This document shows, piece after piece, positions 1-64,000 of a stretch of DNA of 64,000 nt. Location of the stretch: assembly GCA_017621415.1 (NCBI GenBank), contig JAGATD010000043.1:1-64000 (forward strand), read 5' to 3'. Positions within the stretch are counted from its first letter, which is position 1. Every line of letters begins with the position of its first letter. The DNA comes from Clostridia bacterium (GTDB lineage Bacteria > Bacillota > Clostridia > Oscillospirales > CAG-272). Both the position numbers and the translations under genes were made by a program. A model generated the notes under the pieces. It saw nothing but the letters and a program-made list of their open reading frames with translations, ran no database searches and was not told the origin of the DNA.

Positions 1-545
1 AAATCGCTGTTAAGGGTATTAAGCGCTCTTCTGAGCGTAGGCAAGCACTCATCGGGAGTTACCGATTTGAATTCGAACACAGATGAGCGTGAGAGCAGAG
101 CGTTATAGACAAAATAATATGGATTTTCTGTAGTTGATGCGATTAGGGTAATTTTTCCGTTTTCGGTAAATTCAAGAAGAGACTGCTGCTGCTTTTTATT
201 AAAATACTGAATTTCATCAAGGTAAAGAAGTGTTCCGTTATCGGCAAACATATTGTCTGTCGATGCCATCACCTCTTTAATATCGGCAAGAGAGGCGGTT
301 GTAGCATTGAATTTAAATAGCTGCATTCCCGAAATGGAAGCAACAATATTGGCAACGGTTGTTTTTCCTGTACCTGGAGGTCCGAAAAATATCATATTCG
401 GAATTCTGCTATTGTTTATCAGCTTTCTGATAATTCCTTTTTCTCCAACAAGATGCTTTTGTCCAACAACCTCGTCAAAGGATTTGGGACGGAGTCTGTC
501 GGCGAGAGGTTTGTTTGCCATCTTTTTATTTGCCTTTCTGATCAT
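1..545 (-). CDS. rarA: Replication-associated recombination protein A (partial, C-terminus beyond left edge)
   Basis: AAA+ ATPase of the clamp-loader clade (RarA/MgsA) that acts at stalled replication forks. Only about the first 180 residues are in the window. They show the family N-terminus (LADRLRP followed by VVGQ), Walker A GPPGTGKT near residues 54-61 and a Walker B-like LYLDEIQ. The chosen ATG overlaps the recG stop codon as ATGA, suggesting translational coupling to recG. A second in-frame ATG eight codons later (MANKPLADR) is an equally normal start for the family. The pairing with recG groups two fork-processing enzymes. Identification is firm; the exact start is not. Confidence 0.9.
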   Translation of the reverse strand, partial: MIRKANKKMANKPLADRLRPKSFDEVVGQKHLVGEKGIIRKLINNSRIPNMIFFGPPGTGKTTVANIVASISGMQLFKFNATTASLADIKEVMASTDNMFADNGTLLYLDEIQYFNKKQQQSLLEFTENGKITLIASTTENPYYFVYNALLSRSSVFEFKSVTPDECLPTLRRALNTLNSD

Positions 546-2686
546 GAAATGGTAATTGTGTTTATTCTAATACGTTTTTCTATTTCTTTATGTAATAGCT
601 TATGGTCGGGTGAGCTAAGGGTGGGGTCTTTTGAAACAATTGTTTTTGCTGCATTAAACGCCTTTTCAAACAAGTCGGTTGAGTCGCACTTTGATGCAAA
701 CTTAAACTCAAATCCACCGCTCTGCCTTAAAATATTGCTGTTATTTTGAGAAAAGAAATCTCCGGGACCTCTCATAAGCAGGTCTTTTTCCGCTATCTCA
801 AAGCCGTCGTATGTGGTTTTCATTGTTTCGAGGCGGTCTCTTGATTTTTCGCTTTTCATATCCGAGACAAGAACGCAGAATGATTTTCTTGTTCCGCGGC
901 CAACTCTTCCTCTTAACTGATGAAGCTGTGACAGTCCGAAGCGCTCTGCGTTTTCAACAATCATAAGCGATGCGTTGGGGACATTTACTCCAACCTCGAT
1001 TACGGTCGTAGATACAAGGACCTTGGTTTCTCCCGAAGAAAATCCTGCCATTACCTCGTCTTTCTCCTGCACTTTCATTTTTCCGTGAAGAACATCGATT
1101 TTTATATCAGGCAGGGCACTTTTTAATTCCTCGGCATATTCTACCGCATTTTTCAGATTAAGTGAATTTACATTAACAAATCCGCCGCCTATCGAATCGG
1201 TAATATATAGCTCCTCGTTGTTTTCGCCCGGCTCAATGGAGGGGCACACAATATAACACTGTCCGCCTGTTTCAACCTGACGGCGAATAAAATCGTTAAG
1301 TCTTTTTCGGTAACTCTCATCAACAACAAAAGTATCAACTCTCATTCGACCCTTAGGCATATCGGTTATTCTTGAAACATCAAGGTCACCGTACATAGAA
1401 AGAGCAAGAGTTCTCGGAATGGGAGTTGCGCTCATAACGAGCATATGTACGTTTTCTGTTTTGCTTTTAAGAAGCGAGCGTTGATTAACACCGAAGCGAT
1501 GCTGCTCGTCGGTAACAACAAGCCCCAGCCTAGAAAAATCCACATTATCAGATATCAGCGCGTGTGTACCTATTACAATGTCGCATTCGCCGCTTTTAAG
1601 AGATGAATATATCCGCGTCTTTTCTTTTTTTGCGGTAGAGCCGAGTAAAAGCTCGGTTTTTATACCAAGAGTTCCAAGAAGCTCTTTTATATCCGAATAA
1701 TGCTGTCTTGCAAGAATTTCAGTAGGAACCATAAGAGCAGCCTGATAACCTGACTGTACCGCAATATACATTGCCATAACCGCACATATGGTTTTTCCGG
1801 TACCTACGTCTCCTACAAGTATTCTCGCCATAGGAGAGATCAAACCGTTGTTTCCCAAAACGGTGTCTTTATAAATATCGTTTACCGCAGCCTTTTGAGA
1901 CGGAGTAAGCTCATAGGGCAAAAGGGAAGTAAGAGGTTCGAGAGAGGTTTTTTTAAACTTTATTCCATTTCCCTCATTCTTGCGCATAGACGAAAGAGAA
2001 ATACCAATGCCAAAAAGCATAATTTCATCAAATGCCAGTCTTAAAAGAGAACGCGAAAGTGCATCAGCACTTTCGGGAAAATGGGCATTTTTTATGGCAT
2101 ATGATAGAGTTGGTAAATTGTTTTCAATTCTTAAATTGTCAGGAATATAGTCGATAATATCAGGCAGAACATCATTTAAGGCTACTGTGACCAGCTTTTC
2201 TATTTGCTTTGACGAAAGGGAGTCTGTTGAATGATATATCGGAATATAATCGGGTAAAGCAACACCCTCAAGGTATGGCTCATATTTTGGGTTTGCTATT
2301 TGAAGCTTGTTTTTTGAAGCGGTGACCTTGCCGTATATTCTGAATCTGTCACCGATGTGAAAAACATCCTTTACGTAAGGAGAATTAAAGAATACAATTT
2401 CTATATTTCCGCTGTCGTCAAATGCGCGGAATTTTGAAATTGTAAGCCCCTGCTTTATTTTAGCCGTACTGACCGATGAAGAAACGGTTATAATGTACGA
2501 GGCAGGGCAATCAAGAGAAAAATGAGAAAGAGGGAGTACATTTCCGCGCATTTCATGTGCTCTGGGAAAATAAAAAACAAGGTCTCCTACGGTGAATATA
2601 CCTAGCTTTTCAAGCTTTTCCTTGCGAGCTTTGCCTACACCGGGTAGTTCGGCAACGCTTGTATCTTTTGTCAAACGATTTAGCAT
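542..2686 (-). CDS. recG: ATP-dependent DNA helicase RecG
   Basis: Superfamily 2 helicase that remodels stalled forks and Holliday junctions. At 714 residues it is slightly longer than usual for the family. An N-terminal OB-fold 'wedge' region is followed by the helicase core with Walker A GDVGTGKT near residue 290, the DEQH box near 391 (DEQHRFG, diagnostic of RecG), the MSATPIPRT motif, and the C-terminal QLRGRVGRG motif VI. A good ribosome site (AAGGAAG) precedes the ATG. It overlaps the downstream rarA start by four bases (ATGA). The upstream promoter is not obvious and would lie in the divergent spacer shared with the DUF2232 gene. Confidence 0.96.
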   Translation of the reverse strand: MLNRLTKDTSVAELPGVGKARKEKLEKLGIFTVGDLVFYFPRAHEMRGNVLPLSHFSLDCPASYIITVSSSVSTAKIKQGLTISKFRAFDDSGNIEIVFFNSPYVKDVFHIGDRFRIYGKVTASKNKLQIANPKYEPYLEGVALPDYIPIYHSTDSLSSKQIEKLVTVALNDVLPDIIDYIPDNLRIENNLPTLSYAIKNAHFPESADALSRSLLRLAFDEIMLFGIGISLSSMRKNEGNGIKFKKTSLEPLTSLLPYELTPSQKAAVNDIYKDTVLGNNGLISPMARILVGDVGTGKTICAVMAMYIAVQSGYQAALMVPTEILARQHYSDIKELLGTLGIKTELLLGSTAKKEKTRIYSSLKSGECDIVIGTHALISDNVDFSRLGLVVTDEQHRFGVNQRSLLKSKTENVHMLVMSATPIPRTLALSMYGDLDVSRITDMPKGRMRVDTFVVDESYRKRLNDFIRRQVETGGQCYIVCPSIEPGENNEELYITDSIGGGFVNVNSLNLKNAVEYAEELKSALPDIKIDVLHGKMKVQEKDEVMAGFSSGETKVLVSTTVIEVGVNVPNASLMIVENAERFGLSQLHQLRGRVGRGTRKSFCVLVSDMKSEKSRDRLETMKTTYDGFEIAEKDLLMRGPGDFFSQNNSNILRQSGGFEFKFASKCDSTDLFEKAFNAAKTIVSKDPTLSSPDHKLLHKEIEKRIRINTITIS

Positions 2687-2815
2687 ACTTCCTTCCTTTC
2701 TCTAGTTTAATATCTATATTTTACAATAAATCCGGGCACTTTGCAACACCAAAAAGCAAAAAATGTTTGAAAAAGTGCTGTTTACAATTATTTTACATTA
2801 TTTTTATTTTATTTC

Positions 2816-2844
2816 TTTACAAAAATATTATTTTATGTTATAAT
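2816..2844 (+). promoter_or_regulatory. Sigma-A-type promoter for the yybS-gdpP operon
   Basis: TTTACA and a perfect TATAAT separated by 17 bases, 28 bases upstream of the yybS start codon. It sits in an AT-rich divergent spacer. Confidence 0.8.
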
Positions 2845-2872
2845 TATATGAATTAAAAGAAAGGAAAGCGGA

Positions 2873-3868
2873 ATGAAAACGGAATTAAGATCGGATAAAT
2901 CATATAAAGCTTCTATTACTTTGTTCTTCATTCTCACATTACTGTCGCTTGTCGGTACTGCGGTAGTGGGAGAAATACTTTTACCTATTACGGCGGCTTT
3001 TTATGCTTTGCTTTTTGTTTTTGAAAAAAATAAACATGTATTATCTATAATTTGCGCGGCTGTCAGTGTTGCTCTTCTGCTTATTCCCGTTTCGATTCTG
3101 CCTGTTTGGTGTGCCGTATCCGTCTTGTGCGGATTAGTGCTCGGATTAGCTTATCGCTTTGGTAACTCAAAATGTGATACGGCAGTAATCCTAACATTGT
3201 TTATCGCCATAGCTATTATTTTTTCATTTGTTTTAATTGCCTTTGTTAAAACAGGTGACTATTCCCTTGATAGTGCTTTTGATTTTTACTCGGAGCTTTA
3301 CAAAAGAATACGTACCGATTTTGTAAACGGTATGATGCAGGCTATGGATTCCGTAGCTGTTGAGGGTATCGAGCAAATTGAGTTTACTCCGGAATATTTC
3401 GGAGCCTTAATCGACGGAGTTGTTAATTTACTCGTGTCTTATGTTTTCATTATTTCATTTGTTTTAGCGGGATTAACTCTTAAAATTTTCACAGCCGTTG
3501 CAAAACGGTTTGCTGATGAAGAGAACGAAATTAAAAATTGGAAATTTGCTGTTCCGTCAATATACGCATATCTGTATATTGCTGTGTACCTTTTATCCTC
3601 CTTTGCATACGGAGACGGTTTGTTTGACCTTTCTGTACTGAACCTTTCGGGCATTTTTGCAACCGTTTTTGCCTATATCGGCTTGAAGGCTGTGCTTGAG
3701 CTGTTTTCAAACAAAAATCGCAAAGTTCTCGGTATTGTCATACTTGCTGTCGGTTTTGCCTTGCTTGGCGGTATGGCTCTCGATGTGGTTTCGGTATTCG
3801 GTGTTGTATACACAATTCAACAAAACAAATTATTAAAAAACGGACAGGGCACAGGCTCTGGTTCTTAA
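2873..3868 (+). CDS. yybS: DUF2232 (YybS-like) polytopic membrane protein
   Basis: A 331-residue integral membrane protein with about eight hydrophobic segments and few charged residues. Size, topology and position immediately before gdpP, rplI and dnaB match YybS (DUF2232) of Bacillus subtilis and other Firmicutes. The molecular function of the family is not established; conserved linkage with the c-di-AMP phosphodiesterase suggests a membrane or cell-envelope role. The start follows an AAAGGAAA ribosome site. The gene ends 15 bases before the next ATG, so it is the first gene of an operon. The short acidic/glycine tail has no recognisable motif. Confidence 0.85.
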   Translation: MKTELRSDKSYKASITLFFILTLLSLVGTAVVGEILLPITAAFYALLFVFEKNKHVLSIICAAVSVALLLIPVSILPVWCAVSVLCGLVLGLAYRFGNSKCDTAVILTLFIAIAIIFSFVLIAFVKTGDYSLDSAFDFYSELYKRIRTDFVNGMMQAMDSVAVEGIEQIEFTPEYFGALIDGVVNLLVSYVFIISFVLAGLTLKIFTAVAKRFADEENEIKNWKFAVPSIYAYLYIAVYLLSSFAYGDGLFDLSVLNLSGIFATVFAYIGLKAVLELFSNKNRKVLGIVILAVGFALLGGMALDVVSVFGVVYTIQQNKLLKNGQGTGSGS

Positions 3869-3883
3869 GGAGTTGTATTTTAT

Positions 3884-5884
3884 ATGAAGCATGATAATAA
3901 CAGAGCCAATATAATTCATATCCCTTATGCGTCGCGTTTTGAAATTGTTCTTTACGTCTCGCTGGCGTGCTTTAATATTGCGCTTGTCTCTGTGCTTATT
4001 TCGATTTTCCCGGGTCAGGCTGTACTTCCCGCTATTCTTGTTACGCTGGGCTATCTCGTTGAGGTGGCGATTGTTGCGTTCAGACGGGGTACAAAAGCTG
4101 AAGCTGTTCCCAAAAAGAATATCCATATGCTTCTTTCGGAGGACAGCAGCATAGTATTTAAGAATACAACATCGCCTGTTATAGCTTTTAATTCTTTGGG
4201 CACAATTCTTTGGTACAACGATGCTATGCGTGAAACCCTTGACAGCTATGAAAATTATGTTGCTAAGAACATAACCTCTCTTTTTGGGATAACACCCGAT
4301 AATGTCTCGGGAAGAGATGTTATTGTAAATCTTGAAAAGTCGGTTTACAAGATGGAGGGCTTTGCGGTTTCGGATAAGGGCGACGGGCTATACATCGCTT
4401 TGCTTACCGACATAACAGAGCTTCGTGAAACCGAGCGTAAGTATCTTGATGAAAAGGTTGCTGTTGCTTACATAGCAATAGACAATGTTGAAGACGTTCT
4501 GCAGTATGTACACGACAAATATGCAGATGCGGTTACCAGAACAGAAGAAAAGCTCAAGGCGTGGGCAGCCTCTATGAACGGCATAATAAAGTCCTATGAC
4601 AAGGACAAATATATCATGCTTTTCGACTCTGTTTATCTTGACAAATGTATAGAAAACCGTTTTTCAATACTTGACGAAATAAGAGATTCACGAGTAGGTG
4701 ACGGAGTTTCTATCACCGTTTCTGTCGGTGTTTCACGCAGCCGTGATACTCTGTCTCAGCGTGAGCTTGACGCAAGAGATGCTATTGACCTCGCACTCCA
4801 GCGCGGAGGCGACCAGGCGGTTTATAAATCTGAAGACGGAACCGCATTCTACGGCGGACGTACAAAGACGGTCTACAAGCGCTCTAATGTAAAATCCAGA
4901 TCCTTTGCCAGCCAGCTTACAGCTCTTATGGTGCGTTCCGACAATGTTGTTATTATGGGTCACCGTTATGGCGACTTTGACTCTATCGGCGCGTCTGTCG
5001 GTGTAGCACGTCTCGCTATGCTTTGCGGTGTTAAGGCAAACATAGCAATAGACCTTCATGATAAAAACCTCCGTCCCTGTATTGAAATGATGCAGAAGAC
5101 AAATATGTATTCGGAGGTCTTTGTAGATAACGCATACGGTCTTGACCTCCTTGGTCCGGATACACTTGTTATTCTTGTTGACCACGGCTCGGTCGGCAGA
5201 GCGCAGTTCTCGGATATTGCCGCAAAGGCGGGCTCTATCGCCATAGTCGACCATCACAGAAAGACCGACAATATATCGGATGTTATAAAGCTTTCGTATA
5301 TCGAGCCCTCGGCTTCGTCTACATGCGAGCTTGTAACCGAGATGCTTGAGAGTACTGTCAGCTCCCAGAACCTTATTAAAGAGGAAGCAGACCTTCTTCT
5401 TGCGGGTATTCTTCTTGATACAAAGCAGTTTACAAGAAACACCGGTACACGTACTTTTGGCGCAGCACAGTACCTAAGAGGTGCCGGAGCTAACCCCACA
5501 GATGTCTATAATCTATTTAAGACTGTTCCCGAGGATCTTTCAAAGGAAGCGAGATTCCACACCTCGATCACGATGTACCGCGGTTGTATCGCTATTTCCT
5601 CCTGCGACGGCGAAACTGACGAAAGCTTCCGTATCATAGCCTCAAAGGCAGCTGATAAAATGCTTACGCTTCGCGGTGTTGAGGCTGCGTTTACCCTTGT
5701 CAGAATAGGTGAGCAGATCCATATTTCAGCCCGTTCCTCGGGTCAGATAAATGTTCAGCTTATCCTTGAACGTATGGGCGGCGGAGGTCACTTTGACGTA
5801 GCCGGCGCGCAGATAGTATCCGATTCTATTGCGGCAGTGCTCTCAGAGCTTAAGTACAGTATTGATGCGCAGTTTAATGACTGA
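3884..5884 (+). CDS. gdpP: c-di-AMP phosphodiesterase GdpP (DHH family)
   Basis: Membrane-bound phosphodiesterase that degrades cyclic di-AMP and so helps set potassium, osmolyte and cell-wall homeostasis. It has two N-terminal membrane segments (within residues 20-70), a PAS-like segment (about 75-175), a degenerate GGDEF domain (about 175-300), then the DHH domain with HRYGDFD (D364 and D366), VDH and the DHH triad at 456-458, and a DHHA1 domain ending in GGGGHFDVAG. All metal-binding aspartates and histidines that I can see are kept, so it should be active. Length (666) is normal. The AAGGAG ribosome site lies 11 bases before the ATG. It lies between yybS and rplI as in other Firmicutes. 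Confidence 0.95.
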   Translation: MKHDNNRANIIHIPYASRFEIVLYVSLACFNIALVSVLISIFPGQAVLPAILVTLGYLVEVAIVAFRRGTKAEAVPKKNIHMLLSEDSSIVFKNTTSPVIAFNSLGTILWYNDAMRETLDSYENYVAKNITSLFGITPDNVSGRDVIVNLEKSVYKMEGFAVSDKGDGLYIALLTDITELRETERKYLDEKVAVAYIAIDNVEDVLQYVHDKYADAVTRTEEKLKAWAASMNGIIKSYDKDKYIMLFDSVYLDKCIENRFSILDEIRDSRVGDGVSITVSVGVSRSRDTLSQRELDARDAIDLALQRGGDQAVYKSEDGTAFYGGRTKTVYKRSNVKSRSFASQLTALMVRSDNVVIMGHRYGDFDSIGASVGVARLAMLCGVKANIAIDLHDKNLRPCIEMMQKTNMYSEVFVDNAYGLDLLGPDTLVILVDHGSVGRAQFSDIAAKAGSIAIVDHHRKTDNISDVIKLSYIEPSASSTCELVTEMLESTVSSQNLIKEEADLLLAGILLDTKQFTRNTGTRTFGAAQYLRGAGANPTDVYNLFKTVPEDLSKEARFHTSITMYRGCIAISSCDGETDESFRIIASKAADKMLTLRGVEAAFTLVRIGEQIHISARSSGQINVQLILERMGGGGHFDVAGAQIVSDSIAAVLSELKYSIDAQFND

Positions 5885-5929
5885 TAATTTTTGAAAATAA
5901 TTGCACCGCGATGCGGTAAAGGAGAAACA

Positions 5930-6373
5930 ATGAAAGTTATATTATTGTGTGATGTAAAAGGACAGGGAAAAAAAGATCAGATAGTTGAAGTATCTGACGG
6001 TTATGCTCGCAACTTCCTGTTCCCTCAGAAAAAGGCTGTTGCAGCTGATGCAAAGGCAACAAGTGAGCTTAAAAGCAAGGAAGAAGCAAAGCAGTATAAG
6101 ATAAACGAGGACAGAAAGGCGGCTTCCGCTCTTGCCGAAAAAATCAAGGACACCGAGATAGATATTATTATGGATCACGGTGCCGACGGCAGACTTTACG
6201 GCTCTGTTACCGCAAAGGATATTGCTGCCGAGCTTTCAAAAAAGCTCTCTGTCGATATTGACAAGCGTAAAATTCAGATAAAAGAAGCTATAAAGGCTTA
6301 TGGTAAATACTCTGTCGAAATAAAGATTCTTGCAGACATAAGCGCAAAATTTGTCGTAAACGTACATCAATAA
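5930..6373 (+). CDS. rplI: 50S ribosomal protein L9
   Basis: Binds 23S rRNA near the L1 stalk and helps maintain reading frame. The 147-residue protein starts [17 protein letters not shown], followed by the conserved N-terminal RNA-binding fold (NFLFPQ) and a lysine/alanine-rich connecting helix before the C-terminal domain. The start was set at the ATG eight bases behind a strong AAAGGAG, rather than at the upstream TTG of the longer open frame, because the usual L9 N-terminus begins here. Operon position between gdpP and dnaB is typical of Firmicutes. Confidence 0.96.
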
Positions 6374-6406
6374 TTTTCACTAAAATCAGAAAGGACGTAG
6401 CTTAAT

Positions 6407-7783
6407 ATGGATTCTACCAGCGATATCATAAGACAAATGCCGGTTTCCATAGAGGCAGAGCAGGCCCTTTTAGGTTCTATTATTGTTGATCCCGATTCCT
6501 TTGATAAAATCGGCGGAATGATCACGGTTGATGACTTTTATCTTGCTGAGCATAAGCATATTTATTCAGCTTTTCTCGCTATGTATTCAAAGAGCAAAAC
6601 AATAGATATTGTAACTCTTGTTAATGCGCTTGTAGAGCAGGGTGACCGTGATGAAACGGGTGGCATACAGTATATTAGACTTCTGGCTGAATCTGTCCCA
6701 TCGGCATCTAATGTCAAGGATTACGCAAGAATCGTTAAAGATAAATCAACTCTTCGCCGTCTTATCAATATCTGTGATGAAATAAGCACAGATGCATACA
6801 GTGAGGAGGAAGAGGTACGCACGGTTATAGATAATGCCGAGCAGAAGATCTTTGATATATCTCATAATAATGATACAAAAGAGTTCAGGCACATTCGTGA
6901 CGTTCTTCAGAACGTCTATAAGGACATTGAGACAATGTCCGAAAACAAAGGTGCTGTAACCGGAACCAAAACAGGCTTTTCAGGACTTGACAGAATGCTT
7001 ATTCAGATGGGAAAGGGTGACCTTATTATACTCGGTGCCCGTCCCGGTATGGGTAAAACATCTTTTGCGCTTAATATTGCGACAAATGTTGCAAAGGCTA
7101 CTAAAAAGGCTGTTGCAATATTCTCCCTTGAGATGTCGGGCGAGCAGCTTGTCAGCCGTATTATTTCAAGTGAGGCTCTGGTTGATTCAAGAGCTCTTCG
7201 TACAGGAGATTTAAAGCCTGAGGACTGGAATAATATTGTTGATGTTATTTCAACCCTCTCAGGTTGTGATATTTATATTGATGACACATCTGCAATATCC
7301 ACGACCGAGATGAAATCCAAGCTGAGACGACTTCCTAATCTTGGACTTGTGGTTATCGACTATATAGGTCTTATGCAGACTACCGCAAATACAGATAACA
7401 GAGCTCAGCAGGTTGGTGAAATATCAAGAAATCTCAAAATTATGGCAAAGGATTTTGGAATTCCTATTGTATGCTGCGCCCAGCTTAACCGTGGAACCGA
7501 ATCCCGTCCCGGAGCTGGTAAAAGACCTACGCTTGCCGACCTTCGTGACTCGGGTTCTATCGAGCAGGACGCGGATATAGTTCTTTTCCTCTACCGTGAT
7601 GAGTATTATAAGGATATCGGCGGTGCGCAGGCTGATGACTCCTCGGCTGCCGATACGGCAAACACCGCAGAGGTTATAGTTGCCAAAAACCGTCATGGCT
7701 CTGTCGGTAATGTTAAGATGGGCTGGATAGGCCAGTTCACAAAGTTCAGAACACTTGAGGAAGATTTAACTATAAATGGATAA
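6407..7783 (+). CDS. dnaB: Replicative DNA helicase DnaB/DnaC
   Basis: Hexameric 5'-3' helicase of the replication fork (called dnaC in Bacillus). The DnaB N-terminal domain covers roughly residues 10-115 (PVSIEAEQALLG), and the RecA-like C-terminal domain has Walker A GARPGMGKTSFA near 209-220, Walker B LVVIDYIGLM, and the conserved LRDSGSIEQDAD. At 458 residues it has normal length and no intein. It is followed by tilS with an eight-base overlap (ATGGATAA), a sign of coupled translation. Confidence 0.97.
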   Translation: MDSTSDIIRQMPVSIEAEQALLGSIIVDPDSFDKIGGMITVDDFYLAEHKHIYSAFLAMYSKSKTIDIVTLVNALVEQGDRDETGGIQYIRLLAESVPSASNVKDYARIVKDKSTLRRLINICDEISTDAYSEEEEVRTVIDNAEQKIFDISHNNDTKEFRHIRDVLQNVYKDIETMSENKGAVTGTKTGFSGLDRMLIQMGKGDLIILGARPGMGKTSFALNIATNVAKATKKAVAIFSLEMSGEQLVSRIISSEALVDSRALRTGDLKPEDWNNIVDVISTLSGCDIYIDDTSAISTTEMKSKLRRLPNLGLVVIDYIGLMQTTANTDNRAQQVGEISRNLKIMAKDFGIPIVCCAQLNRGTESRPGAGKRPTLADLRDSGSIEQDADIVLFLYRDEYYKDIGGAQADDSSAADTANTAEVIVAKNRHGSVGNVKMGWIGQFTKFRTLEEDLTING

Positions 7784-9224
7784 AAAAATCTTATCTCTGT
7801 TTGCGACAGCTCCCGGAAAAGATATTTATTCCTTGGCGGTATCTTCGATAGAAGAACTCGGTATGGAAAAAATGATAAAAAAGGGAGTTCTTGTCGGTTT
7901 ATCGGGCGGCGCTGATTCTGTTATGCTTTTGTGCTTTTTGATTGAATATAGGCGTAGAACGGCAGATTTTCCTATCCTTGCCGTGCACATCAATCACTCA
8001 ATCAGAGGCGAAAGTGCAGATAGGGATGAAACCTTTGCAAAGAGAATGTGCGCATCGCTTGGTGTTGAATTTATTTCTGAAAAAATAGATGTCCCCTCTA
8101 TCGCGAAAGAAAACGGACTTGGTATTGAAGAGTGCGCGAGAAATGTGAGATATCAAGAATTTCAGAACATAATACAAGGCAGAAAAGATATTAGCTCGAT
8201 AGCTGTAGCTCATAATGCCGATGATAATCTGGAAACCGTAATATTCAATATTTTCAGAGGAACTGGGCTTAGAGGTGTTTGCGGAATACCCCCTGTAAGA
8301 GATAATATATTTCGCCCGCTTATCGGAGTAAAAAAATCCGATATAATAAATGCGCTTGTCTGTGCGCAAATCGATTTTGTTACCGATGAAACGAATAATG
8401 AAACCGAGTACCGAAGAAATTATATCCGTCATAAGATTGTACCTGTAATTTCGGGCATATGCGACGATCCCGCTTTGATGGTGTCAAGGCTGTCGTCAAA
8501 TCTCAGATATGACGATGAATATATTTCGACCTGTGCGGACAACATAATCGGAGATGATACTTCTGTAAAAGTAAATAAGCTCCGAGGGCTTCACAGAGCA
8601 GTTTTGTCAAGAGCGCTTATTAAATTTGCAAAAAATAACGGCGCAGAGCTTTCGGCCGTCATAACCAATTCGCTTGTATCTCTTATTCAAAAGGATAATT
8701 TTTCCTACAATCTCCCCGGAGAAAAGGTTTTTGTATGTGAGTCGGGTAATTGCAGAATTGTTTCGCAGAGAGAGCTTTCCTGCTATAATTATTTTTTCAA
8801 GCTGACCGATGAAAAAAATGTTCTTGAGGGTTTTGATGCCGATTTTATTGTCAGCAAAACAAAATTCGACAAAACTTGTTTAAATGTTTACAAAATATCA
8901 ATACAAGCGAAAATTTCATCTGCTATAATAGTAGGCGATCTTGTGCTTCGTTCGCGAAGAGACGGAGACACTATTTTTTATGGCGGTATGACGAGAAAGG
9001 TTAAGAAGCTTTTCTCTGATTTAAAAATTCCGAAAAGCTATCGTGAAAGCATTCCGCTTCTTTGCGATGACAGAGGAGTTGTCTGGGTACCGGGTCTCGG
9101 TGTCAGGGATGACGGAAATAAAGACGGCACAGAATTATACGTGTGCCTCGGTATCGGAAAGGGCGAGAGTTTATCGAAAATCAGAATGCGCTCGACATCC
9201 GAGTTTAAGCCTCAAAAGGCTTGA
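7776..9224 (+). CDS. tilS: tRNA(Ile)-lysidine synthase
   Basis: ATP-dependent enzyme that attaches lysine to C34 of the CAU-anticodon tRNA-Ile, switching its specificity from Met to Ile. The PP-loop signature SGGADS is at residues 43-48 and the N-terminal adenylation domain continues through HNADDNLET and RNYIRHKIVP. The C-terminal half is divergent, as usual, and ends with the TilS C-terminal domain (RDGD, KKLFSDLKIP). Its ATG overlaps the end of dnaB. In many Firmicutes hpt lies between tilS and ftsH; it is absent here and ftsH follows directly. Confidence 0.94.
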   Translation: MDKKILSLFATAPGKDIYSLAVSSIEELGMEKMIKKGVLVGLSGGADSVMLLCFLIEYRRRTADFPILAVHINHSIRGESADRDETFAKRMCASLGVEFISEKIDVPSIAKENGLGIEECARNVRYQEFQNIIQGRKDISSIAVAHNADDNLETVIFNIFRGTGLRGVCGIPPVRDNIFRPLIGVKKSDIINALVCAQIDFVTDETNNETEYRRNYIRHKIVPVISGICDDPALMVSRLSSNLRYDDEYISTCADNIIGDDTSVKVNKLRGLHRAVLSRALIKFAKNNGAELSAVITNSLVSLIQKDNFSYNLPGEKVFVCESGNCRIVSQRELSCYNYFFKLTDEKNVLEGFDADFIVSKTKFDKTCLNVYKISIQAKISSAIIVGDLVLRSRRDGDTIFYGGMTRKVKKLFSDLKIPKSYRESIPLLCDDRGVVWVPGLGVRDDGNKDGTELYVCLGIGKGESLSKIRMRSTSEFKPQKA

Positions 9225-9267
9225 ATTTTATATTGTTTTTTTAGAGAAAGGCATGGAAGATACTTAA

Positions 9268-11460
9268 ATGAAGGCAAATTTTAAGAGCATACTTCTGCTC
9301 ATTATTCTTGTTGGAGCAGTCATTGTGGGCGTTTCCTTCTTCTCATCTCAAAATGAAGAAGAGGATTTTGTTTACAGTGATATGATTCAGATGTTCAAGG
9401 AGGACAGGGTCACATCCTTTGTTGTTGATTCCGACAGCATTATACATCTCACCGTTCTTGAAGTTCAAAGAAACGAGCTTAACGAGATTGTTCTCGACGA
9501 GAACGGAAATCCCAAATATGTTGAAAAAGAGTATAGTTACGAGTTTACCTATACAACTCAGATTGATGAGATAAATGCTATCGCCAGGGAAAAATACGAG
9601 AGCGGAAACTCTAATCTTAAAAAATATGACTACGAGGCTCCTGAGGAAACACCTTGGTACGTAATGTATCTTCCTTATATCATTACTGCGGTAGTAATTA
9701 TCGGTCTTTGGATATTCCTTATGAAGCAGACCACAGGCGGCGGAGCAGGTAAGATAGGCTCCTTCTCCAAGTCTAAGGCAAAGGTTGTCACAGGTGACAA
9801 AAATGCCGTTAAGTTTGCGGATGTTGCAGGCGCTGATGAGGAAAAGGCAGAGCTTGAAGAGGTTGTTGAGTTCTTAAAGGACCCCGACAAGTTCGTTAAG
9901 CTTGGCGCAAGAATTCCGAGAGGTGTTCTTCTCGTAGGCCCTCCCGGTACAGGTAAAACCCTGCTTGCTAAGGCTGTTGCAGGAGAGGCGGGTGTTCCGT
10001 TCTTCTCAATTTCAGGCTCCGACTTTGTTGAAATGTATGTCGGTGTCGGCGCATCAAGAGTAAGAGACCTCTTTGATAATGCGAGAAAAACTCCCGCAAG
10101 TATTATATTTATTGACGAAATTGACGCAGTTGGACGTCACAGAGGTGCAGGTCTTGGCGGCGGTCATGACGAAAGAGAGCAGACCTTAAACCAGCTCCTT
10201 GTTGAAATGGACGGCTTTGGCACAAACTCGGGTGTTATTGTTATGGCTGCGACAAACCGTCCTGATATACTCGATCCGGCGCTTCTCAGACCAGGTCGTT
10301 TTGACAGACGTGTAACAGTAAATTATCCCGACATCAAGGGCAGAGAAGAAATTCTTAAGGTTCACTGCCGTAACAAGCCTCTTGAGGAAACCGTTGACCT
10401 TAAGAAGATTGCCCAGACCACAATAGGCTTTACAGGCGCTGAGCTTGCAAACCTTATGAACGAGGCAGCGCTCCGCGCGGCTAAGAAAAACAAGGCGCTT
10501 ATCGGTATGGTTGATATTGAAGAGTCTTATATGAAGATTCTTCTCGGACCTCAGAAGAAATCTAAAATCAGAACCGATGCCGACAATAAGCTTTGCGCTT
10601 ATCACGAAGCAGGTCACGCGGTTGCTTCCTATTACTGTAAGCATACCGATCCTGTTAAGCATATCACCATTGTTCCCGCAGGCTCTGCAGGCGGTGTAAC
10701 CCTCAGTGTTCCTACCGAGGACAGAATGACAACCTCTAAGAACGCAATGCTTGACCATATTGTTTTAAGCCTTGGCGGCAGAGTTGCCGAAGAAATTATT
10801 CTTGACGATATTTCAACAGGCGCATCAAGCGATATTCAGAAGGCTACCTCCATTGCCCGCAATATGGTAACCCGCTACGGTATGAGCTCAAAGCTTGGTA
10901 CTGTGCTTTACGGCTCAGAGCATTCCGACGATGCAGTGTTCCTCGGCAGAGACTTCTCCTCGGGTAAGAACTATTCCGAGAAGACGGCTGCTGATATCGA
11001 CGATGAAATTCGCGCAATCATTTCATCTTCTTATGACAGATGTAAGTCAATTCTCACCGAGCATATAAACAAGCTTCACTTTGTTGCGGAGTTTCTGCTT
11101 AAAAACGAGTCTATGGACGAGGAGCAGTTCCGCGCGGCTATGGAAATGGAGAATCCTACAATAGAGTCTATCGAGGATATTGCTTTCAGAAAGAAGCAAA
11201 AGAGTGAGGAAGAAAACCAGACAGCTCACGAAAATAATGCAAAAGCCGAGGAAGAGGAACGTATCCGCCGCGAGGAGCTTTCTAAGAGAATGGCAAACGG
11301 CGAGCCTCTGTCCGATGAAATGCTTCATGATATTTTCGGAAAGAGTCATGTTGATGAAACCACCGACAAAACCGAAAATAACGAAATAAAGCCCGAAGAG
11401 GACTTAACCGAGACAAAGGCTGATGAAAAATCCGAATCAGATGATAGTGAAAACAAGTAA
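9268..11460 (+). CDS. ftsH: ATP-dependent zinc metalloprotease FtsH
   Basis: Membrane-anchored AAA+ protease that degrades membrane and regulatory proteins. One N-terminal membrane helix, an extracytoplasmic segment, a second helix near residues 135-150, AAA domain with Walker A GPPGTGKT at 224-231, the pore loop [13 protein letters not shown] region ([18 protein letters not shown]) and the zinc site HEAGH at 446-450. The long glutamate/lysine-rich tail (about 110 residues) is probably disordered. The first possible ATG is used; GGAAG lies seven bases upstream. A four-codon open frame (MEDT) ends one base before the start and places that ribosome site inside it. Last gene of the yybS-ftsH run. 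Confidence 0.97.
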
Positions 11461-11465
11461 TTTTA

Positions 11466-11502
11466 AGCACACGCAGGATAAATCTTGCGTGTGCTCTTTT
11501 CT
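11466..11502 (+). terminator. Rho-independent terminator after ftsH
   Basis: Ten-base-pair perfect stem AGCACACGCA/TGCGTGTGCT with a ten-base loop and a CTTTTCT tail. Confidence 0.92.
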
Positions 11503-11503
11503 A

Positions 11504-11532
11504 TTGACGTACATATTAATTTATGTTATAAT
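11504..11532 (+). promoter_or_regulatory. Promoter for the lipoprotein gene
   Basis: TTGACG-N17-TATAAT directly behind the ftsH terminator and 23 bases before the next ATG. Confidence 0.85.
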
Positions 11533-11555
11533 AAAGAAAAAAGGAGTCATAATGT

Positions 11556-12101
11556 ATGAATAGTAAAACAAGCAAAACGCTTTCATTGATACTTATATTA
11601 TCAATTTGTATCCTCGCTTTTACTTCGTGCGACCCTGGAATTGCTTGCTTTTATAAAGAGGATTTTGATAAACTACAGGCCGTTGAGCTTATTTATTATG
11701 ATAATCCTAATTCCAATGAGAGAAATTTCAATTGGGGAAACAGTCACATTTATGACCTTGTTGATGTTGATGTAAATAAATTTGAGATTATAGAAACATT
11801 ATCGGAAGAAAAGACAGAAAGCTTTGTTGATGCAATTACAGAAAGAGATTATTTTATAGATTATCATTCGGTAGATTCGCCAAGCGGATACTGTGTTCGT
11901 TTGCTTTTTGAAGACGGTAGCTTTATTTTGTTTAAAACAGCGCTTTACTCCAGTTTTTCCGGTCATTATGATTCAAACGGAAAAGCCACCTATGTTTACG
12001 GTATTCCGCCGCTTACAGACGAGGAGGTTAATAGCTTCTTTAACTTCCAAATTCCTGTATCAAAGCCGAAAGGCTCTATTTGGGACTCCTTGTTTGAATG
12101 A
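11556..12101 (+). CDS. Predicted lipoprotein of unknown function
   Basis: A 181-residue protein that I do not recognise. It begins with a lysine-containing n-region and a hydrophobic core, followed by a lipobox-like LAFTSC (Cys at about residue 26), so it is probably exported and lipid-anchored by Lgt, which is encoded further along the window. The mature part is rich in Asp, Glu and aromatic residues and has no visible enzyme motif. The start was chosen because the ATG four bases upstream reaches a stop after three codons and AAGGAG sits nine bases before this one. It is monocistronic, with its own promoter, and converges on the decarboxylase operon. Confidence 0.75.
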   Translation: MNSKTSKTLSLILILSICILAFTSCDPGIACFYKEDFDKLQAVELIYYDNPNSNERNFNWGNSHIYDLVDVDVNKFEIIETLSEEKTESFVDAITERDYFIDYHSVDSPSGYCVRLLFEDGSFILFKTALYSSFSGHYDSNGKATYVYGIPPLTDEEVNSFFNFQIPVSKPKGSIWDSLFE

Positions 12102-12122
12102 TTTTTACTTTTGTATAGTTTC

Positions 12123-12156
12123 TAAAAAATGGGGCTGTTGCTTTTTGCAACAGCCC
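12123..12156 (-). terminator. Terminator of the decarboxylase operon
   Basis: Ten-base-pair stem GGGCTGTTGC/GCAACAGCCC with a five-base loop. On the minus strand the stem is followed by ATTTTTT, so it terminates oadA. It lacks a good T-run on the plus strand. Confidence 0.85.
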
Positions 12157-12172
12157 TAAAACATTATATGGA

Positions 12173-13573
12173 TTAGATAGCGTGAACGCCGTCTTTTGCG
12201 CTTGCGTTTTCGTCAAGGTTGTACTTCTGCTGTTTTCTCCAGTCGAAGAACTTGATAGCAACCTGCTCAAAGAGCGCGAGGGAGAGAAGGTCCTCGTCCT
12301 GCTCCTTGTATGGAGCAACTCTCTGGCGAAGAGAATCAATCTCGGGAGCAATCTTATCAGCGGGCCTGTAATCAATAACCTCGTCGTCACCGATGATCTT
12401 CTTCTTGAAGTCCTCGGAAATGGGAGCAGGGCATCTGCCGTACTCACCGCGAATAAGTCCCTTAAACTCCTTAGTAACTCTTGCGTATCTGCCCTCGTTA
12501 GCAAAGAGCACATTGTTTACTGCCTGTGTACCAACGATCTGGGAGGTAGGAGTAACAAGGGGAGGGAAGCCTGCGTCTTCACGAACGTTTGCAACCTCTT
12601 CAAGAACCTCGTCGAGCTTGTCGGACTTACCTGCCATCTTAAGCTGGCTGATAAGGTTAGAGAGCATACCGCCGGGAACCTGGTAACGAAGAGCATTTAC
12701 GTCAACCTTAAGAACCTTGGGGTCGATAAGACCGGACGCAAGGTAGTTTTCTCTAATCTTGTTAAAGTGCTTTGCAACAACATCAAGCTTAGCAAGATCA
12801 AGACCTGTGTCATAAGGTGTACCCTGAAGTGTTGCAACCATAGCCTCGGTGGGAGCATGAGATGTACCCATAGCAAGAGGAGAAATAGCGGTATCAACAA
12901 TGTCAACGCCTGCCTCAATAGCCTTAAGCAGAGTCATAGAACCAAGACCTGCTGTGTAGTGGCAGTGGAGGTTAACAGGGATTGAAACGGTGTTCTTTAT
13001 GGTCTTAACAAGCTGATATGCCTCATAAGGCTTAAGAAGACCGGACATGTCCTTGATACAAATGGAATTAGCGCCCATTTCCTCAAGCTGCTTTGCGTAC
13101 TCTGCAAAGCCCTCGTTTGTGTGGAAGGGGGATGTGGTGTAGGAAATAGCGGCCTGAACGTGACCCTTTTCCTTAATAGCCGCCTTAATTGCGGTCTCGA
13201 GGTTTCTCGGATCGTTAAGAGCATCGAATATACGAATAATATCAATACCGTTAGCGATAGATTTCTGAACAAAGTACTCAACAACGTCATCTGCATAGTG
13301 GCGGTAGCCAAGAATGTTCTGACCGCGGAAGAGCATCTGAAGCTTTGTGTTCTTTACGTGATCCTTAATAGTTCTGAGTCTTTCCCAGGGATCCTCGTGG
13401 AGGAAGCGGAGGCAGGAGTCAAATGTAGCTCCTCCCCAAGCTTCAAGAGAATAATAACCAACTTTATCCATATCCTCGAGAACGGGAATCATCTCTTCGG
13501 TGGTCATTCTTGTTGCCGCCAAGGACTGATGCGCATCTCTGAGGACAGTTTCTGTAATTAAAACTTTAGACAT
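12173..13573 (-). CDS. oadA: Oxaloacetate decarboxylase alpha / pyruvate carboxylase 5S-type carboxyltransferase (no biotin domain)
   Basis: Carboxyltransferase that moves CO2 between biotin and pyruvate/oxaloacetate. It has an HMGL-like TIM barrel with TVLRDAHQS near residue 8 (metal-binding Asp), the catalytic region CIKDMSG, the metal motif LHCHYTAG and DTAISPLAMG, then the conserved PYC_OADA domain (VPGGMLSNL). At 466 residues it stops before the Ala/Pro linker and biotinyl domain found in full-length OadA; the biotin carrier is a separate gene in the same operon. It is therefore equivalent to the 5S subunit of transcarboxylase or to PycB. Last gene of the operon. The AAAGGAAATTT ribosome site precedes the ATG. 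Confidence 0.9.
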   Translation of the reverse strand: MSKVLITETVLRDAHQSLAATRMTTEEMIPVLEDMDKVGYYSLEAWGGATFDSCLRFLHEDPWERLRTIKDHVKNTKLQMLFRGQNILGYRHYADDVVEYFVQKSIANGIDIIRIFDALNDPRNLETAIKAAIKEKGHVQAAISYTTSPFHTNEGFAEYAKQLEEMGANSICIKDMSGLLKPYEAYQLVKTIKNTVSIPVNLHCHYTAGLGSMTLLKAIEAGVDIVDTAISPLAMGTSHAPTEAMVATLQGTPYDTGLDLAKLDVVAKHFNKIRENYLASGLIDPKVLKVDVNALRYQVPGGMLSNLISQLKMAGKSDKLDEVLEEVANVREDAGFPPLVTPTSQIVGTQAVNNVLFANEGRYARVTKEFKGLIRGEYGRCPAPISEDFKKKIIGDDEVIDYRPADKIAPEIDSLRQRVAPYKEQDEDLLSLALFEQVAIKFFDWRKQQKYNLDENASAKDGVHAI

Positions 13574-13606
13574 TTTAAATTTCCTTTCTGAAATATTCCT
13601 TCGTAA

Positions 13607-15028
13607 TTATGCGAAGAAGCTGAGGAATACACCTGCCGCAACGGCAGAACCGATAACTCCGGCAACATTGGGACCCATAGCATGCATAAGGAGGAAGTTT
13701 GAAGGATCATACTTGCGTCCCTCATCCTGAGCAACTCTTGCTGCCATAGGAACTGCCGAAACACCCGCAGAGCCAATAAGAGGATTAATTTTTCCTCCTG
13801 TAAGCTTGCACATAATCTTACCAACAATAAGACCGCCGCATGTTGAAATGCAGAATGCGCAAAGACCGAGAATTATAATGAAAATAGTCTGGGGCTTAAG
13901 GAAGTTTTCTGCATTTGCGGTTGCGCCAACCGATACACCGAGGAATATTGTAACAATGTTAATAAGCTCGTTCTGTGCAGTTTTTGAAAGTCTGTCAGCA
14001 ACACCCGAAACATTAAAGAGGTTACCAAGCATAAGGAAACCAACAAGGGGAGCAGCATCGGGAATAATGAAGCAGACAATTGCTGTAACTACAATGGGGA
14101 ACACAATCTTTTCAACCTTAGAAACAGATCTGAGGTTGCCCATCTTGATTTTTCTCTCTTTATCGGTGGTAAGAAGTCGCATAAACGGAGGCTGAATAAT
14201 GGGAATAAGAGCCATGTAAGAGTATGCGGCAATTGCGATAGCACCGAGAAGCTGAGGAGCAAGCTCTTTTGTTACAAGAATTGCTGTAGGGCCGTCTGCA
14301 CCGCCTATGATACCGATAGCACCGGCCTCAGCAGGAGTGAAGCCGATGAAGAGAGCAAAGAGGAACGCAACAAATACTCCGAGCTGCGCGCCCGCACCCA
14401 TAAGCAGGGACTTGGGGTTAGCAATAAGGGGAGTAAAGTCGGTCATAGCACCAACACCCATGAAGATAAGCGAGGGATAAACACCAAGCTTAACACCGAG
14501 GTAAAGAATGTCTACAAGACCGCCGTTGTTGATGACTTCCTTGATCACATGGGACATTTTGATATGTATAAGACCCTCGGCATCAAGAGTGGCACCGGGT
14601 ACATATGACTCGAAAACACCCTGAATGTATTCAAGATCCATCGAAGGAGCAGCTTTGAAAATAGCATCAAGATCTATGCTTAAAGCATTTTCTGATAATG
14701 TAAAGAATGTCTTATCTCCACCGAGAAAACCGTGGATAAAGCTTTCAACATTCATTGCAAGCGTACCCGCAAGCTCACCGTTTTCAACAGCTATATAGTA
14801 ATCATCAAAGAAATACTCAAGATGTATAAGGTTTGCACCGGGGAGGTTGGCAAGCAACATACCAAATGCAATGGGCATCAAAAGCAGGGGCTCAAACTTC
14901 TTAACTATTGCCAAGTAGAAGAGCGCGCCAATGATAACGTACATTACAAGGTACTGCCACCAACCGGGCTCAGCAACAAGCTTTGCTATGCCTGTTGTGC
15001 CGAGAAAGTTTGTGATAGCGTCTAACAT
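13607..15028 (-). CDS. oadB: Sodium-pumping decarboxylase beta subunit
   Basis: Polytopic membrane subunit that decarboxylates carboxybiotin and exports Na+ (OadB/MmdB/GcdB family). The family signature GIIGGADGPTAI, the MGVGAMTDF motif and the C-terminal NFLLMHAMGPNVAGVIGSA are all present. At 473 residues it is longer than the roughly 375-430 usual for the family. The excess is a polar, acidic stretch of about 90 residues after the second membrane helix (about 75-165, from HLEYFFDDYY to HIKMSHVI), where most relatives have a short loop. Membrane topology otherwise looks intact. It lies between the biotin carrier and oadA in transcription order. Confidence 0.93.
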   Translation of the reverse strand: MLDAITNFLGTTGIAKLVAEPGWWQYLVMYVIIGALFYLAIVKKFEPLLLMPIAFGMLLANLPGANLIHLEYFFDDYYIAVENGELAGTLAMNVESFIHGFLGGDKTFFTLSENALSIDLDAIFKAAPSMDLEYIQGVFESYVPGATLDAEGLIHIKMSHVIKEVINNGGLVDILYLGVKLGVYPSLIFMGVGAMTDFTPLIANPKSLLMGAGAQLGVFVAFLFALFIGFTPAEAGAIGIIGGADGPTAILVTKELAPQLLGAIAIAAYSYMALIPIIQPPFMRLLTTDKERKIKMGNLRSVSKVEKIVFPIVVTAIVCFIIPDAAPLVGFLMLGNLFNVSGVADRLSKTAQNELINIVTIFLGVSVGATANAENFLKPQTIFIIILGLCAFCISTCGGLIVGKIMCKLTGGKINPLIGSAGVSAVPMAARVAQDEGRKYDPSNFLLMHAMGPNVAGVIGSAVAAGVFLSFFA

Positions 15029-15056
15029 TTATTAGTACCTTTATCTTTCTTTGGTA

Positions 15057-15431
15057 TTAGTTAAGAGTTACGAGAACGTCGTTTGCAGACACAGATGCGC
15101 CCTTCTGAACATTAACAGAAGCAACAGTACCGTCGCAGGGAGCGGGAATATCGTTTTCCATCTTCATAGCCTCAAGAACGCAGATAACGTCACCCTTCTT
15201 AACAGCCTGACCAACAGAAACCTTTACATCAAGGATGGTACCGGGCATGGGAGCTGTTACCTTGTTTGCGCCGGCTGCGCCTGCGGGAGCGGGAGCTGCC
15301 TTGGGAGCTGCAGGAGCTGCTGCGGGAGCCGCAGGAGCGGTAAATACAGGAGCTGCGCTGGGTGCTGAGCCTGCCTCTTCTACTACAACCTCATAGGTTG
15401 TGCCGTTTACTGTGATGTTATATTTTTTCAT
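15057..15431 (-). CDS. Biotin carboxyl carrier protein of the decarboxylase complex
   Basis: A 124-residue biotinyl carrier that shuttles CO2 between the carboxyltransferase subunits and the membrane beta subunit. It has a short N-terminal segment (KYNITVNGTTYEV, typical of 1.3S/MmdC proteins), an Ala/Pro-rich flexible linker (about residues 22-50) and a C-terminal biotinyl domain with VLEAMKMEN, whose second Lys-flanking pattern AMKM marks the biotinylated lysine near residue 91. The equivalents are MmdC, GcdC and the 1.3S subunit of transcarboxylase. Start supported by a GAAAGGAAT ribosome site. Ordered between oadG and oadB. Confidence 0.93.
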   Translation of the reverse strand: MKKYNITVNGTTYEVVVEEAGSAPSAAPVFTAPAAPAAAPAAPKAAPAPAGAAGANKVTAPMPGTILDVKVSVGQAVKKGDVICVLEAMKMENDIPAPCDGTVASVNVQKGASVSANDVLVTLN

Positions 15432-15458
15432 TTTAATAAAATTCCTTTCTGCCTTGAA

Positions 15459-15812
15459 TTATTTTCTTTTAAATGAAACTACATTAAATTTAATTCCGCC
15501 GGATTCTGACTCCGCCATAGCGATTGCAGCTGCAAGAACTGCTATAATTTCTGTATCAGCGGGTTGTGAGTCGACTGTTTCCTGAACAGGAACAACTGTT
15601 GATACCTCAGGAGCTTTTGCTTTTCTTTCGGGTATGTCATGGAAGAACACCTTAAAGAGTACAAGACATATCCAAAGAAGAATAAGCACCGCAAATACGG
15701 TAGCCATACCGATAAGCACCATAGCTCCGCCGAAGCCGAGAGCGCTTACAAGATCAGAAACCTCAAAGTTCGCAAAGTCTACAATCGGGCTGTTGTAATC
15801 AATACCAAACAT
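15459..15812 (-). CDS. oadG: OadG-like gamma/delta subunit of the sodium-pump decarboxylase
   Basis: A 117-residue single-span membrane protein (hydrophobic segment about residues 27-52) with a charged cytoplasmic tail, matching OadG/MmdD small subunits that stabilise the membrane complex and hold the carboxyltransferase. An unusual N-terminal extension (MFGIDYNSPIVDFAN) precedes the membrane helix, and the C-terminus (GGIKFNVVSFKRK) is the basic end seen in MmdD-like subunits. Ribosome site GGAGGAATT is strong. It lies second in the operon, directly after the acyl-CoA carboxyltransferase-like gene. Confidence 0.82.
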   Translation of the reverse strand: MFGIDYNSPIVDFANFEVSDLVSALGFGGAMVLIGMATVFAVLILLWICLVLFKVFFHDIPERKAKAPEVSTVVPVQETVDSQPADTEIIAVLAAAIAMAESESGGIKFNVVSFKRK

Positions 15813-15830
15813 AATTTAATTCCTCCGTAA

Positions 15831-17270
15831 TTACAAGGGAAGAATTTTACGGCGGGCTGTAAGCGAAGCATCGCCCTTAGCCGCAAGCATAAGAAGAGCA
15901 GAGCAAATTCTGGCTCTCATTTCATTTACGCTGATTATGTCATCGATTTCACCGCTTGAAGCAGCATTTACGGGAGAAGAAACAGAAGCTCTCCAATCCT
16001 CAATGAGAGAATCACGTGTAGTTTCCTCTGTAATGTACTTGTCCCAAGCAAAGGCAACTCCGCTTTCGGTTGCGAGAGCTCCAATCTCGGAGGAGTCGGT
16101 TGCATAAACAAGGTCTGCGCCGAGAGACTTGGAGCCAAGAAGAACAAATGCGGCTCCGATAGCATGACCTGCTATAACTGTAATTTTAGGGCAGGTGGAA
16201 GAAGCATATGCGGTAGCAAGCTTAGCAAGCTCGGGAGCGAATCTGGTCTCATTTTCCTTATCAATTGCAAGACCGTAGGAGTCAACTATTGTAATAACAG
16301 GAATCGAGAAGCTGTCGCAAAGGTTGACAAATTTAGCAATCTTTCTTGCCGCGTCAGCAGTAATTCTACCCTCATTCTTAGCAAAGGATGTTGCGACAAC
16401 ACCGCACTTTACACCTGCGATGGTTGTGAAAGCGGTAACCGAGGCAGGAGCATATGAGCCGGAAAGCTCGATAAATACGCCGTTGTCAGCAATAACAGAT
16501 ATGGTCGAAAGAGCTTCGCCTGCAAAGTCGAGATTGCCGAGCATTCTGTTAAGGTTATCAGAGCAGATATCCGAGCACTGAATTCCAACAGAGGAGTTAG
16601 CAGGAAGGAATCCTACAATTGTTCTGATAAAACCTGCGCACTGGTCAAGAGAACCGGTGTAGGCTGCGATAGCATCCTGCGCATCCTGAGCGCCTGTAAG
16701 AGCAGGGGAGGAAACATAGAGCAGAGCAGACTCTTCTTTTACAACAATGTCAAACATTGATGCAACAGCAGCCGCTGTTCCAATGCACTTACCCGCAACA
16801 AATGCAATCTGAGGAATTACACCCGATGCCTTGGAAACAACGCTCATAACCTTTCCGTAAGCGGCAAGGGCAGATGTACCCTGGAAGATGTCAGCACCGT
16901 TAGAGTTGAAAATACCGATAACGGGTGCGCCGTTGCTCAAAGCAAGTCTGTAAAGCTCCACGATCTTCTTTGCGTGGCGCTCGTCCATAGCGCCGCCCAT
17001 TCTCGATGCATCCTCAACAAATGCAAACGCGAGCTTACCGTCGATAGCACCGTATCCGGTAATCACTCCTTCAAATTCGCAGGATTTTTCGGTATTCAAG
17101 AAATCCGAAAAGCCTCGTTTTGTGTACGCCCCTGTTTCAACGAAGGTTTTTTCGTCAAAAATAGCTGTGATCTGCGCTCTTGCATCTGAGCTTGCGCTCT
17201 TGTCAAGATTTGCGCGCAGTTCTGCGGCAGTGGGCAGCCCGCAGAATGATGGTTTTGTGTATTTGTCCAA
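15831..17270 (-). CDS. Acyl-CoA carboxyltransferase subunit (MmdA/12S-like, divergent)
   Basis: Member of the crotonase-fold carboxyltransferase family (MmdA, PccB, GcdA), which transfers CO2 between biotin and an acyl-CoA such as methylmalonyl-CoA. The family features visible are FDEKTFVETGAY, GVITGYGAIDG, DERHAKKIVELY and, in the C-terminal half, a NLCDSFSIPVITIVDSYG segment and GHAIGAAF. It is shorter (479) and more divergent than classic MmdA: glycine-rich CoA loops are altered. The open frame offers only a TTG start here (TTGGACAAATAC); a strong AAGGAAGGAG lies about 30 bases further upstream, beyond an in-frame stop. First gene of the operon. Acyl substrate unknown. Confidence 0.82.
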   Translation of the reverse strand: MDKYTKPSFCGLPTAAELRANLDKSASSDARAQITAIFDEKTFVETGAYTKRGFSDFLNTEKSCEFEGVITGYGAIDGKLAFAFVEDASRMGGAMDERHAKKIVELYRLALSNGAPVIGIFNSNGADIFQGTSALAAYGKVMSVVSKASGVIPQIAFVAGKCIGTAAAVASMFDIVVKEESALLYVSSPALTGAQDAQDAIAAYTGSLDQCAGFIRTIVGFLPANSSVGIQCSDICSDNLNRMLGNLDFAGEALSTISVIADNGVFIELSGSYAPASVTAFTTIAGVKCGVVATSFAKNEGRITADAARKIAKFVNLCDSFSIPVITIVDSYGLAIDKENETRFAPELAKLATAYASSTCPKITVIAGHAIGAAFVLLGSKSLGADLVYATDSSEIGALATESGVAFAWDKYITEETTRDSLIEDWRASVSSPVNAASSGEIDDIISVNEMRARICSALLMLAAKGDASLTARRKILPL

Positions 17271-17348
17271 AACGAATTCCCGATTTGCCTAATCTAGCAA
17301 ATCTCTCCTTCCTTAAAAATAACTGTTACTTGGCTACTTTGGTAAACA

Positions 17349-17391
17349 AACCAAATTTCACCACATATAATATACCACCAAATTTGTGGTA
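17349..17391. promoter_or_regulatory. Operator-like repeats in the decarboxylase promoter
   Basis: A near-palindrome ACCACCAAATTTGTGGT fills the spacer between the -35 and -10 hexamers, and a related half (ACCAAATTTCACCAC) lies just downstream of the -10 in the transcribed direction. The geometry is that of a repressor operator. I cannot assign the regulator; the XRE gene next door is one candidate. Confidence 0.55.
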
Positions 17392-17397
17392 TGTCAA
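17369..17397 (-). promoter_or_regulatory. Promoter of the decarboxylase operon
   Basis: TTGACA-N17-TATATT on the minus strand, about 100 bases upstream of the first gene. Confidence 0.8.
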
Positions 17398-17435
17398 GAG
17401 AATTTGACATTATTTTTCATTAATATTAATATAAT

Positions 17436-17464
17436 AATAAAAACACCTCGCAAAAGAGGTGCTT
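17436..17464 (-). terminator. Terminator of the xer-XRE operon
   Basis: Stem CACCTC/GAGGTG with a six-base loop, followed on the minus strand by TTTTTATTATT. Confidence 0.75.
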
Positions 17465-17495
17465 TTATAGGCCGATTAGAAAAGTAATTTCCTAT

Positions 17496-18338
17496 TTAGT
17501 TGTTAAACTGATCTATAAGTGTCATTCGTTTTGCGGAATATTTGTAGGCGTTTTCAAAATCGGCAAGCTGCTTAAAGCAGGTTTCCATATCGGTGTAAAG
17601 CGTAAGAACAAGATAGGCATTATAATTTTTCTGGTTCTTTGCTGATTCAATCTCTCTTAAAATCGCAAGGGCATCTATGTACTTTCTTTCCTTAATAAGC
17701 TGTTTTGCGGCAATATGCATAGAAAAAACGCGATCTGAGTAATTGTGAGACATATCTCCGGTTATAAATTTGTAAAAATCTAATTCAAAGCTATGTAAAA
17801 CGGTTTTTTCAAACCGTTCTGTGTCAAGCTCAAGAAGAGGTGATTTAATATTCATAGCCAATGACAAATAAAGCTCCACTAAACACTCTATTCTATCCGA
17901 GCGATAAATAGTACAATCCATTTCCTCTTTTGCGAGTGTGAGCAGTTTCATAGCGCTCTTTAACGAGCCCTCAAGTGTCGCCTGCTTTCCAAGCTCAAAA
18001 TAACAAACCGCAAGAATATAAGAAAGCTCATCGTCTGTTTTTTCGAGAGTTTTTATGGATTCAATACATTTTTTGTACTTTTTTTCATTAAAATTGCTTT
18101 TTATCGAGGCGATTTTCTCTGATTTTTTGTAGAAGAAAAGGTCGTCGCTTTCCGAAACAAGGTAAGACATAGGCAGCTCAAGAGATAATGCCAAAAACCT
18201 TAGTGTATCAAGGGAGGGGGTAGCTTTATCATTCTCAATTTCGCTGAGCATATTTCTTGTTATTCTGCCTGCGCACAGAGCCTCTTGGGTGATTTTTTTG
18301 TTTTTTCTTTCTGTTTTTATTTTTTGTCCTAAAGTCAT
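17496..18338 (-). CDS. XRE-family regulator with C-terminal TPR-like helices
   Basis: DNA-binding regulator of 280 residues. The N-terminal helix-turn-helix (about residues 5-60: LGQKIKTERKNKKITQEAL, then MLSEIENDKATPS) is a classic HTH_3/Cro domain, and the remaining 215 residues are helical, leucine/tyrosine-rich repeats typical of Rgg/PlcR/SinR-like TPR regulators that respond to peptides or protein partners. No Cys or metal site. AGGTG lies six bases upstream of the ATG. It is downstream of, and probably co-transcribed with, the Xer-type recombinase gene (45-base gap). Its targets are unknown; the adjacent decarboxylase operon has an operator-like promoter and is a plausible one. Confidence 0.82.
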   Translation of the reverse strand: MTLGQKIKTERKNKKITQEALCAGRITRNMLSEIENDKATPSLDTLRFLALSLELPMSYLVSESDDLFFYKKSEKIASIKSNFNEKKYKKCIESIKTLEKTDDELSYILAVCYFELGKQATLEGSLKSAMKLLTLAKEEMDCTIYRSDRIECLVELYLSLAMNIKSPLLELDTERFEKTVLHSFELDFYKFITGDMSHNYSDRVFSMHIAAKQLIKERKYIDALAILREIESAKNQKNYNAYLVLTLYTDMETCFKQLADFENAYKYSAKRMTLIDQFNN

Positions 18339-18383
18339 AAAACACCTAAAAATTAAAATATTAAGATATAATATAGGGCAGAG

Positions 18384-19406
18384 TTATTTTTTGTTTTCTA
18401 TAACAACATCCGAGAGTGGATTTGCATCAACTGCGCTTTCAAGATTTGCGCTTGTTAAGTGAGTATAGATTTGAGTAGTGTTAAGCTGCTCATGACCGAG
18501 CACATCCTTAAGAACCCTTATATCTACCTTTCCGCTTTGGTACATAAGAGTCGCTGCCGTGTGCCTTAATTTATGGACAGAGAGCCCTCTGTCACCAAGT
18601 CCCGCAAGGTCGAGATATTTATAAATAATCCATTGAACTGTTTTGTTCGATATGCGCTGCTGTCTTTTGCTTAGGAAAAACGCTTTGTCTGATGTTCGGA
18701 TAAATCTTGGATCAAGTCTAACTTTAAGATAAGATTTAACAGCCAGCTTCGCTGCATTGTTAAGATAAATAATGCGCTCTTTGTTTCCTTTACCAAGAAC
18801 CTTTACCGTATTTAGTTCTGAGTCAAAGCTGGATAGATTTAATCCTACAAGCTCTGATAAACGCATTCCGGTATTCAGAAAAAGAACTATTATTGCGTAG
18901 TCTCGCTCAAGAGTTTTTGACTCCTTGTCGGATTTAACCGTTTCAAGAAGACGTACAGCCTCTTCAACATTTAAAAATTTAGGCAGAGTAGAGGCCTTTT
19001 TAGGCGGTTCGATTTCAACCGTCGGATTTGAATCAATATAGTGCTTTTTATCATGTACAAATTTATAAAAGGATCTGAGAGCTGAAATTTTTCTCATTCT
19101 GGTTGATGAATTATTGTCAAGCGAGCTTCGCGTATAGACAAGAAATTCATAAATAGATGCCGTTGTAACACTGCCTATTGTTTCAATGCTGAGGTCGGAT
19201 ATTTCTACCTTTTCAAGGTCCTCGCGCTCGTATGACAGAATATCATCCTGAACCTTATAATATCTGAAAAATGTTCTTAAGTCAAGAAGATATTCGCATA
19301 CGGTTTTTTCGCTGTTGCCTTTAACCGTTGACATATATCCTGCATACTCCCTCATAATAGGGGGAAATGTTTTAAATTCGCTGCTTTTAAAGGTTAAAAC
19401 TGCCAT
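18384..19406 (-). CDS. Tyrosine recombinase, XerC/XerD type
   Basis: Site-specific recombinase of 340 residues. It has an N-terminal SAM-like core-binding domain (about 1-125) and a catalytic domain with the full set of residues: Arg in NTGMRLSELVG, Lys in the LGKGNKERIIYL hairpin, HKLRH, LGH and the nucleophile Tyr in TQIYTH. About 40 residues longer than typical XerC/D, mostly in the N-terminal half. It could be the chromosome-dimer recombinase (no other Xer gene is in the window) or a stand-alone integrase; no attachment-site repeats or element genes are visible beside it, which favours a housekeeping role. Confidence 0.85.
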   Translation of the reverse strand: MAVLTFKSSEFKTFPPIMREYAGYMSTVKGNSEKTVCEYLLDLRTFFRYYKVQDDILSYEREDLEKVEISDLSIETIGSVTTASIYEFLVYTRSSLDNNSSTRMRKISALRSFYKFVHDKKHYIDSNPTVEIEPPKKASTLPKFLNVEEAVRLLETVKSDKESKTLERDYAIIVLFLNTGMRLSELVGLNLSSFDSELNTVKVLGKGNKERIIYLNNAAKLAVKSYLKVRLDPRFIRTSDKAFFLSKRQQRISNKTVQWIIYKYLDLAGLGDRGLSVHKLRHTAATLMYQSGKVDIRVLKDVLGHEQLNTTQIYTHLTSANLESAVDANPLSDVVIENKK

Positions 19407-19495
19407 TTTTCCTCACAAAAGTCTTTTTATAACCCTATTATACAAAATAATTTCAAAAATTTAGTGGATAAAGTGTAAACTTTTCTGAAGTAGTC

Positions 19496-19523
19496 TTGTT
19501 TTTATTTTTGTATATGTTAAAAT
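19496..19523 (+). promoter_or_regulatory. Possible promoter for the 19.5 kb membrane protein gene
   Basis: TTGTTT-N16-TAAAAT, 38 bases upstream of the chosen start; match to consensus is modest. Confidence 0.4.
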
Positions 19524-19560
19524 TAATAAAAAGACTTTTTAGAGATTGGTGGATTTTTTT

Positions 19561-20151
19561 GTGAAGCATATAAAAAGTAATTCTTATGAAATCGTAAGAC
19601 TTGTGATAAATCAGGTTGGAATATCGATTTTTGCCCTGGTTCTTTATATTTCAATGAATATTGCGGGGGAGAGCAGCGAAGAGCTTGGTTTTTCGCTTAA
19701 CCTTGTTGCTTCGGTTTTTTCTATTTTGTTTTATTGGGCGCTTCTATATTCTGTTGTCTGGGAAATAGGCGCAAAGGACAGAATAAAAATCGATAGCGGT
19801 AAAAACGAGAATTTCCCTCTCAAGGGCGCTCTTCTTTCGCTGGTTGCTAATGTTGTCAACCTTGTCTTCGCCGCAGTTATTATAGTCGGTGAGCTTGTTC
19901 GTGTTTTTGCGGGAAGTGATGCGATGAACGGTATTGTTGCTCTTCTCATTGTTGCGGTTCGATTTACATCAGCAATGTTCTTACGCACTGTAAACGCTGT
20001 TTGCTTACCGTTTGGCGGTGAAATTAATATTCTGGCGCAGGGTGTTGCCTATCTTATATTCTTTATTTTGACCGTGGGAGTTTGTCAGCTTGCGTACACT
20101 CTCGGAATGAACAATTTTAAAGTTTTCGGAAACAAACAGAAAAATAAGTAA
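19561..20151 (+). CDS. Conserved membrane protein of unknown function
   Basis: A 196-residue protein with about five hydrophobic segments and a basic C-terminus (GNKQKNK). I do not recognise a family. The GTG start was preferred over the TTG and GTG 12-15 bases upstream because GGTGGA sits eight bases before it and the resulting N-terminus (MKHIKSNSYEIVRLVINQ) is a normal short cytoplasmic lead into the first helix. It is followed by a terminator whose 3' arm contains the ribosome site of the next gene (cwlD). Confidence 0.6.
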   Translation: MKHIKSNSYEIVRLVINQVGISIFALVLYISMNIAGESSEELGFSLNLVASVFSILFYWALLYSVVWEIGAKDRIKIDSGKNENFPLKGALLSLVANVVNLVFAAVIIVGELVRVFAGSDAMNGIVALLIVAVRFTSAMFLRTVNAVCLPFGGEINILAQGVAYLIFFILTVGVCQLAYTLGMNNFKVFGNKQKNK

Positions 20152-20164
20152 TATTTTAACAAAA

Positions 20165-20203
20165 ACCTCCATATAGTTTTTTAAGCTATTGGAGGTCTTT
20201 TTT
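20165..20203 (+). terminator. Terminator/hairpin overlapping the cwlD ribosome site
   Basis: Stem ACCTCCATATAG/CTATTGGAGGT with one bulge and a nine-base loop, followed by CTTTTTT. The GGAGG in the 3' arm is also the only Shine-Dalgarno sequence for cwlD, eight bases before its ATG. Confidence 0.75.
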
Positions 20204-20944
20204 ATGCGCTGGTATATTATAAATGTAAGAAAACATAAATTTTCTGTCGCTTTATTAAGCATTGCACTGATTCTTATAATCACTCTCGCTGTTACGGTAA
20301 GCGCCGTGGGCAAGGTGTATGGGAGCGAGCTGTTTTTAACTGCGGGAACGGATATTAACAACGAAAAAATCATAATAATAGATGCAGGACACGGCGGTGA
20401 GGACAGCGGTGCGGTAGCAAAAGACGGCACCCTTGAAAAGGATATTGCTTTAAAAGTCGCTTTCGCCGTTGGAAACGCCTTTAGCGATAAGGGGTATGCC
20501 GTTGTTTATACGCGAACAGAGGATAAGCTGCTTTATGAGCCCGAGGAGAATATAAAAGGTATACGCAAAATTTCCGATTTAAAAAACAGGTGTAAGCTTG
20601 CCGAGCTTTACCCGGAAGCCGTTTTTGTAAGCATACATATGAATTCCTTTGGCGATTCAAAATATTCGGGACTTCAGGTTTACTATTCCGAAAATAACGA
20701 GCAGAGCCGCATTATTGCCGATTCTGTACAAGCAAGGGTTAAAAAAGATGTTCAGACAGAAAACAACAGAACTACAAAAAAAGGAAAAGGAATTTATATT
20801 CTTGAGAACATAGAAAATCCCGCAATACTCATAGAATGCGGATTTTTAAGCAACGAAGAGGAGTGTAAAAAACTTTCGGAAAAAGAATATCAAAATATGT
20901 TGAGTTTTTCGATAGTTTGTGGTATTATAGATGTGTTAGAATAA
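20204..20944 (+). CDS. cwlD: N-acetylmuramoyl-L-alanine amidase, CwlD type
   Basis: Zinc amidase (Amidase_3) that cleaves the stem peptide from muramic acid. In spore formers CwlD, together with PdaA, makes the muramic-delta-lactam of spore cortex; pdaA is also in this window. A signal-anchor helix (about residues 14-36) is followed by IIIDAGHGGEDSGA (zinc His and Glu), VSIHMNSF (zinc His) and AILIECGFLSN (catalytic Glu). At 246 residues it matches CwlD length and lacks cell-wall-binding repeats. Start set at the ATG behind GGAGG; the upstream TTG in the same frame lies inside the terminator stem. radA follows after 22 bases. Confidence 0.85.
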   Translation: MRWYIINVRKHKFSVALLSIALILIITLAVTVSAVGKVYGSELFLTAGTDINNEKIIIIDAGHGGEDSGAVAKDGTLEKDIALKVAFAVGNAFSDKGYAVVYTRTEDKLLYEPEENIKGIRKISDLKNRCKLAELYPEAVFVSIHMNSFGDSKYSGLQVYYSENNEQSRIIADSVQARVKKDVQTENNRTTKKGKGIYILENIENPAILIECGFLSNEEECKKLSEKEYQNMLSFSIVCGIIDVLE

Positions 20945-20966
20945 GTAAAATTTAAGGATGTTAAAA

Positions 20967-22346
20967 ATGAAGGGTCCTAAAATAGTTTATGTTTGCAGAG
21001 AGTGCGGCAAAGAAAGTCCCAAATGGCTTGGCAAATGTCCAGACTGCGGAGCTTGGAATAGCTTTGACGAAGAAGAAATAATAGAAAAACCTATAAAGCA
21101 GGGTTTAAATTCAGGCAGAAGTACAAATCACGAAAAAGCCCAAAAATTTTCAGAGCTTGAATTACCTACATATATGCGTACAGGCACAGGAATGGGTGAA
21201 CTCGACAGAGTGCTCGGCGGAGGACTTGTTGATCGGTCGGTTGTGCTGCTTTCCGGTGAGCCGGGAATAGGTAAATCGACTCTTCTTTTACAGATTTGCT
21301 CGGAGCTCAGCCGTACAAGAAAGGTTTTGTATGTCTCAGGCGAGGAATCAAAGGGACAGCTTAAGATGCGTGCCGAGAGGCTTGGTATCATTGGCGATTC
21401 TATTTATCTTCTGACCGAAACAGATGTTGATGCAATTCTCGATGAATGCTCATCACTGAAGCCCGATGTTATAATTATCGATTCTATTCAAACTCTGTCA
21501 TCAATGCGTTTTACATCCGTACCCGGCAGCATAACCCAGGTTAGAGAAAGCGCTATGGCCCTTATTAATTACGGCAAGACAAACGGTTCTGCGGTTTTCC
21601 TTGTAGGACACGTAAACAAAGAGGGCGGTATTTCCGGTCCCAAGGTTGTTGAGCACATGGTTGACGCGGTTCTTTATTTCGAGGGTGAAAGAACTAACTC
21701 TTATCGCATTATAAGAGCTATTAAAAACAGATTTGGTTCGACCAACGAAATAGGCGTTTTTGAAATGGGCGACAAGGGGCTTGTTGAAATACCCAACCCC
21801 AGCGAGCTTGTTATGGCAGAGCGGCCTAAGAACACAAGCGGCTCATGCGCCGGATGTGTTATGCAGGGCTCAAGACCTATGATATCAGAAATTCAGGCTT
21901 TGGTTGCTAAAAGCGTTTACGCCACAGGAAAACGAACATCAGACGGCTTTGATTACAACAGAATGTGTTTGCTGATTGCCGTGCTTGAGAAGCGTATGGG
22001 TCTTAAATTCTATGAAAATGACGTATATCTCAATGTAGCGGGAGGTATAAGGCTTGATGAGCCCAGCGCCGACCTCTCTATCGCTATGGCGCTTATCAGC
22101 GGTATCACCGACAGGGTAATTCCCGATAATTTAATTGCCTTTGGCGAGCTCGGTCTTTCAGGCGAGGTGCGCGCTGTATCTCATATAGAGTACCGAGTAA
22201 AGGAAGCTATACGGCTTGGCTTTACAAAAATTCTTCTACCGGAGAAGAATGTTACAAAATCTCTTAAGGCTCCCGCGGGAGTTCAGATATGCGGAGTAAG
22301 CAATATATACCAGGTTCTTGCGCATATGCTCGCAAAGCCAAATTGA
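20967..22346 (+). CDS. radA: DNA repair protein RadA
   Basis: RecA-related branch-migration ATPase of homologous recombination. The N-terminal zinc finger is VCRECGKES...CPDCGAW, the RecA-like core has Walker A GEPGIGKSTLLLQ (about residues 93-105) and the RadA-specific KNRFG, and the C-terminus is a Lon-protease-like domain (SADLSIAMALIS, LGEL-type GELGLSGEVR) without protease activity. The second ATG was chosen: the first lies only two codons upstream and overlaps the AAGGA ribosome site. Normal length (459). Confidence 0.96.
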   Translation: MKGPKIVYVCRECGKESPKWLGKCPDCGAWNSFDEEEIIEKPIKQGLNSGRSTNHEKAQKFSELELPTYMRTGTGMGELDRVLGGGLVDRSVVLLSGEPGIGKSTLLLQICSELSRTRKVLYVSGEESKGQLKMRAERLGIIGDSIYLLTETDVDAILDECSSLKPDVIIIDSIQTLSSMRFTSVPGSITQVRESAMALINYGKTNGSAVFLVGHVNKEGGISGPKVVEHMVDAVLYFEGERTNSYRIIRAIKNRFGSTNEIGVFEMGDKGLVEIPNPSELVMAERPKNTSGSCAGCVMQGSRPMISEIQALVAKSVYATGKRTSDGFDYNRMCLLIAVLEKRMGLKFYENDVYLNVAGGIRLDEPSADLSIAMALISGITDRVIPDNLIAFGELGLSGEVRAVSHIEYRVKEAIRLGFTKILLPEKNVTKSLKAPAGVQICGVSNIYQVLAHMLAKPN

Positions 22347-22389
22347 TTTTAATGTCAGAGCAGGGCAAAAATATCATTTTTTAATAACT

Positions 22390-22437
22390 AACGCGGCTTT
22401 CTTTGTGCATTTTTTACAAAGCGGAGTCGCGTTTTTC
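22390..22437 (+). terminator. Terminator after radA
   Basis: Imperfect long hairpin: AACGCG/CGCG(TT) at the base and CTTTGT/ACAAAG at the top, followed by TTTTTCT. Confidence 0.75.
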
Positions 22438-22461
22438 TACACTCAGAATGCGCGATTTTTC

Positions 22462-22490
22462 TTGAAATATAAAGGAAAATAGTGTATAAT
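22462..22490 (+). promoter_or_regulatory. Promoter of the EF-G-like GTPase gene
   Basis: TTGAAA-N17-TATAAT, 64 bases upstream of the ATG. Confidence 0.82.
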
Positions 22491-22554
22491 TTAAGCAGAT
22501 GTTTTTGCGAAAGTTCGCATTGGCAATTAATTTTTTCACAAGGAGTATCTTCTC

Positions 22555-24630
22555 ATGGACCAGGTTTACACCAAAAGTATTCGTAACGTAGCCCTGCTTG
22601 GACACAGCGGAGGCGGAAAGACATCGCTTGCAGAGTCAATGCTCTATATTTCAAGACTTACAGACCGTCTTGGAAATATTGCTGACGGAAATACAGTATG
22701 CGACTACGATCCCGAGGAGACAAAGAGAGGCTATTCTATTTCTGCGGCTACCGCTCCTCTTCTTTGGAACGGTGCTAAAATAAATATTCTCGATACCCCC
22801 GGCTTCTTTGATTTTGAGGCTGAGGCAAGACAGTGTGTCAGAGCTGCGGATGCGGCTATTATTGTTATAGACGGTAAGGCAGGCATTGAGGTCGGCTCAG
22901 AGCTTGCGTGGAACCTCGCTACCGAGGCGGGAATTCCCAAGGCATTCTTTATCAACCGTTTTGATGACGGCGAAGCAAGATTTTACAAGGTATTTGGCGC
23001 TATTCGCGAAAAGTACGGCGTTAATGTATGTCCTATCCAGATTCCTATCATCGACGGTGATGCTGTTATCGGCTTTGCTAACCTTGTTGAAATGTGCGTT
23101 TACACATTTGAGAAAACAACAGGTGAGTATATTCGTAGCGCAATTCCCGATAAGTTCAAGGATGTTTGCGACGAGTATCACGCAATGCTTGACGAGGCGA
23201 TAGCGCAGACAAGCGACGAGCTTATGGAAAAGTTCTTCGGCGGTGAGCCCATCTCCCGTGAGGAGGCGCTTGAGGCTATTCACCAGGGAATAATTACAGG
23301 TGATATCGTTCCCGTATTCTGCGGCGCGGCTCTTAAGAACTGGGGAATTAAGACATTCCTTGACACAATTGCAGAGTCCTTCCCGAGACCTACAGCCCGC
23401 AAGGTTGAAAAGCTTATTGATGCCGACGGCAACCTTACGGATGTGGCTATCGATCCGGCAAGTGCCGATACATCTCTCTTTGTATTTAAGACAGTCGCTG
23501 ACCCGTTTGTCGGTAAAATGTCCTTCTTCAAGGTTATGAACGGTACTCTTAAGAAGGATATGGTGCTCAAAAATACAACAAGCGGCGCGAACGAGAAATT
23601 CAACAAGCTTTTCATTCTCCGCGGTAAAAAGCAGATAGATGTAGACGAGCTCGTCTGCGGTGATATCGGTGTTGTTGCAAAGCTTTCCGCAACAAATACA
23701 AACGACACCCTTACAACTCTCGCGGCAGATATCAAATATGCACCTATCAAGTATCCCAGACCCTACCTCACCATGGCTATCAAGCCTATGGCAAAGGGTG
23801 ATGAAGACAGAATTTCCACCGGTATTGCAAGACTTCTCGAGGAAGACCTTACAATTAAGTATGTTAACAATTCCGAGACTAAGCAGCTTACAATCTCCGG
23901 TCTTGGCGATATTCACCTTGATATAATCGTTTCCAAGCTTAAGAACCGCTTTGGCGCTAATGTTGAGCTTACAACACCCAAGATCGCATACCGTGAGACA
24001 ATTAAGAAAAAGGTTGATGTCGAGGGTAAGCACAAGAAGCAGTCCGGCGGCTCCGGTCAGTACGGTCATGTAAAAATTACATTCTCTCCCGGTGAGGCAG
24101 AGGGACTTACATTTACCGAGTCGGTATTCGGCGGCGCGGTTCCCAAGAACTTCTTCCCCGCGGTAGAGCAGGGACTTAGAGACGCAATGCAGAAGGGTGT
24201 TTTGGCAGGTTATCCTGTTGTTCATCTTGCCGCTAACCTCTACGACGGCTCTTACCACGATGTTGACTCTAACGAAATTTCCTTTAAGCTTGCTGCTAAT
24301 ATTGCATACCGTGACGGTCTGCCTCAGGCTAACCCCGTGCTTCTTGAGCCGGTTGGCGACCTTAAGGTTTATATTCCCGATGCTTATGTCGGTGATGTTA
24401 TGGGTGATTTAAATAAGCGCCGCGGAAGAGTTATGGGTATAGAGCCTGCAGGCGAGGGTACACAGGTTGTTCTTGCGGAGGTTCCTTTCTCTGAAATGAC
24501 AGATTATGTTATTGCTCTCAGAGCAGCTACTCAGGGACGCGGAAGATTTGATTTCAACTTCATAAGATACGATGAGGTTCCCGCATCTCTTACCGAAAAA
24601 ATAGTTGCTGAAGCTAAGCGCGAACAATAA
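22555..24630 (+). CDS. Elongation factor G-like GTPase (FusA2 type)
   Basis: A 691-residue translational GTPase with the domain order of EF-G. The G1 loop is GHSGGGKTS instead of the GHxDAGKT of canonical EF-G/EF-Tu, G3 is DTPGFFDF and G4 is NRFDD instead of NKMD. Domain II, the III-V region (GSGQYGHVKI, and IPDAYVGDVMGDLNKRRGR, both strongly EF-G-like) and a short C-terminus follow. These changes mark the paralogous EF-G group found in Clostridia beside the true fusA, of uncertain role (translocation-like or ribosome rescue). Own promoter and AAGGAG ribosome site; monocistronic. Confidence 0.88.
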   Translation: MDQVYTKSIRNVALLGHSGGGKTSLAESMLYISRLTDRLGNIADGNTVCDYDPEETKRGYSISAATAPLLWNGAKINILDTPGFFDFEAEARQCVRAADAAIIVIDGKAGIEVGSELAWNLATEAGIPKAFFINRFDDGEARFYKVFGAIREKYGVNVCPIQIPIIDGDAVIGFANLVEMCVYTFEKTTGEYIRSAIPDKFKDVCDEYHAMLDEAIAQTSDELMEKFFGGEPISREEALEAIHQGIITGDIVPVFCGAALKNWGIKTFLDTIAESFPRPTARKVEKLIDADGNLTDVAIDPASADTSLFVFKTVADPFVGKMSFFKVMNGTLKKDMVLKNTTSGANEKFNKLFILRGKKQIDVDELVCGDIGVVAKLSATNTNDTLTTLAADIKYAPIKYPRPYLTMAIKPMAKGDEDRISTGIARLLEEDLTIKYVNNSETKQLTISGLGDIHLDIIVSKLKNRFGANVELTTPKIAYRETIKKKVDVEGKHKKQSGGSGQYGHVKITFSPGEAEGLTFTESVFGGAVPKNFFPAVEQGLRDAMQKGVLAGYPVVHLAANLYDGSYHDVDSNEISFKLAANIAYRDGLPQANPVLLEPVGDLKVYIPDAYVGDVMGDLNKRRGRVMGIEPAGEGTQVVLAEVPFSEMTDYVIALRAATQGRGRFDFNFIRYDEVPASLTEKIVAEAKREQ

Positions 24631-24645
24631 TCAGCCATACAAAAC

Positions 24646-24688
24646 AGGGCGGTGTGCCAAAAAGCACCGCCCTAAATAATTTTTATTA
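24646..24688 (+). terminator. Terminator after the EF-G-like gene
   Basis: Stem AGGGCGGTG/CACCGCCCT with a ten-base loop; the tail AAATAATTTTTATT is only moderately T-rich. Confidence 0.7.
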
Positions 24689-24708
24689 AACAATATTCTT
24701 CAAAACTA

Positions 24709-24737
24709 TTGAATTTTTTAAAAGTTAATGCTATAAT
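24709..24737 (+). promoter_or_regulatory. Promoter of the 24.8 kb exported protein gene
   Basis: TTGAAT-N17-TATAAT, about 50 bases before the start codon. Confidence 0.8.
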
Positions 24738-24788
24738 ATAATCGTATTTTTATATGTATGCATTTTTGCTTTTATGAAAGGACTATGT

Positions 24789-25952
24789 ATGAATAAGGCG
24801 TATATGACCGCACTGAAGGTAGTTGCTTTGGTGCTTACATTTGTTTTGGGTATGCTTTCTACGCTCGCTCTCATTATCGGTGTCGGCGTTGTCGCAGCAA
24901 AGGATATATCTCTTAACAAGCTTGAGGAGATGGGTATTAAAATTGATACCAGCGAGCTGTTAGATGACGATATTGAAAGACCTGTTAGAGATATGCCTCT
25001 CCTTACCCTTATCGAGGAAATAAACTTCTTGGGCTCTATTCCCGATACAGTAAGCTTTGATTATCTTTCTAAATATTACGGTTTAATTCTCCCGCCTAAA
25101 GGTCAGAGTGATTTCTTTGACGCAATGAGAGTTACTCCTTTCTCTATCCTGTTCACACAAGAGGGTGTTGATCAGATGATGGAGGTTCTATTGCTTGGCG
25201 ATCTTATCGGATATCAGCGAGTTGATAATCCCAACTACAATCCCGATGATGAAGAATCCGGTGAAAGAGAGAAAACCTGGTATGACCCTGTTACGGGAGA
25301 AAATGTATGGATAGTTGAGTCTATAATTTGCGATTACACTCTTTATCAGCTTGTTTACGAGGGAATTGATGTACCCACGATTCTTGATCAAGTTCCTATC
25401 GGTGAAATCTTCGGCTATCACCCGGATGTTGATGGCATATGGAAGGACAACTCCGGCGAGCCTGTTCACGGTGTTATGTCCGTTATCGCTGACAAAACGC
25501 TTAACAATCTCGAAGGCGCTCTTGACGATGAGCCTATGGGTCACTTGCTTGAATACCGTTTTGTTGAGGACAGCTCTCATGAAAACGGCGGTTATTGGAT
25601 TAATCCCAATGCCGAGGAAACCGAGGTTGCTCCCTTTATGCAATATGTAGCAAGCAAAAAATTCAGTGAGCTTAACGGTTTGTATGATGAAATCACAATT
25701 GCGGATATCATTCCCGCAGATGAGCGCACAGGTTACATATATCTTGTAAGACCCGATACACATCTTTCAGAAATCTCCGGAGAAGTAAACCGTGTGTTCA
25801 GAGAAGCTACTCTTGAACAGCTTGTTGATTGCGGAGCTATAGAGCTAACTGCAGAAGAAGCAGCTTCGCTTGAAAGCAAGCCCGAGCTTAAAACCATGAC
25901 AATGAAACAAATGCTTTCGTACATTCTTTTACCTCCAGTTCCCATTCCTTAA
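24789..25952 (+). CDS. Membrane-anchored extracytoplasmic protein of unknown function
   Basis: A 387-residue protein I do not recognise. One N-terminal hydrophobic helix (about residues 8-38) anchors it in the membrane. The rest is acidic, rich in Asp, Glu, Tyr and Pro, with repeated short phrases of the type 'L..IP' and 'IADIIP' (TVSFDYLSKYYG, VPTILDQVPIGEIFG, EITIADIIPADE) that suggest degenerate internal repeats about 80-100 residues long. The downstream ATG was chosen because AAAGGA sits six bases before it; the upstream ATG overlaps that site. No cell-wall anchor signal. Ends in a Pro-rich tail. Probably a cell-surface protein. Confidence 0.6.
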   Translation: MNKAYMTALKVVALVLTFVLGMLSTLALIIGVGVVAAKDISLNKLEEMGIKIDTSELLDDDIERPVRDMPLLTLIEEINFLGSIPDTVSFDYLSKYYGLILPPKGQSDFFDAMRVTPFSILFTQEGVDQMMEVLLLGDLIGYQRVDNPNYNPDDEESGEREKTWYDPVTGENVWIVESIICDYTLYQLVYEGIDVPTILDQVPIGEIFGYHPDVDGIWKDNSGEPVHGVMSVIADKTLNNLEGALDDEPMGHLLEYRFVEDSSHENGGYWINPNAEETEVAPFMQYVASKKFSELNGLYDEITIADIIPADERTGYIYLVRPDTHLSEISGEVNRVFREATLEQLVDCGAIELTAEEAASLESKPELKTMTMKQMLSYILLPPVPIP

Positions 25953-25961
25953 ATAACATAT

Positions 25962-25994
25962 AAAAAAGAACGCCCAGCAGGACGTTCTTTTTTT
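25962..25994. terminator. Bidirectional terminator
   Basis: AAAAAAGAACG/CGTTCTTTTTT with a ten-base loop between the convergent surface-protein and NagB-like genes; A-run and T-run on the two sides make it work on both strands. Confidence 0.82.
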
Positions 25995-26008
25995 GTTTGA
26001 AAAAAGTA

Positions 26009-26980
26009 TTAATATCCAACCTTTTCCCAGCACTCGAAGGGAGCAGCAAGCTCTTCGGAGATGTAAACCTGGGTCTTCTTTGTCTGAAGCATAGAAGAGG
26101 GAAGGTAAGGAGTGATAGGACCGTGTGTGCAAAGACGGCTGGTCATTCTCTGCCAAGAGGAGAATGTGCCGCAGGTTGCAAGTGCGTGAACCTCAATTCT
26201 TTCCTTAGCGCGCATTACGTCAAGAGGACCGATGGTTGCAGCGCAGGGAGGAACGTTAGCAATATCACCGGACTGACCGAATGTACCGTTAAGAGAGTTC
26301 TGCATAATGGTCATGGGGTGAAGCTTAACGATCTGAGCGGGCTGGTTAAGCCACTCATCGATGTCGCCTGAGCCGATGAACTCGGGAATGGGGTCAACAA
26401 ATGCCATGTGGCCTGCCCATCCGGGAGAGGTAGAAGCGATATCAGCACCGGTACCCTCGGTGATATCATCGATTATCTTAGAGTAATCCTTGATATTTGC
26501 GTTAGTGGGGAAGTGAACATTCTCCATGGGCATTCTGAGCTTCTCGTCGATCTGGTAGTAGAGATACTTGATCATAGAGTGAGCGAAGCCTGCCTCGTAT
26601 GTAATAGGAGCAATGTTGCCGTTCTCGTCAGCCCACTCGTCCTCTGCAACAAGGTGTACCTTAGAGCAGTCAACCTTGAAGTAGTTGATAAGCTGAGCAA
26701 GAGGAATGTAGGTGTCGGGCTCGGGGTTACCGAGGATCATGGTAAAGGACTTGCCAGCCTCGGATGCTGCCTTAAGACGTGTAAAGAGGGTGGAGATGAG
26801 AACGGGGTGGGGGTTCATCATAACCTTAACCTCAAATTCAGGGTGCCACCAAGCTTCTCTCTTCTCGAGATCCTTGCCGCTGAGGCTACGAACATACTCG
26901 CAAACCTTCTTGTCCTTGAAAGGAACGAAATCTGCGGGCTGGAAGTCAAACTTGGTTGCGGGATCGGTAATGAAATTCAT
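26009..26980 (-). CDS. Glucosamine-6-phosphate isomerase/deaminase-like protein (NagB/RpiA/SoxS-clade fold)
   Basis: A 323-residue protein of the NagB/6-phosphogluconolactonase family, which catalyses aldose-ketose isomerisation or related chemistry on sugar phosphates. Recognisable equivalents of NagB motifs are the phosphate-binding region (SFTMILGNPEPDTYIPLA), HLVAEDEWADENG in place of the NagB NMDEY segment, and SPGWAGHMAF in place of GPDGHIAF (the catalytic His is kept). It is longer and clearly divergent from true NagB, so the substrate may not be an amino sugar. It lies behind the DeoR gene on the same strand (197-base gap) and next to the kinase operon, suggesting one regulon. Confidence 0.75.
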   Translation of the reverse strand: MNFITDPATKFDFQPADFVPFKDKKVCEYVRSLSGKDLEKREAWWHPEFEVKVMMNPHPVLISTLFTRLKAASEAGKSFTMILGNPEPDTYIPLAQLINYFKVDCSKVHLVAEDEWADENGNIAPITYEAGFAHSMIKYLYYQIDEKLRMPMENVHFPTNANIKDYSKIIDDITEGTGADIASTSPGWAGHMAFVDPIPEFIGSGDIDEWLNQPAQIVKLHPMTIMQNSLNGTFGQSGDIANVPPCAATIGPLDVMRAKERIEVHALATCGTFSSWQRMTSRLCTHGPITPYLPSSMLQTKKTQVYISEELAAPFECWEKVGY

Positions 26981-27177
26981 TTCTTTACTCTCCTTTATGT
27001 TAATTTATTTGTGGATCTTTTTGATTGCTTACCACCGGTAAATAAAAATATAACGCAAAAACCGTGATAAACGTAATGCATACGAAATTAAAGTATAAGT
27101 AAATTATAATACATTCGAGCGGCGTATGTGTATAAGATAAATCACAATTTGTACAATATAATTCTCTCCTACTATGT

Positions 27178-27945
27178 TTATGTCGTGTATATTTTAACAC
27201 CAAGCTCTCTAAGAGCATCAAGCTCTTTTTTGTTTTCTGACGGATTGGTTACAAGAACATCCGTCTTTGATGCGTCGGTAATTCTCGCAAAAACACCTTT
27301 TCCAATCTTTGTGCTGTCCGCAACAACGATTAATTTAGATGATAATTCAATCATCTTTCTGGCAAGAGGAGCTTCGTTTGAATAATAGAGCGTAAGACCC
27401 GCATCCGCGCTTATACCGTCAACAGATAAAATGCATTTTGCGGCATGATAATTTTCAAGCTGGCGCTCGGCATCTGTTCCGTGAGTAAACTGATATTTTG
27501 AATCAAGCTCACCGCCAAGCAGAATAACATTGAATGAGGGGTAAAGTGCAGCCTCTGTTGCGTTTTGTACAGAGTTTGTAACAAGATTGATATTCTTCTT
27601 GTTTCGAATAGCTCGTAAAACATAAGTAAGAGTTGTGCCCGCGTTCATAAAAATTGTGTCATTGTCATCAACGAACTCGCTTGCAAGCTCCGCCAAAGTT
27701 TTTTTAGCTCCCGAATTTGTAAGATATCTCTCGCTTAAGTCCATATCAATATAAAGCTTGTTAAGACCAACAGCGCCTCCGTGAACACGTCTGAGCTGTC
27801 CCTGCGCCTCAAGTGCCTCAAGATCCTTGCGAATAGTTACCTCAGATGTGTTATATTGCTCGCTGAGCTCCGAAACCTTAACCTTACCGTTTTCGTGAAT
27901 CAAGGCGGCAATTCTCGAGCGCCTATCCTCGGTTGTAAGCTGCAT
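27178..27945 (-). CDS. DeoR-family transcriptional regulator
   Basis: A 255-residue sugar-metabolism repressor. The N-terminal winged helix is a textbook DeoR domain (RRSRIAALIHENGKVKVSEL, then TIRKDLEALEAQG) followed by the linker VHGGAV. The C-terminal DeoRC sensor domain (about 75-235) resembles phosphosugar isomerases and binds a phosphorylated sugar effector. GGGGGGAG precedes the ATG. It is divergent from the kinase operon, whose leader carries repeated CGAAA boxes, so that operon is the obvious target, with the NagB-like gene downstream on its own strand as a second one. Confidence 0.93.
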   Translation of the reverse strand: MQLTTEDRRSRIAALIHENGKVKVSELSEQYNTSEVTIRKDLEALEAQGQLRRVHGGAVGLNKLYIDMDLSERYLTNSGAKKTLAELASEFVDDNDTIFMNAGTTLTYVLRAIRNKKNINLVTNSVQNATEAALYPSFNVILLGGELDSKYQFTHGTDAERQLENYHAAKCILSVDGISADAGLTLYYSNEAPLARKMIELSSKLIVVADSTKIGKGVFARITDASKTDVLVTNPSENKKELDALRELGVKIYTT

Positions 27946-28059
27946 ATGCTCCCCCCTCTGAATGTTTTTAGCAATACTCTAACCACATTATATCATACTT
28001 TATAAAAAAAGGCAATAGATAACTCCAAACTATTTTATCCTTATATTTATAATATACTC

Positions 28060-28088
28060 TTGACATTTGACGATAATTGTGGTATCAT
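28060..28088 (+). promoter_or_regulatory. Promoter of the kinase-dehydrogenase operon
   Basis: TTGACA-N17-TATCAT in the spacer between the divergent DeoR and kinase genes. Confidence 0.85.
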
Positions 28089-28094
28089 ATAAGT

Positions 28095-28158
28095 AACGAA
28101 ATCAAACGTCAAACGAAAGCAAAACGAAACTTCGAAATTTCATTTTTGTCTTTCGAAA
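28095..28158 (+). promoter_or_regulatory. Probable DeoR operator: repeated CGAAA boxes
   Basis: Five copies of A-rich CGAA(A) boxes (AACGAA, AAACGAAA, AAACGAAA, TTCGAAA, TTTCGAAA) within 64 bases just downstream of the -10 box. Two are exactly 11 bases apart, one helical turn. This arrangement fits a multimeric repressor that blocks transcription start; the DeoR gene beside it is the natural candidate. Confidence 0.55.
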
Positions 28159-28169
28159 GCAGGAGGAAT

Positions 28170-29594
28170 ATGGCACAAGTTAAGAAATATCTCGGAATTG
28201 ATATTGGTACAACCTCGATGAAAGCGGCTGTTTTTGATAAAGACGGAAACAGACTTGCTCTTAAAAATGTAGATTATACCCTTGATACAGATGCCACAAC
28301 CGGCTTTATTGAATTCGAAGCAACAAATTATGTTGATATGTGTAAAAGGGTTATTGACGAGCTTACAGAGGAGTGCGGTCAGATCGATGCGCTTTCAATA
28401 GATACACAGGGCGAGACTTTAATTTTCACAGACGAGAACGGTGTGCCTCTTTATCCCGCGATTGTCTGGCTTGATAACCGCGCTGTTGATGAGGCTGATG
28501 CAATTAAGGCTAAATTCGGCAATGAGCTTGTCTATAATGTGACAGGGCAGCCCGAAATTACCGCAGGCTGGCCCGCATCAAAGGTTTTGTGGATGAAAAA
28601 TCATGAGCCTGAGGTGTTTGATAAAATCAAAAAGATTTTTATGCTTGAGGACTACATACTTTACAGTCTCTCGGGCAGCTTTGTAACCGAGCCCACTATC
28701 CAGTCCTCAACCATTTATTACGATGTAGTAAAGGGCGGCTGGTGGCAGGATATGCTCGACTTTGTCGGTATTGATTCATCAAAGCTTCCCAAGGTTGTCA
28801 AATCCGCATCCTGTGTGGGCGAATACAAGGGTATCAAGGTTGTCAGCGGTATGCTTGACCAGATCGCGGGTACTCTCGGAGCCGGTGTTTCTGACGAAAC
28901 AAGAATAAGCGAAATGACAGGAACGATTATGGCTATCTGCGTTATGACAGATAAGATGCCAAAATACAATCCCAACAGTATTATTCCTTGCCACCTACAT
29001 GCGGTTGACGGTAAATATTGCCTTATTCTCTGGTCCTCAACAGCAGGAATGGCTCTTAAGTGGTTTAAGAATAACTTTGCTGAGAATATGTCCTTTAAGG
29101 AGCTTGATGAGCTGGCAGAAAAAATTGCGCCCGGCTCTGACGGACTTACAATGCTTCCTTACTTTACAGGCTCAACAATGCCTAAATACAATCCCGATGC
29201 CAGGGCTTCTTTCTCAGGACTGAACCTTTCACACACACGCGCACATTTTGCGAGAGCGATAATGGAGGCTATCGCCTTTACATTAAAGCAAAATCTTGAA
29301 TATGTGGGTGAGGATGCAATTAAAGAAATTCGTATAACAGGCGGAGGCGCATCAAGCCCTCTTTGGTCTACCATTAAATCCGACGTAACAGGAAAGGTGC
29401 TTAAAACTCTTTCCGAGAGTGAAACCGCTTGTCTCGGCTCGGCTCTTGCTGCTGCGGTTGGAGTAGGAGATTTCGCATCTCTTAAGGAAGCTGTTGACTC
29501 TGTTGTTAAGGTTAAGCGTACATATGAGCCCACGGGAGCAGATTATACCAAGGCTTACGAGGCATATTGCGAATTGGACAAACTTTTGAATTAA
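28170..29594 (+). CDS. FGGY-family carbohydrate kinase
   Basis: ATP-dependent sugar kinase of 474 residues, nearest in style to xylulose/erythrulose kinases. The phosphate-1 loop IDIGTTSMKAAVF is at residues 8-20, the substrate segment VWLDNRA near 106, adenosine loop GGGASSPLW near 390, and the C-terminal actin-fold signature follows. The start was set at the ATG six bases after AGGAGG; the longer open frame upstream covers promoter and operator. It opens the operon, so it should phosphorylate the incoming sugar (a ketose or polyol) whose identity is not readable from motifs. No transporter gene is linked in this window. Confidence 0.9.
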   Translation: MAQVKKYLGIDIGTTSMKAAVFDKDGNRLALKNVDYTLDTDATTGFIEFEATNYVDMCKRVIDELTEECGQIDALSIDTQGETLIFTDENGVPLYPAIVWLDNRAVDEADAIKAKFGNELVYNVTGQPEITAGWPASKVLWMKNHEPEVFDKIKKIFMLEDYILYSLSGSFVTEPTIQSSTIYYDVVKGGWWQDMLDFVGIDSSKLPKVVKSASCVGEYKGIKVVSGMLDQIAGTLGAGVSDETRISEMTGTIMAICVMTDKMPKYNPNSIIPCHLHAVDGKYCLILWSSTAGMALKWFKNNFAENMSFKELDELAEKIAPGSDGLTMLPYFTGSTMPKYNPDARASFSGLNLSHTRAHFARAIMEAIAFTLKQNLEYVGEDAIKEIRITGGGASSPLWSTIKSDVTGKVLKTLSESETACLGSALAAAVGVGDFASLKEAVDSVVKVKRTYEPTGADYTKAYEAYCELDKLLN

Positions 29595-29651
29595 GCTAAT
29601 AATTCAAGGCAGAAATATTATAAACAAATTTTACATAGAAAGGCGAAAAAG

Positions 29652-30356
29652 ATGTTAAAGAATTACAAAATCAAAGCACCTTATTTCGAAATCGGCCCCA
29701 AGTGCTTTATGTGGGGCGAGAGAATGCTCAAGCTTGCTAAAGCGGTTGACAAAATCGCAATCAAGTATGACCTTGATGTTATTCTCACTCCTCAGTACAC
29801 CGACATCAGACTCCTTGCTGAGAACACAGAGAGAGTTCATATCTATGCTCAGCATATGGATGCTCTTGTTCCCGGCCGTGGACTCGGCTCGGTTCTTCCC
29901 GAGGCGGTAAAGGAGGCCGGCGCAGTTGGTGTTATGCTCAACCATGCTGAAAAGAAGCTCACTCTTGATGAGATCAAGGCAACTATTGCAAGAGCGGATG
30001 AGGTTGGTCTTGCTACCATAGTTTGCGCTGACTCTGTTGAGGAGATCAAGCAGGTTGCTCTTCTTGCTCCTAACCTTATTGTTGCGGAGCCCACCGAGCT
30101 TATCGGTACTGGTGTTGCAAGCGATATGGGTTATGTAAGAGACACAATTGCCGCAGTTCGTGCAATCAATCCCGATATCATGGTTCTTCAGGGCGCAGGT
30201 ATCTCCGGTCCCGACGATGTTGCAAATGTAATCAGAGCAGGCGCTCAGGCCACAGGATGCACCAGCGGTGTTATGAAGGCTGCTGACCCCGAGGCTGCCG
30301 CTGAGGAGATGCTCTATACTCTCCGTAAGACCTGGGATGAGGTGAACGGTAAGTAA
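29652..30356 (+). CDS. Triosephosphate-isomerase-family isomerase
   Basis: A 234-residue short TIM barrel of the archaeal-like TpiA branch. The catalytic set is visible: Lys17 in EIGPKCF, His98 in NHAEKK, and Glu146 in AEPTELIGTG, followed by the phosphate loop IGTGVASD and GAGISGPDD. Housekeeping bacterial TpiA is about 250 residues with NWK and HSERR; the different loops here suggest a specialised substrate. Known paralogues next to FGGY kinases isomerise L-erythrulose-1-phosphate (EryH/LerI), a useful analogy. Its stop codon overlaps the next start (TAATG), so translation is coupled. Confidence 0.85.
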   Translation: MLKNYKIKAPYFEIGPKCFMWGERMLKLAKAVDKIAIKYDLDVILTPQYTDIRLLAENTERVHIYAQHMDALVPGRGLGSVLPEAVKEAGAVGVMLNHAEKKLTLDEIKATIARADEVGLATIVCADSVEEIKQVALLAPNLIVAEPTELIGTGVASDMGYVRDTIAAVRAINPDIMVLQGAGISGPDDVANVIRAGAQATGCTSGVMKAADPEAAAEEMLYTLRKTWDEVNGK

Positions 30357-30949
30357 TGGAAAACAGTTTAAATTATGCTTTTGACACCTTCCGCATCGAG
30401 GCTGAGTCTCTTGCCGAGACCGCAAAGGTTCTTGACAGGGAAGAGGTAAGACGCGCTGTTGAGGCGCTTGCAAAGGCTGAGAGAATTGCTGCCGCAGGCT
30501 GCGGTCACTCGGGTATTGCATGCCGTCATTTTGCTCACCTTATGTGCTGCGCTGAGAGACCCGCGAGATTCCTTTCTCCCGCGGAGGCGGTTCACGGCGG
30601 TCTTGGCTGTATGAAGAAGGGCGACGTTATGGTTCTTGCTTCCAGAGGCGGAAAGACCGATGAGCTTATGACCATAATCGACGTTTGTAAGACAAAGGGT
30701 GTAACAATTATCGGTGTAACCGAGAACCTTGCGTCTCCTCTCGGCACAGAATCGGATATTGTTCTTGCTATGAAGGTTACCAAGGAGTGTGATAAATACA
30801 ATTGCCAGGGAACAACAAGCTTTGCGGTTACCTCCGCAATCTTCGATGCTCTCCAGGTTGCTCTTATCGAGTACACAGGATATCAGAAAATGGACTTCGC
30901 TCTTATTCATCCGGGCGGAGCGGTCGGAAAACGACTTAACAATAAGTAA
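30356..30949 (+). CDS. SIS-domain sugar-phosphate isomerase (KpsF/GutQ-like)
   Basis: A 197-residue single SIS domain. The features are AGCGHSGIACRHFAHL (phosphate-binding serine region), VLASRGGKTDELM (second Ser/Thr-rich loop altered to SRGGKT), and the C-terminal IHPGGAVGKRL, which resembles the HPGGALG(R/K)RL of arabinose-5-phosphate isomerases. It has no CBS domains. Expected chemistry is interconversion of an aldose and a ketose phosphate. Start overlaps the stop of the TIM-family gene by one base. A role in the same pathway follows from tight coupling. Confidence 0.85.
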   Translation: MENSLNYAFDTFRIEAESLAETAKVLDREEVRRAVEALAKAERIAAAGCGHSGIACRHFAHLMCCAERPARFLSPAEAVHGGLGCMKKGDVMVLASRGGKTDELMTIIDVCKTKGVTIIGVTENLASPLGTESDIVLAMKVTKECDKYNCQGTTSFAVTSAIFDALQVALIEYTGYQKMDFALIHPGGAVGKRLNNK

Positions 30950-30982
30950 TTAAATTTTTTATATAAAAGGAGAACAAAACAA

Positions 30983-31609
30983 ATGGAATTTAAGGTTTTT
31001 CAAAAGGAAATTGAGCTTCAGTCAAGAGGTTGGATCCCCACCTTCCACGACGTAACAAGCGACATTCTTCACATTGTTGAGGAGTCCGGCATTAAGAACG
31101 GTACCGTATGTATCGCTTCTCACCACACCACCTGCTCGGTAATGGTTCAGGAGTGCTCTCACGATATCGATTCATTCGATCTTGAGTATCTTCAGCATGA
31201 CCTTCTCGACATAATGAGAAAGATGATTCCCGACTTTGCAGAGGAGCATCAGTACCGTCATCCCGGTCCTATCCACTCTCAGTTCGGCAGATACGTAAAC
31301 GAGCCCGGTGACTACACATCTATGAACACAGACGGCCACCTTCGTTCCTGCTTCTTCGGCAGAAGCGAGACCATGACCATTAAGGACGGTGTTCTTGACG
31401 GCGGTGAGTTCGCTCACGTTTACTTCATTGACTGGGACCACGTAAGAGCGCGCAGAAGACAGCTTAACGTAACCGTAATGGGTACTCCCGAAGCAATCAA
31501 TGACAGAAAGTACAATGGCGGTGAGGTTGTAAACACTCTTCGTAAGTACACCGATGAGGAAAAGGCTTACGATGTTCACTACGAGCTTAACTGGAAAACA
31601 GGCAGATAA
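30983..31609 (+). CDS. YjbQ/UPF0047 family protein, long form
   Basis: A 208-residue member of the YjbQ (UPF0047) family, recognised by SHHTTCSVMVQE, HLRSCFFGRSETM and RRRQLNVTVMG. Ordinary members are about 130-140 residues; here roughly 60 extra residues lie between the two conserved halves (around DLEYLQHDLLDIMRK to RYVNEPGDYTSMN). Bacterial YjbQ proteins have been reported to show weak thiamine-phosphate synthase activity, but the biological role is unresolved. The conserved His and Cys could form a metal site. The TPP-dependent E1 in the same operon makes a thiamine link tempting but unproven. AGGAG precedes the ATG. Confidence 0.82.
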   Translation: MEFKVFQKEIELQSRGWIPTFHDVTSDILHIVEESGIKNGTVCIASHHTTCSVMVQECSHDIDSFDLEYLQHDLLDIMRKMIPDFAEEHQYRHPGPIHSQFGRYVNEPGDYTSMNTDGHLRSCFFGRSETMTIKDGVLDGGEFAHVYFIDWDHVRARRRQLNVTVMGTPEAINDRKYNGGEVVNTLRKYTDEEKAYDVHYELNWKTGR

Positions 31610-31634
31610 TTAAAGGCAGATTAATTGATTTGAT

Positions 31635-32321
31635 ATGAGAATTTTACTTGATACAGCAAATTTAGACGATATTCGTTACTTTAATACATACTACCCGATA
31701 GAGGGTGTAACAACAAACCCTACAATTCTTGCAAAGGAGGGCGGAGACCCTCTCGCAACTCTTAAGGCTATTCGTGAAATTATAGGTGAGGATAAGGAGC
31801 TGCATGTTCAGGTCACCGAGCATGATTTTGACAGAATAATCGACGAGGCGCGCGCCATTGTTGATTATCTTGGCATAAATACCTTTGTCAAAATTCCGGT
31901 TACCGATATAGGGCTCAGAGTTACAAAATACCTTTCTGACAGAGGAATAGGTGTTACAGTAACCGCCGTTCTTACCGCTGCGCAGGCGATGCTTGCATCA
32001 AATGCCGGTGCTTCGTATGTTGCGCCTTATATCAGCCGTTCAGAAAACCTTTGCGCAGACGGAGTAGGTACTGTTGCGGATATTGCAGATATTTTTGAGG
32101 TTTCGGGTACCGATACTCAGATACTTGCAGCCAGCTTCAAGACTGCAAAAGAGGTTCTTGACGTTGCGGTTGAGGGATGCCATGCGGCAACAATAGGCTC
32201 TGGCATTATGAAAATGCTTCTCTCCCACACTACGACCGATACCTCTATTGCAGGATTTGAAAAAGACTGGAAAGAGGCTTTCGGAGATACAACTCTTCTT
32301 AAGCTTATAACAAAGAAATAA
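31635..32321 (+). CDS. Transaldolase, FSA/TalC type
   Basis: A 228-residue class I aldolase of the small transaldolase/fructose-6-phosphate aldolase group. Asp6 in LLDTA, VTTNPTILAKEGG and the Schiff-base Lys86 in FVKIPVT are clear, with YVAPYISR and the short C-terminal helices following. It could act as a transaldolase (moving dihydroxyacetone between sugar phosphates) or cleave a phosphorylated ketose directly. The ribosome site is weak. Within the operon it links the isomerase steps to triose phosphate, just before the dehydrogenase genes. Confidence 0.9.
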   Translation: MRILLDTANLDDIRYFNTYYPIEGVTTNPTILAKEGGDPLATLKAIREIIGEDKELHVQVTEHDFDRIIDEARAIVDYLGINTFVKIPVTDIGLRVTKYLSDRGIGVTVTAVLTAAQAMLASNAGASYVAPYISRSENLCADGVGTVADIADIFEVSGTDTQILAASFKTAKEVLDVAVEGCHAATIGSGIMKMLLSHTTTDTSIAGFEKDWKEAFGDTTLLKLITKK

Positions 32322-32339
32322 ATTAAAGGAGCTTTTTTA

Positions 32340-33671
32340 ATGGCAACATTGGTAATCATGCCCCGACAGGGACAAAGCGTTGAAAGCTGCATTATTACCG
32401 CTTTTAACAAAAAGGTTGGCGATACTGTTGAAGCAGGCGAAATTCTTTTCTCTTACGAAACAGATAAGTCTTCCTTTGATGAGCCTGCTCCCGCAGCAGG
32501 TAAAATACTTGCAATCTTCAGAGAAGAGGGCGATGACGTTCCTTGTCTTGAAAACGTACTTGTAATCGGTAATGATGGAGAGGATATCTCTGAATTCGTA
32601 CCTAAAACCGAGGCAGAAGCTGCTCCTGCTGTCACCGAGGCTGCACCCGAGGCTCCCAAGGCTGAGGCTGTGCCCGCTGTAGAGGCTGTGGCGACTGCAT
32701 CTGTAAGCGGTGAGTTTGCAATTTCACCAAGAGCAAGACTTCTTGCCGAGAAGACCCACGCAGACCTCCTTAAGGCTGTTCCCACAGGTCCTAACGGCAG
32801 AATAATTGAAAGAGATGTTCAAAAGCTCGTTGATATGGGTCTTACCGTATCTCCCGCGGCTAAAGACGGTTATTCGTCAGCAGTTGAGGGCAGCGGCATC
32901 AGCGGCAAGGTTGTTCTTGCTGATCTTAACGCGCCCAAGGCTGAGGAGGCAGCGGCTGTTACAGCGGCACCCGCGGCAGAATACGAGGATGTTAAGCTTC
33001 CCAATATCCGTAAGATTATTGCTAAGTCTATGCACGCATCTCTCTCTACTATGGCTCAGCTCACTCTTAACACATCCTTTGACGCAACCAAGCTTCTTGC
33101 TCTCAGAGCATCTCTTAAGGCAGGAGCAGAGAAGATGGGTATCGGAAACATCACCCTTAACGATATGGTGCTCTTTGCGGTATCCCGCGTTCTTCTTAAT
33201 CACAAGGACCTTAACGCGCACTACCTTGATGACACAATGAGATACTTCTCTAATGTTAACCTCGGCGTTGCGGTTGACACTCCTCGCGGACTTATGGTTC
33301 CCACACTCTTTGCGGCTAATAAGATGACTCTTAACGAGATTTCAAAGTCTGCAAAGGTGGTAATCAACGCAGCTCAGGAGGGAACAATCAATCCCGATCT
33401 TCTTAAAGGCGGTTCATTTACAGTAACCAACCTCGGCTCCCTCGGAATTGAGAGCTTTACCCCCGTTATCAATCCTCCTCAGACCGGTATTCTCGGTGTT
33501 GATACTATTACAAAGAGAATAAAGGAAGTAAACGGTGAGGATGTAACCTATCCCGCAATGGGACTTTCTCTTACATTCGACCACAGAGCGCTTGACGGTG
33601 CTCCTGCGGCTAAGTTCTTAAAGGAGCTTGTATTTGCTCTTGAGAACTTTGACCTTCTTCTTACAAAGTAA
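32340..33671 (+). CDS. Dihydrolipoyl acyltransferase (E2) of a 2-oxoacid/acyloin dehydrogenase complex
   Basis: A 443-residue E2 core protein. One N-terminal lipoyl domain with Lys43 in ETDKSS is followed by an Ala/Pro/Glu linker, a peripheral-subunit-binding domain (SPRARLLAEKTHADL, with PNGRIIERDV), a second linker, and a catalytic domain with TFDHRALDGAPAAKF near the C-terminus. The complex transfers an acyl group to CoA; the type of acyl group depends on E1. AAAGGAG precedes the ATG. It is unusual for E2 and E3 to precede E1 in such operons; many have E1-E2-E3. Confidence 0.93.
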   Translation: MATLVIMPRQGQSVESCIITAFNKKVGDTVEAGEILFSYETDKSSFDEPAPAAGKILAIFREEGDDVPCLENVLVIGNDGEDISEFVPKTEAEAAPAVTEAAPEAPKAEAVPAVEAVATASVSGEFAISPRARLLAEKTHADLLKAVPTGPNGRIIERDVQKLVDMGLTVSPAAKDGYSSAVEGSGISGKVVLADLNAPKAEEAAAVTAAPAAEYEDVKLPNIRKIIAKSMHASLSTMAQLTLNTSFDATKLLALRASLKAGAEKMGIGNITLNDMVLFAVSRVLLNHKDLNAHYLDDTMRYFSNVNLGVAVDTPRGLMVPTLFAANKMTLNEISKSAKVVINAAQEGTINPDLLKGGSFTVTNLGSLGIESFTPVINPPQTGILGVDTITKRIKEVNGEDVTYPAMGLSLTFDHRALDGAPAAKFLKELVFALENFDLLLTK

Positions 33672-33688
33672 TAGGGAGGCCTTTGAAA

Positions 33689-35047
33689 ATGTATGATTTA
33701 ATTATCTTAGGCGGCGGTCCTGCAGGCTACAATGCGGCAGAAAGAGCTGCACACGGCGGACTTAAAACTCTTGTTATCGAAGAAAGAGCCCTTGGCGGTG
33801 TATGCCTTAACGAAGGCTGTATTCCTACAAAAACTCTTCTTTATTCCGCAAAGATCTATGATTACGCAAAGCATAGCGCAGACTACGGTGTAACATTCGG
33901 CTCTGCATCTATCGACCACAACTTTGTTGTTGAGCGTAAAAACAAGGTTGTAAAGCAGCTTGTAGGCGGCATCGGCGCAAAGCTTAAGAAAGCAGGCGTT
34001 GAGGTTGTATCGGCAACCGCTGCTATCAAAGAAAGAAATGCCGAGGGCTTTGTTGTTACCGCGGCAGACAAGGAATATGTAGGTAAGCAGCTTCTTATTT
34101 GTACAGGCTCTTCCGCAGCAATTCCTCCCATCGACGGACTTAAGGATTCTCTCGCTTCCGGCTTCGCTCTTACAAACCGCGAGGTGCTTGATCTTAAGGA
34201 AATTCCTAAAACCATCGTTGTAGTTGGAGGCGGTGTTATCGGTCTTGAGATGGCATCCTACTTCAATTCGGTAGGCTCTAAGGTTTATGTTCTTGAAATG
34301 CTTGACCATATCGCAGGCGCAACCGATGGTGAGATTTCTAAAATGCTCCAGAAGGAGTATGCATCCCGCGGTGTTGAGTTTATTCTCGGCGCTAAGGTTA
34401 CATCAATCAAGGATAAGGCCGTTTCTTACGAAAAGGACGGCAAGGTATCAAAGCTTGATGCGGATTATGCCCTTGTTTCTATCGGCCGCCGTCCCAGAAC
34501 GCAGGGAATAGGCTGTGAGAACATCGGTCTTAAGCTTGAGAGAGGCGCTATCGTTACGAATGAGTACGGTAAGACCAACGTGCCCGGTGTTTGGGCTGCA
34601 GGTGACGTAAACGGCAAGTCTATGCTTGCCCACACCGCATACCGTGAGGGCGAAGTTTGTATCAACAACATCCTTGGTAAAAAGGACAGAATTAACTATA
34701 ACTCCATTCCCTCGGTTATTTACACCAACCCCGAGGTTGCATCGGTCGGTGAGACAGCAGAGTCCTGTAAGGCTAAGGGTCTTGACGTTAAGATCGACAC
34801 AGTAACACTTAAGTACAGCGGCCGTTATGTTGCCGAAAACGAGCACGGCAACGGTGTTGTAAAAATCATCACCGACAAGGCTCACAACAACATTATCGGC
34901 GTACATATGTACGGCACATACGCATCCGAGATCATCTACGGCGCTGCTATGATGGTTGAAACAGAAATGCGTGTTACCGATGTTCAGAAGCTTGTATTCC
35001 CGCACCCCACCGTTTGTGAGGTTATCAGGGAAGCTATGTTTATGTAA
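33689..35047 (+). CDS. lpdA: Dihydrolipoamide dehydrogenase (E3)
   Basis: FAD flavoprotein that reoxidises the dihydrolipoyl arm and makes NADH. FAD-binding GGGPAGYNAAE at the N-terminus, redox disulfide GGVCLNEGCIPTK (near residues 37-49), NAD-binding VGGGVIGLEMA, AAGDVNG, and the interface His-Glu region FPHPTVCEVIRE are present. The ATG was chosen over a TTG two codons upstream because AGGGAGG lies nine bases before it and family members start at MYDLI. 452 residues, normal length. No separate lipoyl domain is attached. Confidence 0.95.
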   Translation: MYDLIILGGGPAGYNAAERAAHGGLKTLVIEERALGGVCLNEGCIPTKTLLYSAKIYDYAKHSADYGVTFGSASIDHNFVVERKNKVVKQLVGGIGAKLKKAGVEVVSATAAIKERNAEGFVVTAADKEYVGKQLLICTGSSAAIPPIDGLKDSLASGFALTNREVLDLKEIPKTIVVVGGGVIGLEMASYFNSVGSKVYVLEMLDHIAGATDGEISKMLQKEYASRGVEFILGAKVTSIKDKAVSYEKDGKVSKLDADYALVSIGRRPRTQGIGCENIGLKLERGAIVTNEYGKTNVPGVWAAGDVNGKSMLAHTAYREGEVCINNILGKKDRINYNSIPSVIYTNPEVASVGETAESCKAKGLDVKIDTVTLKYSGRYVAENEHGNGVVKIITDKAHNNIIGVHMYGTYASEIIYGAAMMVETEMRVTDVQKLVFPHPTVCEVIREAMFM

Positions 35048-35124
35048 TAATCGTCGCATTTTCGCAGGGGAGGGGCTTGCTCCTCCCGCATGAAAACTAA
35101 AATAAATAAAGGAGAAAATACAAA

Positions 35125-37611
35125 ATGCCAAAGAGTCAATACGTAGACCCCGGTAAAGCCTTTGACGCAGGTTTTATCCATTTTGAGGATATTCCCGTAT
35201 GTCAGTACAATAAGACACTTACCGAAGAAAAGAAAATTTATACTAAGGACGATTTCCTTCGTATCTACCGTGACATGGCCATCATCCGCGAGTTTGAGAC
35301 CATGCTTAACGATGTTAAAACAAAGTCCGCCTACAATGGTGTAGAGTACAACAACCCCGGTCCTGCTCACCTTTCTATCGGTCAGGAGGCTTCGGCTGTT
35401 GGTGAGGCATACTGCCTTGATATTAACGACTTCTCCTTCGGCTCTCACAGAAGCCACGGTGAGATCCTTGCTAAGGGACTTTCCTCTATTCATAAGCTTA
35501 CCGATGAAGAGGTTTATGATGTAATGAAGGAGTTCCTCGGCGGCGCAGTTCTCTCTGTTGTTGAAAAGCACATGAACGCAGGCGGCAATGTTAAGGAGCT
35601 TGCTATAAATTTCCTCCTTTACGGCGCTCTTGCTGAGATATTCGCTCGTAAGACAGGCTTTAACCGCGGTCTTGGCGGATCAATGCACGCATTCTTCATT
35701 CCTTTCGGACTTATGCCCAACAACGCAATAGTTGGCGCATCTGCTCCTATCGCACTCGGTGCGGCTCTTTACAAGAGATCTAACAACAAGCCAGGTATCA
35801 TTATCTCCAACTGCGGAGACGGCGCTACCGGCAGAGGTCCCGTTCTTGAGTCCTTTAACTTCGCTTCTATGGACCAAATCACAAAGCTTTGGGGTATGGA
35901 CGGCAAGTACTCTGACGGTGGTCTTCCTATCCTCTTTAACGTATTTAACAACCACTACGGTATGGGCGGTCAGACCCGCGGCGAGACCATGGGCTTTGAT
36001 ATGGTTGCCCGCCTTGGCGCAGGCTTCAATCCTGAGCAGATGCACGCAGAACGTGTTAACGGTTACGATCCTCTTGCAGTTATTGATGCTGTAAGCCGCA
36101 AGAAGGAACTTCTTCTTGCAGGTAAGGGTCCCGCACTTCTCGACGTTGTTACCTACCGTGTATCCGGTCACTCTCCCTCTGACTCTTCCACCTACCGTAC
36201 TGCTGAGGAGATCGAGGCTTGGAAGGCAGCAGATCCTATCCTCGCATTCAAGAACAAGCTTGTTAAGGGCAAAATCGCAACCGAAAACGAGATTGCAAAG
36301 ATGCACGAGGATATCACCGCTCGCATGACTGAGGTTATGAAGCTGGCTATCAACGATGACATTTCTCCCAGAATGGACCTCAATAAAGAGCCTGATGCAA
36401 TTTCTTCCATCATGTTCTCCAACCAGAAGGTTGTTTCTATGGAGCCCGAGCGCAAGGCAGAAATGCTTATGCCTAAGGAGGAGTGCCCCAGAGTTAAGGA
36501 AATCAAGGGCAAGATCCGTACCGCAACCGATAAGGACGGCAAGCCTGTTTCCAAGATGAAGATGTACAATGTTACCGATGCGCTCTTCGAGCCGATTATC
36601 GACAAGTTCTATGATGACCCCACACTTATCGCTTACGGTGAAGACAACCGTGACTGGGGTGGAGCATTCGGTGTTTACAAGAAGATGACCGAGGCAGTTC
36701 CTTATCACAGATTCTTCAACTCTCCCATCTCCGAGTCTGCAATTGTTGGCTCTGCGGTAGGTTACGCAATGTGCGGAGGCCGTGCTATTGTTGAGCTTAT
36801 GTACGCTGACTTCATCGGATGCGCAGGCGATGAGATCTTCAACCAGATGGCTAAGTGGCAGGCTATGTCTGCCGGCATTCTTAAGATGCCTATCACTCTT
36901 CGTGTTTCCGTAGGTTCTAAGTACGGAGCTCAGCACTCTCAGGACTGGACCGCACTTTGCGCTCATATTCCCGGTCTTAAGGTTGTATTCCCGGCAACTC
37001 CTACCGACGCAAAGGGTCTTATGACATCTGCTCTTGACGGAACCGACCCTGTTGTATTCTTCGAGAGCCAGAGAATTTACGGCTTCGGCGAGCAGTTCAA
37101 CAAGGACGGTGTTCCCGAGGGTCACTTCGAAATTCCTTTCGGTGAGCCTGATATTAAGAAAGAGGGTAAGGATGTTACAATTCTTACTATTGGCGCAGTT
37201 CTTTACAGAGCTCTTGAGGCAGCAAAGATTCTTGAAGAGAAGTACGGTGTATCCGCCGAGATCATCGACGCTCGTTCTATCGTACCCTTCAACTACGAGA
37301 AGGTTATCGAGTCTGTTAAGAAGACAGGTAAGATCATCCTTGTTGGCGATGCTTGTGAGAGAAACTCCGTAATGAGAGATATGGCTTCCAACATTACCGA
37401 AATGTGCTTCGATTATCTTGACGGTCCTGCCGTTGTTGTAGGTTCCCGCAACTGGATAACTCCCGCATTCGAGCTCGAGAAGTCCTTCTTCCCTCAGGCT
37501 GATTGGATCATCGACGCTCTTCACGAGAAGATCATGCCTCTTCCCGGACATGTTCCCACCAACAACTTTACCGATATCGAAAAGGTAGAGAGAGCTAAGC
37601 TCGGTTTGTAA
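35125..37611 (+). CDS. Fused E1 alpha/beta of a TPP-dependent 2-oxoacid or acyloin dehydrogenase
   Basis: An 828-residue protein combining E1-alpha (about 1-430) and E1-beta (about 475-828). The TPP-binding motif starts with GDGATGRG at residue 231 and ends at FNNHYGMG (Asn275-276). The alpha part resembles acetoin and branched-chain E1 ([22 protein letters not shown]) but carries an insertion of about 50-60 residues between the latter and [12 protein letters not shown]. The beta part has [23 protein letters not shown] and LRVSVG. Substrate unknown; pyruvate, acetoin-like ketols or a branched 2-oxoacid all remain possible. AAAGGAG precedes the ATG. Confidence 0.9.
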
Positions 37612-37647
37612 TTTTAAATAAGGCAGTTACATTTTTGTGAATGCTTG

Positions 37648-37770
37648 ATAAAGCCTTCTCCTGTGGGAGAAGGGGGACCGCATAGCGGTGGATGAGGAGT
37701 AGGCTATGCCTAAAGAACATCACCGTCAAACTTCGCGAGCCGCCCTCCGCCTGCCGGGGAAGGCTTTTAA
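37648..37770. repeat. MITE-like palindromic repeat element
   Basis: About 120 bases bounded by imperfect terminal inverted repeats (TAAAGCCTTCTCC at the left, GGGGAAGGCTTTTA at the right) with internal hairpins (CTTCTCCTGTGGGAGAAG; CCGCATAGCGG; CCGCCCTCCGCC) and the phrase GGATGAGGAG. It encodes no protein and its base composition is more GC-rich than the flanks. Similar short palindromic repeats occur in many copies in gut Clostridia (from memory). It separates the E1 gene from lplA. Confidence 0.7.
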
Positions 37771-37812
37771 AATAAAACAAATGAAAATTGCCATTATAGG
37801 AATAAGGGATTT

Positions 37813-38784
37813 ATGAAATTCTTATTATTACACTCAACTGACCCGTATCACAACCTGGCTGTCGAGGAATATGTGTTTGAAAAAACGCAGGATAACGTAT
37901 TTATTCTTTGGCAGAATGATAAAACTGTCGTTATCGGCAAAAATCAGAATATAAACTGCGAGCTTGATTTTGATTTTGTTAAAGAAAATGGAATCAAGGT
38001 CGCAAGGCGCATTACAGGCGGTGGAGCAGTCTACCATGACCTTGGTAATCTTAATTACAGCTTCATTTCATCCACAGGAAAAGAGGGCATAGATTTTGCC
38101 TATTTTACAAAGCCTATAATTGAGGCTCTTACCGCCCTCGGAGTCGATGCGAAATTGACAGGCAGAAACGACATCGAGGTTGAAGGGAAGAAGATTTCCG
38201 GAAATGCCCAATATTCTAAAAACGGAAGAACTCTTCACCACGGAACACTTCTTTTCGATACCGATTTATCTGTGCTTTCATCTGCACTTCACGTTGATGA
38301 GGAAAAATTTAAATCAAAAGCAATAAAATCCACAAGATCCAGAGTCACAAACCTTAAATCTCTTATTCCTATAAAGGATATAAACGAATTTATAGACTAT
38401 CTATGTTGTTATATCATCAATAAATATTCTCCCGAGATTATCTCCGAGCCTACAGATAAATATATTGAAGAACTAGCGCAGAGAAACAAGACCGAGGAGT
38501 GGCTTTTCCCGAAAAGCTCCTATCTTTCCGCATTTACGGTCAGAAAAAAGAAAAAATTTGACTTTGGACTCCTAGATATCGAGCTTTCTATGAACGGCGA
38601 TATAATCTCGGATATTAAAATATTCGGTGATTTCTTTGGTACAAAGAATATAGATGAACTATGTGCTAGCCTTATAGGCAGCGATATAAATTCCGTTGAT
38701 GAAAAGATAATTAGCATTAACATTTCCGAGTATATTCTCGGAATGACTTCGTCTGAGTTTTCGGAGCTTATAAAAACGGGATAA
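37813..38784 (+). CDS. lplA: Lipoate-protein ligase A
   Basis: ATP-dependent enzyme that activates lipoate and attaches it to lipoyl domains; its obvious local substrate is Lys43 of the E2 encoded upstream. The biotin/lipoyl-ligase fold has RRITGGGAVYHDLGNLNYSF (lipoyl-AMP binding), GRNDIEVEGKKISGNAQY with the catalytic lysine, HHGTLLFD, and a C-terminal LplA accessory domain. 323 residues, normal length. It is 200 bases after E1 with the MITE-like element between, so read-through transcription is likely but not certain. Confidence 0.94.
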   Translation: MKFLLLHSTDPYHNLAVEEYVFEKTQDNVFILWQNDKTVVIGKNQNINCELDFDFVKENGIKVARRITGGGAVYHDLGNLNYSFISSTGKEGIDFAYFTKPIIEALTALGVDAKLTGRNDIEVEGKKISGNAQYSKNGRTLHHGTLLFDTDLSVLSSALHVDEEKFKSKAIKSTRSRVTNLKSLIPIKDINEFIDYLCCYIINKYSPEIISEPTDKYIEELAQRNKTEEWLFPKSSYLSAFTVRKKKKFDFGLLDIELSMNGDIISDIKIFGDFFGTKNIDELCASLIGSDINSVDEKIISINISEYILGMTSSEFSELIKTG

Positions 38785-38817
38785 AAAAAGTGCAATCGAA
38801 ATGATTGCACTTTTTTA
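38783..38817. terminator. Bidirectional terminator between lplA and rplA
   Basis: AAAAAAAGTGCAATC/GATTGCACTTTTTT with a five-base loop; works for both convergent operons. Confidence 0.9.
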
Positions 38818-38831
38818 TGTTAATATTCAAA

Positions 38832-39527
38832 TTAACCAAGCTTAGCGTAGTTAACCTTAACGCCGGGGCCCATAGTTGTTGCGATAACGCAGCTCTTAAT
38901 GTACTGACCCTTAGCAGCAGCGGGCTTAGCCTTGATAACAGCGCCAACGAGAGTGTTGAAGTTCTCGGTGAGCTTCTCAGGACCAAAGGATGCCTTACCG
39001 ATGGGGCAGTGGATGATGTTGGTCTTGTCAAGACGGTACTCGATCTTACCTGCCTTAGCTTCCTGAACAGCCTTAGCAACGTCGGGAGTAACTGTTCCTG
39101 CCTTGGGGTTAGGCATAAGTCCCTTAGGACCAAGCACCTTACCAAGTCTACCGATAACACCCATCATATCGGGAGATGCGATAACAACGTCAAAGTCGAA
39201 CCAGTTCTCGGTTGTGATCTTCTGTACCATATCCTCAGCGCCTACGAAATCAGCGCCTGCTGCGAGAGCAGCCTCAGCCTTGTCGCCACGAGCGAAAACA
39301 AGTGTTCTAACAGTCTTACCTGTACCGTTGGGGAGAACGATAGCACCTCTAACCTGCTGGTCAGCATGACGGGAGTCAACACCCAAACGAATGTGAATCT
39401 CAACAGTCTCGTCAAACTTTGCCTTAGCAGTCTGGCAAACGAGAGCAACAGCCTCGTCTACATCATAGAGCTTTGCCTTATCAACAAGCTCAGCGCTTGC
39501 ATTATACTTTTTACCGAATTTAGCCAT
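38832..39527 (-). CDS. rplA: 50S ribosomal protein L1
   Basis: Builds the L1 stalk of the large subunit and usually represses its own operon. 231 residues with all family signatures: N-terminal [26 protein letters not shown], and the diagnostic [27 protein letters not shown] lies eight bases upstream of the ATG. It is the last gene of the rpmG-secE-nusG-rplK-rplA operon; rplJ and rplL do not follow, since a terminator lies directly downstream. Confidence 0.97.
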
Positions 39528-39542
39528 CTGTCTGTCCTCCTA

Positions 39543-39968
39543 TCACTCTTCAACAGTAACGCCCATAGAACGAGCGGTACCAGCCACCATGCTCATAGCA
39601 GCCTCGATAGAAGCAGCGTTGAGGTCGGGCATCTTTGTTTCTGCAATCTTGCGAACCTAATCCTTAGTAAGAGATGCAACCTTAGTCTTGTTAGGAACTG
39701 CGGAAGCGGTCTCAATGCCTGCAGCCTTCTTAATAAGAACTGCTGCGGGGGGAGTCTTAGTAATGAATGTGAAGGAACGGTCTGCGTAAACGGTGATAAT
39801 AACAGGAATAATAAGACCGATATCGTTCTTAGTTCTCTCGTTGAACTCCTTAGTGAAGTTGGGGATAGATACACCGTACTGACCGAGAGCGGGACCTACA
39901 GGGGGCTGGGGAGTAGCCTTGCCGGCAGGAAGCTGCAGCTTAATGTAACCTTGAATTTTCTTAGCCAT
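39543..39968 (-). pseudogene. rplK: 50S ribosomal protein L11 gene with in-frame amber codon at position 104
   Basis: L11 forms the GTPase-associated centre with 23S rRNA and is needed for RelA-type stringent signalling. The frame starts [16 protein letters not shown] and runs normally through [15 protein letters not shown] and [15 protein letters not shown] to SLTKD, then meets TAG as codon 104. The same frame continues without a shift as [16 protein letters not shown] to [11 protein letters not shown] and a TGA, giving 141 residues, the exact length of L11. The TAG stands where E. coli L11 has Gln (RAQLQEIA), so one C-to-T change explains it. If real, only the N-terminal domain plus about half of the RNA-binding domain is made, unless suppressed. 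Confidence 0.88.
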
Positions 39969-40075
39969 AATTAAATAAACCTCCAAATGTGGTAATTTTT
40001 GTCGGGAGAATTCAAAAAATATTTTTCTCCCTCCCACGTGTGCTTCAATATATGAAGCGATAAAAAGCGGAATAA

Positions 40076-40618
40076 TTAATCCGCAAGAGCAACATCCTTG
40101 GTTTCAACCATAATAGGAATGTCACGTCTTTCAGTAACAGCAAGAATGGTAAGAGACTTCTTATCATCGCTGATTTCCTGAAGAGTACCCGAATATCCCT
40201 CAAAGATACCGGACACAACCTTAACCTTGTCGCCGATCTTGAATTTCATTTCGTCAGAGACAACCTCTACGTTGAACATTTCGATTTCAGCATCGGTAAG
40301 GGGAGTAGGTTCAGACCCGGGTCCTACAAAGCCCGTAACTCCTGTAATGTTTCTGACAACGTGCCAGGATTCGTCATTCATGGTCATTTTGATAAAGACG
40401 TAGCTTGGGAAGAGCTTTGTTTCAATAACCTTTTCCTCACCCTTATCATTAACCTCAACAGTTTCCTCAACAGGAACCTTGATGTCGTAGATAAGATGAC
40501 CGAGTCCGCGGTTTTCAACAATCTTCTCAATGCTGTCCTTTACCTTGTTTTCATAGCCCGTATATGTGTGAGCAACGTACCATCTGGGACCTTGGTTTTT
40601 CTCATTAATGTTACTCAT
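40076..40618 (-). CDS. nusG: Transcription termination/antitermination factor NusG
   Basis: Binds RNA polymerase, modulating pausing, and couples transcription to translation. 180 residues: NGN domain with [15 protein letters not shown] and [10 protein letters not shown], and a C-terminal KOW domain ([18 protein letters not shown]). A loop insertion ([15 protein letters not shown]) in the NGN domain is common in Firmicutes. It starts four bases after the secE stop codon and has only a weak ribosome site, so translation is probably coupled to secE. Confidence 0.97.
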
Positions 40619-40622
40619 TTTG

Positions 40623-40925
40623 TTATCCGATAAGGCCGGCTATAAAATTGATGAAGTAAGAAGAAGATACATCAATTATTGCGATAGCAAGGCCAACTGC
40701 AACAACAGTAGCAACCACGAGCTTGAAGCTTTTAAAAACTTCGCTTCCGGAAAGCCAGGTAACCTTTTTCATTTCGCCCTTAGTGTCCTTAAAGAACTTA
40801 AAGAGCTTTGAGAACATGCGAACAATGAAGTTGGGCTTCTTGGTCTTTGCCTTAGCTTTTTCTTTTTCTTCCACCTTTTTAACGTTTACGTCATCGGTAG
40901 AAAGATTCTTGTTTTCTTCTGCCAT
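40623..40925 (-). CDS. secE: Preprotein translocase subunit SecE
   Basis: Essential small subunit of the SecYEG channel. 100 residues: a charged Lys/Glu-rich N-terminal tail, the amphipathic helix with KFFKDTKGEMKKVTWLS, whose VTWLS motif is diagnostic, and a single C-terminal membrane helix (about 70-95). GAGAGGAT precedes the ATG. Gene order rpmG-secE-nusG is standard for Bacteria. Confidence 0.95.
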   Translation of the reverse strand: MAEENKNLSTDDVNVKKVEEKEKAKAKTKKPNFIVRMFSKLFKFFKDTKGEMKKVTWLSGSEVFKSFKLVVATVVAVGLAIAIIDVSSSYFINFIAGLIG

Positions 40926-40943
40926 CTCGTTATCCTCTCGAAA

Positions 40944-41093
40944 TTATTTTGTCTCTTTGTGCAAAGTATGCTTGCGACAAAAACGGCAATACTTCTTCAT
41001 TTCAAGTCTGTCGGGATCGTTTTTCTTGTTTTTCTTTGTGTCATAATTTCTTTGCTTGCAGTCAGAGCAGGCGAGTGTAATTTTGACTCTCAT
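40944..41093 (-). CDS. rpmG: 50S ribosomal protein L33
   Basis: 49 residues: [21 protein letters not shown] followed by [17 protein letters not shown]. Both CxxC pairs are kept, so this is the zinc-binding (C+) form. The start is the ATG nine bases after GGAGGT rather than the far upstream ATG of the longer open frame. First gene of the operon, with a perfect consensus promoter about 120 bases upstream. Confidence 0.96.
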
Positions 41094-41215
41094 TATTTCG
41101 GCACCTCCTAGTAGATTTCGGGCTTTGCCCGCTTTAATACCTCCCTCAATGCTGTGGGCTAAACGCAATGTCCCAAAATTGCGCAAAAAAAAGGCCCTCC
41201 AACAGAGGTATTGAC

Positions 41216-41244
41216 ATTATAACACATAATTTTCGATTTGTCAA
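41216..41244 (-). promoter_or_regulatory. Consensus promoter of the rpmG-secE-nusG-rplK-rplA operon
   Basis: TTGACA-N17-TATAAT on the minus strand, a perfect match to consensus, fitting a highly expressed ribosomal operon. The 115-base leader that follows contains no clear known riboswitch. Confidence 0.92.
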
Positions 41245-41291
41245 TAGTTTTTCCATATTTTTCTTTATATATTTATTATTGTAGCATTTTA

Positions 41292-41320
41292 TTGACTTTT
41301 TATTTGCGTTATAGTAAAAT
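41292..41320 (+). promoter_or_regulatory. Promoter of the 2-hydroxyacid dehydrogenase gene
   Basis: TTGACT-N17-TAAAAT, 28 bases upstream of the ATG. Confidence 0.78.
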
Positions 41321-41348
41321 ATATTAAAACACACTTTGAGGTCTGAAT

Positions 41349-42299
41349 ATGAAAATTGTAATACTTGACAGAGCATCCTTAGGTGAGGATACACCTATCG
41401 AAAAGCTGCGTGAATTAGGTGAGCTGACTGTTTATGATAGCTCATGTGCCGATGAGGTTTGCTCCAGAGTAAAAGATGCCGACGTTGTTATTTTAAATAA
41501 GGTTAAAATAACACGTGAGGTACTTTACAGCGCCGATTCATTAAAGCTTGTTTGCGTTTTTGCCACGGGCTTTGATAACATCGATATATCTGCGGCAAAA
41601 GAGCGGGGAATTGCGGTTTGCAATGTGCCCGGATACTCCTCTGACAGTGTCGCCCTCTTTACTGCGGCAAAGGTTACTGCGCTGTGCAGCCATCTTTTTG
41701 AATACAAAAGGTTTGTAACAAGCGGTGAATACACAGACGCAGGCGTACCAAACAGACTTACACCTGTTTACCACGAGCTTGCGGGAAAAACATGGGGCAT
41801 TGTCGGCTACGGCGGAATAGGCAAGGCTGTTGCCAAAATCGCAAGAGGCTTTGGGGCTAAGGTTTTGGTAAACAAAAGAACACCCGTTCCCGATGTCGAA
41901 TGCGTTGACATTGACTCGCTTTGTAAAAACAGTGATATAATAACCCTCCACTGTCCCTTAAACGACAGCACACGCGGACTTATCTGCAAGGAAAAAATCG
42001 CTTTAATGAAAAAGGATGTAATTATCGTAAACGAAGCAAGAGGCGCTGTTGTTGTTGAATCGGACATTCGTGATGCGCTAATTAATGGAGATATAGGCGG
42101 CTATGGCTGTGATGTTTATTCGACAGAGCCCTTTTCAAAGGAGCACCCCTATAACGATATAATGGAGCTTGATAATGTAATACTTACTCCTCACGCGGCT
42201 TGGGGCGCATACGAGGCAAGAGAGCGATGCCTGGATATTATAATAGATAATATCAAATCTTTCTTTGACGGAAAATTTTTAAATAGAGTAGATAAATAA
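41349..42299 (+). CDS. D-isomer-specific 2-hydroxyacid dehydrogenase
   Basis: NAD(P)-dependent reductase of 2-oxoacids (glycerate/hydroxypyruvate reductase group). 316 residues with the Rossmann motif GYGGIGKAVAKIA near residue 155 and the catalytic triad Arg in NEARGAVV, Glu in YSTEPF, His in LTPHAAWG. The substrate is not fixed by these motifs; hydroxypyruvate, 2-oxoglutarate-like acids or phenylpyruvate are all used in the family. Monocistronic, with own promoter and terminator; its neighbours give no pathway clue. Confidence 0.9.
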   Translation: MKIVILDRASLGEDTPIEKLRELGELTVYDSSCADEVCSRVKDADVVILNKVKITREVLYSADSLKLVCVFATGFDNIDISAAKERGIAVCNVPGYSSDSVALFTAAKVTALCSHLFEYKRFVTSGEYTDAGVPNRLTPVYHELAGKTWGIVGYGGIGKAVAKIARGFGAKVLVNKRTPVPDVECVDIDSLCKNSDIITLHCPLNDSTRGLICKEKIALMKKDVIIVNEARGAVVVESDIRDALINGDIGGYGCDVYSTEPFSKEHPYNDIMELDNVILTPHAAWGAYEARERCLDIIIDNIKSFFDGKFLNRVDK

Positions 42300-42313
42300 A
42301 AGCAGAACTAAAC

Positions 42314-42351
42314 AACGGATAGAGAACAGTGCCTCTATCCGTTTGTCTTTT
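42314..42351 (+). terminator. Terminator after the 2-hydroxyacid dehydrogenase gene
   Basis: Stem AACGGATAGAG/CTCTATCCGTT with an eight-base loop and TGTCTTTTATT tail; may also act weakly on the convergent CDF gene. Confidence 0.8.
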
Positions 42352-43522
42352 ATTCTCGGTCAACAGTAATTACACAGAAATGGTTTGGCTTCTTTTCTGA
42401 AACACTAGACTCAATTTTTGACACCAGCTCTTTTTCGGTAACAGATGAATCAAAAGGCAAAACAACATCAAATATTAAATTTGTATGTGTATTTCCGATA
42501 ACAACTCTGAAATCGTGGATATGATAATTAAATCCCAGCTCCGCCATAACCTCATCTATAAATTGTCTCAGTCTCATAACGTCCTCATCATCCGTTGCAA
42601 TAGGGTCGAGGTGTATGGTGCAGGCTATGCCCAGCTTTTCCTTAATCTCGCGCTCTGCGTTGTCTATCATATCGTGGAGCATATAAATATCCTTAGCTCC
42701 ATCTACCTCAGCGTGAAAAGAGGCTATAAATCTGCCCGGACCGTAATTATGAACAAGCAGGTCATGCATGCCTATAATGTCGGGGTATTGCTCTACAACA
42801 TTTTTGATATCATCAACAATTTCCTGCACAGGCGCTTCGCCAAGCAGGGCATTTTTTGTTTCGTTAAGTATTTTTATACCGGCTACAATGATTATTACAG
42901 AAACACCAATACCCACAATGGCGTCGAGAATAACAAAGCCCGTAAGCTTAATTATAATAGATGAAGCAAGAACAGCTCCTGTGGAGATAGAATCGGTTAA
43001 AGAGTCCAGCGAGGTTGCTAAAATCATCTTGGAGTCAATTTTTTTACCGATTTTTCGGTAAAAGATGCCCAGCCAAAGCTTTAATCCAATCGATATCGCA
43101 AGAATGATAAAGGTTAGGTTATTTATTACTGTATTTTCGCTCTCTGACAGTCCCAAAACAACCTCAAACGAGCCGGAAAACAGCTCAAAGCCAACAAGAA
43201 GTATAAGGAACGAAACTATCATTGAGGCGATGTACTCAAATCTTGCGTGTCCAAAGGGGTGCTCCTTGTCGGCAGGCTTTGCCGAGAGCTTAAAGCTGAT
43301 AAGAGTTATAAGCGATGAGCCTGCGTCAGACAAATTATTAAAAGCATCGGCAACAATCGCCATTGATGAAGCAAGCAGTCCCGCAAAAAGCTTTATTAAA
43401 GCAAGAATAAGGTTTGTTACAATACCAACACCGCTTGATACTGTTCCATATTTTTTTCTAACATCCGGATTTTTGTAATCCTTGTGATTTTTTACAAAAA
43501 GTTTTGATATTAATTCTGTCAT
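42350..43522 (-). CDS. Cation diffusion facilitator (CDF) metal exporter
   Basis: Proton-coupled exporter of Zn2+, Fe2+ or Mn2+. 390 residues with six membrane helices; the metal site appears as VADAFNNLSDAGSSL in helix 2 (Asp/Asn pattern DxxxD) and SLDSLTDS in helix 5. The cytoplasmic domain contains LLVHNYGPGRFIASFHAEVDG and a His-bearing IHLDPIA, as expected. A further C-terminal segment of about 70 residues (FRVVIGNTHTNLIFDVVLP) is present, typical of the longer Firmicutes members. The AAAGG ribosome site is eight bases before the ATG. Confidence 0.92.
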   Translation of the reverse strand: MTELISKLFVKNHKDYKNPDVRKKYGTVSSGVGIVTNLILALIKLFAGLLASSMAIVADAFNNLSDAGSSLITLISFKLSAKPADKEHPFGHARFEYIASMIVSFLILLVGFELFSGSFEVVLGLSESENTVINNLTFIILAISIGLKLWLGIFYRKIGKKIDSKMILATSLDSLTDSISTGAVLASSIIIKLTGFVILDAIVGIGVSVIIIVAGIKILNETKNALLGEAPVQEIVDDIKNVVEQYPDIIGMHDLLVHNYGPGRFIASFHAEVDGAKDIYMLHDMIDNAEREIKEKLGIACTIHLDPIATDDEDVMRLRQFIDEVMAELGFNYHIHDFRVVIGNTHTNLIFDVVLPFDSSVTEKELVSKIESSVSEKKPNHFCVITVDRE

Positions 43523-43541
43523 TATTTCTGCCTTTACAGTA

Positions 43542-43570
43542 TTTACTTTTTAGAAAATATATGTTAAAAT
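43542..43570 (+). promoter_or_regulatory. Promoter of the 43.6 kb small gene
   Basis: TTTACT-N17-TAAAAT, 37 bases upstream of the chosen GTG. Confidence 0.65.
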
Positions 43571-43606
43571 ATATTAGAATATTATTGCTTTAGGAGAGTT
43601 TTGGGC

Positions 43607-43945
43607 GTGAAATACAAGGTAATTGAGATAGAAAGCACCTGCACAGATGATGCTGCCGTAGAGATGCGCTATGCTATCGCCAGCGCAAGAGCAGGGGGAG
43701 CCGAGCTTATTCGCTTTGACATTCCCGTCACGGATGATGAAAAGGAGTATAAAAAGCTTTTTAACTCGCTTGTCCGTTTGTTAAAGGGAATGAAGGAGGA
43801 GCGGCTTATTCAGTTTTATGCAACAGAAAAGAGCTTTTCGGATAAGGCGACAGAAAGCGCGTTCTTATTAAACAAGTATCCAAGTGTTTTTATCTGTGGA
43901 TTAACAGATAACCAACGAGCAGGATTCATATACGTTAAAATTTAG
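43607..43945 (+). CDS. Small conserved protein of unknown function
   Basis: A soluble protein of 112 residues that I do not recognise: alternating beta/alpha segments, acidic overall, no Cys clusters or membrane helices. The GTG start is preferred because AGGAG lies ten bases before it; the upstream TTG would be too close to that site. Segment AVEMRYAIASARAGGAELIRF faintly recalls Smr-type alpha/beta folds, but the HGxG motif is absent. It ends in TAG and is followed by a terminator shared with acpP. Confidence 0.6.
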   Translation: MKYKVIEIESTCTDDAAVEMRYAIASARAGGAELIRFDIPVTDDEKEYKKLFNSLVRLLKGMKEERLIQFYATEKSFSDKATESAFLLNKYPSVFICGLTDNQRAGFIYVKI

Positions 43946-43957
43946 AACTTCGAAGAT

Positions 43958-43997
43958 AAAGGTTGCTTCTGTAAATTACCAAAAGCAACCTTTTCTT
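43958..43997. terminator. Bidirectional terminator between the small gene and acpP
   Basis: AAAGGTTGCTT/AAGCAACCTTT with a 14-base loop and TTTTCTT tail; the A-rich left side allows function on the minus strand too. Confidence 0.75.
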
Positions 43998-44017
43998 ATT
44001 TAACAATTATATACAGA

Positions 44018-44242
44018 TTAAGCCTTAGACTCGAGGTAATTAACAACATCGCCTACGGTAATAAAATTACGCAGATCGTCATCGTCAATTTCAACACCAA
44101 ACTTTTCTTCACAAGCATATACAAGATCAGCAAGCTCGAGAGAATTGATGCCGAGATCACCGGTAAGCTCAGCTTCCATAGTGATAGAATCAGCATTAAC
44201 ACCCAGTTCATCAACCATAAACTTCTTTAAAGTTTCGAACAT
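44018..44242 (-). CDS. acpP: Acyl carrier protein
   Basis: 74-residue acidic carrier of acyl chains. The phosphopantetheine-attachment serine is Ser34 in GINSLELADL; the usual Asp before it (DSL) is Asn here, a tolerated variant that occurs in some ACPs. The remaining helices (YACEEKFGVEIDDDDL) are typical of type II fatty-acid synthesis ACPs. It stands alone, away from fab genes, with its own promoter, as seen for additional or housekeeping ACPs in Clostridia. Strong GGAGGAAT ribosome site. Confidence 0.93.
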   Translation of the reverse strand: MFETLKKFMVDELGVNADSITMEAELTGDLGINSLELADLVYACEEKFGVEIDDDDLRNFITVGDVVNYLESKA

Positions 44243-44285
44243 AACTATTCCTCCTTTGTTAGTTTCGTCTGTCTACGCTTCAAAT

Positions 44286-44314
44286 ATAATACTATATCTT
44301 TCAAAATTTGTCAA
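44286..44314 (-). promoter_or_regulatory. Promoter of acpP
   Basis: TTGACA-N17-TATTAT on the minus strand, about 45 bases upstream of the start. Confidence 0.85.
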
Positions 44315-44426
44315 GAGTTTTTTGCTAAATCTTAACTTTTGAACCTAAAATCAGCAAAAAATATGTCAATTTTTGTATATAAACAATAAAATTATTTGTC
44401 ACAACAGTAAATTGACGGCAGCTTTA

Positions 44427-44455
44427 TTGACAAATATACTTACTTATGCTATCAT
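44427..44455 (+). promoter_or_regulatory. Promoter of the nfeD-SPFH operon
   Basis: TTGACA-N17-TATCAT, 32 bases upstream of the GTG start. Confidence 0.85.
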
Positions 44456-44487
44456 TAAATTGATAAAATTATACGGAGGTTTTGACT

Positions 44488-44910
44488 GTGATATACGGAT
44501 GGTATTGGATAGCTGTAATAGTTATCGCTATTATTGCCGAGCTTGCTACCGAGCAGCTTATTTCTATTTGGTTTGTTCCGGGCGCTATCGCTGCTGTGAT
44601 TCTTGACTTTTTCTACCCCTCGCTTGCGGCGGAGATAATTCTGTTTCTTGTTTTATCGGGTGCAGGCATTATACTTACAAAATTGTTCTTTACTAAACAC
44701 AAGGGTGATACAAGAACAAATATCGACGCAATTATCGGTGAAAGATGTATCGTAACCGAAAAAATCGATAATTTCGCAGGCTGCGGTCAGGCTCGTGTCA
44801 ACGGACAGATCTGGTCGGCGAGAGGCTCTGCCGAGAATGATGTTTTTGAGGTTGGCGAGTCGCTTACCGTTGTAGCTATTGAGGGTGTTAAGCTTATTTG
44901 TAAGAAATAA
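44488..44910 (+). CDS. NfeD-like membrane protein
   Basis: A 140-residue short-form NfeD protein: two or three membrane helices (about 5-65) followed by a soluble OB-fold (INAIIGERCIVTEKI-like segment to VVAIEGVKLICK). NfeD proteins partner with SPFH/stomatin proteins in membrane microdomains. The GTG start was chosen because GGAGG sits eight bases before it, while the TTG six bases upstream is too close. The SPFH gene follows after 47 bases, the usual pairing. Confidence 0.88.
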   Translation: MIYGWYWIAVIVIAIIAELATEQLISIWFVPGAIAAVILDFFYPSLAAEIILFLVLSGAGIILTKLFFTKHKGDTRTNIDAIIGERCIVTEKIDNFAGCGQARVNGQIWSARGSAENDVFEVGESLTVVAIEGVKLICKK

Positions 44911-44957
44911 ATTAAACACAAATGTGTATACTAATATAGAAAGGTTGGTAATTGATT

Positions 44958-45926
44958 ATGATTAACGGTTTTGCGCCGCTCCTTGCGGCTATGCCCATTC
45001 CTATTGTATTTGTTATTGTTTTACTTGCGCTGATAGTAATAGTATTGCTCTTAAATATTAAAATTGTTCCTCAGGCAACAGCTCAGGTTATTGAGCGCCT
45101 TGGCAGCTATACAAAAACCTGGCATACAGGTGTTCACTTTAAAATACCGTTTATTGAGCGCGTTGCAATGAAGATTACCCTTATGGAGCAGGTTGTTGAT
45201 TTTCCGCCTCAGCCCGTTATTACCAAGGATAATGTAAGAATGCAGATAGATACGGTTGTGTTTTATCAGATAACCGATTGCAAGCTTTATGCCTACGGTG
45301 TAACAAACCCGCTGATGGCAATTGAAAATCTAACCGCAACCACTCTTCGTAATATTATTGGTGAGCTTGACCTCGACCAGACCTTAACCTCGCGCGACAT
45401 TATAAATACAAAGATGCGCTCAATTCTTGACGAGGCAACCGACCCGTGGGGTATTAAGGTTAACAGGGTAGAGCTTAAGAACATCATTCCTCCAAAGGAA
45501 ATTCAAGACGCAATGGAAAAGCAGATGAAGGCGGAGCGCGAGCGCCGAGAGCTTATTCTTAAGGCGGAGGGAGAGAAGAATTCAACTATCCTTATCGCCG
45601 AGGGTAACAAGCAGCAGCTTATTCTTGCAGCTGAGGCGGAAAAGGAGTCTGCGATTTTAAGAGCCGAGGCGGCAAGAGAGGCTAAGATAAAGGAGGCCGA
45701 GGGCGAAGCTGAGGCAATTCTTAAAATCCAGGAAGCAACAGCCAGGGGAATAAAGATGATAAACGATGTCTCTCCAAGCGATGCCGTTCTTACCTTAAAG
45801 AGCCTTGAGGCTTTTGAAAAAGCAGCCGACGGCAAGGCAACAAAAATCATAATTCCCTCAAAAATACAGGGACTCGCAGGTCTTGCAAGCGCTCTTACCG
45901 AATCGGTTAAAGACACCGACGAATAA
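44958..45926 (+). CDS. SPFH/Band 7 (slipin/stomatin-like) protein
   Basis: A 322-residue membrane-scaffold protein: one N-terminal membrane helix (about 10-32), the SPFH domain (QVIERLGSYTKTWHTGVHF, then LRNIIGELDLDQTLTSRD), a long Ala/Glu/Lys coiled coil (about 185-265) and a short C-terminus (IIIPSKIQGLAGLA). Such proteins organise membrane domains and regulate membrane proteases; FtsH-associated HflK/C belong to the same superfamily. The ATG was chosen ten bases behind GGTTGG; a TTG two codons upstream is possible. Operon with the NfeD partner. Confidence 0.93.
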   Translation: MINGFAPLLAAMPIPIVFVIVLLALIVIVLLLNIKIVPQATAQVIERLGSYTKTWHTGVHFKIPFIERVAMKITLMEQVVDFPPQPVITKDNVRMQIDTVVFYQITDCKLYAYGVTNPLMAIENLTATTLRNIIGELDLDQTLTSRDIINTKMRSILDEATDPWGIKVNRVELKNIIPPKEIQDAMEKQMKAERERRELILKAEGEKNSTILIAEGNKQQLILAAEAEKESAILRAEAAREAKIKEAEGEAEAILKIQEATARGIKMINDVSPSDAVLTLKSLEAFEKAADGKATKIIIPSKIQGLAGLASALTESVKDTDE

Positions 45927-45953
45927 AATAGTTGAAGCTTATTTTAAGAAAAC

Positions 45954-45982
45954 AAAAAACCGCCTGAATTCAGGCGGTTTTT
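45954..45982. terminator. Bidirectional terminator between SPFH gene and tRNA genes
   Basis: Perfect palindrome AAAAACCGCCTGAA/TTCAGGCGGTTTTT; serves the SPFH operon on the plus strand and the tRNA pair on the minus strand. Confidence 0.9.
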
Positions 45983-45988
45983 AAATTA

Positions 45989-46066
45989 TGGGGTGAGATA
46001 TGGGATTCGAACCCACGGCCTCCAGGGCCACAACCTGGCGCTATAACCAGCTTAGCTAATCCCACC
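45989..46066 (-). tRNA. tRNA-His (GTG)
   Basis: Cloverleaf folds completely. The anticodon loop TTGTGGC gives GTG. The 5' end carries the extra G(-1) opposite C73, the identity element of tRNA-His, and acceptor GTGGGAT pairs with ATCTCAC. The T-loop is GTTCGAATC. CCA is encoded. Confidence 0.96.
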
Positions 46067-46071
46067 GCAAA

Positions 46072-46148
46072 TGGCGTGCCTTGAGGGACTCGAACCCCCG
46101 ACCTACTGCTTAGAAGGCAGTTGCTCTATCCAGCTGAGCTAAAGGCAC
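46072..46148 (-). tRNA. tRNA-Arg (TCT)
   Basis: Acceptor GTGCCTT/AAGGCAC, anticodon stem-loop CTGCCTTCTAAGCAG giving TCT, which reads AGA/AGG, T-loop GTTCGAGTC, discriminator G and encoded CCA. It is transcribed first, five bases before tRNA-His, from one promoter. Confidence 0.96.
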
Positions 46149-46167
46149 ATGCTTGACAACGACCATT

Positions 46168-46196
46168 ATTATAACAGAACATTTGTTTTTTGTCAA
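46168..46196 (-). promoter_or_regulatory. Consensus promoter of the tRNA-Arg/tRNA-His pair
   Basis: TTGACA-N17-TATAAT on the minus strand, 20 bases upstream of tRNA-Arg. Confidence 0.92.
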
Positions 46197-46336
46197 GACA
46201 TTTTTTCATTTTTTTATAAAAAAGTGCAAATTATGTACTAAATTATTTATAAGGGGTATCACACATTGCCCCTTGCGCATACCATTATATGGAAACATCA
46301 TATTATAAGCCGTATTTTATAAATTTTAATATTTTG

Positions 46337-46365
46337 TTGACAACGGTTGAATTTAGTGCTATAAT
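46337..46365 (+). promoter_or_regulatory. Consensus promoter of the small membrane protein gene
   Basis: TTGACA-N17-TATAAT, 32 bases before the ATG. It implies strong expression of the 87-residue product. Confidence 0.9.
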
Positions 46366-46396
46366 GTGATTGTAAATCTAACTTAGGAGGTTTGTT

Positions 46397-46660
46397 ATGG
46401 AGACTTTAAAGAAGTTTTTCCCGCTTTCATGGAAGTATTCTAACGATGTTGCTAACGTTATTATTGGTATAATCGTTCAGCTTGTTGTTGGTATTCTTGC
46501 AGGTGCGTTGATCTTCCTTTCCACCCTTATTGTCGGTTGGATTCCTGTTGTTGGCGCACTCGTTGGTTGGGTTCTTGGTATCATTGGCTCTCTTATTGAC
46601 GTTTATGTTCTTGCGGGAATTATCATCCAGCTCCTTGTTTTCTTCAAGGTTATTAAGTAA
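46397..46660 (+). CDS. Small two-helix membrane protein of unknown function
   Basis: An 87-residue, very hydrophobic protein with an N-terminal amphipathic segment (METLKKFFPLSWKYS) and two membrane helices separated by a Gly/Trp-rich turn (VGWIPVVGALVGWVLG). I know no established function. The strong AGGAGG ribosome site, perfect promoter and tight terminator show that it is a real, well-expressed gene. Location beside the tRNA and SPFH genes gives no further clue. Confidence 0.72.
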   Translation: METLKKFFPLSWKYSNDVANVIIGIIVQLVVGILAGALIFLSTLIVGWIPVVGALVGWVLGIIGSLIDVYVLAGIIIQLLVFFKVIK

Positions 46661-46665
46661 TTTTT

Positions 46666-46698
46666 AAAAAAAGATGCGGTTTTTTCCGCATCTTTTTT
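46666..46698. terminator. Bidirectional terminator between the small membrane gene and clpC
   Basis: AAAAAAAGATGCGG/CCGCATCTTTTTT with a six-base loop rich in T; works in both directions. Confidence 0.9.
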
Positions 46699-46710
46699 CT
46701 TTGTATACTT

Positions 46711-48999
46711 TCATTTTACAAGCAGTGTATCACTGATTTTATAGCTTAATTTTTCATTTTCGGCATCAATATCTATTTTTAAATCGCCGCTGTTCATTTT
46801 TTCAGATAAAAGACGGGCGATGTTATTTTCAATATCAGATGCAATCAGTCTAAGCAGGGGACGTGCGCCAAGCCCTTTTACCTCAGAGCTGCCGGCAATA
46901 TATTCTATTGCGTTTTCGGAAACATTAAGCTCTATGCCTCTGCTATCAAGCTTTCTTTTTAGTTCGTCGATTTTCGCTTTAGCGATAACCTTAAGTGCTT
47001 CCTTGTTTAACGGGGAGAAAACAACAATATCGTCTATACGGTTGATAAACTCACTTGAGAAGCTGCCTTTAAGGCGCTCTGCTGCGTTTTCCTTTTGTTT
47101 ATCTGCCGCAAACCCTATACCGCCCTTTGATGATAAGGAGCCTGCCGCATTTGATGTCATTACAATATATGTGTTTCTAAAATTGATTTTTCGCCCCTTA
47201 GAGTCGGTAATAAATCCGTTATCAAAAATCTGAAGCAGCAGGGAAATAACATCCGGGTGTGCCTTTTCAATCTCATCAAAAAGTACAAGTGAATTTGTAT
47301 GAAGCCTCACCCTTTCAAGAGCTGAGCCGTATTCCTCATATCCAACATACCCGGGAGCTGACCCGATAAGCTTTGATACTGAGAATGATTCGGAGTATTC
47401 TGACATATCAAACCGTATAAGCGAATCCTTGCCAAACATTTCATCAGCAAAAGCCGCGGCAAGGGCGGTTTTTCCAACTCCGCTCTCTCCGACAAACATA
47501 AAGATTCCACGGGGTCTGTCCTCAGCAGAAAGTCCGGATCGCGTTCGCCTTATCGCCACACCGAGCTTTTCTATGGCCTCGTCTTGGCCTATGATTTTTT
47601 GCTTCAGTCTTTTTATTATTTCATCGGTTTCATCAAAGGAATAAAGAGATATATCAAACCCCAGCATTTCGGACATTACATCTATTACCGTTTTTTCATC
47701 TACATTCGACGTCTTTATAGGCAAAACACAGCTCTGCTCAATTATATTATCTGTATTTGATGTTTTTAACACTTTATTCCTTTGGTTTACATTAGCCATA
47801 GCGCACGCTTCGTCAAGAATATCAATTGCCTTATCGGGAAAATGTCTGTCTTGAATATATCTGTTTGAAAGCTCTACCGCGGCAACAAGCGCAGAGTCGT
47901 CAATCTTTATTTTGTGATGCTCCTCGTACCGTCGGCTTATTCCTCTCATTATATCAAGCATTTCTTCCTTTTTCGGCTCATTAATTACAACAGGCTGAAA
48001 TCTTCGCTCAAGCGCTGAGTCCTTTTCAATATATTTTTTATATTCATCAAGGGTGGTGGCGCCGATTAGCTGAATGTTTCCTCTCGCAAGCTCGGGCTTC
48101 ATTATATTTGACGCATCTATCGCTCCCTCGGCTGAGCCTGCGCCTACAATACTGTGAATTTCGTCAATAAACAGAATTACCGACTTGTTTTTTGCCGCCT
48201 CGTCAAGAATGTTTTTTATTCTTTCTTCAAAATCGCCTCGGTATTTCGCTCCGGCAACCATTGCGGAAAGGTCAACCGATATTATAATCTTTCCAAGCAT
48301 GGAGGAGGGAACATCTCCCTTGGCGATTCTCTGCGCAAGTCCCTCAACAATTGCCGTTTTACCAACGCCGGCTTCTCCTATGAGGCAGGGGTTGTTTTTT
48401 CTTTTTCTTGACAGTATTCTTATAATACGGTCGGTCTCCTTTTCCCTGCCTATTACAGGGTCGTAAACCCCAAGGGCTGCCGCTGAGGTCATATTAACGC
48501 CGTATTTTGTAAGGTTCGGGATATTTATATTTGCTGGCTCTGCAATTTTTATAACCTCTCTTTGCGTCAGCCTTATATAACCTATAATATCATCCCGCAA
48601 AGCGGATATATTCGCATCGGATTTTAAAAGTATTCTTCCCGCAACACTGTCCTTTTCTTCAAGAAGAGCAGAGAGAAGATGCTCTGTCCCTGTAAGCTCT
48701 GTGCCATATTTTAAGGATATTTTATATGCCTCTTCAATTATTTTTCTAAGTCTTGGTGTAGTGTCATGAGAGGTAAGAGTACTCTTTGTTCCAAGTCCGG
48801 AATATTCCTTTATTGCGGCGCGGAGCATTTTATCGTTTATCTTATTCTTTGCCAGCAGCACCGCGGCATATGTTCCGGCCTCGGTGGCAAGAGCAAGCAG
48901 CAGGTGCTCGGTACCAATATACGTATGTCCGAACTCCTCGGCAAGAGTTACCGATTTGTTCAGTACATTTTCTGCCTTTTCTGTAAATTTACTACTCAT
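46711..48999 (-). CDS. clpC: Clp protease ATP-binding subunit (ClpC/ClpA type)
   Basis: Class I Hsp100 unfoldase of 762 residues that feeds substrates to ClpP. A Clp N-terminal double repeat (about 5-140, FGHTYIGTEHLLLAL twice) is followed by D1 with Walker A GEAGVGKT near 207-214 and D2 with GESGVGKT near 501-508. A loop with GGIGFA (about residue 625) matches the IGF/L tripeptide that docks on ClpP. The middle (M) domain that distinguishes ClpC of Bacillus is missing or very short: D1 leads directly through a Thr/Asn-rich linker into D2, so it is intermediate between ClpA and ClpC. McsA/McsB-CtsR partners are not adjacent. Confidence 0.92.
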   Translation of the reverse strand: MSSKFTEKAENVLNKSVTLAEEFGHTYIGTEHLLLALATEAGTYAAVLLAKNKINDKMLRAAIKEYSGLGTKSTLTSHDTTPRLRKIIEEAYKISLKYGTELTGTEHLLSALLEEKDSVAGRILLKSDANISALRDDIIGYIRLTQREVIKIAEPANINIPNLTKYGVNMTSAAALGVYDPVIGREKETDRIIRILSRKRKNNPCLIGEAGVGKTAIVEGLAQRIAKGDVPSSMLGKIIISVDLSAMVAGAKYRGDFEERIKNILDEAAKNKSVILFIDEIHSIVGAGSAEGAIDASNIMKPELARGNIQLIGATTLDEYKKYIEKDSALERRFQPVVINEPKKEEMLDIMRGISRRYEEHHKIKIDDSALVAAVELSNRYIQDRHFPDKAIDILDEACAMANVNQRNKVLKTSNTDNIIEQSCVLPIKTSNVDEKTVIDVMSEMLGFDISLYSFDETDEIIKRLKQKIIGQDEAIEKLGVAIRRTRSGLSAEDRPRGIFMFVGESGVGKTALAAAFADEMFGKDSLIRFDMSEYSESFSVSKLIGSAPGYVGYEEYGSALERVRLHTNSLVLFDEIEKAHPDVISLLLQIFDNGFITDSKGRKINFRNTYIVMTSNAAGSLSSKGGIGFAADKQKENAAERLKGSFSSEFINRIDDIVVFSPLNKEALKVIAKAKIDELKRKLDSRGIELNVSENAIEYIAGSSEVKGLGARPLLRLIASDIENNIARLLSEKMNSGDLKIDIDAENEKLSYKISDTLLVK

Positions 49000-49059
49000 T
49001 TTATCTCCGTATGGTTTCTTTTATCGTGATTATACCCGCCTCGCAAAGAAATAAAACAG

Positions 49060-49542
49060 TTAATATCCATTTTTTGGACTTATATTTTTACAGTCGGATA
49101 TAATTCTTGAATATAGCTCTTTATCAATTCCGCTAAAATTCTTGAGATTATATATCTGCCTTGTTTTTTCTATGCATAATTCGGTTTCTTTGGAATAATA
49201 GGGCGATGAATGCATTCGATGGAATATTCCGTAAAAATCTAATATTGCCGCTATTTTTTTGTTAATATCACGTATATTTTCACCGTAGCTGCCCGGAAGA
49301 AGCGGGAATTTCATATCATAATCGCTATCCTCCATAGCAATATAATCCTCATACAAAAGCTCAAAGGTCGCTCTGTCAACCACCCCCGATTGATTTATTC
49401 CCTTGTTTTTTTGAAATAATAATACCTCATTGCGAGTATTTTCATCATAAATGCCGCTTAGGGGAATATGATTATCCGAAATTTGAAACAAATAACGCTG
49501 TATTTCCTTAACAGCATTTCTTTTATCGCTTATATCGTACAC
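49060..49542 (-). CDS. Protein with two peptidoglycan-binding-like repeats, no signal peptide
   Basis: 160 residues with two PG_binding_1-like helical repeats (AVKEIQRYLF to ATFELLYEDY, and NIRDINKKIAAILDF to KELYSRIISD). The first repeat is well conserved (SGIYDENTRNEVLLFQKNKGI), the second degenerate. There is no signal peptide or catalytic domain. GTG start, with AAGGAG seven bases upstream. Located 12 bases downstream of the SpoIID-like gene, so it is co-transcribed. A role in spore cortex or coat is inferred from neighbours. Confidence 0.72.
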   Translation of the reverse strand: MYDISDKRNAVKEIQRYLFQISDNHIPLSGIYDENTRNEVLLFQKNKGINQSGVVDRATFELLYEDYIAMEDSDYDMKFPLLPGSYGENIRDINKKIAAILDFYGIFHRMHSSPYYSKETELCIEKTRQIYNLKNFSGIDKELYSRIISDCKNISPKNGY

Positions 49543-49554
49543 AAGTATGCTCCT

Positions 49555-50952
49555 TTATGATATATCGTATCCGGGATACTGTCCGGAGGCGGCTCTGTTA
49601 CCTGTATAAAGGTCGTCATATACACTTGTAACAGCATTCCAAGTTGGAGCCGAAACACGGTCGGGCTCTCCCGTAAGATTAAATATTTCTTTAAACACAC
49701 GAACCTGCTCTGCGGTTGCGCTTCCGAATATTCCGTCTACATTAACCTTTGGTATCTCGGGGTAGCTTTCGGCAATAAAGTTTAAATACTCCTGAAGAGC
49801 TCTTACATCGTTACCCTCGGTTCCGGGTCTCAGAATTCTGCCTGGAAAGGGAAGAATTCTGCCGCTGTAAAATTCATAATCAATTTCGGCAATAAAGCTT
49901 TGGTAAACGCTCTCAATTTTATTAAAAGTCTCTCTGTTAACCGCTCCTGTTTCAGGCAGACCGTAGGTTTTCTGAAAGGAGCGGACCGAAGCTTCTGTTA
50001 TTGGGCCGAACGAGCCGTCAAAGCCAGCGGATAAAACGCTCTGTACAAAAAGAGCAATGTAGCTTAAATAGTACTGTACGGTAAGCACTCCGTCACCCGT
50101 TGCGCCTGAGCTAAGCTCGCCTGTGTATCTTGATGTAATATCCTCAACCGTCAACCCCTCCGAGCTTACTGTATACAGCTTTTTCACCGCGTTATATATC
50201 GCCTGTATTCTATTCCAGGTTGCGCGACCCACAAGACCGTCGGGAGTTAGGTTAAATACCTCTTGAAATTTTCTTACACTGTTCTCGGTACTGCTGCCGA
50301 AAATACCGTCAACAGGATAGATTTTAGGTATTCCCGGGAAATTTGCGGATATTCTGTTAAGCCGCCTTTGTATAAGCTCAACCTCAAAGCCCGAGTCTCC
50401 GGCTCCTAAAGTAACAGAGGGAGCCAGGGCAGGGGAATCTCCTACAGGAACATTTTCTACAATACTTATATCATTACCGTAATATCTTTGCAAAATAGAG
50501 AAGTAATCGAGCCCCTCTTCCGCAAGTCTTACGCTGCCCCATTGCTCAAGTCCGTTGCAGCTGACCTCAACACCGTCGCAGAACTCGGCAAAAAGAGGCT
50601 CAATATTTCCGTCACGTCTTATATAGCTGTTGAATATCTCGTCAACAAGCTGCGAAATATTAGAATAAATTTCCCTTTGATATACATATGTCTGGTCGTA
50701 GGCAGGGGAATTTGTTATATCAAAGTTGTAGCCTCGGTTTCGGTAAAATCCGGTATAAAAGCGGTTAAGCGCAACCGAAATCTGTGCCAGAATATTTGCT
50801 CTCAAAGCCTCCTCGGGCCAGGTAGGATAAATTTCGCTTGATGCAACATTTTTTATGTATGATGCAAAGCTCTCTGTTACGTTCATAGCATCCGAATCGG
50901 GCGAGCCGAGATGTATAACGATTTCTTCGGGAATTATAGGTTCAAAAGCCAT
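49555..50952 (-). CDS. SpoIID-like domain fused to three peptidoglycan-binding repeats
   Basis: 465 residues. Residues about 25-130 resemble the SpoIID/LytB domain (SFASYIKNVASSEIYPTWPE, then EALRANILAQISVALNR and RGYNFDITNSPAYDQTYV), the lytic transglycosylase fold of engulfment. Three PG_binding_1 repeats follow (about 190-260, 275-345, 370-445), each with an FQ/FK.xxNL.xxG pattern. Unlike SpoIID it has neither a signal peptide nor a membrane anchor, so as read it stays in the cytoplasm, possibly the mother cell, from where coat proteins assemble. The catalytic Glu of SpoIID may be the one in ASSEIYP. AAAGGAG precedes the ATG. Confidence 0.75.
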   Translation of the reverse strand: MAFEPIIPEEIVIHLGSPDSDAMNVTESFASYIKNVASSEIYPTWPEEALRANILAQISVALNRFYTGFYRNRGYNFDITNSPAYDQTYVYQREIYSNISQLVDEIFNSYIRRDGNIEPLFAEFCDGVEVSCNGLEQWGSVRLAEEGLDYFSILQRYYGNDISIVENVPVGDSPALAPSVTLGAGDSGFEVELIQRRLNRISANFPGIPKIYPVDGIFGSSTENSVRKFQEVFNLTPDGLVGRATWNRIQAIYNAVKKLYTVSSEGLTVEDITSRYTGELSSGATGDGVLTVQYYLSYIALFVQSVLSAGFDGSFGPITEASVRSFQKTYGLPETGAVNRETFNKIESVYQSFIAEIDYEFYSGRILPFPGRILRPGTEGNDVRALQEYLNFIAESYPEIPKVNVDGIFGSATAEQVRVFKEIFNLTGEPDRVSAPTWNAVTSVYDDLYTGNRAASGQYPGYDIS

Positions 50953-50972
50953 TGTTTACTCCTTTGTTATTT

Positions 50973-51368
50973 TTATATCGGTGCAAGGTCTTCATTAGCG
51001 TTTATATTTCCTAATGGGTAATTTCCGCCACCCTGCGCAGACGGAATCATTGCTATAAGCTGCTCGGAATTTATTCCCTCAAATACAGGTACGTTGTATA
51101 ATCTTTTTGTAAAATATCCGTCCTTTACGATTTCTATGTCATAAACCGCAAAGGGAACCTCCGACGGAGACGGAGACTCGGACAGCTCTCTTGCAGGCGC
51201 AGGGAGGCTAACCCTGTCTGTAACTCCGTCTCTGTCTGTTAAGAGAGAGTATACTACATTGCGGTTTTCCTCCTCGGCGCCTCTTATTCTAACTATTGCC
51301 CCCTCCACAGGCAAAGCGCCTCCTGCGGTATAGGCCCTGACGGTCATATAACCTGTTTTGTTTAACAT
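50973..51368 (-). CDS. Ig-like/carboxypeptidase-regulatory-like domain protein
   Basis: 131 residues, beta-rich. The pattern GYMTVRAYTAGGALPVEGAIVRI, later DRDGVTDRVSLPAP and YDIEIVKDGYFTKRL, is that of carboxypeptidase-regulatory-like/CnaB-type beta-sandwich domains. No signal peptide or sortase motif. The start is the ATG seven bases after GGAGGT, which rules out an upstream ATG eight codons earlier. It heads a three-gene set with the two PG-binding-repeat genes; a structural spore-surface role is plausible but unproven. Confidence 0.7.
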   Translation of the reverse strand: MLNKTGYMTVRAYTAGGALPVEGAIVRIRGAEEENRNVVYSLLTDRDGVTDRVSLPAPARELSESPSPSEVPFAVYDIEIVKDGYFTKRLYNVPVFEGINSEQLIAMIPSAQGGGNYPLGNINANEDLAPI

Positions 51369-51427
51369 TTGAAATACCTCCTGCGTCAAAATTCGATTAT
51401 TTGTGCTTCTTTTTGGTGTTATTTCTA

Positions 51428-51456
51428 TTGACTTTACCGATTGAATAATATATAAT
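51428..51456 (+). promoter_or_regulatory. Promoter of prs
   Basis: TTGACT-N17-TATAAT, 40 bases upstream of the chosen start. Confidence 0.85.
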
Positions 51457-51496
51457 ATATGTGTATGACTATTTTATTTTGAATGGGAGATTTAAA

Positions 51497-52612
51497 ATGA
51501 GGGAAAATATGTACGGTGAGCTTAGTGTTATCGGCATGAAAGGCTGCGAGGAATTCGCAAATCAGGTTGATTTTTACCTTAAGGAGTGGCGTCGCCATGA
51601 TAATGACGGGACATTTCTTGTTGATGCTTGCTGCCCAAGATTCGGCAGCGGTGAGGCAAAGGGAACTATAAAGCACTCTCTTAGAGGAAATGACGTTTAT
51701 ATTATTTGTGACGTTTTTAACCACGGTGTAACATATAAGATGTACGGCAACACCGTTCCAATGAGTCCTGATGACCATTTCCAGGACCTTAAGCGTATTA
51801 TCGGCGCTATTGGCGGTAAGGCACGCAGAATCAGCGTTGTTATGCCTATGCTTTACGAGGGCAGACAGCACAAGCGCTCAGGCAGAGAGTCTCTCGACTG
51901 CGCTCTCGCGCTCCAGGAGCTTACAAGCATGGGTGTTACCAATATTATCACCTTTGATGCTCATGACCCCAGAGTTCAGAACTCTATTCCTCTTAACGGC
52001 TTTGAGGATGTCCGCTCCTCTTATCAGATGATAAAGGCAATGCTCCGCAAGTACCCCGACATCAACATTGACCCTGATACAACTATGATAATTTCTCCCG
52101 ACGAGGGAGGTATGGGCAAGTGTATGTACTACTCCTCGGTTATGGGTATCGACCTTGGTATGTTCTATAAGAGACGCGACTATTCTGTCATTATCAACGG
52201 CAAGAACCCCATTGTCGCTCACGAGTATCTCGGCCGTGATGTTAAGGATAAGGATGTTATCATTGTTGACGATATGATCTCCTCCGGCGACTCTGTAATC
52301 GATGTTGCGAAGCAGCTTAAGGACAAGGGCGCAAAGCGTATATTTGTATTTGCTACCTTCGGTCTTTTCTGCAACGGTCTTGAGAATATGGACAAGGCCT
52401 TTGAAGAGGGTGTTATAACTCAAATATTCACAACAAACCTTGTATACAGAACTCCCGAGCTTCTTGCCAGAGATTGGTACACCGAGGTTAATATGTGCAA
52501 GTATGTTGCATATATTGTTGATACACTCAACCATGACAGAACCATAAGCCACCTTCTTGATCAGTCCAAGAAGATCCATGCTGTTCTTGACAAGCATAAA
52601 TCCGGCAAATAA
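51497..52612 (+). CDS. prs: Ribose-phosphate pyrophosphokinase
   Basis: Makes PRPP from ribose-5-phosphate and ATP for purine, pyrimidine, His and Trp synthesis. 371 residues, longer and more divergent than classical Prs (about 315). It keeps RISVVMPMLYEGRQHKR (ATP loop, normally SARRITAVIPYFGYARQDRK-like), DAHD and the PRPP-binding VDDMISSGDS near residue 257. Extra residues lie in the N-terminal third and the C-terminus (LDQSKKIHAVLDKH). The start was set at the ATG behind GGGAGA rather than the longer upstream frame. This divergent Prs group is common in Clostridia. Confidence 0.9.
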   Translation: MRENMYGELSVIGMKGCEEFANQVDFYLKEWRRHDNDGTFLVDACCPRFGSGEAKGTIKHSLRGNDVYIICDVFNHGVTYKMYGNTVPMSPDDHFQDLKRIIGAIGGKARRISVVMPMLYEGRQHKRSGRESLDCALALQELTSMGVTNIITFDAHDPRVQNSIPLNGFEDVRSSYQMIKAMLRKYPDINIDPDTTMIISPDEGGMGKCMYYSSVMGIDLGMFYKRRDYSVIINGKNPIVAHEYLGRDVKDKDVIIVDDMISSGDSVIDVAKQLKDKGAKRIFVFATFGLFCNGLENMDKAFEEGVITQIFTTNLVYRTPELLARDWYTEVNMCKYVAYIVDTLNHDRTISHLLDQSKKIHAVLDKHKSGK

Positions 52613-52621
52613 TACATATTC

Positions 52622-52662
52622 AAGTGAGGCGCGCACTGTGCGCTGCGCCTCACTTCTTTTTT
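52622..52662 (+). terminator. Terminator after prs
   Basis: AAGTGAGGCGC/GCGCCTCACTT stem with internal GC-rich hairpin and CTTTTTT tail. Confidence 0.85.
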
Positions 52663-52681
52663 AGAAAAAGGGGGAGACTCC

Positions 52682-53095
52682 ATGAGAATAACCTCAGAGT
52701 CTGATTACGCGCTCAGAATTCTTGCGTCTATAGCTATGCACGATGGCGTAACCGATGCTAAAACTCTTTCTGACGAGACCTCTGTTACCCAGCGCTTTGC
52801 GTTAAAGATACTGCATAAGCTTGTAACAGGCGGTATTGTTGAGTCCTACAAGGGCTCAAGGGGAGGATATAAGCTTAAACGAGGCCCCGCGGAGATAACT
52901 CTTAAGATGGTTATTGAGCTTATAGACGGACCGATAGCAATAGCAAGGTGTGTTGATACTGCCGAAAACTGCTCTCTCAATTGCGACAAGACCGCCTGCG
53001 CGTTTCATCATATTTTTGACTCCATAAGTACAGACCTTGCATCAAAACTTGAAAAAATTTCTATATCAGATGTAATAAACGGAAGCTACCGCTAG
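52682..53095 (+). CDS. Rrf2-family transcriptional regulator (probable Fe-S sensor)
   Basis: 137 residues. The winged-helix domain (DYALRILASIAMHDG, LHKLVTGGIVESYKGSRGGYKL) is a standard Rrf2/IscR/CymR fold, and a Cys cluster ARCVDTAENCSLNCDKTAC provides the three or four Cys spacing used by IscR/NsrR-type proteins to hold an iron-sulfur cluster. It is therefore likely to sense iron-sulfur status, NO or redox. The isc/suf genes are not adjacent. GGGGGAG precedes the ATG. The stop is TAG. Confidence 0.9.
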   Translation: MRITSESDYALRILASIAMHDGVTDAKTLSDETSVTQRFALKILHKLVTGGIVESYKGSRGGYKLKRGPAEITLKMVIELIDGPIAIARCVDTAENCSLNCDKTACAFHHIFDSISTDLASKLEKISISDVINGSYR

Positions 53096-53096
53096 C

Positions 53097-53209
53097 CGTA
53101 AGGAAATTGAACTAATAAGTCTTACGTCTAGGCAATAAAGAGCCATCCTAACCCGCTCTAAAGCCTTAATTTTCAGAGCTTTCGGCACTTATCACTTTTG
53201 CAAAGTGCC
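53097..53209 (+). other. Intergenic segment with four successive short hairpins
   Basis: Between rrf2 and lgt: CGTAAG/CTTACG, AGAGC/GCTCT, AAAGC/GCTTT and GGCACTT/AAGTGCC follow one another without a T-run, so it is not a simple terminator. It may be the leader of lgt-folD or a small RNA. It does not match a riboswitch class that I can name. Confidence 0.35.
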
Positions 53210-53244
53210 AGTCGGTAAAACAAAAACTTTTAATGGAGAATTTT

Positions 53245-54159
53245 ATGTTAAGAATTTCTACTATAAGCTTTCCGGGGCTTGGCATCGGTGATTTTAAGGT
53301 TGACAGCGTCGCCTTTGAGATTTTCGGTGTGACCATCGCCTGGTATGCTTTAATAATAACTATGGGAATGGTTGCGGCAGTCGCTTACACCGTTGTCCAG
53401 GCTAAAAAAATCGGAATAACATTTGAGGATGTTATTGACATAGCGCTTTTCACAATTCCTATCGGAATATTGGGCGCAAGACTTTATTACGTACTCACAT
53501 CTCTTGATAAATTCAAAACCTTAGCCTCTGTTTTTGATATCAGAAGCGGCGGTCTTGCAATTTACGGCGGAATTATCGCAGGAGGTATAACCGTTCTCGC
53601 GGTTTGCCTCTATAAAAAGATTGATTTCCTTGCGTTTGCCGACTGTGTTGCTCCCGGTGTGCTTTTGGCACAGGGAATTGGCAGATGGGGCAACTTTATG
53701 AACGGTGAGGCATACGGCGCTCCTACCGATATATTTATTCGTATGGGTCTATATAACGCAAATACCATGACCGATGGCAAGCTTATCGAAGCTGGCGCCG
53801 ATGTTACCGAAATGGTATTTGTTCATCCAACATTCCTTTATGAATCGCTTTGGAATTTACTCGGTGTTCTTTTGGTTTACTTATTTGCAAAATTCATACA
53901 CAAACAATATGACGGTCAGCTCTTCCTTATGATATTCGGCTGGTACGGACTTGGCAGAATGTTTATCGAGGGTCTCAGAACAGACAGCCTCTATTTCGGT
54001 CCCGAGGAGTGGGGCATACGAGTTTCTCAGGCTCTTGCGGCATTGATTTTTGTTGCGGCAACAGCGCTTCTTGTATATTTCCAGATAAAAAAGCCTAACC
54101 GCCCATTCTATCATAAGGACAACTCAAAAGCAAAAAAATCAGCGAAAGGCAAGAAATAA
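53245..54159 (+). CDS. lgt: Prolipoprotein diacylglyceryl transferase
   Basis: Integral membrane enzyme that attaches diacylglycerol to the lipobox cysteine of prelipoproteins. 304 residues, about seven membrane helices, the Lgt signature GRWGNFMNGEAYG (catalytic Arg and Asn region) and the conserved HPTFLYESLWN and GLGRMFIEGLRTDSLY. The ATG six bases after GGAG was chosen; the upstream ATG overlaps that site. The basic tail (KAKKSAKGKK) is cytoplasmic. folD follows one base after the stop. Confidence 0.95.
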   Translation: MLRISTISFPGLGIGDFKVDSVAFEIFGVTIAWYALIITMGMVAAVAYTVVQAKKIGITFEDVIDIALFTIPIGILGARLYYVLTSLDKFKTLASVFDIRSGGLAIYGGIIAGGITVLAVCLYKKIDFLAFADCVAPGVLLAQGIGRWGNFMNGEAYGAPTDIFIRMGLYNANTMTDGKLIEAGADVTEMVFVHPTFLYESLWNLLGVLLVYLFAKFIHKQYDGQLFLMIFGWYGLGRMFIEGLRTDSLYFGPEEWGIRVSQALAALIFVAATALLVYFQIKKPNRPFYHKDNSKAKKSAKGKK

Positions 54160-54160
54160 C

Positions 54161-55015
54161 ATGGCAGAACTTATAAGCGGCAAGGTTGTATCGGCTAAAG
54201 TAAGAGAAGATATAAAAATCGAGACCGCAGCTTTTAAAAAAGAATACGGCACAGCCCCGGGGCTTGCGGTAATAATGGTTGGAGACAATCCTGCTAGCGC
54301 AGTTTATGTAAGAAATAAGCACAAGGCATGTCTTGAGGTTGGTATGACCTCATACGAAATTAAATTTGATGCCGATATATCCGAGGATGAGCTTTTGAAT
54401 AAAATCGATGAGCTTAACGCTGATGATAACGTAGACGGCATTCTTGTTCAGCTTCCTCTTCCAAAAACCATTGATGAGCAAAAGGTAATTAACCGCATAT
54501 CGCCCACTAAGGACGTTGATGCCTTTCACCCCCAAAATGTTGGAAAAATTATGATTGGCAATTATACATTCCTACCTTGCACCCCGGCGGGAATAGTTGA
54601 GCTTCTTAACTATTATAATGTTGAAATCGGCGGCAAAAAGTGTGTTGTTATCGGAAGAAGCAACATTGTAGGCAAGCCTATGGCGCACCTCCTTATGGAA
54701 CGCAACGGCACTGTAACCGTGTGTCACTCCAGAACAAAGGAGCTTAAGGAATATACCAAAGATGCCGACATCCTTGTGGTTGCCATAGGTAAGGCAGAGT
54801 TTCTTACTGCTGATATGGTCAAGCCAGGCGCTGTTGTTATCGACGTTGGCATTAACAGAAGAGATGACGGCACACTTGCGGGTGACGTAAAATTCGATGA
54901 GGTTGAAAAAATCGCGTCTAAGATAACTCCCGTACCCGGCGGTGTCGGTCCTATGACAATAACAATGCTTCTTAAGAACACTCTTACCGCTGCAAAGCAG
55001 CATAAAAATTCTTAA
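54161..55015 (+). CDS. folD: Bifunctional methylenetetrahydrofolate dehydrogenase/cyclohydrolase
   Basis: Interconverts 5,10-methylene-THF, methenyl-THF and 10-formyl-THF for one-carbon metabolism. 284 residues with the catalytic Tyr/Lys in SAVYVRNKHKA, ILVQLPLP, PCTPAGIVELL, the NADP-binding GRSNIVGKPMAHLL and the C-terminal PGGVGPMTITMLL. Almost abuts lgt and is probably translated from the same mRNA. Confidence 0.97.
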   Translation: MAELISGKVVSAKVREDIKIETAAFKKEYGTAPGLAVIMVGDNPASAVYVRNKHKACLEVGMTSYEIKFDADISEDELLNKIDELNADDNVDGILVQLPLPKTIDEQKVINRISPTKDVDAFHPQNVGKIMIGNYTFLPCTPAGIVELLNYYNVEIGGKKCVVIGRSNIVGKPMAHLLMERNGTVTVCHSRTKELKEYTKDADILVVAIGKAEFLTADMVKPGAVVIDVGINRRDDGTLAGDVKFDEVEKIASKITPVPGGVGPMTITMLLKNTLTAAKQHKNS

Positions 55016-55061
55016 GTTTTTTTCGATTTAAAAAAATATCTAAAAAACTGTAAAAAAGCTC

Positions 55062-55090
55062 TTGACAAATATTGTAAGATGCTTTATAAT
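55062..55090 (+). promoter_or_regulatory. Consensus promoter of rpsU
   Basis: TTGACA-N17-TATAAT, 60 bases upstream of the start. Confidence 0.92.
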
Positions 55091-55150
55091 AATTAAGTAA
55101 AAATTTTGAGATTTATATCTCTTTGCACAGCGAAGGGAGGGGAAATAAAG

Positions 55151-55327
55151 ATGGCAGAAATCAGAGTTAAAGAAAACGAGACTCTCGACAACGCGCTTCG
55201 TCGTTTCAAGAGACAGTGCGTAAAGTCCGGTATTCTTACCGAGCTTCGTAAGAGAGAGCATTACGAAAAGCCCAGCGTTAAGCGCAAGAAGAAGGCTGAG
55301 GCAGCCAGAAAGCGCAAGTTTAAGTAA
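55151..55327 (+). CDS. rpsU: 30S ribosomal protein S21
   Basis: 58 residues, strongly basic: [20 protein letters not shown], then the Lys/Arg-rich tail ([19 protein letters not shown]). The Cys-containing [19 protein letters not shown] is the classic S21 core. The start is the ATG behind GGGAGGGG, 15 codons inside the longer open frame. S21 aids base pairing of 16S rRNA with the Shine-Dalgarno sequence. Monocistronic with its own promoter and terminator. Confidence 0.97.
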
Positions 55328-55336
55328 TTTTACGAG

Positions 55337-55372
55337 AGCGGATGTAATTTTGTTACATCCGTTCTTTATTTT
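55337..55372 (+). terminator. Terminator after rpsU
   Basis: AGCGGATGTAA/TTACATCCGTT with four-base loop, then CTTTATTTTT. Confidence 0.88.
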
Positions 55373-55400
55373 TCCACATATATTTTTTTGAGGTTTACAA

Positions 55401-56210
55401 ATGTTATTAGTAAGTAAAAAAGAAAGATATATATGTATGAAAGGCTTTTTAAAAAAATTTACGGTATTATTTTTAATTTTATCTCTTTTATCTGTACCCC
55501 TGTCAGCAAAAGCAGCAGAGTGTAAATCCTGGTATATAAAAAGAAACGGAAACAAAACACCTATCTTTCCGGCAGACGCCGAGGAGCTAAAGGAGTACAA
55601 CTGCTACTTTATCGACGAGAAATGCGCCGACCTAATGGAGCATCGCCTGTATCTTACCTTTGATGCAGGCTACTCAAACGAAAGCTTTGAAAAAATACTC
55701 GATATTCTTAAGGATGAAAAAGTACCTGCGGCATTCTTTCTTCTTGACAATATAATATTAAAAAATACAGATTTGGTTAATAGGCTTGAAGATGAGGGGC
55801 ATCTTGTATGCAATCATACAAAAAATCACAAGAATTTATCCTTTTCGTCAAAGCAGGAAATTGCCGAGGATCTGTCAGCGCTTGAAAATATTTACAGAGA
55901 ACAAACAGGCAGGGAAATGACAAAATATTTTAGATTTCCCGAGGGAAAATATAGCCTTGAGGCAATAAAATCGGTAAACGAGCTTGGGTATACTACCGTG
56001 TTCTGGAGCTTCGGTTATGACGATTGGGACAACTCAAGACAAATGAGTCCCGAAAAGGCAAAAATGAAAATTTTAGAGAATACTCATGACGGCGCCGTGA
56101 TTTTACTTCATCCCACATCAACCACAAACGCAAGCATTTTAAGAGACCTGATTCACGCCTGGCGGGATATGGGATATGAATTTTATTCTTTAGATGATTT
56201 TGGAAAATAA
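55401..56210 (+). CDS. pdaA: Polysaccharide deacetylase, PdaA type
   Basis: NodB-fold enzyme; PdaA makes muramic-delta-lactam in spore cortex together with CwlD. 269 residues with an N-terminal signal/anchor (about residues 13-38, ending AKA), catalytic YLTFDAGYSN, metal-binding His pair in CNHTKNH, RFPEGKYS and the C-terminal LLHPTS catalytic His. The TFDAGY and RxPxGxxS variations are those of PdaA rather than surface chitin/peptidoglycan deacetylases. ATG follows TGAGG by seven bases; a second ATG 12 codons on is possible. Its neighbour across the window, cwlD, completes the pathway. Confidence 0.88.
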   Translation: MLLVSKKERYICMKGFLKKFTVLFLILSLLSVPLSAKAAECKSWYIKRNGNKTPIFPADAEELKEYNCYFIDEKCADLMEHRLYLTFDAGYSNESFEKILDILKDEKVPAAFFLLDNIILKNTDLVNRLEDEGHLVCNHTKNHKNLSFSSKQEIAEDLSALENIYREQTGREMTKYFRFPEGKYSLEAIKSVNELGYTTVFWSFGYDDWDNSRQMSPEKAKMKILENTHDGAVILLHPTSTTNASILRDLIHAWRDMGYEFYSLDDFGK

Positions 56211-56252
56211 AAAAGAAAAAGGATAGAACAAAAAATTCTATCCTCTTTTTTA
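56211..56252. terminator. Bidirectional terminator between pdaA and DUF624 gene
   Basis: GGATAGAA/TTCTATCC with seven-base A loop, followed by CTTTTTT and preceded by AAAAAAGAAAAA. Confidence 0.85.
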
Positions 56253-57302
56253 TCATTGTATATTATTCTTCATCTTAATTTCTTCAAGTCTTTCTCTTTC
56301 GGTTACATCATCGCGCATAATAACCTCATCATAGCTTTCCTCCTCGGGGTAAAGCTCAGGGTGTTCAGCCTTGTAGGGGTCAATTATTATCTCCTTGATT
56401 TTGAAGTAAGCTGCATAAACCTTCATATAAGCAGAAAGCGAGAAGAAGATTATAAGCGGCATAGCAACGGCAAAGGACATAAGAATTCCGCCGGGTACAA
56501 ATAAGAACATAAGCTCAAGGAAAATAAGAAGAGCAATTCCTAACAGAGCAAGAATATTACGCTTAAGTCCGATTAGCGAGAAAATAAATGAGTTCTTTAT
56601 AATCTTGAAGAACGATAAATTAAATGACACTATCTGAACATAGAAATAGTATCGCATAGAGAAGTAAATAAGCATAATAACAACAGTTGACCAGAACATA
56701 AGCGAAACAGCAAAGTTCTCAGCAGCCATTGTAGTGTACAGGTTAAAGATAAGAAGCACATTTACAAGTGCATCAAAGATACCAAAGGGAATAGCCTGCT
56801 TCAGGTTGCGCTTTACGCTGTACCAAAAGTCTGTCCATACAAACACAGGCTCACCCATAGCAATATTTCTTAGTACATACGCCGTTCCCGTATTCACAAT
56901 ACCAAAGGTTAAAAGCGTAAGGGCACCGATACCGTAAAATACATATGTAAGAACTGAGTCAACCAAGACAGGCTGCTGAAGCCCCGCAACCGCATATAAA
57001 GACATATTAGCAGGAGTTTTACCGGCAATATCAATAAAACCGAAAACATTCTGCGCAATATCGCTTACGGGAAGAAAGACTGTATTCTTTGTATACCCCG
57101 AGAGAGTCGCAATAATAAAGAGCAGAGGCAAATTACCAAGCACCATTATAATATTAACAAGAATAAGCTTGTTGAAGTTATCCTTTACAGTAAGGAAAAA
57201 TCTTTTAAGTCCGGATGGGCTTAAAGGCTCTTTTTTACTTATTCCTTTACCGTCTCTCGCAATATCAAGCTTTAAAATTTTATTTTTATTTTTTTCTTTC
57301 AA
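56253..57302 (-). CDS. DUF624/YesL-like membrane protein
   Basis: 349 residues with six hydrophobic segments. The arrangement (short basic N-terminus, first helix pair around NKLILVNIIMVLGNLPLLF, then TGTAYVLRNIAMGEPVFVWTDFW, a later YYFYVQIVSF and basic loops) fits DUF624 proteins such as YesL, found near carbohydrate-uptake genes but of unknown function. An acidic cytoplasmic tail (EEESYDEVIMRDD) follows the last helix. The start was set at a TTG eight bases after GGAGGT, since no ATG/GTG with a ribosome site is available in frame nearby. Confidence 0.7.
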   Translation of the reverse strand: MKEKNKNKILKLDIARDGKGISKKEPLSPSGLKRFFLTVKDNFNKLILVNIIMVLGNLPLLFIIATLSGYTKNTVFLPVSDIAQNVFGFIDIAGKTPANMSLYAVAGLQQPVLVDSVLTYVFYGIGALTLLTFGIVNTGTAYVLRNIAMGEPVFVWTDFWYSVKRNLKQAIPFGIFDALVNVLLIFNLYTTMAAENFAVSLMFWSTVVIMLIYFSMRYYFYVQIVSFNLSFFKIIKNSFIFSLIGLKRNILALLGIALLIFLELMFLFVPGGILMSFAVAMPLIIFFSLSAYMKVYAAYFKIKEIIIDPYKAEHPELYPEEESYDEVIMRDDVTERERLEEIKMKNNIQ

Positions 57303-57332
57303 GGTGACATACCTCCAAGTTAAAACACATAT

Positions 57333-57361
57333 ATGATACCACAAACCGACATTAAATACAA
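57333..57361 (-). promoter_or_regulatory. Promoter of the DUF624 gene
   Basis: TTGTAT-N17-TATCAT on the minus strand, 31 bases upstream of the chosen TTG. Confidence 0.65.
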
Positions 57362-57483
57362 GATGATTTTGAAAAAAGTTTCAATTCTGTAACATATGAT
57401 GACAAAAATCCCTGCTTTTTTACGAATATATTTGAAAACACACAAATATAATAAACTAAACAAAAAGGACAAGGGAGAGTTAT

Positions 57484-58674
57484 ATGAAAAAAACAGTCGT
57501 AATATTAACTTCATTTTTACTTATCGCTTCATTGCTATGTGTAAACACTTTTGCAATATCCGCTAAAAAAAGCAGGGCAGACGACGTAACCGCAAATCTG
57601 GATTTTCCGAAATTCGAAACAGGAGACGAAGCCTTTTCGACCTATCTTATCGAGGCATCTACTGGAAAGGTATTGCACGCGGATAATGAATTTGCATCTG
57701 CCGCTCCGGCATCGGTTACCAAAATTATGACACTGCTGCTTATTTGTGAGGCAATCGATTCGGGTAAAATCAATCTTACCGACACAGTCAGCATAAGCGC
57801 AAATGCGGCATCAAAGGGCGGCAGCCAGGTATTTTTAAAAGAGGGAGAACGTATGAGTGTTCTTGACCTTTTAAAAAGCACGGTAATAGCCAGCGCAAAC
57901 GACGCAGCCGTAGCTCTTGCCGAGCTTGTTGCCGGAAGCGAGGCCTCGTTTGTAAAATTGATGAACAAGCGCTCATCTGAGCTCGGGCTTAAAAACACAG
58001 CCTTTGAAAATCCAACAGGGCTTGATGACACAACCACAAATCACTACACCTGCGCTGCTGATATCGCTACAATGTCGCGTGAGCTTATTAAACACAATAT
58101 TATACTTGAATACAGCTCTATGTGGCAGGACAGTATCCGAAATGGAGAGTTCGTTTTGACAAACACAAATCGTCTTGTAAGATATTATGACGGCTGTAAC
58201 GGCTTAAAAACAGGCTCAACCGACAAGGCTGGCTTTTGTATCAGCGCCACAGCAAAAAGAGGCGATATGCAGCTTATAGCCGTTGTTATGGGCTCGCCGA
58301 CAAAGGATGTAAGAAACAATATCGCAAGGCAGCTTTTAGACTTCGGATTTGCTAATTTCGGACTATATTCCTCTCCCGAGGCTTTTCTTGAAAAAGTTCC
58401 CGTAACAAAAGGAAAGATTAGGGAAGTTGGAGCGATATGCTCTGAATTTACCATAGTAGTACCCAAATCCTGCATCTCCGAAATAGAAAGGGTTTACGAA
58501 ATTCCCGAAAAGATAAGCGCACCGATGAGAGCGGGTGATGTGATTGGTAAGGTCATATATAAATTTGGAGGAAGTCAAATAGGATTTTCGGATGTTTTTA
58601 TAGAAGAAGAGATTTCACAAATCAAATATTTTGATGTTTTTGGCGAAATATTGAAAAAAATTTTCTGTGTATAG
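57484..58674 (+). CDS. dacF: D-alanyl-D-alanine carboxypeptidase (DacF-like)
   Basis: Class A-type low-molecular-weight PBP that trims the terminal D-Ala of peptidoglycan; DacF homologues act during sporulation. 396 residues with an N-terminal signal peptide (to about residue 24), catalytic SVTK at 77-80, SAN at 138-140 and KTG at 242-244, then a C-terminal PBP5-like domain and an amphipathic membrane anchor (about 375-396). All active-site motifs are intact. GGGAGA precedes the ATG. The stop is TAG. Confidence 0.92.
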   Translation: MKKTVVILTSFLLIASLLCVNTFAISAKKSRADDVTANLDFPKFETGDEAFSTYLIEASTGKVLHADNEFASAAPASVTKIMTLLLICEAIDSGKINLTDTVSISANAASKGGSQVFLKEGERMSVLDLLKSTVIASANDAAVALAELVAGSEASFVKLMNKRSSELGLKNTAFENPTGLDDTTTNHYTCAADIATMSRELIKHNIILEYSSMWQDSIRNGEFVLTNTNRLVRYYDGCNGLKTGSTDKAGFCISATAKRGDMQLIAVVMGSPTKDVRNNIARQLLDFGFANFGLYSSPEAFLEKVPVTKGKIREVGAICSEFTIVVPKSCISEIERVYEIPEKISAPMRAGDVIGKVIYKFGGSQIGFSDVFIEEEISQIKYFDVFGEILKKIFCV

Positions 58675-58693
58675 GTGTTTTTTAAAAAATCTA

Positions 58694-58722
58694 TTGAAAA
58701 AAATCAGTATTAGTTGTATAAT
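58694..58722 (+). promoter_or_regulatory. Promoter of pgi
   Basis: TTGAAA-N17-TATAAT, 34 bases upstream of the ATG. Confidence 0.85.
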
Positions 58723-58756
58723 TGAAATGTAAAAAATAAAACATAGGAGCATAAAA

Positions 58757-60100
58757 ATGAGTGTAAAATTAAATTGCAAATTCACAGAAGGATTTGTTGC
58801 AGCCCACGAGATTGATTATATGATGCCATTTGCCAAGACAGCCCATAAAATGCTGCTCGACGGCTCGGGTCAGGGAAACGACTTTACCGGTTGGGTAAAT
58901 CTGCCCGTAGATTATGATAAAGAAGAGTTTGCCCGCATCAAGGTTGCTGCCGAAAAAATCAAAAAGAATGCCGATATCCTTGTTGTTATCGGTATAGGAG
59001 GCTCATATCTCGGCGCAAGAGCCGTTATTGAGTATATAAAGAGCCCTCTTTACAATAATCTGAAAAAAGATACTCCCGACATCTATTTTGCGGGTAATAA
59101 TATTTCAACAACCGCACTTACCGAGCTTCTCTCTATCTGTGAGGGCAAGGATATTGCCGTAAACGTAATTTCTAAGTCGGGTACTACAACCGAGCCCGCC
59201 ATAGCTTTCAGAGTATTTAAGGCGCTTTTGACCGAGAAGTACGGAGAAGCCGGCGCAAAGGACAGAATCTTTGTTACAACCGATAAATGCCGCGGAACAT
59301 TAAAGAAGTTCTCGGATGAGGCGGGATATGAAACATTCGTTGTTCCTGACGATGTTGGCGGAAGATATTCTGTGCTTACAGCTGTTGGTCTTCTTCCCAT
59401 CGCGGTTGCGGGAATTGATATTGATGCTCTTATGGCAGGCGCAGCCGATGCAAGAAAGAAATTTACATCCGATGATACCGAAAATAACGATGCTCTCAAA
59501 TATGCAGTAATGCGTAACATCCTTTACAGAAAGGGCAAGACAACCGAGATACTTGTTGGATACGAGCCCTATCTCCTTATGCTCAACGAGTGGTGGAAGC
59601 AGCTTTACGGTGAGAGCACAGGTAAAGACGGCAAGGGGCTCTTCCCAAGCTCTGTAATCTTCTCAACTGACCTTCATTCTCTCGGTCAGTATATCCAAGA
59701 GGGTCAGCGCAACCAGTTTGAGACCGTTATTAATGTTCTTGATTCGGGCGCAAAGTTTGTAATCCCCGATGACCCCGCTAATGTTGACGGACTTAACTTT
59801 ATTGCCGGCTGTGAGCTTGATTATGATAACAAGACAGCAATGCTTGCAACTCTTATGGCTCATAACGACGGCGGTGTTCCTAACCTTATGCTTGAGGTCA
59901 ATGATAAGTCGGAGTACTCTCTCGGATATCTTATTTACTTCTTTGAGTTTGCCTGCGCTATGTCCGGCTATCTCCTTGGTGTAAATCCCTTTGACCAGCC
60001 CGGAGTTGAGGCTTATAAGAAAAATATGTTCGCTCTTCTCGGCAAACCCGGCTACGAGGAGCAAAGAGCAGCCCTTGAAAAAAGGATATCTGATAAATAA
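58757..60100 (+). CDS. pgi: Glucose-6-phosphate isomerase
   Basis: Second step of glycolysis. 447 residues, the short Firmicutes-type PGI, with [60 protein letters not shown] and the catalytic-lysine region [14 protein letters not shown]. All family signatures are intact. AGGAGC precedes the ATG; monocistronic with its own terminator. Confidence 0.97.
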
Positions 60101-60146
60101 TTGAGCTTATAATTGTGAAAGTTCAACAAATATGAATTTTAAGAAA

Positions 60147-60180
60147 GAAAAATGCAATAAAACTATTGCATTTTTCTCTT
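60147..60180 (+). terminator. Terminator after pgi
   Basis: GAAAAATGCAATA/TATTGCATTTTTC with a four-base loop and CTTATTTC tail. The -35 of the next promoter lies in its 3' arm. Confidence 0.85.
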
Positions 60181-60194
60181 ATTTCGTGTACAAT
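60166..60194 (+). promoter_or_regulatory. Promoter of the small P-loop gene, overlapping the pgi terminator
   Basis: TTGCAT-N17-TACAAT; the -35 box is within the terminator stem. Confidence 0.6.
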
Positions 60195-60241
60195 AGTGTT
60201 AGAGGATGTAATGTCTTCAAAATACAGGAGGAATTAGAAAT

Positions 60242-60643
60242 ATGATTAAGTTATTCATCGGTGGCAAAGGCTCGGGTAAAACCAAAACCCTTATAGAAAT
60301 GGTTAACAATGCAACTTCCGCATCTAACGGAAATGTTGTTTGCATTGAGAAGGGCGACAAGCTTATCCACGATATTACATATAAGGCAAGACTTATTGAT
60401 ACAGATGCTTATTCTGTTTTTGATGCTGACGCGCTTTACGGCTTTATTGCAGGTATTCTCGCATCCAATGCTGATATTACCGACATCTTTGTAGACTCCG
60501 CTCTTAAGATCGTTGGTAACGATACCGCGGCGTTTGAGAATATGCTTAAGAAGCTTGAGACCATTACCAAGGACGTTAACCTTGTTATGACTGCTTCTAT
60601 CGCTGTTGAGGAGTGCCCCGAGGCTATCAAGGCTTACGCATAA
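60242..60643 (+). CDS. Small P-loop protein of unknown function
   Basis: 133 residues beginning MIKLFIGGKGSGKTKTLIEM, a Walker A motif at residues 7-14. A weak Walker B (DIFVDSAL) follows near residue 80 and the C-terminal half is helical. This is smaller than most P-loop NTPases and contains no target-binding domain, so it may be a nucleotide-binding module of a multi-protein machine. AGGAGGAA lies seven bases upstream of the ATG. Codon use is like that of neighbours. Not related in sequence to a family I can name. Confidence 0.72.
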   Translation: MIKLFIGGKGSGKTKTLIEMVNNATSASNGNVVCIEKGDKLIHDITYKARLIDTDAYSVFDADALYGFIAGILASNADITDIFVDSALKIVGNDTAAFENMLKKLETITKDVNLVMTASIAVEECPEAIKAYA

Positions 60644-60666
60644 TTACAAAATATTAGCTTATTTAT

Positions 60667-60695
60667 CTCCCCGCTTCATTGCGGGGAGTTTTTTT
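60667..60695 (+). terminator. Terminator after the small P-loop gene
   Basis: Eight-base-pair stem CTCCCCGC/GCGGGGAG, six-base loop and seven Ts. Confidence 0.93.
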
Positions 60696-60779
60696 GTAAC
60701 CTGTTTTGCTTTTTTGACATAATATGCTAATAAGATAGGTTTTTTCCTATCGAATATTGCATAAGGAATGGTCATAACA

Positions 60780-61628
60780 ATGCAAGAAAACAAAAACACA
60801 TCCTTCTGCCAGAGCTCATGCGGCCACGGCGGTGGAGCGATTTGTATAGACACTATGAGAGTTCTTGACGGTTGCCGTGATAGAGACTGTTTCGAGGACG
60901 TAAGAGTATATCTCAGCGCGTGCGGTGAGCAGATTCTCGCCAATTCAACCAATGTAAGAACCCGCTCAGCAAAGCTTCTTTGGGCATTTGTAGGTGTTAA
61001 TGAAGTGCCCTTTAACAACGGATTTTATCAGATTACGGTAAGATACTACATCGAAATCGAGTTCGAAGCATGCGTTGGCAGCGGCAGAAGCCAGTGCTTC
61101 AAGGGACTTGTAGTAGTTGAAAAGGACGTAATCCTTTACGGCGGCGAGGGCAGGGCATACAGCTTTAAATCAAGCCCTGAGTCGAGCTACTGCGCGATGC
61201 CCGATTATAACAACTGCGGAAACAACGACCCCGTTGCAATCGTAGAGACCGTTGAGCCCATCATTCTCGGTACTAAGGTTGTAGACTGCAATTGCGCCTG
61301 TGTATGCACATGCAATGAGTATTACGACATTCCCGAGGGTGTACGTAATGCATTTGGTGAGGAGCTGCTCGTAAATACCGACGGTCCTAAAATTTATGTT
61401 TCTCTCGGTATCTTCTCGGTTATCAGAATTGTAAGACCCGCTCAGCTTCTTGTTCAGGCAACAGATTACTGCGTTCCCGATAAGGAATGTACTGCGGCTA
61501 CAAACAACGATAACCCCTGCGCACTCTTTAAAAATATAGCATTCCCGATAAATCAGTTTAAGGGAACAGGCGAAGCACCCACCCAGTCTCACGCTGACCG
61601 TGGCGGCGGATGCGGTTGCAAAGGATAA
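60780..61628 (+). CDS. Cys-rich conserved protein, possible spore coat component
   Basis: 282 residues with about 20 cysteines spread over the length, including a central DCNCACVCTC cluster and a terminal GGCGCKG. The core (LDGCRDRDCFEDVRVYLSAC, VPFNNGFYQITVRYYIEIEF, IVRPAQLLVQATDYCVPDKEC) is beta-rich. I recall similar proteins as uncharacterised in many spore-forming Clostridia; the Cys content and absence of a signal peptide fit a mother-cell-made coat or exosporium protein, but this is inference. The inner ATG is preferred because AAGGAA is 11 bases upstream and the first ATG overlaps it. Between two terminators, so transcribed alone. Confidence 0.65.
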   Translation: MQENKNTSFCQSSCGHGGGAICIDTMRVLDGCRDRDCFEDVRVYLSACGEQILANSTNVRTRSAKLLWAFVGVNEVPFNNGFYQITVRYYIEIEFEACVGSGRSQCFKGLVVVEKDVILYGGEGRAYSFKSSPESSYCAMPDYNNCGNNDPVAIVETVEPIILGTKVVDCNCACVCTCNEYYDIPEGVRNAFGEELLVNTDGPKIYVSLGIFSVIRIVRPAQLLVQATDYCVPDKECTAATNNDNPCALFKNIAFPINQFKGTGEAPTQSHADRGGGCGCKG

Positions 61629-61645
61629 AGATAGCGTATAAGAGA

Positions 61646-61674
61646 AAACTGCCACGTTTTTGTGGCAGTTTTTT
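61646..61674. terminator. Bidirectional terminator
   Basis: AAACTGCCAC/GTGGCAGTTT with a six-base loop and T-run; between the convergent Cys-rich and methyltransferase genes. Confidence 0.88.
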
Positions 61675-61679
61675 AAATA

Positions 61680-62453
61680 TTACTTGTTTTGTCGTCTTAT
61701 TTCATAAGCAAACATTGTAACTGCCGACGCAGCCGAGAGCGATGCTCTGAACTCTCTTCCGTAATCAATTTTAACAAGCATGTCGGCAAGAGATAATACA
61801 CCTTTTGAAATTCCGCGTTTTTCTCCGCCTACAATAAGCAAGATAGGCTTTTTCATTTCGCAGCTTCCCAAAACATTGTCTGTACGTTCATCGGCGCAAA
61901 CGACAGTGTATCCCTTAGCTTTAAAAATCTCTGCCGCATTTACACCCGATGATGTATACATACAAAGCATCTCAGAGGCTCCGGCGGAGCTTCTGGCAAC
62001 AACTCCGGAGGCGCTCATCCAGTTACGCTCGGTAAGAATAATTCCGTCACAGCCCATAGCGTATAGCGACCTTAATGCGTAACCGAAATTATAAGGGTCC
62101 TCAATACCTTCAATCATAGCGTAAAAACCGTTTTCTAAGATAGGGGAATCGGGGGTAAGGCAGGGAATAGTTCGGTCGGTTGATATGGCGATTATACCTC
62201 CGTGGGACGTTCCCAGAGTGAGGCTTTCAATTTCCCCGCTGTCTGTTTCAACGACCGTAAATCCGTATTTTTCAGAAACTGCCTTTAAATATCCTATTTC
62301 TTTCGCATTTTTCTTGATTTTTTCTTTATCAAAAAGAATTTTTTCGATACGTCTGTCAGAAATGCACGCATCCATAGACTTTATAATTGCCCGTACCGAA
62401 GTCATTCCTTCAAAAACCAAAGAATCTTGAAATTTTATAGCTTCCTTTTGCAT
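61680..62453 (-). CDS. SpoU/TrmH-family RNA 2'-O-methyltransferase
   Basis: 257 residues. The N-terminal substrate-binding region is weakly conserved; the SPOUT knot domain carries EGIEDPYNFGYALRS (motif 1), IVGGEKRGIS (motif 2) and a divergent motif 3 (REFRASLSAASAVTMFAYE instead of the SLNVSVAAAI form). Substrate rRNA or tRNA position cannot be deduced. Members of this group often carry the name TrmH/RlmB-like. Convergent with the Cys-rich gene, divergent from spoIIID. Confidence 0.88.
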   Translation of the reverse strand: MQKEAIKFQDSLVFEGMTSVRAIIKSMDACISDRRIEKILFDKEKIKKNAKEIGYLKAVSEKYGFTVVETDSGEIESLTLGTSHGGIIAISTDRTIPCLTPDSPILENGFYAMIEGIEDPYNFGYALRSLYAMGCDGIILTERNWMSASGVVARSSAGASEMLCMYTSSGVNAAEIFKAKGYTVVCADERTDNVLGSCEMKKPILLIVGGEKRGISKGVLSLADMLVKIDYGREFRASLSAASAVTMFAYEIRRQNK

Positions 62454-62468
62454 TTTATTAAAAGGCCT

Positions 62469-62501
62469 TTCATATAATTTATTAAAAGTATTGTATATTG
62501 G
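62469..62501 (+). promoter_or_regulatory. Possible sigma-E-like promoter of spoIIID
   Basis: TCATATAA and GTATATTG about 14-16 bases apart resemble the sigma-E -35 (ATATT) and -10 (CATACANT) boxes. In Bacillus spoIIID is transcribed by sigma-E; the match here is suggestive only. Confidence 0.35.
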
Positions 62502-62509
62502 AGATAATT

Positions 62510-62776
62510 ATGATAGATTTATTAGGCAGAGAGCGAGCAGAGGTGCTGGGCGAATATGTTCTAGACACAGGCGCAACAGTACGCGCAGCCGCCGCAAAAT
62601 TCGGAGTAAGCAAAAGCACAGTACATAAGGACCTTTCATACAGGCTGAAAAAAATTAATCCGGCACTCGCAGAGCAGGTAAGAGAAGTGCTTGCCCACAA
62701 TAAATCCGAAAGACACCTAAGAGGCGGGGAGGCCACAAGGCAAAAATACAAAAGAGAACGTGAAAAAATTAAATAA
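62510..62776 (+). CDS. spoIIID: Sporulation transcription factor SpoIIID
   Basis: Mother-cell regulator acting between sigma-E and sigma-K. 88 residues with the conserved helix-turn-helix AAAAKFGVSKSTVHKDLSYRL and the C-terminal basic region HNKSERHLRGGEATRQKY, both almost invariant in the family. The ATG after GGAGA was chosen, four codons inside the longer open frame. It proves that the organism is, or descends from, an endospore former. Confidence 0.96.
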   Translation: MIDLLGRERAEVLGEYVLDTGATVRAAAAKFGVSKSTVHKDLSYRLKKINPALAEQVREVLAHNKSERHLRGGEATRQKYKREREKIK

Positions 62777-62780
62777 AATT

Positions 62781-62808
62781 GCAGGGAAGCGCCCTGCCCC
62801 GATTTTTC
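62781..62808 (+). terminator. Terminator after spoIIID
   Basis: GCAGGG/CCCTGC with a five-base loop, followed by CCCGATTTTT. A second weak hairpin, ACGCAA/TTGCGT, follows. Confidence 0.7.
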
Positions 62809-63130
62809 TACGCAATTTTTGATTTTTTGCGTTTTCAAAAACATTTTTTTGCTCACACATATATTATACTTGATTTTCTTTTTATTTTCAAGTAATATTA
62901 TTAAATTTAAAATTATCCGATAAAATAAATTTATAATCCATTAATATAACATCCGATATCAAATTGAATATCCGATAAAAAGCTACGTACAGCTTATCGC
63001 ATAAAACAAAAATAAAGCTCCGATAGACTGTACATGAATTAATTTTAATATAATATGTAAAAAACATATTCACGCACACAAATATAATCAGCGCAATAAA
63101 TCTATACAATATAAATAATTGATAATACAG
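62809..63130. other. AT-rich spacer with repeated ATCCGATA boxes
   Basis: No gene found. Contains three identical ATCCGATA boxes (62915, 62951 and 62970) in the same orientation, two of them 19 bases apart, plus a related CCGATA near 63019 and TATCCGA near 63217. They may be binding sites for a DNA-binding protein; spacing is irregular for iterons. Confidence 0.4.
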
Positions 63131-63298
63131 TCAGATACTAAAAAACAAGCACCAATTTAATAAATGAAAAACAACCTCAAAACCGACCATAGTCAGTCTT
63201 ATTAAGAAAAAAGGCTTATCCGACTTCCCTCTATTATACAAAATTTTCCTTTTGTATAATTGCTGATATAATTTTTTAGTACCCTGCTGGGTACTCAC
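63131..63298 (-). CDS. Doubtful 55-codon open frame
   Basis: From a GTG near the promoter-like sequence, this frame reads VSTQQGTKKLYQQLYKRK, then KSDKPFFLIRLTMVGFEVVF and ends CLFFSI. It is basic and then hydrophobic. The frame stays open upstream through the promoter-like sequence. It overlaps two perfect inverted repeats whose arms are palindromic DNA, so the sequence may be constrained as RNA or DNA rather than protein. A start with a proper ribosome site is missing. I regard the coding status as uncertain. Confidence 0.25.
   Translation of the reverse strand: MSTQQGTKKLYQQLYKRKILYNRGKSDKPFFLIRLTMVGFEVVFHLLNWCLFFSI
63233..63260. repeat. Perfect inverted repeat, 11-base arms
   Basis: ATTATACAAAA and TTTTGTATAAT separated by six bases. 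Confidence 0.85.
63278..63295. repeat. Perfect inverted repeat, 7-base arms
   Basis: AGTACCC-TGCT-GGGTACT. It lacks a T-run on either strand, so it is not an ordinary terminator. Confidence 0.8.
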
Positions 63299-63307
63299 TC
63301 CGGGACT

Positions 63308-63336
63308 ATTATACTTTGTACTTTCTCCTTTTGCAA
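63308..63336 (-). promoter_or_regulatory. Promoter-like sequence on the minus strand in the gene-free region
   Basis: TTGCAA-N17-TATAAT on the minus strand, pointing into the inverted repeats and the doubtful short open frame. A further minus-strand TATAAT lies near 63422. Confidence 0.5.
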
Positions 63337-63433
63337 GGGGTAAGGCGGTGTTTGGGCAAGATTTGCAAGAAAATTGGTGCTAACATTGCGTTTGTTAACC
63401 CTCTACCTCACCTCTTTTTATTATAACCCGCTT

Positions 63434-63470
63434 GTCAAGAGTCAAGATGAACGGCTGCGCCGCTCTTGAC
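63434..63470. repeat. Inverted repeat upstream of the 63.5 kb gene
   Basis: GTCAAGAG and CTCTTGAC with a 21-base, GC-richer loop. Just beyond it CCTCA/TGAGG (63485-63499) can pair, hiding the GAGG ribosome site of the next gene. Confidence 0.55.
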
Positions 63471-63507
63471 TTCGGGGTTCTTTGCCTCAAAAAGTGAGGT
63501 ATTGATT

Positions 63508-63834
63508 ATGAATTCTTGGTTTTGGGCTTACAGACGATTGAAAAAGGGGCTTGAAGCTCCAGAGAATATATCGAGCACTCCCGACTGGCAGAAGCTCGAT
63601 GCTCTGGCCTCAGGTCTGACTCGCCCGGTGTGGCTCAAAGGCGATGGCTTGTTTTCGAGGGCTAAGAATTGGTTAAACCGTCAGCATGACGAAGTTGAGT
63701 TTGTTAAGCTTAATTGGCAAGGAGACGATGAATTCACCACAGCTTTCCTGCTGGGTCTCGAAGTCGCTTTCGGCTGCGCTCTCAACGAGCTGAATTATCT
63801 CGAAAGAGTTTCGAAAGAGAAAAAGGGGCGATAA
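63508..63834 (+). CDS. Small protein of unknown function, possibly from a mobile element
   Basis: 108 residues, soluble, rich in Trp, Leu, Asp and Glu: MNSWFWAYRRLKKGLEAPE, later LTRPVWLKGDGLFSRAKNW and LLGLEVAFGCALNELNYLE. I do not recognise it. The ATG follows TGAGGT by about eight bases and a hairpin can mask that site. Codons such as TCG, CTC and CTG are used more than in neighbouring genes, hinting at a different origin. Followed at once by a terminator and a convergent gene whose tail is cut by the window edge. Confidence 0.6.
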   Translation: MNSWFWAYRRLKKGLEAPENISSTPDWQKLDALASGLTRPVWLKGDGLFSRAKNWLNRQHDEVEFVKLNWQGDDEFTTAFLLGLEVAFGCALNELNYLERVSKEKKGR

Positions 63835-63850
63835 TGCCCCTCTCTTTTGT
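63814..63850 (+). terminator. Terminator overlapping the end of the 63.5 kb gene
   Basis: AAAGAGA..GGGGC/GCCCC..TCTCTTT with a six-base loop that contains part of the gene's stop codon, then TTG. Confidence 0.7.
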
Positions 63851-63883
63851 TATGTTCGGGCGGTGGTTTCATCGCTCCGCTCC

Positions 63884-64000
63884 TTAGCAGCTGCGACCCT
63901 TGCCCCCACCTGCCCCGCTTCTCGTTGTACCGCTCGCCCTTTTCTTTGACTCTGGCTTAAGAGAGTAAGAATCTCCGAGAGCTTCAATCACCATTTTAAC
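63884..64000 (-). CDS. C-terminal end of an unidentified gene (partial)
   Basis: On the minus strand an open frame enters from the right edge and ends with TAA after 38 codons: VIEALGDSYSLKPESKKR and a Gly/Arg/Ser-rich tail (TTRSGAGGGKGRSC). The helix-then-basic-tail pattern is protein-like, but too little is visible to name a family. Convergent with the gene at 63.5 kb. It could belong to the same element. Confidence 0.45.
   Translation of the reverse strand, partial: VKMVIEALGDSYSLKPESKKRASGTTRSGAGGGKGRSC

What the first reader, a model, noticed from the sequence alone, without database searches (positions are those of the whole stretch)
49060..51368. Signal-less SpoIID-like/peptidoglycan-repeat protein with two small partners
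Seen: a SpoIID-like domain plus three PG-binding repeats with no signal peptide, with a two-repeat protein downstream and a beta-sandwich protein upstream in one operon. Known SpoIID is a membrane-anchored engulfment enzyme. A cytoplasmic version suggests a coat- or cortex-assembly machine that works from the mother cell side, or a scaffold that uses the folds without cell-wall contact.
Basis: partly seen in the sequence, partly recalled or inferred. Interest (0 to 1): 0.55.

Follow-up and report, generated by a model that had tools for sequence, protein, structure and literature searches.

The report
Split spore cortex-lytic enzyme operon
Three neighbouring genes encode, in separate pieces, an enzyme related to one that digests the wall of bacterial spores when they wake up, and in the genomes sampled this split version occurs without the protease that normally switches the enzyme on.

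Summary
The 465-aa protein is not a new cytoplasmic SpoIID. It is a relative of SleC, the signal-less spore cortex-lytic transglycosylase of clostridia (PDB 9h68, E 5.5e-67). The upstream beta-sandwich protein is SleC's N-terminal pre-domain as a separate gene (structure match to 9h68, E 4.7e-8). The downstream protein adds two peptidoglycan-binding repeats. Together they equal a 5-repeat "SleC2" cut into three genes. The trio recurs in 78 of the 80 closest loci. On a tree of catalytic domains all 102 split copies form one group beside two unsplit 5-repeat proteins. The cut removes the pro-segment and the Arg-Gln site that YabG cuts in SleC.

In 196 genomes of the class, Csp proteases (SleC activators) occur in 7, exactly the 7 with canonical one-repeat SleC, and in none of the 25 with only the split or 5-repeat form. 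The operon follows sporulation (SpoIVA in 31 of 32) and upstream regions are enriched in sigma-K-like promoters. Best reading: a mother-cell-made cortex hydrolase not activated by Csp cleavage. Germination function and the trans role of the pre-protein are inferred, not shown.

The parts
50973..51368 (-). Gene 1: 131-aa beta-sandwich protein, counterpart of the N-terminal pre-domain of SleC
   Evidence: phmmer to 9h68 aa 54-169, E 1.5e-5; AlphaFold2 pLDDT 90; Foldseek top hits are the four chains of 9h68, best E 4.7e-8
49555..50952 (-). Gene 2: 465-aa SleC-type catalytic protein with three peptidoglycan-binding repeats
   Evidence: phmmer to 9h68, E 5.5e-67; Foldseek E 1.1e-23, 44% identity; Pfam SpoIID and PG_binding_1
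50452..50943 (-). SpoIID-like catalytic domain of gene 2 (aa 4-167); Glu40 at 50833-50835 is the predicted catalytic residue
   Evidence: profile A1; Glu in 113 of 113 rows; that this Glu is the catalytic one is recalled from SpoIID/SleC work
49615..50400 (-). Three peptidoglycan-binding repeats of gene 2 (aa 185-254, 283-351, 377-446)
   Evidence: L095
49060..49542 (-). Gene 3: 160-aa protein with one clear and one weak peptidoglycan-binding repeat (aa 6-68, 84-150)
   Evidence: Pfam 43.8 bits; family profile 38 and 16 bits
51453..51461 (-). Possible -10 element CATATATTA of a sigma-K/E type promoter; no matching -35 AC element here
   Evidence: enrichment across related loci. A consensus match, not evidence of use

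Best explanation
The operon encodes a spore cortex-lytic enzyme of the SleC superfamily whose single chain (pre-domain, SpoIID-like catalytic domain, five peptidoglycan-binding repeats) has been cut into three genes. It is made late in the mother cell, as SleC is, and deposited at the cortex without a signal peptide. Gene 2 is translated without the pro-segment that is removed from SleC, so it needs neither the YabG cut nor the Csp cut. The separate pre-domain protein most likely binds gene 2 non-covalently, as a folding chaperone and perhaps an inhibitor; gene 3 adds wall-binding sites. At germination the enzyme degrades cortex, probably triggered downstream of a GerA-type receptor. Shown: homology, one gene fission, conserved trio, missing processing segment, absence of Csp in the sampled genomes, link to sporulation, promoter enrichment. 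Inferred: enzyme activity, cortex location, role in germination, binding among the three proteins, trigger.
For: Homology of genes 1 and 2 to one chain, 9h68. Trio in 78 of 80 loci. Split copies are one side of a supported branch (97/86) next to unsplit 5-repeat proteins. RQ site and pro-segment core present in canonical copies (RQ in L112-L114, L116, L117 and L123) and missing at the junction of the seven split examples aligned. Csp profile: 7 of 7 genomes with canonical SleC, 0 of 25 with only split or 5-repeat forms. G036, 100% complete, has the trio, SpoIVA and GerA but no Peptidase_S8 and no Hydrolase_2 domain. SpoIVA in 31 of 32 carriers. AC-N16-CATANNNT upstream in 24 of 98 loci against 5 of 444 control ORFs. 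sleC is sigma-K dependent in C. difficile (PMC3789822, passages).
Against: No experiment. The 5-repeat or split form coexists with canonical SleC plus Csp in G106 and G189, so it may do another job. 17 of the 25 non-canonical genomes' relatives are unknown for germination; 18 of these 25 genomes do contain some Peptidase_S8, which could process the enzyme. The strict sigma-K signature is in only 24 of 98 loci and not in the window. The window genome has one Hydrolase_2 protein that could also be a cortex enzyme. Interaction of genes 1 and 2 was not modelled.
Confidence: 0.6

Rival explanations
1. The 5-repeat lineage is a second mother-cell peptidoglycan enzyme, for example for cortex remodelling during spore formation or for mother-cell lysis, and canonical SleC or some other enzyme does the cortex lysis of germination.
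For: Coexistence with canonical SleC and Csp in G106 and G189; SleC2a/b coexist with SleC in C. botulinum Group II with untested function (PMC5083711, passages); a separate branch on the tree.
Against: G036 has no other enzyme of the tested cortex-lytic families; in G000 the only Hydrolase_2 protein lacks the PG-binding repeat of SleB.
Confidence: 0.25
2. It is a germination enzyme still controlled by proteolysis: another protease (YabG or an unrelated one) cuts or removes the separate pre-protein.
For: YabG cuts the SleC pre-domain off (PMC6464247, PMC10681294, passages); 76 of 101 split pre-proteins have a Lys or Arg in the last 20 residues.
Against: No conserved RQ site in the split pre-protein tails aligned; gene 2 starts at the catalytic domain (median 5 residues before it). 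YabG itself was not searched for.
Confidence: 0.1
3. One reading: a catalytically inert scaffold or a coat/cortex assembly machine.
For: No signal peptide; several wall-binding repeats.
Against: The predicted catalytic Glu is invariant in 113 of 113 rows, and the catalytic region is far better conserved (mean column identity 76%) than the pre-domain (29%).
Confidence: 0.05

Closest known systems
SleC, spore cortex-lytic enzyme of C. difficile and C. perfringens (PDB 9h68)
   Same: Same pre-domain and SpoIID-like catalytic domain, peptidoglycan-binding repeat, no signal peptide; sporulation-linked
   Different: SleC is one chain with a pro-segment, an RQ processing site and one repeat, and its genomes carry Csp; here three genes, no pro-segment, 3+2 repeats and no Csp
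SleC2a/SleC2b of C. botulinum Group II (PMC5083711, passages)
   Same: SpoIID/LytB domain with 4-5 PG-binding domains, 792 and 698 residues; the window trio adds up to 756 residues (131+465+160) with 5 repeats. Unsplit relatives of that size were fetched here: L115 (794 aa) and L118 (833 aa)
   Different: SleC2a/b are single chains; their own sequences were not compared here, so the link rests on architecture and size
SpoIID, engulfment transglycosylase
   Same: Distant homology of the catalytic domain (Pfam SpoIID 27.1 bits)
   Different: SpoIID is membrane anchored; the window protein is far below the TIGR02870 cut-off (25.6 against 234.75 bits) and has no anchor

Membership tests
SleC superfamily | Catalytic domain homologous to SleC rather than to SpoIID | tested here: met
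   9h68 E 5.5e-67, SpoIID structures E 0.17 or worse; Foldseek 9h68 E 1.1e-23 against SpoIID 5i1t E 2.6e-3
SleC superfamily | SleC-type beta-sandwich pre-domain | tested here: met
   present, but as a separate upstream gene
Canonical SleC zymogen | Pre-domain, pro-segment and enzyme in one chain, with the Arg-Gln cleavage site | tested here: not met
   junction alignment
Canonical SleC zymogen | Csp protease in the genome | tested here: not met
   no Peptidase_S8 match in G000; no Csp match at 1e-60
Canonical SleC zymogen | Single peptidoglycan-binding repeat | tested here: not met
   3 repeats in gene 2 and 2 in gene 3, the last weak
Canonical SleC zymogen | Sigma-K dependent expression | tested here: inconclusive
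   signature enriched across loci, 24 of 98 against 5 of 444; only a -10 half in the window
Canonical SleC zymogen | Needed for cortex hydrolysis at germination | not testable with these tools
   needs mutants and assays
SleC2a/b type | SpoIID-like domain with 4-5 repeats in one chain | tested here: not met
   same total, but spread over two genes
SpoIID, engulfment enzyme | TIGR02870 cut-off and N-terminal membrane anchor | tested here: not met
   25.6 against 234.75 bits; no hydrophobic N-terminus
SleB spore cortex-lytic enzyme | TIGR02869 cut-off and Hydrolase_2 domain | tested here: not met
   73.7 against 236.5 bits; no Hydrolase_2 match

The most novel reading that the evidence does not exclude
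One gene fission turned a proteolytic zymogen into a non-covalent switch: the pre-domain, now a separate protein, chaperones and holds the enzyme in the dormant spore and lets go when the receptor or calcium-dipicolinate signal arrives. A large group of gut spore formers would then germinate by a Csp-free, protease-free route of cortex lysis.
Probability: 0.3. Interest if true: 0.7.

Novelty: new variant of a known kind. Interest (0 to 1): 0.5.

Why it matters
How spore formers without Csp proteases start cortex lysis with a SleC-type enzyme is open; PMC8953710 (passages) notes that even where membrane receptors and Csp coexist the link is unclear. The split operon names the candidate enzyme, and its parts can be mixed in a tube, so the roles of the pre-domain and pro-segment in restraining SleC become directly testable. 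It also corrects the reading of these genes as a cytoplasmic SpoIID.

Tried and rejected
A SpoIID ortholog was rejected on TIGR02870 and the missing anchor. SleB was rejected. A chance neighbourhood was rejected by the trio in 78 of 80 loci; those 80 are the best of 589 confirmed stretches, so they favour close relatives. PF00082 as a test for Csp was too broad (139 of 196 genomes) and was replaced by a Csp profile with a cut-off of 1e-60; weaker Csp relatives would not be seen there. A sigma-G promoter found no support (0 of 99, 0 of 98). Rfam and ARAGORN showed only two tRNAs, outside the operon. Paper searches bearing on a split SleC or its distribution; none of the titles and abstract starts listed points to a split SleC, and subscription journals and preprints are not in that library. 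The paper on structure 9h68 was not found, so its inhibition mechanism is not used. YabG, SpoIIM, SpoVA and SASP genes were not searched for.

Full report
Observation. The three genes exist as described. The 465-aa protein has a SpoIID-like domain and three peptidoglycan-binding repeats; the downstream 160-aa protein has one clear and one weak repeat; the upstream protein is a beta-sandwich by AlphaFold2 (pLDDT 90). None has a strongly hydrophobic N-terminus by a simple hydropathy test.

Identity. The best solved relative of the 465-aa protein is C. difficile SleC in its pre-pro form, 9h68: E 5.5e-67 over aa 4-260 and E 1.1e-23 by structure. The upstream protein matches the N-terminal pre-domain of the same chain by sequence (E 1.5e-5) and by structure (E 4.7e-8). 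So two of the three genes are parts of one known protein, and the third carries more wall-binding repeats.

Architecture and history. Among 80 related loci (best of 589 stretches) the order pre / catalytic+repeats / repeats-only is kept: the pre gene lies upstream in 79 (the miss, L026, starts at a contig end), a repeats-only gene downstream in 78 (L012 ends 47 bases on; L072 has none). In a survey of 196 genomes of the class, a catalytic-domain profile found 35 strong copies in 32 genomes (E 5.5e-65 or better; the next match is 1.7e-8), each with a pre-domain match beside it or in the same frame. By open frame these are 8 canonical one-chain SleC, 2 one-chain 5-repeat proteins and 25 split copies; architectures were read in fetched DNA for all but the split copies of G089, G144 and G146. 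Variants of the split form keep 4 or 5 repeats in the catalytic gene (G091, G118; G057), have one repeat in the third gene (for example G126, G175, G189), or show no third gene (G197). A maximum-likelihood tree of 113 catalytic domains puts the canonical enzymes in one group (100/98) and everything else in another (100/98), with the two unsplit 5-repeat proteins at its base and the 102 split copies on one side of a branch (97/86). The bootstrap had not fully settled, the root is a midpoint, and L115 and L118 are long branches.

Where the cut lies. In canonical copies the pre-domain is followed by RQ (R113-R115 in L112, L113, L114 and L123; L120 and L121 do not show it), a PNTL stretch, a PPKIPE..KPLPPP stretch and VVLPEPVVP before the catalytic domain. 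PMC6464247 (passages) reports YabG cutting after R119 in C. difficile and processing after R114 in C. perfringens. In the seven split examples aligned, gene 1 ends at or near the PNTL position and gene 2 starts at the VVLPEPVVP position; the middle of the pro-segment is missing and the RQ site is not there. The fission therefore removes the stretch that is processed in SleC. That Csp cuts near the VVLPEPVVP stretch is recalled, not from a call.

Loss of the activator. Csp-type subtilases sit next to canonical sleC in five fetched loci (L112, L113, L114, L121, L123) and inside the same chain in a sixth (L117); none was found near a split locus (CspB_prodomain confirmed for L112 and L117, the two scanned). 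A Csp profile over the 196 genomes found exactly 7 genomes, identical to those with canonical SleC, and 0 of the other 25 SleC-family genomes. Counted by genome the association has p 3e-7, but five of the seven are one family, so the p value overstates independence, and the profile was built from neighbours of canonical sleC in five of the seven. G189 is informative: it carries both the split operon and SleC plus Csp, while three genomes of its genus (G055, G089, G144) have only the split form and no Csp match. In the window's genome no Peptidase_S8 of any kind was found; 7 of the 25 have none, the other 18 have other subtilases.

Link to sporulation. SpoIVA occurs in 31 of 32 SleC-family genomes against 109 of 164 others. 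G000 has SpoIVA and a GerA receptor. Upstream of gene 1 the pattern AC-N16-CATANNNT occurs in 24 of 98 loci against 5 of 444 control ORFs (p 6.6e-15); sigma-A-like pairs occur in 0 of 98 against 72 of 444. The loci are related, the control starts are mechanical ORF starts, and the window itself shows only the -10 half. C. difficile sleC is transcribed from a sigma-K promoter (PMC3789822, passages).

Function. G036, 100% complete, is the cleanest case: trio, GerA, SpoIVA and SpoIIP present; no Peptidase_S8 and no Hydrolase_2 domain (SleB/CwlJ). The split enzyme is then the only cortex-lytic candidate among the families tested. In G000 the one Hydrolase_2 protein carries a Cu_amine_oxidN1 domain and no PG-binding repeat, unlike SleB (SleB's architecture is recalled and agrees with TIGR02869). 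I therefore favour a cortex hydrolase of germination that is not activated by Csp. Against this, canonical and 5-repeat or split forms coexist in G106 and G189, and SleC2a/b of C. botulinum Group II was described as in need of study (PMC5083711, passages).

Compared with what is known. It works like SleC and belongs to the SleC superfamily, but it fails three features of the canonical zymogen (one chain with pro-segment and RQ site, Csp in the genome, one repeat). It is best called a split SleC2-type enzyme. The paper searches made (listed under Tried and rejected) showed no description of a split SleC.

Noticed in passing
G000 and its genus, 25 genomes: The genus keeps SpoIVA (23 of 25) and GerA (23 of 25) but shows no SpoIIP (0 of 25) and no SpoIID-domain match other than 17 single weak ones in frames of 466-511 aa, the size of gene 2. 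Most other families of the order sampled have both engulfment proteins. PMC7924749 (passages) reports a cluster including Oscillospiraceae that lacks SpoIID and mostly the rest of the DMP complex. How these engulf is open.
   Followed up: partly
L117:4821-8063 (G205): A 1080-aa open frame joins a Csp-type subtilase (CspB_prodomain, Peptidase_S8) to a complete pre-domain, SleC catalytic domain and one repeat: activator and zymogen in one chain.
   Followed up: partly
L073:4555-7925 (Intestinibacillus massiliensis): Tandem duplication: pre gene, a 334-aa catalytic gene with two repeats, a 470-aa catalytic gene with three repeats, then the repeats-only gene.
   Followed up: no
L119:7098-7586 (G213): An orphan pre-domain gene (162 aa) with no catalytic SleC domain found on the 14.5 kb fetched.
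   Followed up: no
L030:1784-2926 and L080:4026-5981: Pre-domain open frames with long proline-rich N-terminal stretches (380 and 651 aa from the first start codon; true starts unknown).
   Followed up: no
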